NCBI GenBank assembly: GCA_036362985.1
Contig: JAYGXS010000005.1
Span: 54,946,803-55,010,802, forward strand
Direction: 5' to 3'
Origin: Ligula intestinalis
Lineage: Eukaryota > Platyhelminthes > Cestoda > Diphyllobothriidea > Diphyllobothriidae
DNA length: 64,000 nt
Position numbers and translations under genes: made by a program. Below, piece by piece: positions 1-64,000 of the stretch (the first letter of the stretch is position 1; each line of letters starts with the position of its first letter). A model generated the notes under the pieces. The model was not told the DNA's origin. It ran no database searches and saw nothing but the letters and a program-made list of their open reading frames with translations.

Positions 1-165
1 CCTGTGTGCGTTTCCAACTACAAGTGGTGCGAGAAGGCGGCCGACGACTTCCGATACGTTTTTGACGTACGGGATCGAACACCAAATGTTGGGATCGGTG
101 CGCCTTTGTTGGCCACCTCGTTTGCACAAGCACCGTTTGAAAACGTTGCGTGGGTAGCAATTCTA
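1..165 (-). pseudogene. Penelope-like element coding fragment
   Basis: Read on the minus strand, this stretch encodes the linker between the reverse transcriptase and the GIY-YIG endonuclease of a Penelope-like element. It matches, with scattered substitutions, the reverse complement of about 13640-13805, part of the larger Penelope copy at 13-14.1 kb. It runs off the window's left edge, so its full size is unknown. The match ends near 165, where the strand switches to a plus-oriented Penelope 3' terminus. No function is left. Confidence 0.75.
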
Positions 166-173
166 CTACTGTT

Positions 174-262
174 TTCTACTCAACTCTTTGTTGATGAATC
201 CGCAATGGATGTAGAAACGTCAGGCGAATAAACGTATTGTCCCAGCGATCGAGTCTTCTTCT
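174..262 (+). repeat. Penelope-type 3' terminal module with hammerhead-like core
   Basis: Plus-strand 3' terminus closely matching 14430-14520. In order: TTGATGA (191-197, one base off the hammerhead box CTGANGA), a short hairpin with ATCC/GGAT arms, GAAAC (214-218) followed by GTC, AATAAA (227-232), CCAGCGATCG (242-251) and a short TTC tract. Penelope-like elements are known to carry hammerhead ribozyme motifs in their terminal repeats. I could not identify a convincing stem I here, so catalytic activity is unproven. Confidence 0.6.
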
Positions 263-690
263 TAGATCAAGTACGTTTGATCCCTCGATAGGAAGTCGGC
301 TTCCCTGTCACGTATGTCGATATCTACGGCTTGAAGTAAGTTCTCGAACTTTGAAAGACCGGATAGTGAACACCTTTGAACTTTTGTAAGATTGAAGTCA
401 TCTCCAATCAAGCAGTACTTTAGATTTAACTCAACTGCGGCAGGAAATGCCTGCGAAAGACAAAGATCGTAGTCCCCACTGGTATTTGGTGGGTGATACA
501 CGCAGCCAACGAGGGAGGAGTAGCTTTCCTTTAGAATAATTCGGAGGAAAAAACTCTCTTCCGAAAGAAGAACTTTCCATGACGGCTAAAAATAAATGCA
601 GCTTCCTCCGCCACGCCCATCATGCCGATCATTTCGAATGTAGGTGTAGCCTAGAATAGAGACCTAAGACCTTTTTCTATTTGGCTTTTT
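262..690 (-). pseudogene. CR1-like endonuclease fragment
   Basis: On the minus strand 262-501 reads as part of an APE-type endonuclease of a CR1-like non-LTR element: the block around LNLKYCLIGDDFNL resembles the catalytic G-D-F-N motif region, and 501-690 continues with the upstream R-N-D-R and G-G-G-S-C motifs in broken frames. It is the same family as the plus-strand element at 41.9-45.4 kb (compare its endonuclease at 43860-44240). It begins directly after the Penelope terminus. Truncated at both ends and frameshifted. Confidence 0.7.
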
Positions 691-1115
691 GAACTCAATG
701 ACCTTTTTCAACATCGCTTTTTGGTGCATTGTCCTGCAGTGATGCAGAACTGGGTGGTTAAGCCACATCATACCTAATGCAGCCTAGGCTAAGTGACGAT
801 GCTGTAGAGCACGAACTTAATTGAACTGTCTTCTTAATGATCGAATCGTCTGCTGGTTTATTGGCTTCAACAGACACGATGCATGCTATGTGAGGTGAGG
901 TATGTGAGGTATGCTTTATGAGGCTATATGCGCATACGAATATTTCTTTACGTAGGTTTTCGACGCATAAGTTTTTGGAACAACTGGACAAAAAATATAT
1001 TTTTTTAGATGATCTATCACTTACCACAGTTCAGCTACCTCCTGCTCCATCCCTCAAGATTTTTGGTGGTGGCTGAAACACACCATACAGGATTCCTCCT
1101 CATAGGTTATATTTG
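691..1115. other. No gene recognised
   Basis: Short open frames on the minus strand have no recognisable domain. The stretch separates the endonuclease fragment from the 3' tail of the next CR1-like element. Confidence 0.5.
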
Positions 1116-1121
1116 GTAAGC

Positions 1122-1194
1122 TTCAGTTCAGTTCAGTTCAGTTTTATCAGGGAAATATAGGTAAATACCTTTGAACTCCCTCTTTGTACATAGC
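1122..1194 (-). repeat. CR1-like 3' end: hairpin block plus CTGAA tail
   Basis: The terminal block at 1147-1194 matches 31084-31131 at 41 of 48 positions by my count. It contains AGGTAAATACCT (1159-1170), which folds as a 4-bp stem with a 4-nt loop. After it, in element orientation, come four CTGAA repeats. Such 3' hairpins are the recognition site for the reverse transcriptase in several non-LTR lineages; that role is inferred here. Confidence 0.75.
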
Positions 1195-2007
1195 TATCAC
1201 GCAGAATATAAATAAATAAATAAATAAATTTTATATTTTAGGCCCGGAGGGCCTCGTCATTGCTAACTTAGTGCTGTGGAAAAATAAATACACAGTTGAT
1301 AAATGCTGCTCTCCATGAAACAACCACATAGACAGCGGGAGCGTTTAGTAGTGTTGGTAGATAAATTCGTCATATCGTCATTTTAAAATAGTAGTCAACG
1401 CATGGTGAACTAAGAAGGAAGCAGTGAAAAAAACTCCTACCATTTAAGCTGGGGCGGAGTTCAGCGAACCCCTGCTTAAAAAAAACAAAACGTAGGAGAA
1501 AAAAACTGCTTCAAAAAAGTTAAGGGGTTTGGTTGAGAGGATTGATTGTAGTGCAAATGAGACAGGACTGTTGATGAGAACGAATGAGGGTGGGAAACGC
1601 TTCTTGTGATTGGAGACATCATATAATAGCAGAGGCTGTCTTTCACCATTGTTACACCGCCCGACTGGCTTCATGATCAACCATCAGGGAGATGAGACCG
1701 GAGGAGACCATCGCGGACAACAGAGTCAGGAAGATGAGGGAACGGCAGAGGTCACCTGATCATCAACGAAACGTCCGAGCTGTGACCTTGTAGACTGCGG
1801 AGTTTAGCGACGAGCTGGCGAAAATAGCAGAACCGCCACGAGCATGACTAAGGACCATGAAGCCTATCGTCAGGGTAGTAAAACGGAGAATAGAGAAAAC
1901 GGCAATGATGACTGGACAGAGAAGTGGACGAAACATCGTTGTAAATATCACTAAAAGAATGAAGAAATAGACATGTATGGAAAAAATTTGATGTAAACAT
2001 AACAACC

Positions 2008-4887
2008 TCAGATACCAGGGGGACCCTTTTCAAAGTCCAAAAGTTGTGTGTTTGGGAAGGAGACGGATAACAAGGACTTTATATCTTCTGAAGTTAAGTG
2101 TTTACGTAATTTGACTTTAAAACCTGCTAAGTTAGACGACAGCCTAATTTCGAGGGGAATATTATTCCAGAGGAAGGCATATTTAGAGGCAAAGAAGTGA
2201 GAATGGTTCGAAGTGGAGCTTAAGGGGGGTGTAATAATCCTGGAGGAATTACGGGTGGCATAAGGTCTATCTGCGGGAATGAGAGCATTGATTCGTGGAA
2301 GGTTAGGGGTAGAGTTAACGCGAAAGAGGAAACAGAGGCCCGCTTCGAGTCTTCTGACCCAAAGAAATGTCATGTTCGCTAACTGACATCTCTCCGTATA
2401 AGAAAGCGTGGATCGAGGAAGAGCGAATATTCTGCGAGTAAATACCCTCTGTACATTTTCAATCTTACTGCGGTCTGAAGCATTCATTAGACCAAAGAGG
2501 GGACAGCAGTATTCTAGGATGGGTAGAACATACATGCGATAAAGTTTTAACTTTATTTCCAGCAGGAAGAAATTGTGTGATATAAAACCACATATCTGTG
2601 CAGCCTTCGCAGATATTCGATCGGCATGAGGCGACAATGCTAGTTTATTTGTGTAGCTTAGACCTAAGTCTTTTATAGTGGATCGTTCTAAAATTGGAGT
2701 ATTTTGAAAGACTAGGGGACGAGGAAGCTTGGCGGGACCAAAACACATGAAACTACACTTGGATGGAGAGAATTCCATCTGCCAGGTAGCACTCCAACGT
2801 GAGAGTGTAAGTAGGTCCGCATTTATTTTATCAACGCATATGCTTGCCGTGTCCTTAGAAAACGAGTATATGCATTTTAGGTCGTCTGCATAAATGAGAG
2901 TGTGTGAATTTTTTAGAACAGTCGAAATTTCGTTTATGTATAGAATGAAGAGTAATGGACCCAAGACAGTGCCTTGAAAAACGCCACTCGTGATCAGCTG
3001 AGAAGTGGAGTAACTATTACCCACTAGGACCTTCTGGCTGCGGTTAGACAAGTAGGAACCGATGAAGTCGAGGAGAGGGGGACGGATCCCAATGGCTTCC
3101 AGTTTTACCAGAAGCCGTCTGTGCGGTACCTTGTCGAAGGCTTTGCTCAGGTCAAAGTAGATAACAACCACGGATTGCTGCTCGTTACGGAGGGAAGTGA
3201 CGTGGTTAAGAAAAGCTAAATGACACGTCTCGCATGATCTTCCAGGTAGAAAACCATGCTGCGAGTCACTTAAAAGCTTATTTTTTAGGCAAAAATCGAG
3301 AATTTGATTAAAAATTATCTTCTCCAGAAGTTTAGCTAGGGCCGGGGTTTTATGTACACCGCGGTAGTTATTTATTTCTGAACGAGATCCTGATTTAAAG
3401 ACTGGAAGAATAATGGATGTCTTCCAAGTGTCAGGAAAGTAACCATTTAAGAGATAGACTGAAAATATATGGCTAAGTAATTTGGGAAAGGCCGACACTC
3501 TTTTGATAACTGAATTGGGGATACCATCAGTTCCGGAAGAGTGCGAGTTTTTTAGACAAATTATCTGTTTACGAATTAATTCTATGGAGAAATCAATGTT
3601 TCCGAGAGTATTGTCCGAGTATGGTTGAAACGACGGGACCGGTTCGGATTCTGTCGTAAAATGCTTCGCAAAGAAAGCATTGAATAAGTCAGCCTTATCA
3701 GACTCATCTACTACAAATGTTTTGTTTTCATTAAGCAATGGGGGTATTTCAATTCCTCGTTTTGCGGAGGCCCTACGGCGAAACAGTTGTGCAACCGATT
3801 TTGCAGAGTTTGACTCGCTCAGGGCGCAAGCTTCCCTGTGCTGGTCACGTGCAAGACGAATCTTTGACGCTAATTCGAAGATCTCTGCGATCCTTAGATG
3901 CACAGACAGCGAACTAGTAGATCTATCTTTCAGCTGCCTCCTCAATTTCTTTAGTCTGGGCAAAAGAAAATGAGGGACGGTCGATTCTGGTGTGTAGGGT
4001 TTCGCAATTTTAGTGGGCACAAATTCCAGCATTTTAGTAGAAACGACCGACATGAGTTCAGAAAGATATGCAGCGTCGTTAATGGAGGAGAGGCTCTGCC
4101 AATCTAATGAGTCAAGAAAATTGTTGATTGAGCTAATATCTGCGAGGTCGTACGCATGATAGGTACGACTAGCACTAGCCTTTTCCGTAGAAGGAAGCGG
4201 AAGGCAACAGTGAATTAATGTGTGATCACTTTGGAAGATGTCCTGCTTAAAATCAACGAAGAGAGGGGCAATACCATTAGTGAAAATCAGATCGAGGATA
4301 TGATTCTGTCTTGTTGGGGAACTAACCAGTTGAGACCAGTTAGAAAAATTAATGGTATCCAGGAAAGGCTGAAATCTAGGTGGGCAATAGTTTGAAAGCC
4401 AGTCGATTTCAGGAAAATTAAAATCTCCAGCGATAATTTTAACTTCAAAAGTGGATTCTGAAATAAACTTGAACATTTCACACAAATTTGCATCTTCTTC
4501 AGATGAAGAGTTAGGAGGATTATATATACAACCGATAATCGCCTTTTGCCGGGGCGACAGGATAATAGAGGCGAAACAGTAATTTCCAGAGAAGGACGTG
4601 CTATTTAGATAAAACGGAAAGTGCCTAAATGACGTTCTAATATACAGAAGACAACCACCACCACGCTTATTAATGCGATCGTGACGATAGAAATCATAAT
4701 CGTCTATGATAAGGGAGGAGTCAGAAATGATTGGATGGGTCCAAGATTCTGTTATGCATATAACATCAGGCATCATCTCAAAAGCGATAGCTCGAAGTTG
4801 AGCCATTTTATTTATAACGGACCTGGCATTAAGCACTATGACATCTAGTGTGTTTCGAGTGACAGGAATATGGCTATAGTTATTCAT
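2008..4887 (-). CDS. CR1-like ORF2: APE endonuclease and reverse transcriptase
   Basis: A single intact 959-codon frame. The N-terminal third is an APE-like endonuclease: N-A-R-S near residue 21, ITESW near 45, the GDFNFPEIDW block near 155 and SDHTLI near 220. The reverse transcriptase follows, with SGTDGIPNSV, FDLSKAFDKV, the GVFQGTVLGPLL motif and the catalytic YADD (LIYADDLKC). The protein would nick the target and copy the element's RNA at the nick (target-primed reverse transcription). The start codon overlaps the ORF1 stop as ATGA (4884-4887). No RNase H domain is apparent. All catalytic motifs I can see are present, so the product could be active. The 3' part is duplicated at 5950-6862. 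Confidence 0.92.
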   Translation of the reverse strand: MNNYSHIPVTRNTLDVIVLNARSVINKMAQLRAIAFEMMPDVICITESWTHPIISDSSLIIDDYDFYRHDRINKRGGGCLLYIRTSFRHFPFYLNSTSFSGNYCFASIILSPRQKAIIGCIYNPPNSSSEEDANLCEMFKFISESTFEVKIIAGDFNFPEIDWLSNYCPPRFQPFLDTINFSNWSQLVSSPTRQNHILDLIFTNGIAPLFVDFKQDIFQSDHTLIHCCLPLPSTEKASASRTYHAYDLADISSINNFLDSLDWQSLSSINDAAYLSELMSVVSTKMLEFVPTKIAKPYTPESTVPHFLLPRLKKLRRQLKDRSTSSLSVHLRIAEIFELASKIRLARDQHREACALSESNSAKSVAQLFRRRASAKRGIEIPPLLNENKTFVVDESDKADLFNAFFAKHFTTESEPVPSFQPYSDNTLGNIDFSIELIRKQIICLKNSHSSGTDGIPNSVIKRVSAFPKLLSHIFSVYLLNGYFPDTWKTSIILPVFKSGSRSEINNYRGVHKTPALAKLLEKIIFNQILDFCLKNKLLSDSQHGFLPGRSCETCHLAFLNHVTSLRNEQQSVVVIYFDLSKAFDKVPHRRLLVKLEAIGIRPPLLDFIGSYLSNRSQKVLVGNSYSTSQLITSGVFQGTVLGPLLFILYINEISTVLKNSHTLIYADDLKCIYSFSKDTASICVDKINADLLTLSRWSATWQMEFSPSKCSFMCFGPAKLPRPLVFQNTPILERSTIKDLGLSYTNKLALSPHADRISAKAAQICGFISHNFFLLEIKLKLYRMYVLPILEYCCPLFGLMNASDRSKIENVQRVFTRRIFALPRSTLSYTERCQLANMTFLWVRRLEAGLCFLFRVNSTPNLPRINALIPADRPYATRNSSRIITPPLSSTSNHSHFFASKYAFLWNNIPLEIRLSSNLAGFKVKLRKHLTSEDIKSLLSVSFPNTQLLDFEKGPPGI

Positions 4888-5957
4888 AAAAAAGAATTTG
4901 AGGGTGGGTAGACAAACTGTAGGCCGTTATTATTTGTGGAATAAGTACTGACGGGTATGGAGCTGTTAGCATACGGGTAGCCAACAATCGATGGCTGATA
5001 AGGTCTGAGATATCTAGGGGCCTCGCTTTCTGGCAGGGAAAAATGAGGAGAGGGTAAACCAAAATAAGCTTCTGGGGCGTTTGGGAGGAATGGGGGGAGG
5101 TGAGAAGACATGTAGAAGTTAGCAGGTTTGGGTGGTAGATGATGGGTAAAGGAACTGATAGGGGGAATCGGTGACATAAAATTAGTGTTAGGGCCGCTCG
5201 CGTAAGGACTAGCGTTCTTAATCAGTGAATGTCCTGTACGGCAACTCCGATTAGAATTAAAACTATACCAGTTAGGGTTACTGCCGTGCAAATTAAATTT
5301 TTCTTGGTTCGGGCCCGGCGTGTTCAATAACGCATTATACGGGGGAATAATATGACTCCCACGGTCAAAAGAGGAGCTAGGTTGTGCTGGGAAAGCACTC
5401 GGCCTAAACGCTATCGACGGTGTTGGCGACATTCTTAATGAACTTCTTGCCGCGTTAGGGGCGGCGGAATTTATAGATCGTTGGACAGAGAATGTATTTA
5501 GACTAGTATTAATCGTAGTAGATGACGGGGCGGCGGGCCTTGACGGTCCCGATATCAAGAGAGTTGGGCTAACTGGTGCACTGATGTTTATGGACCTATG
5601 ACTAGATATTCGGGAGGTAGGGATAGCAGGTGTACTGACCGTTATGGGACTATGAAAAGACACCTGGGAGGCAGGGATAACGGGTGCACTGACGTTAGTG
5701 GGTGTATGGCCAGTTATGCGGGGGGGAGGATTAGCGAGTGCATTTACCCTATCGGGACTACGAACAGATTTAGGAATAGTAGGCTGAGAAGTCATTGGTC
5801 TATTGGACTGGAGAGCCGTATTTCGTCGCTCCATTGGTGTAAGATCTCGACAGAGAAAACTTTTAGTCCTTTCTAAATATTGGGAAATGCGACCTCGTTG
5901 AGCAAAGATTGAGTCCACCTCGATCGGTGAAAACAGTTTAACTAGGACACTTTTCAA
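4884..5957 (-). CDS. CR1-like ORF1, Pro/Ser-rich
   Basis: Open frame of 357 codons ending in a TGA that overlaps the ORF2 start. The first true ATG is at 5834-5832 (about 316 codons); the upstream part opens just after the stop of the neighbouring ORF2 remnant, so the genuine N-terminus may have been lost. The protein is rich in Pro, Ser and Asn, with three imperfect repeats around the pattern P-x-x-x-x-H-S/T-P-x-x-V-S-A/T-P (about residues 75-130). I see no zinc knuckle or RRM. ORF1 proteins of non-LTR elements usually bind RNA as chaperones; that is family knowledge only and not shown by a domain here. Confidence 0.7.
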   Translation of the reverse strand: MKSVLVKLFSPIEVDSIFAQRGRISQYLERTKSFLCRDLTPMERRNTALQSNRPMTSQPTIPKSVRSPDRVNALANPPPRITGHTPTNVSAPVIPASQVSFHSPITVSTPAIPTSRISSHRSINISAPVSPTLLISGPSRPAAPSSTTINTSLNTFSVQRSINSAAPNAARSSLRMSPTPSIAFRPSAFPAQPSSSFDRGSHIIPPYNALLNTPGPNQEKFNLHGSNPNWYSFNSNRSCRTGHSLIKNASPYASGPNTNFMSPIPPISSFTHHLPPKPANFYMSSHLPPFLPNAPEAYFGLPSPHFSLPESEAPRYLRPYQPSIVGYPYANSSIPVSTYSTNNNGLQFVYPPSNSFL

Positions 5958-6862
5958 GATTCAAAGTTGTGTGTTTGGGAAGGAGACAGATAACAAGGAC
6001 TTAATTTCTTCCGAAGTTTGGTGTTTACGTAATTTGGCTTTAAAAACTGCGAAGTTAGACGACAGCCTAATTTCGAGGGGATAATTATTCTAGTGGAAGA
6101 TTTAGTTGGAAGCAGAAAAGCAAGGATGTTTCGATGTGAAGCTAAAGGGGGGTGCAATTATCATGGAGGAATTATGAGTGGCATACGGTCTATCCGCGGG
6201 AATAAGAGCGTTGATCCGTGGGAGGTTAGGGCTAGAGTTAACGCAAAAAAGGAAGCAGAGGCTCGCTTCGAGTCTTCTAACCCAAAGAAATGTCATGTTT
6301 GCAAACTGACATCTCTCCGTATAAGAAATAGTGGATCGAGGAAGAGCAAATATTTTTCGAGTCAAAACTCTGTACATTTTTAACCTCACCGCGGCCAGAA
6401 GCATTTGTTAGGCCAAAGAAGGGAGAACAGTATTCTAGGATGGGAAGAACATACATGCGATAAAGTTTCAACTTTATTTCCAGCAGGGAGAACTTATGTG
6501 ATATAAAACCACATATCTGTGCAGCCTTCGCAGATATTCGATCCGCATGAGGCGACAATGCTAGTTTATTTGTGTAGCTTAGACCTAAGTCTTTTATAGT
6601 GGATAGTTCTAAAAGTGGAGTATTTTGAATCACTAGAGGACCGGGAAGCTTGGCGGGACCAAAACACATGAAACTGCACTTCGATGGAGAAAATTCCATC
6701 TGCCAGGTAGCAGTCCAACGTGAGAGGGTAAGCAGGTCCGCGTTTATTTTATCAATGCATATATTGGCCGTGTCCTTAGAAAATGAGTATATGCATTTGA
6801 GGTCGTCTGCATAAATGAGATTGTGTGAATTTTTCATGATAGTCGAAATTTCAATTATGTCT
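5950..6862 (-). pseudogene. 5'-truncated second copy of the CR1-like ORF2
   Basis: Closely matches the 3' part of ORF2 at 2030-2950, starting just downstream of the conserved G-x-V-L-G-P motif region and retaining YADD (minus strand, residues near LIYADDLKCIYSF). The frame breaks near 6370 and again near 6160. Homology to the full copy stops around 6862 on the 5' side and around 5945 on the 3' side, where ORF1 of the other copy begins. Its own 3' UTR and tail are absent. Confidence 0.88.
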
Positions 6863-6944
6863 GAACAATGGGCGAAATTAGCGAAATAGCAATAGGGACA
6901 GTTACTTTCTGGTTGTGCAATAATTTGTTTATCGGAATCCCGTG

Positions 6945-7021
6945 TCTACGTGGTCGGGTGGTTAGAAGCACTGACATCCTGCTCTACACAGCTTTCCGTC
7001 GTGGGTTCGAAACCCGACCAC
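6945..7021 (+). repeat. tRNA-like sequence, probable SINE head
   Basis: A box A-like segment TGGTCGGGTGGTTAG (6951-6965), like the start of a serine or leucine tRNA body, and a canonical box B GGGTTCGAAACCC (7003-7015) are about 50 nt apart, the spacing of a polymerase III internal promoter. The ends form a perfect 10-bp inverted repeat, GTGGTCGGGT (6950-6959) with ACCCGACCAC (7012-7021). A normal 7-bp acceptor plus 5-bp T stem cannot be drawn from this, so it is not a functional tRNA gene. A tail related to the Penelope 3' module follows at 7099, which suggests a composite SINE. Confidence 0.6.
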
Positions 7022-7094
7022 ATTTTTACCTATATTCATAGGGATATAATGACTCGGGCTTAGGTTTGAGTGCCTACAACGGGAGACTTTTTGT

Positions 7095-7212
7095 CGCGAA
7101 TAAGATTATTGTGCCAGCGACCGATTCTTCCTCTCAATTACTTCGTAGGAGTCACATGTTCGCTTGTATTGTGTAGAGGCTATATCACTACGAATATACA
7201 AAACGTCTTGCC
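7095..7212 (+). repeat. Degenerate copy of the shared 3' module
   Basis: AATAAG (7099-7104), CCAGCGACCG (7114-7123), a TTC-rich remnant and CTCAATTACTTC then ATGTTCGCTTGTA match the module at 14482-14560. The hammerhead-like part is not recognisable. From about 7173 the sequence resembles 15837-15875 (ACTACGAATATACAAAAC shared), so two segments that lie 1.3 kb apart at 14.5-15.9 kb are adjacent here. Confidence 0.5.
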
Positions 7213-7247
7213 TCAGTGAAAGACACGATGTGCTGCGCTTATCCCAC

Positions 7248-7690
7248 AGTGTCTGGGAGACCATTCCCTTCACCTGCTCGCCGCCGAGCCAGCGGTCCCA
7301 GCAGCAGACCGAAGGCGGAAGAAGAGAAGCAAGCTCTTCCGGCAACAGGAGCCAACAAAATGCCTCCGGTGGCGGTGGTTGTGGGGATGCACCCTCATCT
7401 TCCATCCTTACGGAGTCCTCTTCTTCCACCGGGCAGGCCAGCATCGCCACAAACAATGCGCTCTCCTCTCTACAGAACTTTGTCACTTCCGAGTCCGCGG
7501 AGGATAAAGCGGGCGAGAAAAAGCGTAGCAGTGTTTTCCAGGCAGTCCACGCAGAAGCTTCAGGCACCCAGCAGGAATTCTACCGCGTTGAACGACAGCA
7601 TTTCTATATGCACTCCTGTTCAACCTCCAGTCCTCTGGTGGGCAGTTCTTCCTGTGAGTCACACCGTTCTCCTCTACCCAGTTGATTCAA
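7248..7690 (+). other. GC-rich open region, possible isolated exon
   Basis: After a plausible splice acceptor (tcccacag, ending 7249) a plus-strand frame runs to a stop at 7683-7685. It is rich in Ser, Gln and Gly (SGGGG, SSSS runs), with base composition unlike its surroundings. No domain is recognised, the opposite strand is also open over most of it (7106-7567), and I see no partner exon. It could be a captured exon, part of an unrecognised gene, or chance. Confidence 0.25.
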
Positions 7691-9560
7691 TGGTTGGTTT
7701 CTAAAATTGGTGTCCTGCAACTCGATCAGTGAATGCACTTCCGACTTCCTGATCAGATCTGACAGGAAGACGAACCTATGATTCAGTGGTTCCCAGTTCG
7801 GTGTGGAAAGAGCGAAGTGCGTCACCAGGGGGAGGAATAGTATGTTCTGTGCATAGGTGGTAGAGAATAGGTCGGAGAAAGTAAATAGTCGAATGAGCGT
7901 GCGCCCGCATCCAAAAGGGGCGGTGTCTGAAGTGTGTGAGCGTGGTAGTCGTTACATTGAGGCGCTATTTGTGTCTGCCTTGAAGGTGATTGGCTAGACC
8001 GCACTGGAGAGGGGCAAGCATTGGTGCGCGAGTGCTACCAGTCGCGAGAGGCGAAAGGTTGAACTTTGCACGCGGAGTTTTATCACTGCAGAACGTTTGA
8101 CATATTATTGCTTGATTGCGAAAGAACACCCAAGCCCTGCCAACATGCCCTCGTTGCCAGTGAATGTTCCGTGCACGTATTGGCCTGGTAGGTCATCTCA
8201 GGACGCAATGTGCCGCCTTTCCACCACCTTTATTTCCTACGGCATCCAACACGGAAACTAACCCTCCTGCTCGCAGCCTCTCCCACTGAAACGTAATTCA
8301 AATCCTTGACTCCATCTATGCACTATTCCTATGCCCTTTTGCATTATCAGCCTGAAATCCTCTATAAATCCAGGCTCAGTAAAATTATAGCACTGCATTC
8401 TGATAATCAACAGGCTACGCACTCAGCTCATGTACGCTCACTATAGAGGCCAGCAGCCAGACCGTGATTAGCCGAGGGTACTTGCTCGCCGATCTTATAC
8501 TTTAAATGCATTCTTACAACTACCAATAACAATACTATAAGACTTTGACATTGCGTTAAACCGCTGCATTAACCACTATGCACCTAAAACGAATCGTGCG
8601 ACAGGTGCACTGAACCAACGCGGGGACTAGATACATGCATGGCGTACTTTACTCCGCGAGCGCTCCGATAACAAAATGACAAGGCAAGGGATCACTACTG
8701 ACTGACTATGCGTAACACCGAAACCTACCAAAAAACTTTTACCAGCTTTATGCAGAATACATTAATTAGATCAGCCACTAGCTTATCCTTTAGCTCTAGT
8801 ATATGCAGCAAGTCTTGTAGCACAGATCTTCTTTTTTTCTTTCTCTTTAATTATTTTTAATTCAATTTTCAATTTTACTATAACTATCTTCCGGCCACCT
8901 TAGTCCCGTCAGCTTAGATGCCATTCTGCCTATGCAAAACTGTAATCTAACTTATCTACAACTTATTTGGCTGGAAAGCGCTACACAGCTTAGACACAAA
9001 CGCACCTCTAAGTATGCGCTATCGAGTCTCTTAGCCTAGATTTGCCGAGCTCTGATATTTCGTTTTAAATCTAGTTCTCAAAGCCGAGTCTGAGGTTTAG
9101 CCTACGACCGTTTTCATCAGCTTCTTCCATTTATAAGCCAAACCTCTGTGTGTTAAAATGATTCACATACTGGTAAGTGCCGAACACAAAATGGCTGAAT
9201 AAATTATGAGAATGAAAATGGTTATGATGCTAATGTGGATGCCCACAGTTGATTTGCGCTGATGAGTAATTATATGCGCTCTATAGGTCATATGCATGCG
9301 TGTCTGTATGAGGATACAGGTCAACCAAGACGTCTTGTGAAACCGATCATACAGATTGTGTTCTCGTGAACGCTACAATTTGGGCCAGCAATCCGGTCAA
9401 ATACACCTCTGGGATGGTAGGAGGCCTAGATACTGAGACTATCCTGCAACAGCTGACCAAGGGTTACCCCGAAATGTATTCCTTTTAGTTGCTTGTTCAA
9501 AGTGATTGTTACAAAAATCACGCAACACAGGTAGGCGCTTAAAATAGGATAAAGGACTCT
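7691..9560. other. No gene recognised
   Basis: No coding signal, RNA gene or clear repeat structure is visible on either strand. Confidence 0.5.
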
Positions 9561-9839
9561 TGGGGCCAGATCGCACGCAAGCCTCACCCATTAAATGGGT
9601 AACCATTGGCAGAACATGTGACTAGGGGCCATTGGCCATTCACAAACCAATCATAGCACTTGACTGGCAAATAGGCTGCCAGCGGTTCTCCGCTCATGCT
9701 AACCGCAAAACTACCATTACAAAGTCCAATCTGCACGCGTCTGCTGGCCTGCACTCCCCTACGCATGGGCAAATACACTGGCTGAACCAATGACAAAGAA
9801 AGCCCGGCTATCCTGCACAGCCACCTCCGTAATCCTAGA

Positions 9840-9931
9840 TGGGCGCTTTCCACCAAACGCTACACCCGGTGACCACAAGTGATGACCTTCTTATGGCTTG
9901 GACAGACAAAACCCTAGATGCCATGACAGGT
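9840..9931 (+). repeat. Low-copy repeat, copy 1
   Basis: About 92 bp here, including CCAAACGCTACACCC, AGATGA-like spacing and GGACAGACAAAACCC, match 10807-10899 with roughly 80-85% identity by eye. Both copies are in the same orientation. The sequence is not coding and has no recognised family; the surrounding 9.5-10.1 kb may belong to the same larger repeat. Confidence 0.65.
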
Positions 9932-10806
9932 GGGAAGGAGGGCCAAATGGCCATAGAAACGTAAAAGCGCCAAACCTGAAAATAGTCCAGCCATCGCGCA
10001 GTAGAATGCATCCCCGCTGAGAAGATAACACCAGCCGCGCTTTTAGTGTCCTCCCCCGCACAAACACGCAAGGCGTTTTTCGGACCTTAGGTGTGACAGA
10101 CTGACATCAGGCTCAGATGGATGAGTGATGAGTGAGAATGCTGTTCGATGCTGCGGGAAGTTGAATATCAATGAAAACCTAAGTCGCGCTCAAGTCACTG
10201 CATCAACCTGTTTGGAGCATAACTGGGGTATCAACAAAATAGATGGCCGAAGCTGTCGCGTGCAATACCGAGAGTTATTAGTTACTTACGAACCTGCCTG
10301 GGCGCTCGATTGACACAAAGCATTATCACGGGACTTTCAACGGTGCCAAAGATGTGCTTTACAAATAAACCTTATTATTATTATTATCAATCGTCTGTTG
10401 GCCTGCGTCATCCATATAGCGACAAAAATCAACCCAGCTTAACCAGCATGCTCTACCGATCACTTTATGGAGGACAAGGAGGCTTGTAAGCGCATATTTC
10501 GATTAGTTATGCTTATTGCAAATATAAGATGCATGTCTAACACTCAGATATTGTTACAGTATAGGTGCTACCTTGCTTATTCATTAGTACTTTACTACCG
10601 ACACAATTATAGGATATTGCGATGTTAGTTTAGTACAGAAGAGATTGATCTCATATTAGACCTGAGACGTCATCCAAACCTCAGGAGAAGGAGCTAACTA
10701 CTAGAAAATATTATAATAACCTACTAACAACAAGTGGCTAAATAATCCTCGATAAAGGTTGTGACTGCATACTAGGTCCCGATCTTATACATTCAGTAGT
10801 ACTAGG

Positions 10807-10899
10807 TGGACGCTGTCCACCGAACGCTACACCCAGTGACTACAAGAGATGACGCTCCTATGGCCCGGACAGACAAAACCCCTAGATGCCATGTCAGGT
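10807..10899 (+). repeat. Low-copy repeat, copy 2
   Basis: Second copy of the 9840-9931 unit; the stretch CCTAGATGCCATG is identical in both. The match ends where TCAGG is followed by unrelated sequence. Confidence 0.65.
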
Positions 10900-12460
10900 A
10901 ATCAGTACTCTCGGCACTTAGCTCAGTCGCCAAATCCTGTTTAGGCATTAGGCAGGCCGTCCCCACTGTTATTCCTATCTGGAGCCGACTCCCAACGTGT
11001 ATGATTATATGCTCTTTGGATCAAATATGGTAACAGTTTTCTATGGACTGAACGAACTATAATCTCTAGTATCTTCAGGATCACAATTAATGCGCTTTTA
11101 CTGCAGCAATGTACTGTCGTACTGTTGCCCTCTAGTGCCGAACTTGTAGAGCACATTTCTATGAAGATGGTTATCTCTAAAAATCTGAGCTAGATCTAGA
11201 TAACCTAGACAGGCTATGGTAGCCACTTGTTACGACCTAATAGCATACAGCAACTTAAGTAACTAGAGAGCATATTTCTCTCTTATTACAAAGAAGACCT
11301 CTCCTGTGTCCTCAAGAGAGAGTTGGACAACGCAAAATTTAGCCAAGACATGGCAAAGTTTGAGCTATTTCTTAGTAAATTTCGTCAGCCAATAAGATGA
11401 CAGCCTGGTGGATTGAGTTGAAAGTGCAGTACGCATGGAGAGTGCTGATTTTCTGGTTTCACCACTAAAATTAATGCAACCAGCTTCACTGAAATCGTGC
11501 TATTCCTGTTGCATTTGATTTATACTGTCCTACTGTACCTACCTGATACTGTAATTGAGTACTGCTGTCCTTTAGATTGATACTTTTAGCGTGCTCTCTC
11601 GTTACTGTACTCATCAATTCTATTTTAAGAGGTACTTGCACTATCCCACTATCAGTTAAATAGAAATAAAACTGCCGCTACCAGTACTATCGGTATAAAG
11701 AACTAGCAGTAGAAGCAAGAGTCCTAGCAGTAACCGTGCGGAGCTAGTTAAAAACCTTACCTGCTGTATGAGACAGAATCACTTCAGCTGATAAACTCAC
11801 ATTCCCACATTTTATACTGAATTGATATAAAATAGGATGAACGTCATATTTCTGAACCATCAGTGCTGATAAGGGAAGTTGCCAAACTTCCATGAATAGT
11901 GGACTGCTGGTGAATCCTGCTTCCAACTAGACGGACGGCGCTCCGCAACTTCTCATCTAAAACTATATATTGTGGATGTTGCAAAAGTCAGAAATTTGAG
12001 CGCGCATCGGTGGCAGATATTAAGCTGTCATCAAATACACATTCTTTAACCCTACTGTTACTAAAATTCCAACATTTTTACATGCATGTACAGGCTTAAG
12101 CTAGTATGATTACTAGAACCAGCACTTTAGCCTAGGCACAGCACTTCTTACAGAAGTATCCTGACAAAAGGCACATATCACTTTGTTACCACCTAAATGC
12201 ATTACAGATCCGCAGCTCTTGTTGCATAAACCTTTCCCAAACCTTGAGTTGACTAATACCCCCTAATCAATGCACACTTAACTAAAATGTCTCACATGTA
12301 TGCACAGGCCGCATGGTAGTCTACCACCTACGGGTCTCAGCAAGTATGGTTACTAGAATTAGCCCCCTAGAATAACACTCTCAAAAGTAGCACACTAGAG
12401 ATCAAGGGAACACGGCCCCAGACCAAACTCTTACCAGCGGAACTACTTTCCTTGAGATAA
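10900..12460. other. No gene recognised; scattered short repeats
   Basis: Segments around 12070-12125 and 12290-12375 share the theme ACATGYATGYACAGGC followed by AGTATGRTTACTAGAA, so they appear to be diverged direct copies. Nothing coding is recognised. Confidence 0.4.
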
Positions 12461-13079
12461 GAGTGCGGAAACCAAGTCAAGCAGAGCTTGCTCAGGCCCC
12501 TTATCGTGTACTTACCTGAAATAGTTAAGCCCAGACTCACATTCCTACTGAGAGCAAAGGCATTTAAGCCCTAGCGTCGGCTCAGCCCGCATCGCCGTTG
12601 ACAAATGGCGGCATCAGTGCTAGCGAAACTTTTTGTCGAGATTGAGGGGACATAAACCCCGTGCTGGCTCTAGTACTCCTGGCATAGGCACGTACCTATA
12701 GCAGCAGCTTCTTAGTCCGTACAGTTCGAGGGATCAAGTTGAAAGTGCGGAAACCAAGGCGTATGCATCTTTGCTCAGGACACCCAGCTCTATTATTATC
12801 CAAATGCTAATCACTTCTACCTCATACAGACAGGGGAGTGCATACTGGGTGCGTCTCCCTAAATAGAAGATACACAGGCAGTACTTATAGTATACTATCT
12901 ACTAGCCTCATTAATTATACTTTCTAGAATTAGCACTTATATCATATGCAAGCACCTATGGCAACAGAGTCTTATTCCGTACAGCTCGAGGGATCGAGCT
13001 GAGAGTGTGGAAGCCAAGGCAAGCACAGCTTTGCTAAGGTCCCCAAGCCTGTACTTCCCCGAAGCAGTTAAACCCAGGG
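12461..13079 (+). repeat. Three diverged direct repeats of about 90-125 bp
   Basis: Copies at 12461-12540, 12695-12790 and 12954-13079 share AGTGYGGAARCCAAG, a TTTGCTMAGG-like core and, in copies 1 and 3, a trailer of the form GTACTTMCCY-GAARYAGTTAARCCCAG. Copies 2 and 3 also share a leader around TCCGTACAGYTCGAGGGATC. Spacing is about 235-260 bp, so this looks like a decayed tandem array or the internal repeat of an unrecognised element. It ends at the Penelope pseudogene. Confidence 0.65.
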
Positions 13080-13094
13080 AACAAAAACGATGAG

Positions 13095-14101
13095 ACGGAG
13101 AGTCGCCTGGGACACGTGGAAATCCTACAGCCCCTGAAGTTCTCGCTCAGGACGTACTTTACGTTTGACGGAACGATCTACGAGCAGATGAAGGGGACAC
13201 CGATGGGTTCACCGATTTCGGGACTCATAGCCGAGGCGGTCTTGCAGCGGCTGGAGTCGCTGGTTTTCCAAAACCACTGACCGAAATTCTGGACGCAGTA
13301 TGTGGAGGACACCTTCGTCATAATCGAACGGGATCAGGTGCTCATGTTCAAGGAACGTCTCAACAGCGTCTTTCCGGACATCCAATTTATGATGGAGGAC
13401 GAAAAGAGCAACCAGCTGGCTTTTCTTGATGTCCTCGTTTGTCGAAAAGTTTGTGGTGTTCTAAAGAGTAAAGTATTCAGGAAAGCGACACACACGATGC
13501 AAGTACTGAATTACAAAAGCAACCACCTAATCAGCCACAAACGCAGTTGCGTAAAATACTCTATCGGCGTGTTGAGACGCACTGCAGCGAAGAAGAAGAC
13601 AAAGTTGCCGAGGTAGAATACCTCCGACGGGTGTTCAGAGAAAATGGCTACCCGCGCAACTTCGTCAACCAGTGCTTGCGCAAACGATCTGGCCAACAAA
13701 AGCGCACCAACCCCAAGATATGGCGTTCGATCCCGTATGTCAAAAACGTATCGGAAGCAGTCGGCCGCCTTCTCGCACCACTTGGAGTTGGAGTCGCACA
13801 CAGGCCGGAGGCAACCATAAGGCGTCAGATAATGAAGCCAAAAGACCCACTGCCCCGGCCAGAAACATCTGGGGTCGTCTACAGGATCTGGTGCAGTTTC
13901 GGTCAAAGCAACTGTGTCGGAGAAACTGGCAGACTTCTCAGGACGCGAATTGACGAACACGCGGCTGCAGTGTGGCGAAATGATGCCAATTCACAAGTTG
14001 CGGCTCATTCGATGAGACCCGGCCACACCTTCAAATTTGATGAGGCCGAAATTCTCGCAAGAGGTGACAATCGGGTGAGCCGAAAACTACTTGAGTCATG
14101 A
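13095..14101 (+). pseudogene. Penelope-like element: RT (3' part) and GIY-YIG endonuclease
   Basis: The first part (13095-13600) reads as the C-terminal half of a Penelope reverse transcriptase: GTPMGSPISG near 13190, a stop (TGA) near 13277, then QYVEDTF where the catalytic motif normally reads YVDD, then FLDVLV. After a frameshift near 13550 the second frame (13547-14101) carries a Penelope linker and a GIY-YIG endonuclease, seen as GVVYRI, CVGETGR and RIDEH. The 5' half of the RT is missing. Penelope elements copy themselves into chromosomes using the RT with this endonuclease; this copy is dead because of truncation, stop, frameshift and the altered catalytic triad. A 3' terminal module follows. 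Confidence 0.9.
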
Positions 14102-14387
14102 TTCACGGGCCCCCAATCCATCAACAAGTGAAACGATTTGCCCAATCCATATTAAATCCTGAGATTCAATTTGGCCAAAGCAAGCCGTCACTTGAGGAAC
14201 GGGCAGGCCACCGTCTCATCGTACGCCAACACCGGGGAGCCAGACGGCCGAGCAATCATCATGCCCGAGCTCACCACCCGTGACGAAAGTTCAACAGGTC
14301 AGAGCCCGCGTGCCGTCCAGCAAGCAGTCCACGCACAAGAAGGCAATTAGCGTTAATTGTCGCTGTATGCTTGCAGTAATGACTGTG

Positions 14388-14560
14388 TCCTATAAATACT
14401 GCAAACGTCTGCGTATACTTAACCTTTCTGCTACTCATGTCTCTGAAGACGAATCCGCGATGGATATCAAAACGTCAGGCAAATAAACATATTGTCCCAG
14501 CGATCGAGTCTTCTTCTTCGTCTTCTTCTCAATTGCTTCCTGGGACACGGATGTTCGTTT
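14388..14560 (+). repeat. Penelope 3' terminus: TATA-like box, hammerhead-like core, AATAAA, TTC tract
   Basis: In order: CTATAAATAC (14390-14399) as a possible core promoter; ACGTC (14405-14409), which could supply the cleavage-site strand of a short stem III; CTGAAGA (14443-14449), which fits the hammerhead box CTGANGA; a hairpin with ATCC/GGAT arms; AAAAC followed by GTC; AATAAA (14482-14487); CCAGCGATCG (14497-14506); a TTC tract; then CAATTGCTTCCTGGGACAC. The order is shared with 174-262, 20281-20470, 27822-27900 and 62173-62250. Stem I is not convincing by eye. Confidence 0.6.
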
Positions 14561-15740
14561 GTAATGGCAGAAGTGGTGTTCGCAGCCTGCAGTGTAAACT
14601 GCGATGGCTGGAGATGATGAAGACGAGGGGGCGGTAAAACGCTAACCTCTGTGCCTGCATCGATCAAGAAACGGAACCCTGTGGACGTGTCGGTCACGTA
14701 AAAACAGGCGACTGCGTTGCGAGTGGCCAGCACCAGTCGTCGCCATTAATGGCTGGCAGCGCCGTTTCCCGAACGTGAACGTCTAGCATAAGAACAAGGC
14801 GGGATGCATTTAATAGCATCTGGGCCGAATGTTTGGTAGTACCAGCAGACCTTGTTGTCTGCACGCTCTTTTGAGTTAGAACGATTGCGGCTTGCAGAGG
14901 GACGACCGGTTTGAAACCGGTTGAGTGTGGAACACATCGTGCTCACTTTAGAGCACAATAACCTGACAGTATCTTCAAGATTCTGCAGGTCGTCATCTCT
15001 GTTGTCTGTAAAGTCTCGAATCGGTTGAGAGGGTGAAGTAGACCGCGGGGATGAGGTATCAAGCGATTAAGTGGACTTTCGGATCGTGAGGCCGAAGCAT
15101 GGGAGATGGCATGCTGAGGTACTGAGGTCGAGGCTTGATTTACAGCGTACGTACTAATACCGGGGTAACATTGATGGATGCAGTCTGCGTGATCCGCGAG
15201 TTTGGTCAGCGGAACATCATCTTCAAGCAGGGCGAGTACCTGTTAAATTGGATGGGGTAATTTATCCATCCAAATGCGACTGAAAATAAAAGCATCTAAG
15301 GTGCGACCAGCAAGCAGGTGACGCATGTGGCGCATTAGAGCAGAGGGGGTTTGGTCGCCAAGCTTGACGTTGTTGAGGAGTTGGCGAAGCTTGCTGTCAG
15401 CAGATTGTGCCGTACGCTCGAGAATAGCCTTTTTAAAGCTACAGTAGGGCTTGACTTTTGGAATATGATCAAGGAGATCCTGAATGGCGAAAGCGATGTC
15501 GAACGGTTAGTACTGCACGACGTACGCGTAACGCGTACGCTCGCCAGTTATCCTACGTGAGGCAAAAACAGCCTCGATTTGTTTGCACCAGACCGTCGGG
15601 TCACGCACTTCGTACGGCGGAAGCTTAATGGATATGTGAAAAGCCTGACGGTCGTCCTGATCAGGTGGTTTACACGATTTGTTATAACCAGCATCATCTT
15701 CGTCGCAATCGTTAAATTGGTGGTGTTCGTCACCCATGTT
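14545..15740 (-). pseudogene. Ty3-like gag and protease remnant
   Basis: On the minus strand, 15737-15507 encodes a Gag-like N-terminus (KLPPYEVRDPTVWCKQIEAVF, a pattern common in Ty3 Gag of invertebrates), 14958-14746 a cysteine-rich piece (CWYY and then KCIPPC) in the position of the Gag zinc-finger region, and 14733-14560 an aspartic protease (FLIDAGTEVSVLP, in which the usual D-T-G triad reads D-A-G). The frames are interrupted between these. The RT and integrase that should follow are replaced by the Penelope terminus at 14560, so this is a truncated fossil of a different family from the LTR element at 48.7-53 kb. Confidence 0.75.
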
Positions 15741-15836
15741 GAAAAACGTATGAGCGGCAGAGTTTAAACGGAAAAAACAGGTGAATGGAATAAATAATGA
15801 GACGTGGATGACAATAGAAATGGGGTCACCAAATTT

Positions 15837-15875
15837 TTAGAGGCATTATTACTACGAATATACAAAACTTCTTGG
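15837..15875 (+). repeat. Short sequence shared with 7173-7212
   Basis: ACTACGAATATACAAAAC is identical to 7187-7204 region with matching flanks (GAGGC upstream, TCTTG downstream). Together with the module copy at 7095-7160 it suggests that the 14.56-15.84 kb Ty3 remnant lies within a longer repeat. Confidence 0.45.
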
Positions 15876-16680
15876 CAAATACAAAATGGAAAACTTTCTA
15901 AGGTGAGCTAACTGCTAGTATGTGATTTACTATAGTATGCTTATGGAACAATGGTCAAAACCGGTATATGAGGATGACGATGGAGATCACAAATGATACA
16001 ACTCCCTTAGATTGTCCACATCCTAGCCGGCAGTAGTCAATCCGTCGACTTGCCAAAGGATGACTCTGTGAAGATCGGGATCCAAGTTCGTTGGGCCGCA
16101 CGTGTGAAAATTGAGGAAAATCTCGCTTGCAAATTGTTGCTGGATTCTCCTGAGCCCGAGAATGATCACCAGAGAGGTGTCGTTGAAGGGCAAAATAAAG
16201 AGCGGCAGTTGAGGAGAGAATTGAGCTGTGGAGTGTGTTTAGCAAGACAGTTGGTGGCACGCGTCAAAACCTAAAGTGTGCTTGTGTGTTATATTTCGAG
16301 TTGAAACAAAATTAGTTATTGATAATTTTAAACAACGTACAAGTTGAGCCAAGAGCCCACAATTGACAGTTTATTGCTGTTTTTCTCAATTCAATATATT
16401 TAAATGTTGACCCGTTATGACTCCGATGTTACATACCTTGCCTTCGATACTACACCTTTCTGTGTTTGATGTGGTTGCTCACACAAAGCCGTAATTAAAA
16501 ACTCTGTGTTTATTTTTATCACAGCCTTAAGTGTGAACTGAAGGGGCCACATCGGACTTTAATGTAACTTTTACTATTTTAGAGGATCTGTGTCGGGTTA
16601 GGGTTAAGTCCCGGTTTTAAGTAAGGATAAGAGTTAGGTTCAACATTAGGATTACATATAGAATTGCAGCTGGCTCCTCA
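15870..16680. other. No gene recognised
   Basis: AT-rich with only short open frames; nothing recognised on either strand. Confidence 0.5.
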
Positions 16681-16689
16681 GAATGGGCG

Positions 16690-16990
16690 CTCTCGGTATT
16701 GGGCGTATTGAGAACTTGCTCACGAGATTTGTTCCAGAATCCACCCAAAGTTAAAGTTTAGGCGTGTGCGAACGAGAATATTGTCAGATACGTGGGCGTT
16801 ATCAGTTTCGGCCCCACGCATAGAACTGTTGTCGTAGACCTTATCACGAAACCTTGAACCAACTAGAGTGTAGTTGACCTAACTGGTAGTACGGCCGTCG
16901 TTTGAATATCAGATCAATAGATGTTTATGACGATGATGAAAGCATTTATTGGTAACATAAAGTCGGTTCTGTACAGCAACATCTTCTCAA
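16690..16990 (-). pseudogene. RTE-like endonuclease C-terminal fragment
   Basis: Minus-strand sequence resembling the end of an RTE-type endonuclease and following linker, with the motif of the form S-D-N-I-L-V-R-T-R-L. It matches 48470-48675 over more than 200 bp (for example AGGCGTGTGCGAACGAGAA is shared). Broken in frame; no reverse transcriptase adjoins it. Confidence 0.55.
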
Positions 16991-16999
16991 TATTATCTG

Positions 17000-18900
17000 A
17001 TTGAGAGCCAAGCCCAAAAAGACCAGCAAGCTGACTGTTTGCCGAGTCACCCAACGCAGTTCGGCCATTACAGCCCCCAACAAAATAAACTAATCACAGC
17101 AAGGAATTCGTTCAACTAGCTCCTGTAGCTGCGAGTAGGTCTCTGTAACTTGCTGTTCAGCAGCTAACGTTGTTAAATGCATAGAGACGACAGAGGTTTT
17201 CGTAAAAAGACCTTTATTCGAACGTTAGTCATCCGGTAATTGACTGATGCATAGGTTGCTTATTCCGATAAGTCAATAGCCACACCATGTCCATTAGATG
17301 AATCACGTGGGCCAGGGTGAGGATAGAATCAACTCCCGGGGTTTTATTTCTCGGGCGCCATAGTCGGAATTTGGAGTTCAAACAGGCAGTAAGCATCGAT
17401 GTGGCATTGATAAAGTCTGCGTTTCGTGAGTCTTTAGGTATCAGATTCAAGCATGCCAAACCCAAAGCCCGTCGCGAGTTAAGTAGTCCAGCTTGCATAG
17501 TATTCGTCCACCCCACTTGACAAAGGTTGGGGAACTCATCAGTTCCCACAGAGGCCATAACATGAATCGAACTACTGTGCGCAAACATTTTGCGTGAAAG
17601 ATATTGGGGATTTGTAATAGAGATGGGTCCCAAAAAGCCGCTGGAATTCTCTGTTAGATGTTGTCTCTTTTAGCAGCTTGGCTCAAGAAACAAACCATTT
17701 CTTCACAATTAGTGAATCAACCCTCGCCATCAAATTCACTTGTTCTTGTTCGTTGAATTTGTTGTGGACATTCTAAGAAATTCAGCATTCGCGGCCGGAC
17801 TATCATACCACACTAAAAAGCAGTGCAGTGACGTCCGCCAGTCCTGATTTAGCGCATTTTTTTGCACGTTAACCAGTTACGTATTTTGCCAGTTAGAGAC
17901 TTTTTGGGTATACTATTATGGTTCAGCCCGGACAGCCAGCTATTTGTTGCAAGCCATCGATAGTCCTTTATCGTCTTCGTCCGAACACATAAGAATACAC
18001 TAGCAGATAACCAGTTACAAGGTAGCATGTCGGACTTTGCTGGCACAGCCTGTATGAGTCGAACAGTTGTGTGGGTTAGCCGTCATCCTACTGACAGCCT
18101 TTTAGCAGCACAAGGCGTATGAAGTGGAAATTTGTTAGTGCAGTATTAAAATAGGTCCAGGGTGGGGTCGGTGCGGCTCTGCACAGAGCGTATACGCTCT
18201 GATATATCAATGTCGATGACCGTCGCCATCCATTCCATAACAATCTTCTTGATGATCTTCGTCTTTACCGGTAGTATCGCGTTGATCGATCGTGTAATGT
18301 TGGGGATGGTAGCGCTAAACACCTCACCGGCCTCCTTGCAGCTGCTCTAGAGCTGTCTCCTTATAGGCGGGCCCTCTTCATATGCTAAATTTGGTCGTAT
18401 TCTTGCTGTTGTATACTTTTACTTAACTCCTGATTTTCCATAATTAGTACAAATTCCCTACTCACATGGTACTTTTTCTATTATACTCTCATAAATACGC
18501 CTACTAGCATGTTTAACAGCTACATCCCGTTAACTCTACACATTAATACCATTTGAGCCATTTTCGTGCGCGTTCTCCCAACAGTTTCTATCTCTATAAT
18601 GCAACGAAGTAATTTAACATGCCGGACTAAATGACATAATTTTCTTAATACTATGCATCAACCCTAAGATGTTTCGCAATCAGTGCCTTCTAGGACGTCT
18701 TAGTATTTCTTGGCTGTGAAAAATGGTTGTCTGTTTCGGAAACTTATATCGCGAGTAAACACTGAATAAATTGTATATGCTTTGGAGGATTTAGGTGTTC
18801 ACTTTAAATGGTTCCACTCTTCGGACCTCTTTACCTGTTTATACTTAATGCACTAGTTTTTAGAATTTTCACTGCTTATATCGGGCGTGCGATCGTTCCT
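17000..18900. other. No gene recognised
   Basis: A 134-codon minus-strand frame at 17229-17633 has no recognisable domain and no repeat partner. The rest is AT-rich without coding character. Confidence 0.45.
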
Positions 18901-18984
18901 GACGTTGCACATATGTGCACTTTAATAATTGCAACTTTTCGTCTCTAAAAATGGACACTACCTCTACTACCAAGATCTATAGAG

Positions 18985-20280
18985 AAGAAGCCAGCAAACT
19001 GTATTTTTGTGATGCCTGCGGCGGACTTTTTGTACCAATGAATAGGGCACATGTATCCTTATATCTGCCTTTAAGAAGGGAGATAAAACAAAGTGTGGGA
19101 ACTACCGCGACATAAGCTTCGTCGATGTTGCTACGAAACTCTTCACGTTGCCGTTCTCAGACGATTCTAGTCTTTACGTGACTCTAGAACGAGGCTAAAC
19201 CAAACCGGATTTCGAGCTGGACGTGGATGCGTGGACCAGATATCGGCACTGAGGTGCATTCTGAAATTCTACCATAGCTAGCAGCAACCGAGGTCTATCT
19301 GTTTGGTTGACTACGCTCGATAACATCCATCGTGAGTCCCTGTGACGAATAATGGAACTCAATGGTGTACCGACCATAATCATTTTTACGAACGAAACCT
19401 ACTATCACCTCACCGCGTTCACCGAGTTCTGGTTCATAACAACTTCTTTCAGCCGCTTGATGTCTGGTCCGGTATTGGACAATGTTGCGTCCTGTCGCCC
19501 ATTTCATTCAACTACACCATTGAGTAGTTTCTCGAAAGAGCCCTACACGATTTTACTGTGTGGAGTTTGGACCTTGACTACGCTAACGATATCGCCTTGG
19601 TAGCATCAAGCTTTAATGTTCGTAGTTTCATGGATGAATTCAATTGCTTCTTTGGTCGTCCTGTCCATAAATGCTGGGAAGACCCAATTTTACTCCAGCT
19701 GCATCCCTGACCATATACAGGCACCCGTAGAGGTTAATAGCCGTCGACTTGGAGAAGTAGACAGCTTCAAATACCTTGGAGCAAGACTGCTGCCGAATGG
19801 ACAAAGAAAGGGCAACATTGTGTCCCTAATCGATACTACTCGCCCAATTTTTTCAATTGCTTGAAAGTGCTTATGGTTCCGACGTGACGTCTCTATCACC
19901 ACGAAAATTCGTGTTATCCGTGCATCCATCCGGTCAGTCCTCTACGGTTGTGAATGCTGAACTTCGCGTGTGAAAAATGAGCGAAAACTGTAGGTTTTTG
20001 ACCACTGCTCCCTGAAGACCATCCTTCGAGAGAGGTACACTAAGGTAGTTCGCAGTTGCTGCGATACTATCGCAAGGATATTCTAGGAAGCCGACTGCGG
20101 TGGTTTGGGCACGTTTTTCGGTCGTTCGCCTTACGAGCTTAGTTATACTGCCCTTGATCCAGCGTCGAGGCGTCAAAGAGGAGAGCAACTCAAGACCTGG
20201 CTTGAAACAGTTTGTCAAGACATGGAAGCGGTTCGTAGACCCTTATCTGCGCATGTCTCAGACTGTTCTACTATAAAGTA
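18985..20280 (+). pseudogene. RTE-like reverse transcriptase remnant
   Basis: Plus-strand pieces in shifting frames follow the order of an RTE-type RT: KKGDK-x-x-C-x-N-Y-R (about 19075), a Q-C-C-V-L-S-P-I-S-F-N block (about 19485), DYANDIAL (about 19577, where YADD is expected), a K-T-Q-F-Y and VDSFKYLG segment (about 19680-19790), and a C-terminal portion with L-Y-G-C-x-C-W, R-W-F-G-H-like and GEQLKTWLETV. Many stops and frameshifts show it is old. It ends at the 3' terminal module at 20281. Related C-terminal pieces lie at 24000-24275, 28690-29260 and 47480-48060. Confidence 0.75.
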
Positions 20281-20475
20281 TGACTAAGGATTCCCGAGGG
20301 AATCCGAAACGCCAGGACAATAAACCTCTTGTTCCAGTGATCGCTTCTTCTTCTTCTTCTTCTTCTTCTTCTTCTTCTTCTTCTTCTTCTNNNNNNNNNN
20401 CTTCTCCTTCTTCTTCTTCTTCTTCTTCTTCTTCTTCTTCTTCTTCTGATCTGCTTCCTGGAACTCGGATATTCT
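20281..20475 (+). repeat. 3' module with perfect 8-bp hairpin, AATAAA and TTC microsatellite with gap
   Basis: A perfect hairpin GGATTCCC (20288-20295) and GGGAATCC (20298-20305) is followed directly by GAAAC (20306-20310), AATAAA (20319-20324), CCAGTGATCG and about 100 bp of TTC repeats. The microsatellite contains ten Ns (20391-20400), an assembly gap, so its real length is unknown. After it comes CTGCTTCCTGGAACTCGGAT, related to 14533-14552. The hairpin plus GAAAC has the shape of hammerhead stem II; the box before it (CTAAG) is degraded. Confidence 0.7.
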
Positions 20476-20479
20476 CCTC

Positions 20480-21134
20480 TATTGGTTCTTAGACCTTCAG
20501 TATTTGGTTTCTGCCGCTAGAGAAGAGAAGGAGTGGAGCTTTCCAGATCCGCTACCGCAAATCGTCACGCGTAGAGACGATGATATCATCAATCTCGGTT
20601 TGATCAGACACCATCACAGCCGTATCATGTATAAGTAAGGCATGATGTTTAGTTTGACAGCAGGTTTAGGATCTTCCTCAAGTCTTCAAGATGGCAGCTG
20701 TATTAAATAGTTATATCTCAGGCTTTGGTTGGAATGTTTTTGACGTCTTCTACACTATAGGAATGTGCACAGTTTTATGCTTGCCTTAATTTCGAAGTAC
20801 TTGTATTGGTCCTAGATTGAGGTTTCCAGATGCCAACACAAATTACATTGAAATAATTGTATCTACTTTCAAAAATGGCAAAGTTTGAATATAACCCAGA
20901 TAACAAGTTCTTGCTCTACACCATCTTTTACGCAGGAAAAGTTCCTTCGGATTTTCCATGAACATGTAATTTTGTATATTGTGTACATTTTTCGAAACTT
21001 GCTCTGGCCCTCTTGGGGACCGAAAGACGTCTAGAAAATATGTTTTTTGAAAAACGCGTGTTTTTGCAGGTGCCAAACAATAGTTCGGTTATTTTCGCCT
21101 TCAGAACTCATCTTAACACTCTTGTCATTTTCAG
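20480..21134. other. Upstream region or 5' intron of the eIF2B delta gene
   Basis: No recognisable coding sequence. It ends in a good splice acceptor (cattttcag, ending 21134), so it is either intron of a gene with an upstream exon or the outron of a trans-spliced transcript. Confidence 0.4.
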
Positions 21135-21212
21135 GACCAAATGCAAGCAAAGGATGCTGCCGAGGTGACCACCTCAAAGGCCGAATTACGGCGTAAACGG
21201 CGAGAGCTTCAG
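21135..21212 (+). CDS. EIF2B4: EIF2B4 exon: N-terminal KAELRRKRR segment
   Basis: Acceptor ag at 21133-21134, donor gtaaac at 21213, phase 0 at the 3' end. The ATG lies only six bases after the acceptor. It encodes the basic segment that opens the conserved helical N-terminal region. The following intron is 41 bp. Confidence 0.85.
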
Positions 21213-24200
21213 GTAAACGCTGTCATCCAGCCAAACAGGCTTTTTTTCTTTAGGAAGCTCAGCGAGCAGCCAAGCAGGCGGCCAAAGCGGCCACCACGGA
21301 AACCCAAAAAGATCAGCAGCAAAGCGCTGGTGCGAAGGGCTCAGCAGCTCCTGCCGGGCCTCCAAATCAGGCTAAAACGCAGAATGTTTGGCACAATTTC
21401 TCCAATTCCATTTACCTTGCAGGTTTCTTCTAAAGCCGCAAAGAAAAACACGCCTGCAAAACAAAAGGGTCAAAAATCTGGTCAACAGAAACAGCCCTCA
21501 GAGGGTCCCCCTGCTACGGGTGCTTCAACAGGTATGATGTCAACTTTCGACCTCTTAATTTAAAGTATATAGCATTATATAATCAAAAGTAACTAGGAGC
21601 GAGACTTGGCAGATCTGTGCTCCATTTTCCATCCGAATATTGTCCTATCTTGATAGCAGTCCAATCATAGTTTTAAAATTGTTACAAACGTTGGCTATAT
21701 AACGTGTTTTTTGTTTTTATTGTGAATGCCTGTCCACGCCTTGAAGTCTAACAGTTTTCAAGTCCCACCCGAAGTGGATTTTTCTGAACCTTGATCTTCT
21801 TTTCGACTGCGTGCTCCCATCGGTTCTATATTTTCTAGTCACGCTTAGTGGTCCAAACTCCTGAATAATTCTTTGTTTTACGAACAAATTTCGGATACTG
21901 ACTAGGAACTCAATACATTTAACCAAATGTGAAACAACCTTACCGCAAACATCCATGAAGGCGCTAGATTTACGTATCTTGTCCATCACACGCACACTTA
22001 AATTTTCATAGTAACTCGACTTGTCTCCCTGTATTCCATGGCACGCCGGACGAGTTTCTGCCAGTTCGTGTGCTTTCATTCGCTGAGATTCTTGGTTTTG
22101 GTTTTTGACTTGCCGAAAGTTTAACACGAATCTGCTTTTTTGTCCCTGTTGCTGTGCTGAGTCTATGAACGCGCTTATTTTTTAAATCCACTTTGTCCCT
22201 CATTTTCTGGCTAGCATAGAGCTCGCTAGACTGCTTTGTTTTTATCGCTGATTTTGGCCTAAAACCGCATCTTAGATGATGTCAAACTAACTAGATGTTG
22301 TTACTGATGGGTGCCATCACTCTTTGCCAAGTTGACCCAGAGTGTGCGAAACAGCTCTCACTTGAGCAGTTTCCTTTCAAATTGTATACGTATACCTAAA
22401 CGGGATATCCGCAGCAGACGCAGTTAGCTTGTCACGCAATATGCTTTTAACCGGGACGACCGCGTCAACATTCAAAAAGTACTTATTATCGTACGCCGAC
22501 CATGACACAGTTCAGCTTTAGCCTCTGTCCTCGGACTTCACAGTGGGAATAAAAATTTCTCCTTGATACTTTTATCACCCTTCCATGCTTTTTTAGTTGT
22601 ATAACCAACTTATCATCATGATGTATGTGACCAACCTGGATGATGGCGTGTATTGTTCTTCTCCATGTCTGCCTTTCTGTGTCAGTGGACCTTGAGAACT
22701 CAGTAAACTCTTTTGCTCAGCGATGGAGGTCAGATAGCGAAAGCGCCTAACACTGCCCTAATTTTTTGACATACTGTGTCGATTTATGTGTAGCGTCGAC
22801 CGCTTGGGCACCACCGGGTGAGCATCAGCACTATAGTCATAGAGCGAGCGATGATAAACGTGTCCACACCACCTCAGATATTTGGGCAATGTCAAGGCGA
22901 TCGCGGTCAGTCTCCTCCGTCAAGTGTCGGTTATAAGGCTAAAATAATGAAGCACCTGTGCTCACATGCTTACAGCCGAGCATTCCCAACTCTAGAGAAG
23001 GAGTACTGGCTATGCAATATCGACGAGTCCATACTAATAATTTTTAAAATTCTGCCCGCTGTGCCGATGCTGGATGAAGATTTTTATGATTCCCCCCCCC
23101 CGCCGCTTGAGAAGTTTGTTTTAGTGTGTTTCATTTCATTGGAGTACCTTATCCCGGCGGTTCGACAACACTGGATTTCCCAGTGTTAATGGGTCAACCG
23201 ACTGATTTAGCGGCTTCGTTCACCCGCTGCAATACATTCCATAGGTTATCATAGCTTGGCGGCCAGCCAGTATGTAGATGTAAATTTGACATCAGCAAGA
23301 ACCCATAGAAACTCTTCTGGAACCTGTTCAATAGCGTAGTTAAAGAATGTGGGTGAACGAAGGCAAGCCTATTGGACGCCAGACAGAGTATCGAACGATT
23401 GAGGGGCGATGGTTACGGATCACAATTCTAGCATTGGCGGAGGAGTAGCATGTCTTGATCACAGCGATCCCTTTGTGGGCAAGCAATCTAGCTCCATTAT
23501 CCTCTAAAAGAGTTCCAGTAAGTGAACTCAAACGTTACACAGTAAAGCCAACAAGGCCGGGGGCCTTCGGTTGCTAGTGGCCATGGAAGGTTTAAAGAAT
23601 GCTTCACAGGGTGGATATTTGGCCAGTGCATCCACGTCCAGGTGAGCAGTCAGCTTGTTTAGGTTCCGACCTTGAGTCACGCAAGCTTTGAAGCCGTTTA
23701 GGTGTGAGAAGGCGATCAGACTTATGTCGCGGCAGTTCAGGCGCTTCGTTTTATTCTTCTTCGCAAGCCAGATAGAAAAGTGGTCCAGCGTCAGCCATCT
23801 GGTATGCTCTTACGTCTCCGCCTACCCGTCGGCGTATAACAGTCGGGTACAAGTTAAGAGCCGACATGGAAGCATTCACCATCTGCACAAAACAAATGGA
23901 ACGACCTAATGCTACCTGCGCTGTGCGCCCTAACTAGCATCCTTAACCTAAATAACAATGTATTTGTACTTGATCTGATTATCTCCTGTTGTTGGATGAA
24001 TCGGCTTCACGAATTTTACTGATGGCGGCGGCCCATTGGCGGAAATCAGAAGCGAGCTCCTCGCAGATGTCAACTCAGTGCTTGTTCCATTGTCGCAAGC
24101 CATGACTGGTTACTAGGCCCATACGTTCGACGTGCTGAGTCACGTCTTCAGTTGACCGTCATGTCGGTGCGTCTGTTTTGCCCTACGAGAGGGGTTCACG

Positions 24201-27200
24201 ACCAATCTGCAGAGGTCTGTCGATGGCTTGCACAGGACATGGCCAAACCATTGTAATCGGCGATGCTGCATGTATGATGCTTAGACTTGACTGTACATCT
24301 AAACAAATGAAATCAACCTGCAAAATTTATAGACACTTATGAATCGTACGGCGTATTATTTTGGATACCGCCTGGTGCCAGATAATTCTTTCGGCGGTGT
24401 GGGTTCTACGTCCAAAATCCCCTTGGAGGATATCTCCAAACCACTTCTTTGATCTTGGGCATGTTGGATAGTTCTGTGTGATCAATTTATCCCCTTTGGG
24501 AATGCTGTCAGTATTCCGGTGAACTGAGCTACCCCTGCACAATTTTACGTCGGTGTTATGCGACGTATGCGCATTACTTAAAACTGTTACAGTGCAATCG
24601 CGCGCGCACTAAGGGCTTCTATAAAATCCCATTCGAAGAGTTTGTGCATATAAATTTCCTTGAAATGCTACCTCCTTTTTTATCTCACATCGAGTAAACT
24701 GATTCCGGCCCACTGTACAGGACTACTACTGTGAAAATACCCTTGTACTATTTTCTCGATATGTTTTCCCTACCTTGGTTTTTATTGTAATTTACTGCCT
24801 AATGGGTATCCTCTAACAGCTCTGGACGGCCAGGAACCCCCTTCGGCCGTTGCGACAGCAGCCGCAGCAGCTGCGACCAAGTCAAAGACCACGGGTCATG
24901 CGCTGGGTGTTATGCGAATGGACGATCCAGCACACCTAAAGAAGTCGATTAAACAACTGCACAAGAAAAACCTCCAACCTCGACCGCAGGAACCCGTCCG
25001 TGTGAACCTCTTCAGTCACTTGAGCCAACCAGACAAGCGCGTGGATGTCCTCGGTGAACTAAGGTATGCGGTTTACCAAAACTCTTTGCATGTCGTTCTG
25101 TGTGTGGCCTTCGGGGCAATTTATTGCTGTCTATTGGTAGGATTTTACAAGTTTTTGACGGCTGGATTGACTTTCGTAGATGGGTCCGACCGGTTAGAAA
25201 TCCAAAAGAATGGGGCTGAAAGCTAAGGATGGCAATAGGACTAGTCAAAACAAAGCAAATTTTGACAGCCATCAAACAGTAGCAACGAAACAGTTTCCCA
25301 AAATCAGGTCAGAAGTGGGTGTACTCTGAAAGAAACTTAAGAATTCTAAGTTTGAAATAAACATCTTTCTTTCTCTGACAGAAAAACATGCAATACTGTC
25401 GTGACCGAAACACCTTCGTTCCAGTGATAACTTCTTCGTGCAGAATAGTTTAAAGACAGGCTTAGCAAGTACATTCAATAAACATACAACACAGGGGATA
25501 CATTCTGCTTCGTAATGTTATTTGATAAGGCTACGATCGCGCCTGAACTTGCTTGGGAATTACTTTTGACCAGGGGAAACTGCATTGAGCTATCGGGTTG
25601 AACGATCAGAATATTCTCAAGTCACTTCAACCAGATGTCTTTTCTTTGGCTGAATTGGTAGTTGTTTCTTAACACACTGGCGCCGCAAGTGGAATCTATC
25701 GTAACTGTGCTGACCTTCACGCCACTCATTGGAACAAAAGCGTGTCTATTGTTCTCCTCAGATCGAAAGCTCGTACAGAGGTCCAGTATAGTTATCTTTA
25801 TGGTCATCCATCAATTACGTTCGCAGTCTATCAAAAAACCACTTGCAGCCCCGATGTGACGATAACGGTATGCTTACGTTGTTTGGCGGCGGCGGCAGCG
25901 GTGTTCCGACACTGACATTCGCGAAATTGCTGGCCCTCGAACTTGCTCTTATCCTCATAGTGTTGATGGATAAGCCGAATTGTTTGGCGGGTTCGTTCAA
26001 TTGTGTGTCGATTGTCGTGCCCCGACACTAACAGAACGATGTCATCGGCGTATGCGTAGGTCTCCAGCTGCACGCTTGGCATCATTCGATGCAAACTTGA
26101 CGATCGCTCTCGACAATGTCCACCACGAGCTTCAGCAAGCTGAAGGCAGACGCGGTGACTGCGGCTGGATTACAGTGAAAGTTGACTCGCCGGATCTACC
26201 CCAATCTCTCACATCTGTATCCGATGTCAAGACAAGAGTCGAGAACAGCGGAGGTGGATAGGGTGCAGGTGGCTGGCGTGGCCAACAGGGGACTAGAAGA
26301 ACCCGCCTCCACCCCCCCTTGACTCCCAGTGATACCCATCAGCCGATTTACACGCACACACACTGGGTTGATGGTGTGTTTGGTAGTGTGTCAGTTGGCA
26401 GTGCTAAAAAAGAAAACAAGCCGGATGTGAGCGTTGTATAGCAGGCACTGCAAACGCAAATTGCAGCCTCTCACAATGCCGAAGTGTCGGCAACTTTGTG
26501 CCCTGCATGGACTTGTAGGCCTCTCCTCGCCTTTGTAAACAATCTGCCAACTTATCCACTGCGACAGAGACGTGATTACGGCAGTTGTCGTTGCCTTTTA
26601 TAACAATGCTATAGCTGTCGGAATCAAATATGTTCCCCGGCTACTTTACCTCTACTAGTACACGTGAACGTGGCCGAAGAATGTATACGGCCCCCATCAG
26701 CTGGGATGAAGAAAAGAAAATGACTCGGCTAGATAGAACGACCCTAGTGAGATTTAGGACCGGACATTTTCCATAGCTGAATCACATCAGGAGGCGGTGC
26801 AAGCTGACGATTCCACGTGTGCAGCCTGTGGGGAGGAAGAGACCAACGAGCACCTGATGGAATGTGCAGCCGAGATGGTCGCCAGAGTTCAAGAGTTTAG
26901 TGTCAACTAGAGATCTCACCGTCCGAAGACCCTCTGCCACAGTCCGGTATCTGAAGAAGACCCGGAAGTCGTGTTTCTAAGGCCACTTATCTTGCAAGTG
27001 ATCTTGCAACAACAACAACAACTACTACTACTACTGCTACCGCTACCTCATTTTTTATTCAAGACAATTAAAGGCACATCAACCACTAAGCGTTAGCAGT
27101 TCTGAAGTGTTTGGGGCAAAATGCGTCGTCAAGACATGTAGATAGTTCTTTACCTTCACTACCGCATTTGTCGGACTATAAGGCGCACGACAGTGTGCCT

Positions 27201-30200
27201 TATAACCTGGAGCATCTACCGCACAAAATCGCTTCAAAGTCAGTAAGCAGAATTAATTGGTATGCAAGACGCCCAATAGCTACCATGCGTGCACGAGTCA
27301 TGCAAATCAAGGACCCGCTGGAGGTAGGTGAACAGTCTGGCGTCATTCATCAGGTGCCATGTTGCGACTGTTCTTGCCATTATACAGGGCAGACCGGGCG
27401 ATGACTTAGTTCGTGAATAACGGAGCAAAAACGGGCAGTGCGAAAAGGCGACCCACAGTCCCAGATCGCCACCCACACTCTCGAAGAAGGCCACTAATTC
27501 GACTTCTCGAACACACGGATAATGGCACGAGCCAGTAATAAGACGGGACGCGAACTGCTGGAGGCCTGGGTGTCAGATCCTAGCTCCATAAACAGGCATG
27601 TGGATATACCGCCCTGTTATTTCGCCATCCATGCCCGTGACCAGAAACGAAGGTCCAGTTCCTCTACAAGCATGCAGGCTGCCACGTCAAGGTCGGAGAC
27701 ACGATAAAATAGCGTGAGAATGGACTTGGCATGGACAGGGACCAATCAATAATTGCCACCACTCCCCCCTCCCTTACCAACCCCATTTATGCGTAGCTGA
27801 CGTTTGCTGTTCTCATTTACTCTGACGATGTCTTCTCGTGTGGAGCTGAAAGCTCAGAATAAAACTATCGTTCCAAAGATCGCGTCTTCCTCTTCTTTAC
27901 AAAGATATATGTCTCAACGGAACAGACTTGTGATGTTGCTGACGTTTCGGAAAACTTTGTCGGGGCTCTCCATTGTCAAAGCCTGAAGACTGAACAGAAC
28001 ATTTTAAGTGACTGACTGTTTCTTCTGCTTTTCTGTTTCCGTAAGTTGCCCTGCTACTAAATGCTGGTGGAACCAAAATGCTGCATCAAAAACGTACATC
28101 TGCGAAATAGCTTTTGGCATCGCTGCAATTTTGTCACCATGAAGCCATCCTTTTTACGGCTGCACACTCACTAACCCGCGACAACCCAGTGCTCGCTGTG
28201 ACTGTGGTATGATAAGTTCTGGCTGAGTATCTTTCCAAGCATGTGCAAACTAAACTGAGCAAACAATCCTAATGACGATCAGACATGTAGCCTCACCTAG
28301 CCTTTAATTTAGTCAATATTTGCCATTTTGGGAGTGTTAATTTAACTTCCTTTCCTTTTGCTTATTCCATGTCACACGTGTCTCGGAAGCGTTAGCGTTC
28401 CGTTTAGGGCTCGCGACTAGGGCTAAAACGGTAATAGTAGTTTAGATAGTGGACATTATGCACCCATAACCCCAGCATTCTTTCTTACAGGATAGGTGGT
28501 AGTAAGGCTTTTGTGGGTGGGAGAAAAATGATAGACAGTGAATGAAAGTTGTAGAAGTAATTGTATATTGGCAAACGACATTCGCTTCGTGGTTTTAATC
28601 AGTGCAGCATCGGCAAGGCGGTGCATAATTATGCTGGAATATACTTTTATAACTACAATGTGCATTTTAGCTATGAATCCCACTGGTTGTACTTACTACG
28701 TGTACTTGTTACGGCTGCGATCACGACTGGTCAAGCCGTCCTCAATCATGTCCCGTATGGTGCTTCCCCACGCGCGACGATCCATGGCCGCAGACCTGGA
28801 CAGTTGGACCCATTCTCTTCGCCAGCACCGGAGACCGAATACCGAAGGTTCAAGAACCTCTTCTATGTGCTGACGGACTGAGTCGAGCCAGGTTTTTAGT
28901 TGACCCCCTTTTCGACGTTTCCACTAGGCAACGATTTCCAGTCAAGGGCAGTAGCACTGAGCTCTTGAGGTTGGCGACAAAGAACGTGTCCAAAACACCT
29001 CAGCCGTTTTTACTGAATGGCCTGGAATATCCTTGTGATTTTGTCACAGTGAGTGCGGACTGTCTCATGTGAGACGAAGTCGGTGTACTTCACTCGACGG
29101 ATGCTCCCCAGACAGTAGTGGTCGAAGACTTCCAGTTTCTGTTCATCCTCCACGCGCATATCCCAACATTTGCATCCGTATGGGAGAACGGACCGCGTAG
29201 ATGCACGATACAGGCGTATCTTTTTTAAGATAGAAATATCGCGTCGGGTCCACTGGGTCCCACTGGTTCCTGACCTGGCTGTTTATTCAAATGCTCCGTA
29301 TTTATTATGGTTTTTTTACTTTTTTCAATTTACGCACTTTATTCCGCTGCTATATAGCGACCACGGTTAGCAAATCCAGATAAATTTGACAACTTTATAC
29401 TTCTACAAATTTCCTTAACTACCTATTCTATTTCCCTCACTCGCAAAACTCCTATTACCACCGTTGCTGTATGACAGAATGTTAGGGTTACTTGTATATA
29501 AGATCTACTTCTTAAACTACCTTTGCTAAGGGATGAGATTAGCTGTTGAGATTAGGAGTAGACTTAGGATTTAAGGTTAGCTTTAGGGTCAGGCATTATA
29601 TATAAACTCAGTGTTTGGGGTTAGGCTATCCACTTTGTCAACTTCAACATTTTCGTCAGTGTAGGCCATAACGAGAATCGGATTTAACGATATATTCTTC
29701 ACACTTTCCCCATCGCTGGCATTGACGGTCACAGGTTGGGGTTCAATTCTCCGATGCCGGCAGTCTTAACGTTTTCTTGTCCGTTTACAGCCTCCAATTC
29801 CCTGTACTTCAAAGCGCGCGTTAGCTGTGTTACAGTCTGTGATCAATTTAAACAAGCTAATGGTGTAAATTTAATTTTTTAAACTTCTTTTTCCGGAAAA
29901 AACAATCAGTCAATTTTGTTTACCCTACCCATAAACCCCCATTTATTACCATTCTTGTATTAAGGGAGTCCTTGTTTCCCGTTTTATGAGTGGAACCACC
30001 TACCCGATCGTCAACAAAAGAATGGATACACAAATAGTGCATTATATATAGTACTTTCATGCGAAAGTATGTCACCTTTATAGCGGTCAGTGAAGGAAAG
30101 CAGCATTTCACATTTTCATAAGTTTGTGGCAGTGATAATGTTTAGGTGCTCACCTGATTATCTCTGACCTAGTGCCCTCGGGTTTACTAATTCACAAATC

Positions 30201-33200
30201 CAAAGAGAATTGGCCTAGGTGGCTATTAAAACAGGAAAATAGAATTCCATGTTCATCTCTTACTGAACGCTTGCCTGATACAGGTCACTCGGTTGACGTC
30301 CTTCCGAGTACTTGTTTGGACAGGAATAATTAGTACCTTGTGCTGCCTGGAGGCAGCCTTTATACGGCGGTTTAAACCCGACCTATCTAAACAACTGGAG
30401 CATGTGTTGAACCTAACTTTGCCGTGGTAACATTCGGCTCCCTGATTTACACATTTCCCTGCCCAACTTTTTGCCATAAATGCTTTTCCCCACTTTTGCT
30501 TTCCACAGTGTTTTAACTTGCTTAGATTGTGGATTAGCCTCAATGGCCATTTTCTATGGCCTTGCTGTTTGCATTGATTCTTCTGTACGAATTCATTTTT
30601 TTGTATTCTCTCATACGTTATTAATGTTATGAAGTGAGAGGCCACAGCTGAAGAGCACTCGCAAAATCTATGGTTGCATTGACTTCTATCGTCTATGCAA
30701 TTTTAAAAAATAGTGCCAGCGAGCAGGACGCAATGTTATTCCTGTATGTTTTAACATATCATGATCAGGAGACATCTTCATCGGGGCGTACTAACTCTTT
30801 ATCAAAGTATGGTTTGGAATTCTTACGAAATAGTGAACGGGTTTTTTTTTATTAAACGTGCAGTTATTAGTTGGCGGTTTAAAAATGAGAGAACCACTTC
30901 ATTATTTAAAGTCTGAAGTCGATAAAAGAACTCATTTCCGACGAAATGACCGTGAAGAGTGAAATTATGCGTATCCCGCGATTGACCTGTCCGCAGGCAT
31001 CGACAATTCATGATTTGTTCCCACTTTGATTCTCATCCGTCCCTAGAAAGAGGCTCAGTCAAGTCAAGTCAAGTCAAATTCATTCAAGGAAATATAGGCA
31101 AACGCCTTCGAACTCCCTCTTGGTACATAGGATTTAAGAAATGCATCGGCAAAGCCGAACATTCTAAAGAAGTCGTTGACAAAATTTCAAACGACTACTC
31201 GCTTGTTTCAAGTAATAAACTCACACTCAGTTTACACGAGCTAGCAGTGTAACTGAGGAAGAAGAGCAGACAGTGAAAAAACTCCTAAGGCTGGCTCATA
31301 ATTCAAAATGGAATGTCATTTTTGGTTTTTAGGAGAAAAACTGTCGCTCGTGGGGAAGTATGTGAATGATAGGGGCATGATACTTCTGTGAATGTTGACG
31401 GTAGCCATGGTGTCCATGACGAGTAATATCTACACCCGAAGGACCATACGAGAAGGAGACCTCGGAGTCACGAGAACGTCCTGAAGACCGGAGATGCGAC
31501 CATGATACGCCTTTGCTGTGCCAAGAGCCGAGGAAGTCACCACGTCGTCAGCAGTCCGTACATACGAGGAAGGGTGTGACAGGGCCGCGTAGCCTAGGAC
31601 AATAGGTGTGGTAGATGCGTCCTCAGACACGATCGGCGCAGATCGCATAGTGAGTAGAGACGTCATAGCTAATGTCAGAAACTCATTTGGTTAAGTACTA
31701 ATAATAATACTACTTACAAATTACTATTAGTATATATTTATAGCATTTCTAGCATTTCAGTGTTTTGAGTTAGAGCGCTTCAATTTTTAGATTCGGAACA
31801 CTCCAGTGATTGGATTTGGAGTACTTAGTCGCGACGATACTCATTAAATTGGTCTAGGTTTGCCTTAAAAACATCCACGGAAGGGGACATGACAATATCC
31901 ACAGGAAGGACATTCCATGCCTGGATTACCCTCTTAGAGAAAAAGAATTTTCTTGGGTCAAGTCTTGCCCCAGTCACACGTACTTTGAGGGGGTGTCCTC
32001 GCAGCCTAGAGGTGGTGGCCCACTCAAAGAAGTCATTTGTTTGGAGGCAGCATTTCTGACCACGCAACATGCGAAATGCCTGGATTAGGTCCCCACGTAG
32101 CTGCCTGTAATCCAGAGGATTTACCAATCGGGTCTCATAAGGGAGGTTCCGTTGGCCTCGTACTAATTTTGTTGCGTGTCTTTGTACCCTTTCGAGGTTT
32201 TTTTTGTCGTTGGCTGTCCAAGGTCTCCAGGCTTGGATGGCAAATTCCAGTTGAGGTCGCACGAACGTGCCGAATACCTTGCCAAATACAGCTTTGTCAA
32301 ACTTAGCAAAGGCTCGCTTGATTAGATACAAGCTCGACATTGCGGATTTAGCCACTTTCAGGACGTGGAGTGATGGCTTCAGTGAAGGCGTGAACCACAC
32401 CCCCAAGTCTTTCTGAGCCTCTACCTCTGGCAGTGGCGTGTGATTCAGGTAATACACCCTCCGAGGCGTAGTGCTGGTTCTACCAAAGCGCATTAGGTTG
32501 CATTTGGCCACATTGAATGGCATGAGCCAAAGGGTCGACCATTGCTCCAGTCTATGCAAATTTGCCTGGAGGTTCAATTCATCGTCTTGGTTGCGTATGA
32601 CCTTCCAAAGTTTTATGTCATCAGCAAACATTGCGATTTCGCAGTCTAGTACGCTTATGCTGTCATCAATATATATAAGGAAGAGAATAGGGCCAAGAAC
32701 AAATCCCTGTGGAACCCTGCTCTCAACTGCTACGACCAGTCAAGAAGTTTGCTATCCACTGCAAAAGGTTTCCCCTTACCCCTATGCGGCTGAGCTTGTA
32801 TAAGAGACGTTGATGGGGCACCGTGTCAAACGCCTTCTTGAAGTCTATGAAGACTGTATGCACCGTATTCCCTTCATCGATCGCTCGGGTCCATTGTTCT
32901 AGACAATAGAGCAGATTGGTCAAGCAGGACCTTCCCCTGCCATGTGGATACTGGCCTATGATTTTGCTAATTGCTAGCAGTTTTATTGGTCCGTTTCATT
33001 TCAATCGGTATATAAAAACGGCGGCTAATGCTTGACGACCGTGCCCAACACGAGAGTATACAAAAGGGCCGTTTACTTTAGACGTCTTGCGGTCTTGACA
33101 TGCTTTATAAGCTTTGTTGCAGTAGCATCATCCTCCCCTCTTAATATTTCCGTTCTGTCTTTTTTTGTAGTCTGGGTCAGCAAGCCTCCATTCATCCAGC

Positions 33201-36200
33201 TTTTATCTCCCTCGGCATAGACATTGACGAGGGCCGAATCTGGGGCTCTAACCGACGTTGCCTCGAATTTCTGCGAGCTACGGTGGCCCTCATCAATTCT
33301 TACGCGTGGAACGAGCACGCCGGTGATGTGCCTGCCACAGGCAGTCTCTCACGGAATTTTGTGACCGTTTTAGTGCGGCATGTCACCTTTTTAGATCAAT
33401 GTCGCCCCCTGCCCGTCACCGTACGTAACGCTGTCCAATTCCTCAAACAGGTGCTTAATCGCCTGGACTCCGTGACATCGGCTGACGAAGTGAGTTTTAG
33501 GAGTGTTTCTGGGGTTGCCTTTGGTGGACCTCTCCTCCTCCTCCTCCTCCTCCTTTCTGCCTTCGATTGGAGACCTATCGCTCCATGGGTTTTAACTTTC
33601 CTGTATCCGTGCGTTGTAAAATCTCGTGTACTCGATCATCTGATTCATAAAGTGCATTTTTGTAGTATAGCAATAAGTTTACCTCTTCTGCTTGCTTATC
33701 CAATAGCAGTCTATGACACCTGTGATTGCCTGTCCCGGGGGCAGATAGACAAGAGCAATCATGTGAGGGTTTTTGCGCCTAGCTCCTAACCTTAGAGTGA
33801 TCGAAGTTTAGCTGAATCTCCATTGACTGACCCGGAAGACGATGTAGCAAACGTTTATATGATTAACTATTCTTATTTTTTACGTGTTTACTTGTTTGCT
33901 TAGCATTTCATTCCTCCGGTAATCTTGTTCTAGTCTCTTTATTTAGTTTCCTGTTTCTGGGATAACATTTCTAATCTTCCTTCTTCAACGAGGTTCGAGC
34001 CGGTCTGTTGGAGGAAATTGACCTCTTTGTCAGAGACCGTATCCGGTTGGCTGGTAAAGCCATCGCCGCACTTGCTTTGGACTCAATTCGTCCGGGTGAA
34101 TGTGTTTGCACCTATGGTTACTCGAGTCTGGTGGCCAAGGTTCTCGTTCGCGCATGGCAGGGAGAAAACAGCACGGATGAGGTGAATACAACGCGACGCA
34201 ACCATTCCGACTCCACTGCCCGCAATGGTCACCTCTTCTCGGTTCTGGTTGTAGACAGTCGTCCGAGTTTCCATGGACGTGAAATGTTCTTTAAACTGCG
34301 AAAAGCCGGCATACCCTGTGAACTGACGCACATTGCAGCCCTGCCGATGGTAGCCAAAAAGGTAGGCGCACTCCCAGCAAAGTATTGCGACTCCTTGGCT
34401 TGCCTTTTTAAAAACGAGTACGGTATGGCGAGAGTTGCGTGCAAAAATTTCAAAGTTTATAAAAGCTTGTTATTTACTCGCATACTGGCACAAACACATG
34501 TATGAAAAATTAAAAATAATAATAGAAACCTTAAAAATTTTACTTAAAGGAACTGTTAAATTACTAATTGTTTGGTAAAAAATTAAATTTAATAATTCTC
34601 AATTTCCGGAAACATAAAAGTAGCTATAAATTACACCAATAAATTTAGATCATATCTTAAGTTGATTAGATAGCCTTATCGCTTTCTTTATATAAAAGAA
34701 CTTTTCCTTAGTCAAAATACTTTGAACATCTTGCCATTATTTAGTTACAAATTGCTCTTTAAATTCCGCCAAATTTTCGAGCGTTTTCATTTTTGTCTAC
34801 CTTTCGTTCAAAAATGCAGATTACCTCCAAAATTTATATAAAAACCCCTAAAATAAGATATCTTTTGAAAGCATCTACCACAAAAGAGTTTTTGGATATC
34901 ACTTCTTGTGGAGATGGTCATGTGGGCCATATTTAGAAATTCCTTTAAACAGCAAAACTCATTACCGAGCAAAAAGAACACCCGCAAAGAAGTCTGATAT
35001 TGTTATTCCTAAGATTAGTAAAAAAACTTTTCATAGTAGGTTACCTCTTCAAAAAGCACTTTATTTAGTTATACAGTTTATCATTATCTGCATGTTACCT
35101 TTCCTTAAGGTAATGTCAAAATAAAAATTGAGATTTTTGGCAAGTTTGTTTTTTTTTAAAATTTACTTGAAGGTTAATGATACAATTTGGGTGAAAGTGA
35201 AAAAACTCACTGCTTTCTTTATTTGGAACATTTTCCGCCATAGCGCATAATTTCCAGGCTCTGTTCTAAGTTTAAGAATACAAAAAAGAGTCGCCGCATT
35301 TCTTCGAGTTTTAAGTAATGCTTAGGCTGAAATTATAGTGTACAAAAATTATATTTCTACACAAGTTAAATTTAATAAAAATCAGGTTTTGACTTCATCT
35401 TCACGGTAATATGTGGGCAATTTTGGTTACGTCCCAAATATTTGATGCCGTATAACCAAATGCGGTCAACCTTTTTTGTTTCTACATTTTGTGGCAGAAA
35501 AACTCAACAAGTTGGCAGAAAATAATGTTTAACACTGTAACTGTTCCTTGTTACTGAGCATAAGTGGGATTCCTCAACCTCGACTTTACTTGCATTGAGC
35601 AAATTCGGAAATAATTTTCTGGTTTTCGAAGGGATATGTTTTAAACTTTTATTACGAATTTTGGGCTCCGCCCACAGCACAGTGCATATTATTAGGAAAT
35701 TTCTTCGATATCCTTCTGCTCTCGATTTAGCCAAAATTAATACCCATTTCTTTTAGGTGTCGTTAACGATCCTCGGTGCTCACAGTCTACTCAACAACGG
35801 GCATGTGATTGCCAGAGTTGGCACTGCACAGGTAGCAAATATCGTCTCTGCCGTAGCGCACACGCCAGTCCTGGTCTGCGCCGAAACCTACAAGTTCTGG
35901 GAGCGTGCCCAATCGGACGCCTTCGAATTCAACGAGTTGAGCGACCCGGACGACATTTGGCGCGGTCCTCGAGGCATTCAGGCAGAATGGGAGAAGGGCC
36001 TGCCGGGCTACTACTCCCCGTCTGATGCCAACGGGCAGGAGAGTGAGGGCGATTTCCTCCCAGCGAGCCCCCCGCGATTGGCGCGTGATTGGCGCGAAAA
36101 AAAGACGCTCCGGTTGCTCAACCTGGCCTATGATGTTTTACCCCCCGAACTGGTCACTGCGGTTGTGACAGAGTTGGGCATCCTCCCCACCACATCAGTG

Positions 36201-36254
36201 CCCGTGGTTCTGCGTGTTACACAGTCAGCCTCGGATACCGAGGTCGTAAACTGA
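21141..36254 (+). CDS. EIF2B4: Translation initiation factor eIF2B subunit delta
   Basis: Seven coding exons join in frame: 21135-21212, 21254-21385, 21423-21531, 24820-25063, 33171-33489, 33993-34361, 35757-36254, giving about 580 residues from the ATG at 21141 (the human protein is 523). eIF2B is the guanine nucleotide exchange factor that recycles eIF2 in the cytosol; delta belongs to its regulatory alpha-beta-delta core, which senses phosphorylated eIF2. Support: a lysine- and arginine-rich N-terminus with KAELRRKRRE then EAQRAAKQAAK; VNLFSHL; IHPAF; FLDQCRPLPVTVRNA; the Rossmann-like C-terminal domain with YGYSSLV, VLVVDSRP and LGAHSLLNNGHVIARVGTAQ; VLVCAETYKFWERAQSDAF-type block; NELSDPDD; and PPELV and SVPVVLRV at the end. 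All junctions obey gt-ag. Whether 21141 is the true start is uncertain (an upstream exon or spliced-leader addition is possible). Confidence 0.93.
21254..21385 (+). CDS. EIF2B4: EIF2B4 exon: Ala/Gln-rich helical segment
   Basis: Acceptor ttctttag, donor gtttgg at 21386, 44 codons, phase 0 at both ends. It begins EAQRAAKQAAKAA, continuing the delta-type basic helix. The donor is weak, but the downstream frame requires removal of 21386-21422, an intron of 37 bp. Confidence 0.8.
21423..21531 (+). CDS. EIF2B4: EIF2B4 exon: Lys/Gln-rich linker
   Basis: Acceptor ccttgcag, donor gtatga at 21532, ending in phase 1. It encodes a low-complexity Lys, Gln and Pro linker. A 3.3-kb intron follows. Confidence 0.8.
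21532..23250. other. EIF2B4 intron 3, part: no element recognised
   Basis: The ORFs at 21717-22203 (minus) and 22818-23189 (plus) show no recognised domain. The GC-richer stretch around 22640-22700 may be an old RTE remnant but I cannot place it. Confidence 0.4.
23260..23610 (-). pseudogene. RTE-like reverse transcriptase fragment in EIF2B4 intron
   Basis: The minus strand reads, in one frame, a segment like the middle of an RTE-type RT: ARLLAHKGIAVIKTCYSS, then IVRNHRP and a degraded form of the G-V-x-Q-G-C-x-L-S-P motif, then NYAIEQVP. It lies antisense to the host gene. Short and broken; the family assignment rests on motif order only. Confidence 0.5.
24000..24275 (-). pseudogene. RTE-like C-terminal fragment in EIF2B4 intron
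   Basis: A minus-strand frame reads RRLQWFGHVL followed by a basic stretch and DGQLKT, matching the C-terminal region of RTE-type elements (compare the plus-strand end at 20100-20240). It is interrupted by stops. Confidence 0.55.
24820..25063 (+). CDS. EIF2B4: EIF2B4 exon: linker and VNLFSHL motif
   Basis: Acceptor ctctaacag, donor gtatgc at 25064; enters in phase 1 and leaves in phase 2. It contains an alanine-rich stretch and then VRVNLFSHLSQ, equivalent to the conserved V-S-L-F-S-H-L of other delta subunits. An 8.1-kb intron full of retroelements follows. Confidence 0.9.
25830..26110 (-). pseudogene. Non-LTR reverse transcriptase fragment with YADD
   Basis: Minus strand: ETYAYADDIVLLVSG followed by RHTIERTRQTIRLI, the catalytic motif and downstream helix of an R1- or Jockey-like RT. 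No neighbouring RT motifs are in frame. It lies in EIF2B4 intron 4, antisense to the gene, and includes a GCC/GGC-rich run at 25884-25905. Confidence 0.65.
26715..27048 (+). pseudogene. R1-like C-terminal zinc-finger fragment with triplet tail
   Basis: A plus-strand frame reads VRFRTGHFP, a stop, and then DDSTCAACGEEETNEHLMECAA, the C-x2-C-x-H-x-C finger found at the C-terminus of R1, Jockey and related elements. About 80 bp downstream lies a run of CAA, CTA and CTG triplets (27008-27048), which may be its tail. The fragment is broken by at least one stop and one frameshift. Confidence 0.6.
27111..27720 (+). pseudogene. Penelope-like fragment in EIF2B4 intron
   Basis: 27111-27404 encodes a Penelope linker and the beginning of a GIY-YIG endonuclease (GVIHQVPC then CHYTGQTGR). 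After a stop the remainder of the endonuclease continues in other frames to about 27700. The RT is absent. It is more diverged than the copy at 13 kb. A 3' terminal module follows at 27822. Confidence 0.75.
27822..27905 (+). repeat. 3' module with intact CTGACGA and GAAA boxes
   Basis: CTGACGA (27822-27828), a hairpin with CTTC/GGAG arms, GAAA (27848-27851) followed by GCTCAG, AATAAA (27858-27863), a TTCCAAAGATCG block and a short TTC-rich tract. This is the 3' end of the preceding Penelope fragment. Its GAAAGCTCAG flank matches the module at 62199 and not the GTC-type flank at 214 and 14470, so there are two subfamilies. Confidence 0.6.
28690..29260 (-). pseudogene. RTE-like C-terminal remnant in EIF2B4 intron
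   Basis: The minus strand corresponds to the region after the RT active site of the RTE-like family: the stretch near 29070-29190 reads like L-Y-G-C-x-x-W, then a V-F-D-H-Y-C-L-like segment and K-Y-T-D-F-V-S-H-E-T-V-R. It parallels 47480-48060 and the plus-strand copy at 19930-20050. Frames are broken. Confidence 0.6.
29261..31050. other. EIF2B4 intron 4, part: no element recognised
   Basis: Mostly AT-rich. A 130-codon minus-strand frame (30253-30645) is rich in Lys, His and Cys but has no recognised domain and no homologue elsewhere in the window. Confidence 0.45.
31058..32965 (-). mobile_element. 5'-truncated CR1-like element, second family
   Basis: Minus-strand insertion in EIF2B4 intron 4. 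It begins inside the RT (K-I-I-G-Q-Y-P-H-G-R near 32960), has one frameshift near 32730, continues through the C-terminal RT frame (32631-31825), then a 3' UTR that shares the motif GCAGTGAAAAAACTCCTA-like sequence with the element at 1-6 kb, and ends in the conserved 3' hairpin block and four TTGAC units (GTCAA on the plus strand, 31058-31077). The coding part is clearly different from the first family, so the shared 3' end is notable. Confidence 0.82.
31825..32631 (-). pseudogene. CR1-like RT C-terminal frame
   Basis: 268 codons without a stop, starting at the catalytic F-A-D-D (MFADDIKLW) and running through the thumb and C-terminal region (VAKCNLMRFG, KDLGVWF, a QAWRP motif, RVQRHATKLVRG) to a stop after NEYRRD. 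Another frame upstream (32723-32923) carries FIDFKKAFDTVPHQRLL, and the two are separated by a frameshift in the GPILF motif region. Not functional as it stands, since the endonuclease is absent. Confidence 0.88.
33171..33489 (+). CDS. EIF2B4: EIF2B4 exon: helical domain with FLDQCRPL motif
   Basis: Acceptor tttttttgtag, donor gtgagt at 33490. The phase-2 codon is completed by T to give SLGQQASIHPAF, matching the I-H-P-A core of the family, and FLDQCRPLPVTVRNAVQFL matches the conserved F-L-x-x-C-R-P-L block. Confidence 0.93.
33695..33785 (+). repeat. Short dispersed repeat, copy 1
   Basis: CCAATAGCAGTC and the following 70 bp match 37360-37440 at roughly 75-80% by eye, same orientation. It lies in EIF2B4 intron 5. 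The unit contains no coding sequence I can name. Confidence 0.5.
33993..34361 (+). CDS. EIF2B4: EIF2B4 exon: start of C-terminal Rossmann-like domain
   Basis: Acceptor caacgag, donor gtaggc at 34362, phase 0. It contains YGYSSLVAKVLVRAW and VLVVDSRPSFHGREM, the nucleotide-fold strands shared by eIF2B alpha, beta and delta. A short Asn/Thr/Ser-rich insert (about 20 residues) separates the two motifs. Confidence 0.93.
34370..35750. other. EIF2B4 intron 6: nothing recognised
   Basis: Strongly AT-rich intronic sequence; no element, RNA gene or repeat recognised. Confidence 0.55.
35757..36254 (+). CDS. EIF2B4: EIF2B4 terminal exon
   Basis: Acceptor ttcttttag; stop TGA at 36252-36254. It encodes ILGAHSLLNNGHVIARVGTAQ, LVCAETYKFWERAQSDAF, NELSDPDD and the C-terminal TELGI block ending SVPVVLRV. 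Between SDPDD and the final RLLNLAYDV it has roughly 25 residues more than the human protein, rich in Pro, Ser and acidic residues. Confidence 0.95.
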   Translation: MSLTILGAHSLLNNGHVIARVGTAQVANIVSAVAHTPVLVCAETYKFWERAQSDAFEFNELSDPDDIWRGPRGIQAEWEKGLPGYYSPSDANGQESEGDFLPASPPRLARDWREKKTLRLLNLAYDVLPPELVTAVVTELGILPTTSVPVVLRVTQSASDTEVVN

Positions 36255-36351
36255 CGTCTCTTCTATTTCCTACCTGTCCAGTGTCTGACTATTGTGCTGC
36301 TTGCTGTAAAAGTCCCTTGTATAGTTTAATTGTGGACGTTAATTTGATTGC

Positions 36352-36357
36352 ATTAAA
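36352..36357 (+). promoter_or_regulatory. Candidate polyadenylation signal of EIF2B4
   Basis: ATTAAA, the commonest variant of AATAAA, 98 bp after the stop codon. No cleavage-site evidence is available from sequence alone. Confidence 0.5.
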
Positions 36358-36579
36358 GTGTTCTGATGGTTTGTATGGCCAATATTGCTAGGTTTACTCA
36401 TAATAATCAAGGGTCACTGCTGTTGTATTCCAAAAAAGGCATTGTAGAGATGGGCGTTAACTTATCTGGTTTCGATTTAAAAATTATTACCAGCTTGTTT
36501 ACTTCAGAAATCACCGGATTTGGCGTAGGTAAGTTTTCAATTGAAACAAATAGTAGCCATCCTTCCAGGGGCCGCCAAA

Positions 36580-36900
36580 TTTTAAAAGCCCCCTGCCCAA
36601 GCCTCCTACGGAAATCGTGGTTAAAGGCCTAAGGCTTGATTAGGGAGTAGGTAATGCGTGTTTACCGTGTGCAAAATGAACAATAGAAAATATATCTGAA
36701 AAGCACCGAGAAAGCATAGAATCGCCCAACATGAACTCGCATTGGTCAGCAAAGGATGCCTATTGATCAATAAGAATATTAGAACACCTACTATTGGTTA
36801 ACATAATGAAGGAAGCGAGTGGATAGGCCGAAATTTGACCTACATAAAATGGGCAAGTTAGTGGTTATTATCAATAAAAACCTTCAAACGGCCTCTCTAT
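36580..36900 (+). repeat. Dispersed repeat pair, copy 1
   Basis: About 320 bp matching 38800-39120 in the same orientation; best shared blocks are the CATTGATCAAT-type core (36765-36780 against 39012-39030) and CTACGGAAATCGTGG against TTACGGAATTCATGG. Non-coding; no terminal repeats or target duplication seen, so class unknown. Confidence 0.5.
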
Positions 36901-37359
36901 AGATCTCTTCCAAACAAAAAAAAATGGATGCTGGGAAACACACCTCAGCATACCTCACTGCCGTACTCTGTATTGCTGCCGCCTCCTGCTCTCCTCTGTC
37001 ACGTGCTTTTGCCTAACCCATTGAAAAATTTAGCAAGTTTTTCCATCCAGGTTTATATCGAAACAACTTTTAGACGTTTGAATTTGGCATAAACTGTCTA
37101 CTTTCTTTCTTGTCTCAACTAGCTTGTGCTTAATTATTTGTGTCTAAGCAGTTGGTGTGCTCAAAGCACTATAATTCTCACGCCCAGTTCCGTATAAGAA
37201 GAGAGGGTTTCAGACCAGTAGGAGTTGTCTATTTCATTAAGAAGCTCTGTGGCGGTCTGAAGCCCCGACGCGCGGCAGACCCGAGCCTTGCGCTGTGGGC
37301 GTGGATGCGTAAACATCATGCGAAAGTGAGTCACTGGTCGCTTGATAAACTGCTTGGCC

Positions 37360-37440
37360 AATAGCAGTCCGTGACACTTGTGCTCGGCTGTCCCAGAGGC
37401 AGGTAGAGAAGTGCGATCGCGTGAAAGCTTGCCGGCTTAC
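37360..37440 (+). repeat. Short dispersed repeat, copy 2
   Basis: Second copy of the 33695-33785 unit (CCAATAGCAGTCCGTGACAC at its start). It is followed directly by the R1-type remnant on the other strand. Confidence 0.5.
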
Positions 37441-37499
37441 AGCCCTTGTTGAATCAGGGGCCCCGCCGGAGTCTAATCTGGGTACAGACGGGAGAGGGA

Positions 37500-37845
37500 G
37501 AAAAGCCGCCACCTCAGCCGGCTTGCGTCAAAGATCCACGGGGGTGAGTTGGGTGCCTGGCCGGGAACTGCAGGCGAAGAGATGATGACAGTCATGCAGC
37601 GAGACGCCGCAGTCGGGACAACTATCTGGAGTGGATGGATCGATTCGGTGTTGGTAATGGCGAAGGAGAATGCAGTAGCCACTGCGTAGCTGCGCCAGGG
37701 TACAGCAAGCGACCCTCAGGAGATGTCGTTCTGAGACCGCAATTGGCGGTGGAAAGCCACCCAGAAGGAACGGGGGTGGTAGCTGAATTTTGCGTCCACA
37801 ACAGCCGGTGGTGATGGACGGCGCTACGCAGTACAAGGTCTAGTG
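37500..37845 (-). pseudogene. R1/Jockey-type C-terminal remnant
   Basis: The minus strand encodes TLAQLRSGYC, Y-x-H-R-I-D and SCPDCGVSLHDCHHLFAC, the C-terminal Q-L-R-S-G and C-x2-C-x8-H-x4-C signature of R1/Jockey-like elements. The end reads RPGTQLTPVDL. The RT that should precede it (higher coordinates) is missing; the fragment is about 100 codons. Confidence 0.75.
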
Positions 37846-37849
37846 GTTG

Positions 37850-38800
37850 CATAGTCCACGGAGTAGTTAGTGCTCCGTTCGTTTTTGTGTGTTAAATACC
37901 AGCCTGGAACATAACGTTCAAACCCTCTGTCAGCTAACAATAAATGTTGGCAGTATCCGAAGGTATTTTTTATCATTTACATTTTGTCATAGAATTGCGA
38001 GTCCAAATTTTCGCAGGTGTCCACATTGTGCCCCGTTTGCGTTGTGGTGCTCGTCATTAAATGGGTAAGCCTCGGGGAGAACCCTTCGCTGCGGTTTCTT
38101 TGATTCCGCTGAGTTCATGCCTCAAACTGAAAGATGATTCGTCTGTCCGAATGACCGTCTCCGTTGTGAAGTACACCATCGTCTCTTCGAGTCTTGTTTC
38201 GGGTAGAATCTGATGAATTTGCACGCCCGGGCGTTTGTTTTTTCCACCACACTCATTTAACCGTCGGCCATGTGTGATTAGGGATACGAGAAGCGGACGC
38301 TTGTCTCTTGGTCTCTCCGTCGTTCACCTTTCACACTTAAATTACGTGAGTTTGGTGTGCATGCTAATGAGTCAGTTCTGCTTTCAGACTAAATCATTAG
38401 TAAGGCATTGGGGTAGGAACTGTTAGAATCTTGTGTTAGCCCTTGCGTCGACACTTGTTATATCCCCGAACTGTTAGCTAGTAAGAGAAGGCAGACTGGG
38501 TAGCAGATAATAGTTTACTATCAATGTTTCTGCTTGACCATTAGCTCTGTCTTTTTTGTGTGCCCGGCAGCTTGTCCTGTGTCTGTCAGTAGCGTGTCCT
38601 CGGTCTCGACAGTAGCAGCAGGTCTCGGCAACAGAGTCTCGTGTCACCAACAGCATACATACTGTGGTCTCTTCTGTTACCCTTTTTTAAACAGATCCCT
38701 GTTTAGCATCCCAGCTTAGTGTTTTGAGGGTACAAAGTTAAAAGCCGATGCAGTTGGATCCGTCGTGCGTTCTTGAGTCCGCCTGAATATAAATTCCCCC
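37850..38800. other. No gene recognised
   Basis: Intergenic; no domain-bearing frame and no clear repeat. Confidence 0.5.
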
Positions 38801-39120
38801 GCCAAGAGCCTTACGGAATTCATGGCTAGGGGTTAAATTCTTGATTAAGGAATGTTAATGTGTTTTTAATGGCGTGGAAAGTGAAAGTGGAAAATAACTT
38901 AAAGCCATTATTAATTATTTTATTGAGTTAAATTTACATGTTTACTGCGTGAATAGTATTAGACGAGAACTAAAACGACCAACATAAACTCATATTGGTT
39001 CAGTAAATGGCGCCCATTGATCAATATGAATAACAACAAACTCCTAATTTATGGATAGGCGGAAATTCAGAAAAATTCATTTACAGCCGGCCTTGAAAGT
39101 TATATCTACCCTAATTTTTA
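38800..39120 (+). repeat. Dispersed repeat pair, copy 2
   Basis: Second copy of 36580-36900. Together with copy 1 it brackets the 37-38.8 kb interval, but the copies are direct, not inverted, and too diverged to be LTRs of a recent element. Confidence 0.5.
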
Positions 39121-39409
39121 TAATAAATAGGCAGAGAGATATAGCTAGAAGGAAAGTTTGACGCTCAGGTCAACAGGCAAACGCCCCATAATTATGTAAT
39201 GCAGAACAGGGTTCGACAAAGAGTAAAAAGTCTCGGCAATGAGAAGGAAGAGAAATAAAATAAAAAATAAAGCTTATAAAACAAGAAAAAAATTATTTTG
39301 AAAAAAATTAAATGTCCGTCAACGAAATGGCTCCAAAATAAAAATGAGTAATGCTCTAAATATTGGGAAACAAATAAAGTAAAAGACAACTAACTTTAAT
39401 AAACTAACA

Positions 39410-39890
39410 GTTTCTACACGGATTCAAGAGGCGCTCCGATGTGCAAAAGTTGCGAAAGCCCCTATACAGTGGTGGAACTGCATGGCATAGCAGTTAAAAC
39501 TTACCGTTGCCTGCAGCAAGCCCGCCCTTTTCCTCCCTGCCAATTATTTTCCTCGTCAAAGCGTTGAGAAAGTCAATGTATATTTTTGGAAGATCTAACT
39601 TGAAAAAAATAAAGAATACAATCCGTCGTCTGCTGCTTGTCCGCCTTTTTCATTGTGTAGGACTCTACACGGATTTGACTGCGCCTTGATATGCAAAAGT
39701 CGCAATAGTGTGCTATGCAGTCGCAGAAATGCATTACATAGCAGTTTAATCTGACCGTTGCTTACAGCAAATCCCCGAATTTTTCGCCTCGTCAACACAA
39801 TGAAGAAATGCTTGCTAATTTTTGGAAAAATTTTACTTGCAAAAAAGGAATGGAGTCTGTCGTCCATTGATTGTCTGCATGACGGAGAAA
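39410..39890 (+). repeat. Two tandem copies of a unit of about 250 bp
   Basis: Copy 1 (about 39410-39660) and copy 2 (about 39661-39890) share, in order, CTACACGGATT, GATRTGCAAAAGT, GCATAGCAGTT-like, a CCGTTGC block, CCTCGTCAA, and an AATCCGTCGTC / GAGTCTGTCGTCC end. Identity is moderate, with indels. No coding content. It could be a short satellite or a tandem-duplicated element end. Confidence 0.65.
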
Positions 39891-40189
39891 TGCGGTGTGA
39901 GTCAGGGGCGGCGCTGGCTAGCGGGCAGCTACAGTGACGCTCAGTAAACTCAAAGCGGCGTGTAACGGCGCCAAAGGAATTGTTTGAGTTTCCGAATAGT
40001 ATAAGTTATCCTACGGTCAGGACAGTAAACGAGGCCTCTTTCATGGTGAATGTATACGGGGAAAACAGGAGAGTGCGTGGGTGTCCTGTGACTGGAATCT
40101 TGGAGGTTAATGTGGAGTTGCTGTTGGAGGCTGGAGAAGTGATGTGTAGCGGAGGACGAACACGGGGTAGAAGGCCACAGGAATCGGCC

Positions 40190-41440
40190 AGTTCAGTGTC
40201 AAGGGACTCCAAACGACGACGAATTCGACCGTATGGCCTGCTTGACAAGGACCTCCATCATTTTGCAGGAAAGGCAAGTCAAGCTTATGGGTCGAAAGCT
40301 GTTTGCAGACATCTTGCTACCTCCCTTACATAACGGTATGATGTTGGCCGTCTTCAACTGCAAAGGCAAGTCCCCTGCTCTAATGGAAAGCTCGAACAGA
40401 ATTGAAAGAGGCCCCGATAGCTCGGTCGACAGTTTTTTAAGTATCAGTCCAGGGATCCCATCCGGTCCAGGAGACTTGACTGGTTTGATGTGACTGAGGA
40501 CATGTCTTACGTCTGCGACAGAAAAGGTTACAGTTTCAATAACGGCTGTACCTTCGCCCACTTATACTCCCGAACTGTCGTCGGGGGATTCCATCATAAA
40601 CGCCGATCTGAAAAACTCTGACAGTAACTCTTCTCTCCGCGGTCCTTCCATTACTACGTTCCCGAGGTTATCCCTTAGAGCTGAAATGTCGTCCCGGTGC
40701 TTCCTTTGACTGCGGATGTATCCATAAAACTTCTTTGGACATATTGTGGCTTGCGTTGTAAGTTGACGCTCAAAGGCGGTTCTAGAATTTCGTATTTCCT
40801 TATGGCATATATTTCTTTGCACTTTATATTTGGCAAGTGATGTTGAATCTTGAAGATGCTCGTACTTTTTCCACAACCTTTGTCTCTGCTTCATGGCCCT
40901 TTTTATCGGCTGGTTGACATGTATAAGTCTGGCACATGGTCTTATTACTTTCATTGGGCAATGGACTTCAATTAAGCGCTCTACAGTCGCTTGGATATGC
41001 TGCCATAATTCATTTGTAGCGTTCTGAATGGATAACCAGTTTTCTGCGGAAGCGGTACGTCTCATTTCTTCAAAACCGGCTTTCCAAATATTCCTGCACC
41101 TCTTTATTTGAGATTTTGGAGACAGTAGGTAACACACGCAGGTTAAAGCAACGTGGTCGCTTAACCCAAGTGGCGGTTGTAAGTTCACTTCCCTTACGAT
41201 CCCCTCTTCTTAACTGAAAACGAGATCTAGACAGTTTGATCGCTGGCCTTCTCGCAGTCGGGTTGTGAAGTCTACGTGTTGAATGACATATTTGTTCAAA
41301 GAAAACTGAAATAGTTGATAATTGAAAGGTTTTGCTGCAGCCTTTACTCCAGGCCTCATCCAGTCGATGCCAGGAGCGTTGAAATCACCCAGGAGTAATA
41401 CGTTTTCCTGTTTATAGATAACTGTCAGTTATTTTCAAGT
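40190..41440 (-). pseudogene. CR1-like endonuclease-to-RT remnant
   Basis: Minus strand: a GDFNAPGIDW-type endonuclease motif near 41400, a stop near 41215, then a 208-codon frame (41188-40562) from GLSDHVAL through the linker, and another (40561-40199) with SPGPDGIPGL and a NSFRPISL RT motif. It ends before the catalytic YADD. The linker is the conserved KKFYGYIRSQR type. The relation to the family at 31-33 kb is likely, since that copy supplies the missing 3' half, but they do not overlap enough to prove it. Confidence 0.8.
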
Positions 41441-41912
41441 CTCTCGAGCTTACGTGTTTTAAGTCTCTATCTCAGTATAGAAGACACGCTTCTTGGAAAT
41501 TATTCAAGAATTGACTATATATTTCCAAAGTTTGGAATTTTCTACGTGGAAATCTGAATCCGGTCGCTCTGAAAAATTCCTCCGCTGTGAATTATTTCCA
41601 AAGTTTGGAAATTGCTTCTTGGACGTGTCGATTTTGTGAAAACTCCTCTGTGCCGCAAAAATCTGCACACTGTGTTGTTATATACCCTTATCCTAATATT
41701 GTCATTATATTTAGGATAAAAGTGACTCTCAAGTTAGGATTAAAGTGACTCTCACGTTATTCCTTAGGAAATTTTTTAACCAAACACATTTCATTGTATC
41801 TGTCAGAAACTCAATATTTTACTCTGACTTGCTGTAACCTGCTTGTCTCAGTACACTTGCACTATCTGGCCAACCGATCTTCTCTCCACCTCACTCCTAC
41901 GGGCTCTTTGAT
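41440..41912. other. No gene recognised
   Basis: Contains a short direct duplication (GGATAAAAGTGACTCTCA and GGATTAAAGTGACTCTCA, about 41714-41755) and GGAAATT-type repeats at 41490-41630. It may hold the 5' UTR of the element that begins at 41913. Confidence 0.4.
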
Positions 41913-44300
41913 TTGGCTTCCGACTTAATTGGCAGTATCACACGCAGGTCGCAACCCAAAAAAATCTTACATAACATGGAGACTTTAGATGCTACAAGTC
42001 CGTTAGCACGAAACGTTTCGCCTCCACCGGATCTCGAACCCGTGTCGCCAAATCTGGTTATTAGCAGTGTTAGCACCTCAGGCAGCCCGGCCACTTCGAC
42101 ACGGGCCCTTGAAAACCATGTTAAGATACGACCAGAAAGTAACTGCCGATATGGCCACTTAGATAATTTTATAAATTCTCCACCTCCCACCAAACGGCCA
42201 AGATGTCTACTACGTTTACCGAAGTTAGATTGTGAGGACTTCGTCCTCCACCAGGAGTTTTCGGAGATGAAGCAGGAACTTTACCACGAGGTAAATAAAC
42301 TGAAACAAGAGATAGCCTATCTAAAAACGCATATTTCTTATACAGCGGTTAAAACAGCCCTTGTCGGCCAAAAACCGGGGGTTAATAAAAGTACATATGC
42401 TCAGATAGCCTCGGCCGGTAAACCTGAAACTCGCATATCATCTACCAAACCAAGTAAACCAGCGGACGTCTCACTCGATCGCAAAGAAACTAAAATAAAT
42501 CCGCAGTCTACGCCATCGTAACTCTGCTCAGGCAGCACTAACAATGATCTGCATTTGCGTCCTAGCGTCACATCGTTGCTTGATGCTGCACTAGAAAGCG
42601 ATGATACAGAGGTCAATAAGATCATGAAGCCAAAAAAGCATAGGGCTACAAAGGCTCGAAAGACTAAATGGGCTAGGAATGCGCAGTCAGCTAACCCAAA
42701 AACCGGCACATCAGGACCCATCAAACCTTTAGTACCGGATACAGATGGCCGCTTGGTCGGAACTCGTGAGCTCGCAACAGATGCACCAGTGAGTCACAAG
42801 CAGAATATAGTTGTAAAAGGGGCTCCAGAGATAGCGTCACCAATTGCACAAGAACGAGTTGACGCTGATATTGACTTGGATTTGGACATGTCTGTCGACA
42901 CGCCTGAAACCTGCATATCGGATCATGTGTCAAGCCCACGGGCTATACCATCGTCACTCGGCTTAAGCGACACTAGCAATTATCGGGATTTGCATCCTAG
43001 CACCACATCGTTGCTAGACTCTGCACAAGAAAGCGATGACCAAGAGTTTGACAAGATCATAACGCAAAAGAGGCATAAGCCTAAGAAAGCCAAACGGTTC
43101 ACGGGTTTGCATTCAGCTTACCCAATAGCCACTACATCAGAACCGCGTGTACCGGATACAATTGCTCCCTCGGCTGAAACACGTGAGCTTGCAACATATG
43201 CCCCATTGAGTCGCAAGCAGAAAATAGTTGTAAAGGGGGCCCCAGAGTCAGAGTCGTCAATTGCACAAGAACGAATTGACCATGACGTGGGTATTATGCG
43301 GGTGTACGCCAAACCGTTGCTAAAACCAGGCGAGTCTTTCCGCATTCTTAAGGCATTTCGAATAGGGAAGGCTCCAACAGCTCCAGAATCAATTTCTCGG
43401 CCACGACCTCTAAAAGTTATTTTAGAAACTGAAGCACAGGCGAAACTCTTGCTAGAGCGCAAACCATCCTTACGGAGTCTGCATTCGCAAGTTTTTTTTC
43501 CAGCTGGATTACGAGTAAAAAGAGCGGAGAAAGATGAGACAGCTAATAATAGAGCTGGAAAAACGGAGATCCAATGGCGAGACAAATCTCAAAATAAGAG
43601 AGGGAAAAATAGTTCAGATCAACAGGACATCGCTCTGGTCGAAGCCGGTAACAGTGACGGCCTAGCTGTCTCGCCACTGAAACCTCAGACATGCCCTCTT
43701 AACTTGGTCGTTTTAAATGCCAGATCACTGATTAATAAAATGCCTCTGCTCAAGACTATGGTTTTCGTCAACCGCCCAGACATTGTTATGGAAACTGAGA
43801 CATGGACATCGGCCTCTGTAGCTGAATCTGAACTCCCTGTTCTAGGCTATTCATGCGTTCGGAACGATCGAAACAGTTGCCGTGGCGGAGAGAGCTGCAT
43901 CTATATTAAGCAGCCACTTGCATTACTCCCGTTGGACTTTCCACAATTCACAGCGGTGGAGGAGAGCTGCTGGCTGCAAGTTGCTCTAAAAAACAAATAC
44001 TCCTTACTTGTTGGCTGTGTTTATCGCCCATCTAATGCCAATGAAGTCTACGATCATTGTCTCTCGCAGGCATTTAATGCCGCAGCTGACTTAAATCTTA
44101 AGTATTGCTTGATTGCAGGCGATTTTAACCTTCCTGACGTGCAATGGTTTCCACCATCCGGTCCTTCAAAGTTCGAGAACTTACTTGAGGCAATAGATAT
44201 CGGCATGTGGGATCAGGTAGTCGATTTTATGACTCGAGGAGAAAACATATTCCACCTATTTTTTAGTAGGGGATGCGAACCACTTCAGTGTCATCCTTAG
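41913..44300 (+). pseudogene. ORF1-like region fused in frame to APE endonuclease
   Basis: One frame from 41913 to 44300 interrupted only by a TAA at 42519-42521. Residues 1-110 are Ser/Pro-rich; a coiled coil follows (FSEMKQELYHEVNKLKQEI, about residues 110-150). Then come two tandem copies of a Ser/Lys-rich block (motifs TSLLD, ESDD, KKHR/KRHK, ETRELAT, KIVVKGAPE, IAQER), then an RRM-like segment (IMRVYAKPLL, FRIGKAP, RPRPLKVILE, LRVKRAE). The endonuclease begins at LNLVVLNARSLINKM and includes the GDFNLPDVQW block. It ends where the frame shifts to 44273-44455. A plausible nucleic-acid-binding ORF1 read through into an endonuclease; one polyprotein or two proteins cannot be decided. Confidence 0.8.
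42419..43285 (+). repeat. Tandem duplication of about 420-480 bp inside ORF1
   Basis: Copy A (42419-42865) and copy B (42900-43285) share CCTGAAACYYGCATATCR at the start and CAATTGCACAAGAACGARTTGAC at the end, with the same order of blocks between. The period is 435 bp at CCATCG (42513 and 42948) and 418 bp at the end, so indels have accumulated. The codon that is TAA in copy A is TCA in copy B, which shows the stop is a later mutation. Confidence 0.85.
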
Positions 44301-44463
44301 ACGCACTTAAGAGTTCAGACCATCTTACAGTTTTTAGTGAACTAGTACTGGAGGCGGATAAAACGTTTTCCCAAAAGTATAGTCTTTATCATGACTTCAG
44401 ATCAGCAAACACGGTGGACCAACTGGCATATCTAAACGCTCTCGACTGGTCTTAATTTTTCCA

Positions 44464-45423
44464 ATGTTTGGATGTAAATGTTTGTACCGATGCACTGTAC
44501 ACCCCATACTTCAAGATGATTTAGGAAACCCCATAGCTGACGCTAAGTTGACCGCCGATAGCTTCAATGCGTTCCTATCCAAAACGTTTAGTGAAAGCTC
44601 GTTCGCTGCACCTCCGGTTATCCAGGCTTGGATGGGTGCCATACCCGAAACCGTAAGTTTTACCGTCTGGGATGTGACTGTAGCCATTCTTCGTTATCGT
44701 CAATCCTATAGTCCAGGACCAGATGGCGTCCCAGTTAGCCTTCTAAAAGCTGAAGCGAATGATATCTTGCCGTCTATTCTTTGTAAGGTATTTAATCTTG
44801 CTCTTGAGAGCGAAACCTTTCATTCGTTTGGGAAGGAATCGCACATAATGCCTATTCGCAAGCATGGCCGATCGACGTCATTGGACAACTTTAGGCCAAT
44901 AAATACACTTCTTGCAGCTTCGAAGATCTTGTAGACCTTGATCAAAGAAAATATGCTGCGTCACTTGACAGAGAACAACCTGCTCAATACAGCTCAACAT
45001 GGCTTCCTCGAGAAACGATCTTGTGACACCTGCCAGCTCTCTTTCTTTGATTATGTGCTGCAATCTAGAGACAGCGGTTTTGCTATTTATAACGTCTATT
45101 TTGATTTTACTAAGGCCTTTGATCGGGTCGATCATAACCTCCTCCCTCTGAAAATGGCCTCCTTCGGCATAGGTAGCAAGCCTCTGAACTTCATATCTTC
45201 CTATTTGGATGCTCGCACACAACGAGTAAAAATTTCCAATGTTATCTCCAACCCTGCGCATGTGAGGAATGGAGTTATACAGGGTAGTGTACTGGGTCCG
45301 CTCCTATTTTGCCTGTTTGTCAACGACGTTTCAGATTGTTTTCAGTATGGCAGACTCTTCATGTACGCTGATGATTTAAAAGTCGCTTATCGATATAAAC
45401 CGGCAGATCGCAACATCGTGTAA
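44464..45423 (+). pseudogene. CR1-like reverse transcriptase, third family
   Basis: Single frame interrupted by one TAG (44935-44937). RT motifs in order: SPGPDGVPVSLL, DNFRPIN, QHGFLEKRSC, YFDFTKAFDRVDH, GVIQGSVLGPLL and the catalytic YADD (MYADDLKVAY). The thumb and C-terminus are missing after NIV at 45420. The frame opens downstream of a short deletion relative to the endonuclease part. Confidence 0.88.
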
Positions 45424-45430
45424 AGACAGG

Positions 45431-47470
45431 GACCCTTGGGTCTTAAATATACGAATTATTTTTATTCGCGCATAGTTTTAAATACGGAAATGCAGGAAGT
45501 CAAGTTAGGCGTACGAACGTTTTCGATTAATTCGTCATCAGTCATATACAATAATATAAAGTGTTAGAGTTAGCAAACGTTTGAGCAACCAATCAGCAGT
45601 AATTGAGGGGGAGAGGGAGGAATTGTTAAGATATCAAATGGGCAGGGGGGAGAAGGGACGTGTCCTAAAATTATTTCATGTCAGGCGGTCATCTCGTCGT
45701 CGCTTCGCGGCGTGTTGGCACCATAGTCACTGTCTGCTCATCACCTTGCGGCATGATAGGAGGTGTGCGGATGGATGTTGAGTTTGTTCTCGGCCACGGG
45801 AGTCGTAGAGCCATTGCTAAAATAAAAGATGGCAGAAGTAAGGTGATTTTCTTACTGACAGACGAATTAACCCACCAACCACACAAAGAGACGCAGTCAC
45901 AGTACGGCCGACATTTTTGTTTTGCGCCATCTTTGCACATATGCATCCGTAGACATTTATTGTTCTATTCGCCAAAACGCCAGGTCCGTCAAATGGTCTC
46001 ATAGTGAAAGCTGCTAATTTTGTTAACTTGGTTTTAATTTCCGCAATATATAGAGAAATAAAATAATATAGGGCAACAGCATAGGCAAAACGTGAAAAGG
46101 CTGGACACAAAAGCTTGGACATCCAAGATTTCGGTATTTTATGCGCACTGAGAACACACGACGATTTAATTGCAAAAGCAAGGGTCTCGTGTGCCAAATT
46201 ACAAATAAAGTAAATATTCCAGCTAACGCTGTCAGCTAAGATTTATTTTAAAATACTATGTTTACTCATTTCTATTTTAATTTTGTTTAAATGATTCTTT
46301 ACTACTTGATGCGAGTTGTTCAAAGGCAATTGCCTTTGGCTTCCCGTTTTGCATGTATATTTTAGAATAATGTGAGTCTCATAGACCTTTTTATCTTGAA
46401 GGAAAATGTCATTTGTCAGGGAACAAATTTTATAAAACGTTTTTTGTCTGTATTTCAACTTTTTATCTTGCTTGCTTTCGCGATTTTACATTTTAGTAGC
46501 CGTGCTCGCATGACGCTATGCGCGTGGCTAATATATTGGCCTCCGTTCTATAATATTTTGCCTTTAGACAGTGGATTATTTCCGACAGAAAAGGGGGAGA
46601 CGGGAGGGACCATACCTGGCTTATTTGCCTCTCATACCCAACTGCTGTCCATCCTGTCACGGCTACTGCGCCTCGGCGCAGTTTTGCGCCAGCGCGCAGT
46701 TGGGTGTATTCAGTATTCTGACTGACTAATTCTGCAGGACACTTTCAATTTATTGAGCTGCGTGTGCGTCTGCTTGGATGCCCGTAAAATTACACTTATG
46801 CTAAACGCAGTCAATCAGACTTTCTGCCTTGAGAATTATTTATATAGTTCGCAACCGTAGGCATTTTGCTGCCTGCTGGTACCTATATTGTCGCGCCCGT
46901 GACCCTTAGTAGTCCCTAACGTGCACTCGCGTTCAATAATTTTATGTGAGCATGTGCGCTCACGTTTTGCAGGGAAAATGTGTATCCACTGTGCCGTAGG
47001 ATGAATTTTATTCGTAGTCTATAACCTTTCAGTGTGATCACTTGGAGTCGCCGGCTTTGTGTATTCCACAATTTTGACGTCAAATTCATCATGTTCACAT
47101 TTAAGTCGTCGTTGCACATCCACCGCAATATTCGCCAGTGCAAAGACGATCCTGCTTCGATGCTTCATTGGTAGATGGAGAAAGCCGTCCCTGCTCGAGT
47201 AAGCCGTGTCAAAATTGACGTTGACATGATTTGTAACTTAAAAGACGTTACGATAATTGTAGCACAAAACTTTTTATGCATCCCACCCTCTTTACACACA
47301 TCCATTGCAAATTTAGACACTAGAAGTATTCTATGGTGCCCTACTTGGACCATTTTTTCCCGCTTCGTTACGACTGTGATCATGCCTGACATGACCGGCC
47401 TCATTGAGCTCACGAATGTTACCTCTCCACTTGGCGGTAGTGGCGGCAGCGGATAGGGAAAACTCCACCC
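45431..47470. other. No gene recognised
   Basis: AT-rich, with several overlapping short frames and no recognised domain. Confidence 0.5.
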
Positions 47471-47479
47471 CTGCTCTTC

Positions 47480-48678
47480 GCCAGTGGCAAAGACCGAAAA
47501 AAGGAGGCCCAAGAATAACTTCATGTCTTGGCGAACTTTTTAAAGCCTAGTTTTAATTTGCCTCTTTTCTTGACGCGTCCAGGTAGGCTGCGGCGTCGGA
47601 TCAAGGGCAGCCTAGCAAAGGTCATGAGGCGGCAGACAGAGAACGTATCAAAACCACCTAAGTCTTGGAGGGCCTGAGATATGATCGTGGTACTCTCTCA
47701 GCGAGTGTGGACTGTCTTATTTGAGACAAAGTCGGTGTACTTCAATCGAAGGGTGTTCCTCAAGCAGTAGTGGTCGAATACCTGCAGCTTTCGCTTCAAC
47801 GCGCAAAGCACAGTATTCACATACACAGAGGAGGACTGGTCATGGATGCGCGGTACGCACGGATATTTGTGACGATGGAGATGTCGCGTCAGATCCATAA
47901 ACGCTTTTACAAGATAAACAAATCCAGGCGAGCAACATCGATTCGGGAGACAGTACTATCCCTACTCTGTTCATTCGGTAGCAGCCTCGCCCGAAATATT
48001 TTAAGCTTTCTACTTTCTCAAGTGGACGGTCATGAACCCCCGGGGTGCCTTCTCCCATTCAGGGATGCAGTTCAATAATTGGTTTTTCCGGTATATATGG
48101 ACAAACCAACCAAAGTAGCGACCTCATTCACCTGTGACACGACAGGCTGTAGATCACCAAAGCCAGGGCTAGCCAAATGTACTATCGGCTGAGTCAAGGT
48201 CAGTCAACTGGTGTTTGGGTGCGAACTCACAACCGTTTCTGGGCAGACAGCTACAGGCCGCTTCTGAATGAATCTAAGAATTGTCTCAACTGCCCGATAG
48301 ACGGATGTTTTCAGTCATGGCCACTTGCTTCTTCCTTCATCATCTGCTTGAGGCGTAAGATGGGACCGGATTTCTGTGCTCAAAGTTTTGTTTGACGGAT
48401 TTTCGCTACATTAAGGCGTCTAGCTCGTAGCATTTTGCGCGCAGCTGTGAGGTAAGCTTTCAGGCGTGTGCGAACGAGAACATTCTCAGAACCATCGGCG
48501 TTGCCAGTTTTGGCATCATGCATAGACCTACTATAGTGGACCCAACTACAGAACCTTGGACCAAATAGAGTGTAATCGATCTGACTGGCGGTACGGCCGT
48601 CGTTTTAATACCATGCCTATAGATATTTTGGACGATACTAAAGCATTTGTTTGTGACAAGCAGTCGGTACTGATTAGC
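47480..48678 (-). pseudogene. RTE-like element remnant with internal deletion
   Basis: The minus strand shows an endonuclease/linker end at 48660-48370 (a G-S-E-N-V-L-V-R-T-R-L motif then AARKMLRARRL), and an RT C-terminal part at 48060-47480 (KVESLKYFG, VFDHYCLRNTL, KYTDFVSNKTV). The catalytic RT core between them is gone. The endonuclease part matches 16690-16990. The LTR retrotransposon has inserted immediately at its 5' edge (48679). Confidence 0.6.
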
Positions 48679-48998
48679 TGTCGTGATTGGGATATAGTCG
48701 AGTTATTCAGTACGCAATAGCCGAACAGTCGAGAAGAATGAGAAGTCGAGTACCCTAGAATTGGGCTTTACTCATCTTATAATTGTCGTACACGAACTAA
48801 AAAGGGATAAAGAGCGGTTAGGATTATATAGGCAAACATCAAGCGTTCGTAGGGAGGCAGGGGTGAATGTTAATCAACGAGAGTAAGAAGGTAGGGGTGA
48901 ACGGTAATCAACGAGTGTGATAAGGTAGGGATGAATGTTAATCAACAAGAATGAGCGAAAAGGGGGTGAACGAGTGTCAGATTAGTATCAACACCACA
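48679..48998 (-). repeat. 3' LTR
   Basis: Identical in length to the 5' LTR; in element orientation it runs from TGTGGTGTTG to CACGACA. Preceded in element orientation by a purine tract GGGAAGAA (plus-strand complement at 48999-49006), the expected polypurine tract for plus-strand priming. Confidence 0.93.
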
Positions 48999-49066
48999 TT
49001 CTTCCCGGCCAACAAAAAGGGGCATAATGTTCATAAATCTACTCTAGAGTTTGAGCGGGATAAATC

Positions 49067-50242
49067 CTAAGCATCTCGGTTGCGAAGGCAGTATGGATGG
49101 ACGCGTTGTTGTTGTTTTATTAACGTCTCCAGGTTATGCTCATGTGGGTCGTCTTCATTATGGCCATGATCAGGCGTTGTTACACCTTGGTTGTCAGTAC
49201 AGCCGGTGTTGTTTTCCAGTTTGGCCTTGGGTGATTGGAGCGGCGGAGGTGGAACGGAATTTTCGACTAAGGGAGTGGCCGTCTCCTGATGATGATCACT
49301 GAGATCCTTTTCACCTCTAGGAGCAAGTAGTCGAACAGATACTATCTCTTCTCTGCCATCGTCGAATCGTATATGAGCGTACTGAGGGTTGCACTGGAGT
49401 ATATCAACTTCCTCACCGAGCGGGTCATATTTGGACTGTTGGTTACTTTTCTTCAATAGGACTCGACCAGGGGAAGAGAGCAACATAGAAAGAGTGGTTC
49501 CAGTGGTTGATCTCCGATTATAGGCAAAAATTCTTTCATGTGGCGTCGCGTTAGTGGCGGTACATAAAAGTGATCTAATGGAGTGAAGAGCGTCCAAGAG
49601 GACGGATTCCCAGTGTGTTACAGGCAAATTTCTAGATTTCAAAGCAAGCAAAATGGTCTTCCACAAAGTTTGGTTCAGACGTTCAACTTGTCCGTTTCCT
49701 TGGGGATTATACGGAGTTGTCCTACTCGTCGCCACCCCCCCTATTATGGAAAAATTTTTGTACGTCGTTCGACATAAATGAGGATCCTCGATCGGTGTGT
49801 ACGTATGAAGGAGTTCCGAAGATGGCAAAGAGTTGGCATAAAAATTTAATAATGGTTTCTGCAGATTGATCTGAACAGGCGAATCCAAACGGGAAACGGG
49901 AGTATTCATCAATAATCGTCAGCAGATAACGATTGCGGGTCACAGATGGAAGTGGACCCTTAAAGTCGGGTGACAGCCGCTCGAAGGGTTGAGTGGCCTT
50001 TATTAGCTGACCTTGTGTTTTGAAGAAACGAGGTTGACTTCACAACACGTTGGACATCTTGCAACAACATTACGAATCTCTTCCATCGAAAAGGGTAGAT
50101 TTGTAGCCCGGACAAAGTGTGATAACCGAGAGATCCCAGGATGGCACAGAGATGCGTGTAGTTCCTTCAAATTGACATCCGTTAGCATGGCGCCACAACA
50201 ACTACGGGAAAGAGTATCAGCCAGGTCTGTAAATAATGTCAA
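49067..50242 (-). pseudogene. Integrase of the LTR element
   Basis: Three frames in series. 50242-50040 has the H-H-C-C zinc domain (ELHASLCHPG then ARCPTC). 50040-49740 has the first two acidic residues of the catalytic triad (TIIDEYSRFPF and HTDRGSSF). 49760-49067 has the third (NPQGNGQVERLNQTL) and a C-terminal domain (KYDPLGEEVDILQCNPQYAHIRFDDGREEIVSVRLLAP). The last shift lies in the homopolymer at 49735-49741 and could be an assembly error; the first lies near 50040. Confidence 0.9.
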
Positions 50243-50807
50243 ACTTGAATGGCGATAATTCTAATCTCCAGCGTTCAATCTTTTCATTCTTCACCTTCCC
50301 TTTTTGTTGATTACCATAGATAAAAGCAATAGAACGTTGATCTGTAATTAGTTTAAAATGATTGCAGAGAAGAAAATGTTTCCATTTACGTATGGATTCC
50401 ACTACGGCATACGCTTCTTTCTCGACCGCAGAATGGTGTCGCTCGTTTGGTGATAAACTACGCGAAAAAAATGCTACTGGACGACCATTCTGATTCAGTG
50501 TGGCAGCAATGGCGACGTCTGATGAGTCAGTCTCAACAACCAGTGAAATATTATATTGGACGGTAGCGATCGTGGCTTTCGCAAGTTCTTCCTTAAGTGC
50601 TTCAAATAATTCAAGTACTTCTGGTGGTAGAGGAAACGTTTTATTGTGGATAAGCAGATGGATCTTATCTGAAAAGTGGGATATCCATTGCGAATAGTAA
50701 GCAAACAATCCAACGGCTCGTTGCTGTGACTTTATATCGTTTGGAGCAGCCATCTCACGCAAGGGTTTCAGACGATCTGGATCCGGTCCGATGTTACCTT
50801 TGGACAC
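50217..50807 (-). pseudogene. RT tail and RNase H of the LTR element
   Basis: Same frame as the upstream RT, separated by the single TAA. It starts at the RT end (SKGNIGPDPDRLKPLREM), then RNase H with TDSSDVAIAATL, the acidic E in SAVEKEAYAVVES and TDQRSIAFI. It ends in FDIIYRPG, where the frame breaks just before the conserved A-D-x-L-S-R of the tether. Confidence 0.9.
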
Positions 50808-50828
50808 TTCGTAACCAAGAAGCTTTAT

Positions 50829-52644
50829 TTAATGAGAAGCAATGACGCTCTTTGCTTCATTTAAAGTGAGTCCATATTTTGCGGCAACGTCGAGGAATTT
50901 TTGAAGGTTTGAATTGTGTTCTGTGATGCCGTTTCCACAAATAGTGATATTGTCCACATAAACAAATACATCCTTAAGGTTTTCGCGTGTAATTATATCA
51001 TCAATGGTTCGTTGGAAACAGGCAACTCCGTTGGTGACCCCAAACGGGATTCGACAAAATTGATGCAAACGTCCACAAGCTTCAAAGGCAGTGTATGGTC
51101 TTTCGTCTGCCCGGATAGGTATCTGGTGATACGCACTCTTGAGATCAAGAGTGCTATAAGTGTCGTAGTTGGCAATATTTTCAATCATTTCGTCTATCTT
51201 GGGAGATGGATAGGCATCGAGTAGAGTGTATTTGTTGATCGTCTGGCTATAATCAACAACCATTCGCCTTTTGTGATTTTCAGTGGCTACCTCCAGGACT
51301 TGGGCTCGCCCGGGGGAGGAAGAAGGCTCAATTACTCCATCAAACAAAAGATGACGAATTTCTTCCTGAATAAACCTTTCATCACCGTTAGTGTGTCGAT
51401 GAGATTTTGTTGCGATAGGCTTACAGTCCGGGGTTAGATTAGGAAATAAGCAGGGAGGTTCGACGCATGCGGAAGCAACAGAACAGGGTGAGAATGTAGG
51501 TTTAGGTCCACCAGCAGGAATTTCGACGCTTCTATGTAAGCGAAGAAAGTCATGGCCAAGTAATATGTCGGCACATAAATTTGGCAAGATCGATAGTCTG
51601 AACTTTTCGTAGACGACACCTTTGTATTTAATGGAGACGAAAACGTGTCCCTGTGTGGCGCTCGTTAGAGCGGTAGTAGCCATAGATATTTTGGTGCGAG
51701 AGTGGTAGATTTTCCAATTATTTTTGAGTACTACCGAGGACGAGACGTAGCTCTCCGAGCTACCTGTGTCTATTAAGGCTTCGAAGTTAGCCCCATTGAT
51801 CTGTAGTACAACTACTGCGCTTGAAAGGCAGTCTGGTGCAGTAGCCGATGCGATGGCGGAAATAGTGGGGTGGGTAGAGGAAAGGATCCTTCTGTTTCGC
51901 GATGTCATACAAACCTTTTGGAAGTGTCCCTTTTTGCCACATCCTTTACACAACACGTCGCGTGCGGGGCACTTCGAACGAGAGTGTTTGTCATACCCAC
52001 AAAAGAAACATTTATTGTACGGCGAACTGGAAGCCGTGATGTCCGCAGATTTGTTAGGACTGCACGGAGTTTCGCACACCTCAGTGGTGGCAGTGAATGA
52101 GGTTTTTGAAGGATTTTGATAGGGTAAAGACTGTTTTTCGGCCAATTCCAGAGATCTTGCTCGATCGAACGCTGTTTGAAAATCCAGGGTTTTCTGTTCC
52201 AGCAGTCTTTGTCGAATTTGGTTAGATAAGAGACCACTAATAAAGGCACCTCTCATGGCGTCATCCCGGTTTTGTTGTGCAGTAACTGCTTTGAACTCAC
52301 AGTCTTTAGCCAGAGACTTCATTTTCTGAGCAAACTGATCGAGAGTTTGTCTACCCTCTTGTTTACAGGTCGCCAGAAGGTGTCGGGCGAAGATCTCATT
52401 TTTAGGTGTTGAATATAACTCCTTCAGTGCCTTAATTGCATCTTCGTAAGCGGTGCATTCGTTGATGTACTCCCAAATGGTCGGAGAGACGTAGTGGGTC
52501 AGGACACTGAATTTGTTTGGCTTTAAGCTTTCGATAGTTGTCATAAAGTTCTCGAATGTGCAGAACCAGTGATTTCATTGTTTGGAAGCGTCCGGAGCAT
52601 TCGGATCCACATCAAATCGTTCTGGTTTGAGGAGTCGGTCCATT
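50829..52644 (-). pseudogene. Gag, protease and RT frame of the LTR element
   Basis: The frame opens at an ATG at 52644-52642, 22 nt inside the LTR, is interrupted by TGA at 52577-52575, and is then open from 52544 to a TAA at 50831-50829. It contains a Gag capsid-like part, two zinc knuckles (CFFCGYDKHSRSKC and CKGCGKKGHFQKVC, about 52020-51930), an aspartic protease (ALIDTGSSESYV) and the RT (LLDAYPSPKIDEM, LDLKSAYHQI, RIPFGVTNGVACFQ). The catalytic motif reads YVDN where YVDD is expected (Asn codon at 50949-50951). Gag and Pol are in one frame with no frameshift signal between them. Confidence 0.9.
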
Positions 52645-52649
52645 CTGAG

Positions 52650-52665
52650 TTATAAGATGAGTAAA
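52650..52665 (-). promoter_or_regulatory. Self-complementary primer-binding segment
   Basis: The 16 nt one base inside the 5' LTR are perfectly complementary to 52755-52770 in the same LTR (and the equivalent place in the 3' LTR). Elements of the Tf1/sushi group prime reverse transcription from the 5' end of their own RNA through just such a match. No match to a tRNA 3' end (TGG next to the LTR) is present. Confidence 0.7.
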
Positions 52666-52666
52666 T

Positions 52667-52986
52667 TGTCGTGATTGGGATATAGTCGAGTTCTTCAGTA
52701 CGCAATAGCCGAACAGTCGAGAAGAATGAGAAGTCGAGTACCCTAGAATTGGGCTTTACTCATCTTATAATTGTCGTACACGAACTAAAAAGGGATAAAG
52801 AGCGGTTAGGATTATATAGGCAAACATCAAGCGTTCGTAGGGAGGCAGGGGTGAATGTTAATCAACGAGTGTAAGAAGGTAGGGGTGAACGGTAATCAAC
52901 GAGTGTGATAAGGTAGGGATAAATGTTAATCAACAAGAATGAGCGAAAAGGGGGTGAACGAGTGTCAGATTAGTATCAACACCACA
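52667..52986 (-). repeat. 5' LTR
   Basis: Contains, in element orientation, TATATAA about 50 bp upstream of TTATAAGATGAGTAAA (complement of 52755-52770). Four internal direct repeats of the form GTTAATCAACRAG are visible (plus-strand 52857-52940). It is followed directly by the short leader and gag start. No tRNA primer-type TGG follows its end. Confidence 0.93.
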
Positions 52987-53254
52987 CAGCCCTTGGGTGT
53001 ACATAGAAAGGGTTACATTTGCTTGAAATTTGTGCAATATCCAAATGTTTATACTGCTACAGAGCAGACCATTGTCATGCTAGATGCGTCGCGTGCATCA
53101 ACTCTTTGCTTTCCTCAACTTGAGCCGCTGGTATAAGCAGATATTCCCGACGCACTATCCAATAATTATTTATACTTTCCCATTCAAGTTGAACAATTCT
53201 ATATCATTAATGTCCATTAGAATTCCAAATTTAAATGATCTTATTATTTTTCAG

Positions 53255-55064
53255 TGGCCACTAAACGACCATGCAGCAGACGCAAGTTGCACCTGACGCG
53301 GCCTCGATGAATCCAGTAAACGGTCAACTGCCGACTGCATCTGCCCCGACTTTACCGATGCCTAATTCTATGATGTCCCAGCAGATGCCCTCACAGTTCC
53401 CGCCGAACCAAGGCCTTCCATCTCAGGGCTTCAGTTCAGTGTCAATGAGTAGTCACAACAATTCATTTGGCCCCTCGCCTCTCTCAGTGTCGCAAATGCA
53501 AGGTGGCGTGCCACCTAATGTCATAATCGGTCGCACTCCGCCCTTGCATGCACCCAGTTTTGAGGCCCCAATGCAACCATACCCAAGTCAATATGGTTTT
53601 ACTCACGCCCAGGGCCAACAGGGTCCACCTCCTAATACCTCTGTGCCTCCTCCAGGGCTATCTTTCGTTAAAAGTCAGCTGGTTCAATTACGTGCGCAGA
53701 TAAATGCCTATAAACTGTTGTCCAAGTCGCAGCCTGTCCCAGAAAACATTCTTCTTGCTGCAGAAGGTCGTATTCAGCCTACGGTCTACCCAACACCAAA
53801 TAATTTGCCAGGAGCCCAACAAATGCAGAGACCTCCACCAAACCCTTCACAAGGTCCGCTCCTTAGTCAGAACTGCCAAATGTCGACTCCACCAGGGCCA
53901 GTAACAACCTACCAACACCCTCCACTGCCGAATTACGGCCCACCACAGGCCATGGGCAATCGCCGTGTCGGTGTCCCACCCGTGGGTTACCCTCCTTACG
54001 CCGGTCCCTCACCGAATGCCGCATTTCTAGCATCAGCAGCTCCAAGAACCGGACGCAGCCGGGTGGTGCCTCTGCAGCGTCCTCAGGGTTTAGACCCGGT
54101 CGAGTTACTAAAAGAGCGTGAGCAACGCATTCAGTCAAGAATAGCTCAGAGGATTAAGGAAATCTCAGGGCTTAGCCTTTTTTCCACCCCCGAGCAACGC
54201 GTTCAACTTCAAATTGAGCTGCGTTCACTACGCCTGCTCAATTTTCAGCGCCAACTAAGACAAGATGTCGTGTCGGCAATGCGTCGCGATACCAGCCTTG
54301 AAACTGCTCTGAATATAAAGGCTTATCGCAGACCCAAAAAGCAGAACCTGCGGGAAGCTCGCTATACAGAGAAACTGGAGCGGCAGATGAAACATGAACA
54401 GGACAAACGCCGCCGCCAAAAACACCAGGAATTCCTTACTGCTGTTCTCAGTCATGGTCGTGATTTCCGTGAGTACCACCGCGCCGTCAACAACAAACTG
54501 TCAAAGATTAATAAGGCAATACTTAATGCGGACCGCGACAGGCGTCGAGAACAACAGCGCATCGATAGAGAACGTATGCGCCGCCTGATGGAGGAAGATG
54601 ACACTGGTTACCGTAATCTGATAGATGAGAAGAAGAATAAACGTCTGCACTACTTGTTAACGCAAACTGATGAATTCATAGATAATCTCAGCAAGTTAGT
54701 TAAAGACCACAAACGGGAGCAGAATAAAATGCGTGTCTGTGAGTTGCATGAGAGACGGAGGGAGGCTCAGGAGTGCGCTATCCAGCATGCCTGCGCTAAG
54801 TACCAAGCCATTGCTTCAGAGATGATTGCCAAGGGGCAACCACCACCCAGCTTCCTGGCCACACTTCCTGTCGATTTGTACAGCGACGAACTTCTGCAGG
54901 CGGGCCGTGACCTATTAAATGGCAAAATGCCCACACTAAGTTCACCCTGGCCGGCGGTGCGCATCCCCGTGACGAACATCAGTACCAAGGAGACAATAAC
55001 TGACGAGGCTGCACCATTGGCACAAGAACTCCATTCGTGGCTTCAAGAGCATCCTGGTTGGGAG
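53255..55064 (+). CDS. SMARCA4: SMARCA4/BRM exon 1: QLQ, HSA, start of BRK
   Basis: A good acceptor (ttatttttcag, ending 53254) lies 16 bp before the ATG at 53271, so there is an upstream non-coding exon or a spliced leader. Donor gtaggt at 55065, phase 0. The N-terminus is a low-complexity Pro/Met/Gln/Ser region; QLQ reads [22 protein letters not shown] is a long basic helix ([20 protein letters not shown] onward). It ends GWE within the BRK domain. Confidence 0.93.
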
Positions 55065-58000
55065 GTAGGTGGAGGCGACTCCAAACTTCTGTTTCCGATT
55101 TTTTATCCCGAATACTTGCACCAGAAAAACTGTATAAATAATCGGCAACATCATGTTAATTCATGCAGATAATCGGACAGCAGGAACGATTTGAAATAGT
55201 ACATACAGTACTCCTTTTTGCGCAGTTGCGCAACAAGGAACAATGCTTTAAACATTGTGTAATTTAAAAAGACAGATTGAGATGTGTAATCAAAAAAAAG
55301 AGGTCCTTCTTGGTAGGCAGACTCTAATTAGACAACATCATTCCTATAGGTAGTATTAGGAGTCGTGTTCAAATAAACGTGAGAAGAGTTCGGTTTTTGC
55401 AGTGTAGGTCTAGCGCCTTCTTCACTTTAACGAATCTGCGCTTGAAGATGACTTGCGTCACGCCAGTCGGTCGATCCGCGCAATTGGACTAGCCTTTGGC
55501 GCTTGGAGGTAGAGTCGATACTGAGCTATCTTTACTCCAGGCAATTCCGCACATTCTTCACTGTAGTAAACCCAAAGGGGTGTAGAACTATTGCGTGTTG
55601 AACAATGAGGCTCAGACCGTTTCTCTCTATGTAACTCTGTTCTCCTTCGAAGTTTACAGGGGCATTTGCACCATCACTCATATATGTGAACTCTAATCTT
55701 CCGTGTGAAACCTAAGATAAAGGCTTTACTCCACTTAGTCGCATTTTCCGTCGACTTTAGCTGTACGGGTCATTAACAGGAGGTATATAAATGGGGTCGA
55801 TCCAACTTGCCCACTAGCTAACCAAACATGTATTGGCTTAACACGGCGCCCTAGTTGTTTTGGTTTGACCGATTTTCATCGGACGGGATAACTCGACTGC
55901 TAGGACTGCATTTTAGTCTTCCGTCAATAAGTGTTGCGTGCCCACTGACCGTCTTTTGTGAGTGATACAAGTTTCGTGAGTTGGGGTCTTTCTAGTTCAC
56001 GTGCGGAGACAAGGTTAAGTGGCACGTGCAGACATAGATGCAGCTTTCAATCCGCCTAGGTGGTCCTATAAACGGGATGGATGCGGAGTATGGTACCAGA
56101 AACTTCTTGCTGCTCATTGTCATAACTCATCACGCTATTGGCGTCGCTTTTACCGCCTAAGTGGCGAAGTTACTTATAGAGCTTGAACTTAAAAAAGTCA
56201 TTGCAAAGGTAAGAGAGAACTGTGCCTTCTATGTGATGGCGACCCGCTGACTACCTGAACTGTTTTGGCTTTTTTGTTGGGTTATAAGATAGTAGTAGTA
56301 GTAGTAGTAGTATAATTAGTAGTAGTAGAATTAGTAGTAGCAGAATTAGTAGTAGTAGTAGTAGAATTAGTAGTAGTAGTAGTAGAATTAGTAGTAGTAG
56401 TAGGGAATCTAACAACTGCATATGCATGCTGTAATTGCTTGAAACATGTCGATGTAGTGTCTAGCTAGAGGCGTTGACAAACCCCACTTGCGCTCATGAT
56501 TCTTCCATTTAACCACATTTAGGACTACTCTGAACACGCTCTCACCAGGGTGAACATCAGTCAGTTTTAAAGGTGGACCTAGTTCATTCCCGACGGGCGT
56601 TTTTATATGCGATAGTCTTTTGCCGTTTAAGTCGTGGTGCAGAATTAAAGACTAGTGTTACAGTCAACTACGTAGTCAGGCTTATCCATAGGTCTCAGAA
56701 GACTGTTCGTCGCAGGCGTATTTGTTGGGCTTTTTTTATCTCGATAAAACATCAACTGCATCTGCAAAGTCCAGTAATCCGGTGAGGACACGTGTGTTTT
56801 ATCGAGTTACCATTGGACTATATTTGAACTATGAAACTATATGTAATCGCATAGCAGTCGAAAGGCTTCGCAGTCAACGTCCTAATGTGTATGATTTCAA
56901 AAACAATTTTTGGTAGCAATAATTATGTTTGCTAGGTTTAGCGCTCCCACCTTTTTCAGTCCATTATGTCTTTGGTCTCGTCCACTGTTTCTCTTTGCGA
57001 GACGAGTCATCTGGGTTTTTTTCCTGCTTACGCATTAGATCGCGCCCACATATGAAAACGGAGCACTGGCTCCAGAGTTGGTGGAGGACTTAGTAGTAGC
57101 GCCAAAAAAGACAGAAGAGGACGATGACGACACTGAAAATCCTGTTGTGCGTGGGACTGAAGACGACGAGTACAGCCGACGGGGCGAGTCAGAAGCCAAT
57201 GCACCCCAGTCTTATTATACTCTGGCACATCAAATTCGTGAGGAAGTTAAGGAACAAGCATCAATCCTAATCAATGGCAAGCTAAAGGAGTACCAGATGC
57301 GTGGTTTGGAGTGGCTCGTGTCGCTCTACAACAACAATCTTAACGGCATCCTGGCAGACGAGATGGGCCTGGGCAAGACCATTCAGACCATTGGTCTTAT
57401 TACCTACTTGATGGAACGGAAACGTGTGAATGGACCTTACCTGATCATCGTCCCTCTCTCGTAAGCTGTCATTTAAGATCATGAATGTTTTTCCAGTAAT
57501 CTCTCCTATACACAATTTCACAGCTAGCTTTAATGATTGGCTACCTTTTTAAAATTTCATAATTGCACGTACCCTTTCCGCCTTTAACCTTCAAGGTCAA
57601 TATATTCTTCATTCTTCCGGCATCTTCACGATAATGTGGGCACATTTGAGCCATTTTTAATCGTCTTAATAACTTAAACTGACGTTGACTTTGGTTTTCA
57701 GCACAGAGTCTTGTTAAAATTTGCATTGTTTCCAAACTTTTTAGTGTTATGTCTAACTGGGCCTTGGAGTTCGACAAATGGAGCCCAAGCGTGAAGAAAA
57801 TTCTTTACAAGGGCTCACCGCAGGCTCGTCGTATGCTCAACAACCAGATAAAAGCCTCGAAATTCAACGTCCTCCTGACCACCTACGAGTACATAATTAA
57901 GGACAAGGCCTCTCTGTCAAAGGTGAGCTCGCACTTCAATTGCCTTACTAAGTTATTCATACAATGTCTACTTTCGTTTTCTGCTATATCTCTCATTGCT

Positions 58001-61000
58001 CGATTTTCTTCCTTATTTACGACTACAGGTGAAGTGGAAGTACATGATCATTGACGAGGGTCATAGAATGAAGAATCACCACTGCAAACTGACCCAGGTG
58101 CTAAACACGTACTACACCGCCCCCTACCGCCTCTTGCTGACAGGTACCCCCCTGCAGAACAAATTGCCCGAGCTTTGGGCTCTCCTAAACTTCCTCCTAC
58201 CAACCATATTTGACAGTTGCAACACCTTTGAACAGTGGTTCAATGCGCCCTTCGCGGCTACTGGAGAAAAAGTAAGTTGGTTCACCAAAACGATGGCCGT
58301 CAGTCCCTAGTTAGATCTGTTCCCATAATCAAAGCGCATGTCCTCGTTTCACCTCCGTTCCCCCCACGTTTTCTACTTGTTTAAATATTTACCAGACAGC
58401 CATGTTAGCCGGCGACTAACTTGTTTTCTATAATTATTCTCAATTTATTTTAAGGTGGAATTGAATCACGAAGAAACCTTGCTGATTATCCGTCGTCTGC
58501 ACAAGGTGTTACGTCCATTCTTGCTGCGTCGGTTGAAGAAGGAGGTGGAGTCTCAGTTGCCAGAAAAGGTGGAATATGTGATCAAATGTGAGATGTCCGC
58601 TCTGCAGCGCGTTCTATACTCCTACATGCAATCGAAAGGTGTCATTCTCACGGACGGCTCTGAACGCGACAAAAAGGTATGTCAGTAAACCAACCCTCCG
58701 TCATATTGCCATATTTATTTGACTCCGCTCGAGCTAACCTCACAACCATCTAATATCCCGCCAATAGGTAATTTATCGTATCGCCAGTGTCAAGGGCATA
58801 TGTAATTGGATATGTAATTTTGCAATTGCCTTCTGCTGTTAGGTGGCGAATATTGCGGTGGCTAAGACGGTTAGAATAGTCTTTCTACCACATTCAAGTG
58901 TCCTGACTTAGTTAAGAATGAGTATTAGGGTTTTGATTGCTGTGGTAATTTGATATCCTCAGTCAGAACTTAAACATGATAGTAGGTTAATTTGCAGTCG
59001 AAAACTACACTGCTATTTCCATAAGCATCGGGGCGTTATCGCCACTCTCTGAAGAAAATTAGCTTTGTTAAATTGTTCCGTGCTTTGCACTTGACTACAG
59101 CGTTTTCGTTGCTGATGCGCCATATAGTACGTCATTTTTTTGTTGTTTTACCTATAGGGCAAAGGCGGTACCCGCACTCTGATGAATACGATTATGCAAT
59201 TGCGGAAGATCTGCAACCACCCCTTCATGTTCAGTCACATTGAGTCTGCAATTGCTGAGTACACACAGCCCGCCATTCCCGGCATGCCCCCTCCGACGCA
59301 GTGCGAAGGTAAAGCCCTCTATCGCTCCTCGGGCAAGTTCGAGCTCATTGACCGTATTTTGCCGAAACTGAAAGCCACTGGTCACCGCGTCCTCATTTTC
59401 TGCCAAATGACCAGTCTCATGACAATCATGCAGGTACGTCTTTGCATACCTCCTTTCTGACTTTCCCTTTTTATTTGCCGGTCGATTACTAACTTTCATT
59501 CATCGCTACAGGACTACTTCGACTACCGGGGTTTCCGCTATTTACGACTCGATGGTACCACGAGGTCTGATGATCGAGGCGAGTTGTTGGTCAAATTTAA
59601 CGACGCCAAAAAGGACTACTTCATCTTCCTGTTGTCTACCCGAGCTGGCGGTTTAGGTCTCAACCTTCAGGCTGCCGATACGGTCATCATTTTTGACTCT
59701 GACTGGAACCCACACCAAGATCTGCAGGCGCAGGATCGCGCACATCGTATTGGCCAACAGAATGAGGTATGAAACACTGCCCAATTTTTTTTCTAGTCAT
59801 TTATTTAATGCCAAGTAATTTAAGTATTATACTTATGAATCTTTTGGGTTTTCCTGGTGTCCTAATCCTGTCACAGGGTAAGGTTAAAGGTTCTTCCTGC
59901 TCACGGCGCTTATGACGCTCTCGATTACCCTTTAGGTAACCCTTAGGCCAAATAGACTTGATAACAGAACCGGGGGCATGTTGGTAGTCCAACAACTATT
60001 TCTGATCATTTGGGTCATAAAAGTGCCTTTAAACTTTCACCTTTCTATTGAGACTTCAACTGGCAATGTTGACTTTTTCGTTCTGTCGTGAGACATCGAA
60101 GTCGAAGTAAACTAAAATGGTTGAAGCATGAGGTCTACTTTGCCTTCAACTGGACTATGATTGACTGTCGGCGAAGATAAGTCCAAAATAACCATCGCAA
60201 TCTCCATTGTTTCTGTCGATAACAACTCTCGATTACTGATCGCTTGTCGTTCTGCGGGAGTCCTAGTCTTGATCTCCAGAGCGAAAGGAAAGGCTCGCCG
60301 CCCATCTTTATGTGCGGTCGGGTAGGCGAGTTGACGGAGACAAACAGATACGCTTTACGAATTGAGGCAAAGGCTCGCATTTCAGGTACGTGAAGAAGTT
60401 GTACCGAACACCGGAATCATGGTTTTACTAGCGCAGAAGCCCGGCTTCGCCTTGGCTTGCTTACCCATTGTTGTCCCTTATGAAGGGAAAAGGTAAGTGT
60501 CCTCTACAATAAAACCTTTTGAAACAATTAATACGTACGCAGGATAAGCAAAGAGTAATGTAGAACGGTATGGAAAGGCAGAAAACTGTGTGAGAGTGAC
60601 GTACGTAACCATTAAGGGAAAACGTGGTAGATGTCAGAGAGAACAGTGAGGAGGACACACGTAAAAGTAATAATGGGAGGATGGGAGGTAGGGCAAAAGG
60701 ACAAGAGAAGAACAAAAAAGAGCCGAATTTTGAATGAATAAAGAATTACAGTAGGGACGAGCATAGGTGGGGTATTAATAGGAACCGTAAGGAAGTGGAA
60801 GATGTAACCGTCAGACCAACGCTTCATGGTAAACAACATTTTATGAAATCCCGTTAAGTGCCCAGACGTATAAATTCCGTTTTGAACCAGCTCGAGATAT
60901 GGCAACATATAGTTAGCCGTGGGAAAAGCACGATTCTTCAAGGTTAAGTCCAGCCACTTTGAAGGCTTGACCTTGAGACTTGTTGATGGACATAGCGAAG

Positions 61001-63009
61001 CAAACCTTCACGGGAAACTGCAGTCGCCGGAAATTGAAGGTTGTATCGGATGGGATGGTGGGAATGCGGGGAATGTAAACAATTTCCCTTTTCGCACAAC
61101 CAGTAATAATTGTGGCCTCTATCAGGTAGGTTATCAGACACTGGACTGTCAACCTAGTGCCATTGCATAGCCGTGGTCCGTCCAGATTTCTTATGAACAT
61201 AATCGGCGTGCTAACTTTCAGAAGCAGTTTATGGGAAGAGAAACTAGATATTTCCAAACTGTTCAGGAATTCAATTGGGCAATTAACGCAATCTGCGGGA
61301 TCAACTGTTGTATCGTAGTATTTGTACAGTTTTTCCACACCTGGCAGAAGGTGGTTTAGTCTCTCGTTAATGGCTTTGACGAGTTTGTTTGTGAGGGCCG
61401 CAATTCCGCGTTCGCAGAGCCACTCAGCGTCGGAGAAATTGGTTTGGACGATAGAGAAAACGTTTTCTCTTAGATCTTCGCCAGTGCTTACCAAATTTGC
61501 AACAAAAGCAAGGGGATGCGTCCGGTTGCATCGGTTTCGAATTTACCGTCACTAATCTTCAAGATATTAGCGGAGAACTCGCTGGGCTCATGGTCAACAT
61601 TGAGGTAAAATCTCATATTGGTTGTGATTTCCAATGGCTTTAACATAGACCATAACGGTGAATATTTCAGGCAGTACTTTACCTGATTGTCTGAGGGGGG
61701 TATCACCTGCAAAGACCCCCTGCTGTGTTGGTCAAAGGGGTGGTGCGTGAATTGGCCCTAAGAAACCGCAACTACTTTGGCATGCGTGTGCGTGCGTGAG
61801 TGCGCACGTATGTCTGCGTGTGGAAGTTGGTCAAGTGGTAGACACCACGTGGAACAGGCGTTTGCGAAGGCACATGACGTTGGGGCAGCGGGCTTTGGAG
61901 AACGAAGGGGGGCGCTTGCGAAGGCACATGACGTTGGAGCAGCGGGCTTTGGAGGACGAAGGGGCCCACCGCCACAACTTAAGTGTTCGATAGCCGGAGG
62001 CAGCGGTCGCCAGCCAATCAAAAACGGAATAGGAACCGCAAAAAGCTACAAGATCTCTTTTATTAAGTATCCAGATTGGTCTGAGCTTTCGGGCTCATAC
62101 AGGAGTCCATCGTCAGAGATGGGAAACAGCAACGCCACAACTAACCACCCCAGTTGTTGCTGTTTCGCATCTCTGACGATAGACTCCTGCAGGAGGCCGA
62201 AAGCTCAGACCAATAAAACCATGATTCCAGTGTTCGACAAAGCTTCTTCTTCTTCTCAAACCAGATACGCTTTATTTTGAAAATATAATTCCAAAATATT
62301 TAACAAAAACGTCCTCTTTTAACACCAGGATATCAAAAAGTAGTCTATAATCGCAAATGACTGCAATTTCATCATCATGAATAAATGTCCTAGGAAAAGT
62401 CGTAAAATGTAGGCAAAATTGGACTACTTTCAGGACAGTTCTAGCGTTTAGACCTTGTGCCCTCATGATCTCATCGTATTTCATAGAAACAAAGAGCAAT
62501 ACAAGTCGGTTTATAATGGGCGAAGTAGGCCAACTGACGTGTATGTGAGAAAATTTAAATGCAAGTATTAGAATGAAAAAAAATGGCGGCTCAAATTGAA
62601 AAGCCCGGACTAACTTGATTTCGTTCCCCTCCTTTGACAGGTCCGTGTGCTTCGCTTAATATCTATCAACTCTGTGGAAGAGAAAATTCTGGCTGCCGCT
62701 CGTTACAAGCTCAACGTCGACGAAAAGGTTATCCAGGCGGGCATGTTTGATCAGAAGTCAACAGGTACAGAGCGCAGACAGTTTCTGCAGGCCCTGTTGG
62801 AACAGGATGAGGAAGCCGATGAGGACGAGAATGAGGCGCCGGACGACGAGACCATCAACCAGATGCTTGCGCGCACTGAGGATGAGTTTGATCTGTATCA
62901 ACAGATGGATGCCGAACGACGCTTCACGGAGAGTCAACAAGCCAAGCGTGAGTCTCGCCTGATGGAACGCGACGAACTACCTGATTGGATTATCCGTGAT
63001 GAGGAGGAG
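53271..63009 (+). CDS. SMARCA4: Brahma/BRG1-type SWI/SNF chromatin-remodelling ATPase (N-terminal 1253 codons)
   Basis: Eight coding exons join in frame: 53271-55064, 57039-57460, 57745-57922, 58029-58271, 58455-58676, 59158-59433, 59512-59766, 62641-63009. Domains in order: Pro/Met/Gln-rich N-terminus, QLQ (about residues 131-166), HSA (about 345-470), BRK (about 560-605, spanning the first intron), acidic linker, Snf2 N-lobe with DEMGLGKT and [11 protein letters not shown]-lobe with [20 protein letters not shown] and [14 protein letters not shown], and the start of the post-helicase (SnAC) region ([22 protein letters not shown]). It is the nuclear catalytic subunit of BAF/PBAP complexes, using ATP to move nucleosomes. 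The SnAC end, AT-hook and bromodomain must lie beyond the window. Brahma and BRG1 paralogues cannot be told apart here; flatworms usually have one such gene (inference). Confidence 0.95.
55065..57038. other. SMARCA4/BRM intron 1
   Basis: About 2 kb with no element recognised other than the trinucleotide tract at 56289-56403. Confidence 0.5.
56289..56403 (+). repeat. Imperfect TAG trinucleotide microsatellite
   Basis: About 115 bp of TAG/AGT repeats interrupted every 9-18 bp by AATTAG, giving a higher-order pattern of the kind AGTAGTAGTAGAATT. In an intron; likely variable in length. Confidence 0.9.
57039..57460 (+). CDS. SMARCA4: SMARCA4/BRM exon 2: BRK end, acidic linker, ATPase motif I
   Basis: Acceptor cgcattag, donor gtaagc at 57461, phase 2. 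It completes the BRK motif, then a stretch of Asp/Glu, then [18 protein letters not shown] and the Walker A region [16 protein letters not shown]. Confidence 0.95.
57745..57922 (+). CDS. SMARCA4: SMARCA4/BRM exon 3: ATPase motif Ia region
   Basis: Acceptor ctttttag; the first base completes a serine codon, then [12 protein letters not shown]. Donor gtgagc at 57923, phase 0. It includes [12 protein letters not shown], as in the Brahma family. Confidence 0.95.
58029..58271 (+). CDS. SMARCA4: SMARCA4/BRM exon 4: ATPase motifs II and III
   Basis: Acceptor gactacag, donor gtaagt at 58272, phase 0. It contains the Walker B box DEGH and the [20 protein letters not shown] block, nearly invariant across Brahma orthologues. 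Confidence 0.95.
58455..58676 (+). CDS. SMARCA4: SMARCA4/BRM exon 5: inter-lobe segment
   Basis: Acceptor ttttaag, donor gtatgt at 58677. It encodes [20 protein letters not shown] and [11 protein letters not shown], the linker before the second RecA lobe. 74 codons, phase 0. Confidence 0.95.
59158..59433 (+). CDS. SMARCA4: SMARCA4/BRM exon 6: second RecA lobe start
   Basis: Acceptor acctatag, donor gtacgt at 59434. It encodes [28 protein letters not shown] and [14 protein letters not shown]. 92 codons, phase 0. Confidence 0.95.
59512..59766 (+). CDS. SMARCA4: SMARCA4/BRM exon 7: motifs V and VI
   Basis: Acceptor cgctacag, donor gtatga at 59767. It encodes [28 protein letters not shown] and the arginine-finger box [11 protein letters not shown]. 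85 codons, phase 0. A 2.9-kb intron holding a Helitron remnant follows. Confidence 0.95.
60825..61712 (-). pseudogene. Helitron-type PIF1-like helicase C-terminal remnant
   Basis: The minus strand encodes, after a frameshift near 61515, the C-terminal part of a PIF1-like helicase as found in Helitrons: [19 protein letters not shown], then 61494-60913 with [34 protein letters not shown] (motif V) and CFSHG, a TAA at the point where the following motif begins, and a continuation L-Y-V-A-I-S-R-A (motif VI region) to about 60825. No Rep domain and no Helitron ends were found. It lies in the large SMARCA4/BRM intron, antisense to the gene. Confidence 0.8.
61862..61965 (+). repeat. 54-bp tandem duplication
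   Basis: TTGCGAAGGCACATGACGTT recurs 54 bp later (61862 and 61916) with four or so differences over the rest of the unit; the second copy is cut short at about 61965. Non-coding and intronic; simple duplication. Confidence 0.85.
62075..62214. repeat. Inverted repeat with hammerhead-like core in each arm
   Basis: Arms 62075-62133 and 62156-62214 are 59 nt each, complementary at 54 of 59 positions by my count, with a 22-nt spacer. In the right arm (plus strand) the order is CTGACGA (62173-62179), a hairpin (CTCCTGCAGGAG), GAAA (62199-62202), GCTCAGACC, AATAAA (62212-62217, extending past the arm), then TTC repeats. The left arm carries the same order on the minus strand, without the AATAAA. 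The substitutions in the arms lie mainly in the hairpin. Two opposed copies of the same 3' module, one truncated, would explain it. Confidence 0.75.
62215..62270 (+). repeat. 3' module tail with TTC tract
   Basis: After AATAAA come ATTCCAGTGTTCG (matching the CCAGCGATCG block of the other modules) and CTTCTTCTTCTTC. This is the tail of the right arm of the inverted repeat. Confidence 0.6.
62641..63009 (+). CDS. SMARCA4: SMARCA4/BRM exon 8: post-helicase and SnAC start
   Basis: Acceptor tttgacag, donor gtaacg at 63010, 123 codons, phase 0. It begins VRVLRL, then [20 protein letters not shown], an acidic insert, [12 protein letters not shown] and [12 protein letters not shown]. The rest of the gene is not in the window; 63010-64000 reads as intron. 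Confidence 0.93.
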
Positions 63010-64000
63010 GTAACGTTGGTCACATTCATATCATTGATTTGCGTAATAGTACGTTCGCACTGATTGCTCGAATGCCACTTTTCTTGCACCATCTCACGGA
63101 CGGAAACCGCCTCTGCTTATTAAAAAAGTATCTCATAGCACTGTGTGTCATTATCATTATGAGCTTATCGTTCTGCTTCTTTTTGCTATATTGTCATACG
63201 TGGCAGCACGATTCATCATACTGGCACTACGACCATCAGATTTTGTACACGAAAGCTCCTTTACAACCAGCAAGACTAACTCTACTATTACCGGCGTCGC
63301 CACTAACCACTTATGTAGACACCGTCTAACTACACCCTTATTGACATCGTTCACTTGAAGTACGTATCAGTCTGGTCCACCACTTGTCGCTCTATCGCAC
63401 TGAAACAAGCGAGTCAATGACCCAGGCGTACGTCGGCCACTCCAGTCTGCTCAGTACATTCGGCTATATGAACCAATGCAGACATATGCCTCCCCATTAA
63501 AACCTTCCGTAAAAAACAATAAGGACTCCATCACTACACCAACACCGCGCAACTCTTCTGCCGCGGGCATGAGATCCACTTTGCCGTCATGGATGTGGCG
63601 GCGAAGCATTGTATGGCAAAGTATATATGCTCACGTAAGTAGTAGGCATGTAGTCTGGTGCATCTTAGTGCGGTAGGTAGGAATTACGTCGTGCGTTGCG
63701 CACTGTTAAGCACTGTCAACTACGGCATCCACGTCGACTACCGATCGTCATGACTATTTTGAATTCAAGACAAGTGAGGGAAGAACGTGGGAGGGCGTAG
63801 CTACTGAGAAAATCTGCCTTACCATGAACTACTGCACTCACTGCATGGAGCATTCGGTTCCTGTCGTCGCCTGCGGCGCTTGACCTATCACAAAACTGGC
63901 GTAGATCGAATAAACTCTTGCATCTGAGGAACTGACATTCTAAAACTGCAGTCTAGAGGTCACGGTTATTCTTACTCTCTTTCAAGTTTGTGAAGTACAT
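63010..64000. other. SMARCA4/BRM intron 8 start; no exon recognised
   Basis: No frame resembles the continuation (SnAC C-terminus or bromodomain) of the ATPase. The next exon is probably beyond 64000. Confidence 0.5.

Follow-up and report, generated by a model that had tools for sequence, protein, structure and literature searches.

Replication of the Metaviridae is given as tRNA-primed in the ICTV profile (PMC7879559). Within the 64,000-nt stretch of Ligula intestinalis DNA analysed here (the window), an LTR retrotransposon on the minus strand has no TGG adjoining its 5′ LTR, and the question that this locus raises is how such an element would begin reverse transcription. The element is a Ty3-like (Metaviridae/Gypsy) LTR retrotransposon: its LTRs have TG...CA ends, its domain order is gag-PR-RT-RH-IN, with Pfam domains found in order in its pieces, and Pfam finds the integrase core in two distant relatives, L001 and L002. 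Alignment of the LTRs with each other places the 5′ LTR at 52986-52667, with ends identical in other genome copies, and the 3′ LTR at 48998-48679; both are 320 bp, run from TGTGGTG to CACGACA and are unlike at 3 positions. Past the 5′ LTR follow a 1-nt spacer (A, 52666), the putative primer binding site (PBS; TTTACTCATCTTATAA, 52650-52665) and the gag start codon (52641-52643, MDRLLKPERFDVDP...), where most printed homologs start alike. An open frame at 50832-52574 covers the gag remainder, the protease and the first part of RT (Pfam RVT_1, gag-asp_proteas and a weak Retrotrans_gag match); by eye, its gag remainder holds two CX2CX4HX4C (CCHC) motifs. A frame with RNase H (Pfam RT_RNaseH and RT_RNaseH_2) lies at 50220-50828 and the C-terminal integrase part at 49070-49918, in which no chromodomain was detected. 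All these features are on the minus strand, as is the purine run GGGAAGAA (48999-49006) just before the 3′ LTR, a putative polypurine tract. The window copy is broken, with an in-frame stop early in gag (seen by eye); its integrase gene is broken as well, since the upstream end of the frame at 49070-49918 cannot be aligned with relatives. No matching target repeat was found flanking this copy, and scans with Rfam (48600-53100) and ARAGORN (whole window) were empty.

The 5′ LTR edge lies 279 bp from the frame of a SMARCA4/BRG1 orthologue (53265-55172, plus strand), which points away from the element and whose nearest named relatives come from Fasciola and Schistosoma; further SNF2-like frames, noted by eye, reach beyond it to 58310. 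Elsewhere in the window, endonuclease-like and reverse-transcriptase-like frames at 42522-45423 (plus strand) were judged by eye to be probably a broken non-LTR element, and a TAG/TAGAATTAG microsatellite array occupies 56290-56415.

We then examined the leader beside the 5′ LTR. Starting 1 nt past the LTR end, the 16 nt at 52665-52650 are the exact complement of 52770-52755 within the LTR; read on the plus strand, 52650-52665 is TTATAAGATGAGTAAA, the exact reverse complement of 52755-52770. The perfect 16-nt match named in the original prediction is thus real and belongs to an element on the minus strand. A scan of the window for this 16-mer gave three exact matches, at 52650, at 52755 in the 5′ LTR and at 48767 in the 3′ LTR, plus two more places with 3 mismatches. 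The 3′ LTR copy of the segment (48782-48767) has no adjoining PBS. Dinucleotide-preserving shuffles of the LTR never gave a match of at least 16 nt beginning 0-5 nt from its end (0 of 5000; longest 9), which bears out the earlier view that a chance origin is very unlikely. As background, 12 of 3434 positions sampled from the window reached at least 10 nt and one reached at least 13 nt. A chance palindrome was rejected on the shuffles and on two further families. Equally correct was the claim that no TGG adjoins the LTR: the first one is at nt 25, inside the gag start ATGG. Priming at this TGGACC was rejected, as it marks the gag start and neither L001 nor L002 has it at that place. The 9-mer ACGACAATT occurs twice, once at the 5′ edge of the LTR segment (52777-52769) and once across the LTR/PBS border (52672-52664).

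The DNA-level comparison comprises three families, the window element, L001 (JAAESD010000556.1) and L002 (JABSRZ010000027.1). The latter two are contigs in bacterial MAGs, with 45% and 42% protein identity, and look like circularised one-LTR forms of eukaryotic elements that contaminate the MAG assemblies. As each has a single LTR, their LTR ends (TG...CA) were set by eye, with starts TGTCATA in L001 and TGTTCTG in L002. In L001, a 14-nt pairing joins 372-385 (TATTGTTGATTAAA) to 437-450 across 51 nt; the PBS lies 1 nt past the apparent LTR end (CTCTACA), with the gag ATG a short way after it. In L002, 3275-3287 (TAATGTAATAAAA) and 3338-3350 form 13 pairs across a gap of 50 nt, with the PBS again 1 nt past the apparent LTR end, AATACTACA. 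The primer edge of L002 carries ACAATTATAA, in common with the window element. The observed lengths were matched by 0 of 5000 shuffles for L001 (longest 11) and 0 of 5000 for L002 (longest 12). When the three elements are aligned from the 3′ end of the primer, 9 of the 14 pair columns vary and every pair is Watson-Crick. The stem between primer and PBS is in the minimum-energy fold of the window element, L001 and L002 (z -3.98, -5.82 and -5.55), and the first TGG after the LTR falls at nt 25, 30 and 52, respectively. Two Ty3-like elements with LTR ends set by eye served as rough controls: L063 has no inverted arms of at least 12 nt, and in L132 the one 12-nt pair lies some 290 nt from the LTR end. 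Pairing kept across three families with differing primer sequences thus supports the self-priming predicted for the element.

To follow the pairing within the family, we turned to copies in the host genome. An LTR DNA search of the assembly (644 Mb, 2377 contigs) gave at least 40 matches, these being the best 40 of 262 candidates scored, and a 30-letter LTR motif with up to 3 mismatches occurs at 194 places. Forty-five rows were compared, namely 15 of the 18 loci of one search (the other 3 being LTRs without leader) and 30 loci of another; removal of 4 places fetched twice left 41 copies. Among these, L048 and L049 count as two, being identical over the compared stretch but on two contigs. All 16 pairs are uninterrupted in 20 of the 41 copies. 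The full 16 pairs are absent in 21, mostly through one to a few unpaired changes or through indels (an extra base in the PBS of L031 and L032; deletions in L020, L023 and L050). Where one arm has changed, the other carries no compensating change, so that the family shows conservation and no covariation, as expected of decaying copies. The original prediction had proposed that the two 16-mers should covary among copies of the element; covariation is present between families and does not extend to the genome copies. The PBS continues with TT (as in TTATAATT) in 19 copies, which makes an 18-nt duplex possible, and with CT in 21, the window copy included; in the remaining copy this place is deleted. 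All 18 pairs are present in 11 of the 41 copies. The TT type is perhaps younger than the CT type, many TT copies having open frames, and copies with long open frames do exist in the host genome. Within ~8 nt past the LTR, a TGG was seen in 0 of the 41 copies. That the two segments pair, where they do so, that the family conserves this and that two relatives preserve it through sequence change can all be read directly from the sequences.

Two of the 41 copies, L043 (G000 C125 near 13559) and L058 (G000 C10 near 11619665), one of each PBS type (TT and CT), have the whole 89-nt stretch between primer and PBS inverted; in L043 the LTR in the 3′ position has the normal order. These inversions could stem from chromosomal inversion between the arms or from a fold-back of the minus-strand end during reverse transcription. 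Fold-back fits both copies because their junction of primer and U5 complement is the one expected of self-primed synthesis; the inversions are compatible with self-priming and not decisive. L004 (G000 C1:51361080-51362306) is a 1.23-kb internally deleted form with two LTRs, a PBS as in the window and the 5-bp repeat TTCGT, probably a non-autonomous derivative. L010 (G000 C1:11522962-11523282) is a solo LTR without leader, flanked by 5-bp repeats ACCCC; beside this insertion, GGTTCAAACCCC resembles a tRNA B box. No second family of the group was found in the host genome, a search with L001 as the query leading largely to the same places among the best candidates scored.

Together, these data make it very likely that the window element primes its own reverse transcription in the manner of Tf1/sushi elements. 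In the proposed course, a 5′ part of the RNA (16-18 nt, ending ...GAGUAAA) would pair with the PBS 1 nt past the LTR. The putative self-primer segment spans 52755-52772 on the minus strand, with 16 nt (52770-52755) complementary to the PBS here and 18 nt (from 52772) in another subfamily. The RNA would then be cut at the 3′ end of the paired segment, presumably by the element's own RNase H as in Tf1, and the freed 3′-OH extended through U5; the resulting minus strong-stop DNA would move to the 3′ LTR by way of the short remainder of R after the primer. In this course, cleavage and extension as well as the RNA ends and the strand transfer are inferred.

Where the RNA starts bears on how the primer would be presented. 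A TATATAA box with a putative promoter role lies in U3 at 52812-52818 (minus strand). The original prediction had put it about 50 bp upstream, which agrees with the 48 nt found between it and 52770, and had let the transcript start near the complementary segment. The usual distance from TATA to start is ~30 nt, and this spacing suggests a start at ~52786-52788, ~16 nt upstream of the primer, so that the primer may be near the RNA 5′ end and not at the very end, unlike in Tf1. We give roughly even chances to this variant of self-priming, in which the RNA would start near 52786 and carry a 5′ tail of ~16 nt before an internal primer. It draws on the TATATAA at 52818, the start-like TTAGTT at 52788 and the usual TATA spacing; against it, the 18-nt duplex of one subfamily begins at a C-A step (between ACGAC and AATT) that would suit a start at 52772, and no TATA was seen by eye at the corresponding place in L001 or L002. 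The N-termini of homologs were also checked for a translated leader, and nearly all printed ones start at the gag ATG.

The 3′ end of the primer has a feature of its own. We scanned the three LTRs for 12 hexamers resembling poly(A) signals. In the window LTR, AGTAAA is the only one of the 12 variants present; it forms the last six bases of the primer (52755-52760, minus strand), and its role as a signal is putative. The LTR of L002 likewise has a single hexamer, AATAAA, ending one base short of the primer end, and in L001 ATTAAA makes up the last six primer bases, with an extra AATAAA at the start of U3. Directly after the primer, all three have a possible small hairpin (CCC..GGG in the window element, CCTA..TAGG and TGG..CCA in the others), which the minimum-energy fold includes in L001 and L002 and not in the window element. 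The window sequence at this place, GCCCAATTCTAGGG (52741-52754, minus strand), resembles GCCTAACTCTAGG of L001, and the corresponding place in L002 is TGGTTCTATCCA.

These features raise the tentative idea, which we consider possible though clearly on the less probable side, that one duplex does two jobs: it would supply the primer and at the same time lock the poly(A) signal of the 5′ LTR, leaving the 3′ LTR copy free to end the transcript. Hiding would be limited to the 5′ LTR because the PBS complement adjoins that LTR only. The transcript would then end just after the primer, leaving a short remainder of R for strand transfer. As we saw the overlap only in hindsight, in three AT-rich segments, we put it forward as a hypothesis. 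Processed copies, which would mark the poly(A) site, were sought as GCCCAATTCTAGGG with A8 following within 20 nt, and 0 matches came up. If true, the dual role would be a compact answer to the need to skip the first poly(A) signal and use the second, and it would run through a widespread group of animal Ty3-like elements outside the chromoviruses; because primer and hexamer overlap, 5′ poly(A) suppression could be tested directly and cheaply.

The same overlap could be read differently, with the duplex serving mainly to hide the 5′ LTR poly(A) signal (or to control packaging or translation) and the primer being a tRNA, or a fragment of one, that cannot be recognised from a TGG. The hexamer at the end of the primer segment in all three elements and the complement beside the 5′ LTR alone would suit such a role. 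We regard this account as improbable, however, as the duplex starts 1 nt past the (apparent) LTR end in all three, exactly where a primer must sit, a fixed position that signal hiding would not need, and the first TGG comes only at nt 25, 30 and 52. That the inverted repeat is instead an accident of the family, such as a fixed palindrome without a role in a dead lineage, might be argued from the broken window copy (gag stop and integrase frame) and the 21 of 41 copies lacking the full 16 pairs, but it has hardly any probability left and is largely refuted by two other families that hold the pairing at the same place with differing sequences, by copies with long open frames and by the subfamily with the longer, 18-nt duplex.

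A 581-aa piece of the self-priming candidate, from the gag remainder to RT, has 745 protein relatives (E ≤ 0.001) among 7991 scored candidates. Named hosts among the 120 listed of these 745 include two prawns, a mantis shrimp, two spiders, a snail, a sea slug, two corals, Hydra, a sea cucumber, a butterfly, a moth, a leafhopper and Trichinella; for the L002 integrase, with 1301 relatives, the 120 listed add Nematostella, stingrays, a crinoid and a rotifer. The RT tree has 36 rows (34 of the group and two others), with 12 of 33 inner branches unresolved. The window element stands with a snail, a sea slug and other relatives (10 rows, 95/88). L001 and L002 fall together with other relatives, a coral among them (5 rows, 82/89). 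As the window element and L001/L002 thus belong to different subgroups, the trait is probably old in the group. The RT active site reads YxDN or FxDN in place of YxDD in 19 of the 28 group rows with a readable motif, the other 9 having xDD, and the motif was not found in 6 further rows; the second aspartate is thus often replaced in the group. No chromodomain was found in the integrase pieces of the window element, L001 and L002 at E values up to 1, and PF00385 was present on 0 of the 120 listed integrase relatives (of 1301). By this defining feature the group would not be a Tf1/sushi chromovirus, though it appears to work like one. In the same way, PBS, Gag signature and target-site duplication (TSD) would set the group apart from the CsRn1 type; both assignments are by features. 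The group may already have a name, for example Cigr or one of the MolGy clades (clade names from PMC8556966).

Searches of viral and plasmid collections yielded no further member. Three protein-pattern scans of IMG/VR viral contigs found no relative, and 63 viral contigs from a DNA motif scan were taken as chance matches, with 0 of 63 matching the gag-RT piece by tblastn. Among phages and plasmids, one search gave no match and others gave weak ones (2 records in one, 48 with 20 listed in another, and 1 in a third), with at most 33% identity among those listed; three weakly matching records were examined and none was taken as a group member. Two plasmid records considered as chromovirus comparators were rejected as Ty1/copia. 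Among the plasmid-filed records, NZ_CP087956.1 (a Wolbachia record from a moth) encodes Ty3-like LTR retrotransposon proteins, and NZ_CP115302.1 and NZ_CP115454.1 (soil actinomycete) encode Ty1/copia proteins.

Among Ty3-like elements, it is the Tf1/sushi group for which self-priming has been reported (PMC6317226, PMC4600332, PMC6934838). The reports cover fungal, plant (Tcn1) and vertebrate Tf1/sushi elements together with the plant copia lineage TAR (PMC6317226, PMC4600332, PMC6934838, PMC7175516), and flatworm elements have been described with tRNA sites (PMC2582038, PMC4558846). A literature search, in which subscription papers were thinly covered, found self-priming described neither for a flatworm nor for an animal Ty3-like group outside Tf1/sushi. 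Small RNAs from tRNA 3′ ends are said to target tRNA-primed endogenous retroviruses of mammals (PMC7472051). If the group self-primes throughout, the mechanism arose or persisted outside the chromoviruses and is common in animals, the listed relatives coming from cnidarians, molluscs, arthropods, echinoderms, Trichinella nematodes, a rotifer and stingrays; such elements would be freed from the host tRNA pool and from small RNAs of tRNA 3′ ends.

We finally compared the element with known systems. CsRn1-type elements (CsRn1, PwRn1) are described with a tRNA-Trp PBS, a CHCC Gag and a 4-bp TSD (PMC2582038). The original prediction had used them as its tRNA-primed comparison, and for their primer this is correct; the contrast is one between groups, since by its features the window element would not be of the CsRn1 type. 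Both are Ty3-like, and the LTR start TGTGGTG fits the CsRN1 5′ motif TGTGGYG, whereas the LTR end CACGACA is unlike the CsRN1 3′ motif MSYYAMA, as these motifs are quoted (PMC3601003). The window element also differs in having no TGG beside the LTR, two CCHC motifs in Gag and, in the only two copies where they could be read, 5-bp repeats (TTCGT in L004, ACCCC in L010) in place of a 4-bp TSD. In the tapeworm elements lennie and ta-TRIM, the PBS lies 4 nt from the LTR and complements tRNA-Leu over 8-9 nt (PMC4558846); they share with our element the status of flatworm LTR elements and differ in this tRNA-Leu type of PBS. The Mag-like, Cigr and MolGy clades resemble it as animal Ty3-like elements (PMC8556966). 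The comparator L063, labelled Mag-like by eye, has no inverted arms of at least 12 nt and a TGG run that looks tRNA-type.

For the plant Ty1/copia TAR lineage (Houba, Osr-1), self-priming outside Tf1/sushi is predicted (PMC6317226). TAR is thus alike in self-priming outside Tf1/sushi and different in being Ty1/copia and from plants. The Tf1/sushi elements (among them Tf1, Tf2, Tj1, Maggy, Skippy, Cft-1, Tcn1 and vertebrate sushi) are self-primed and filed as chromoviruses. In Tf1, pairing with the PBS involves the first 11 nt of the RNA, and the RNase H cut falls between nt 11 and 12 (PMC7175516). The likeness to this group is that the PBS complements a segment of the element's own 5′ LTR and RNA, with no TGG site of the tRNA type. 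The group described here differs in that the pairing is 13-18 nt long and possibly not at the very 5′ end, in that no chromodomain was detected, and perhaps in that the primer 3′ end of the window element, L001 and L002 coincides with a hexamer resembling a poly(A) signal.
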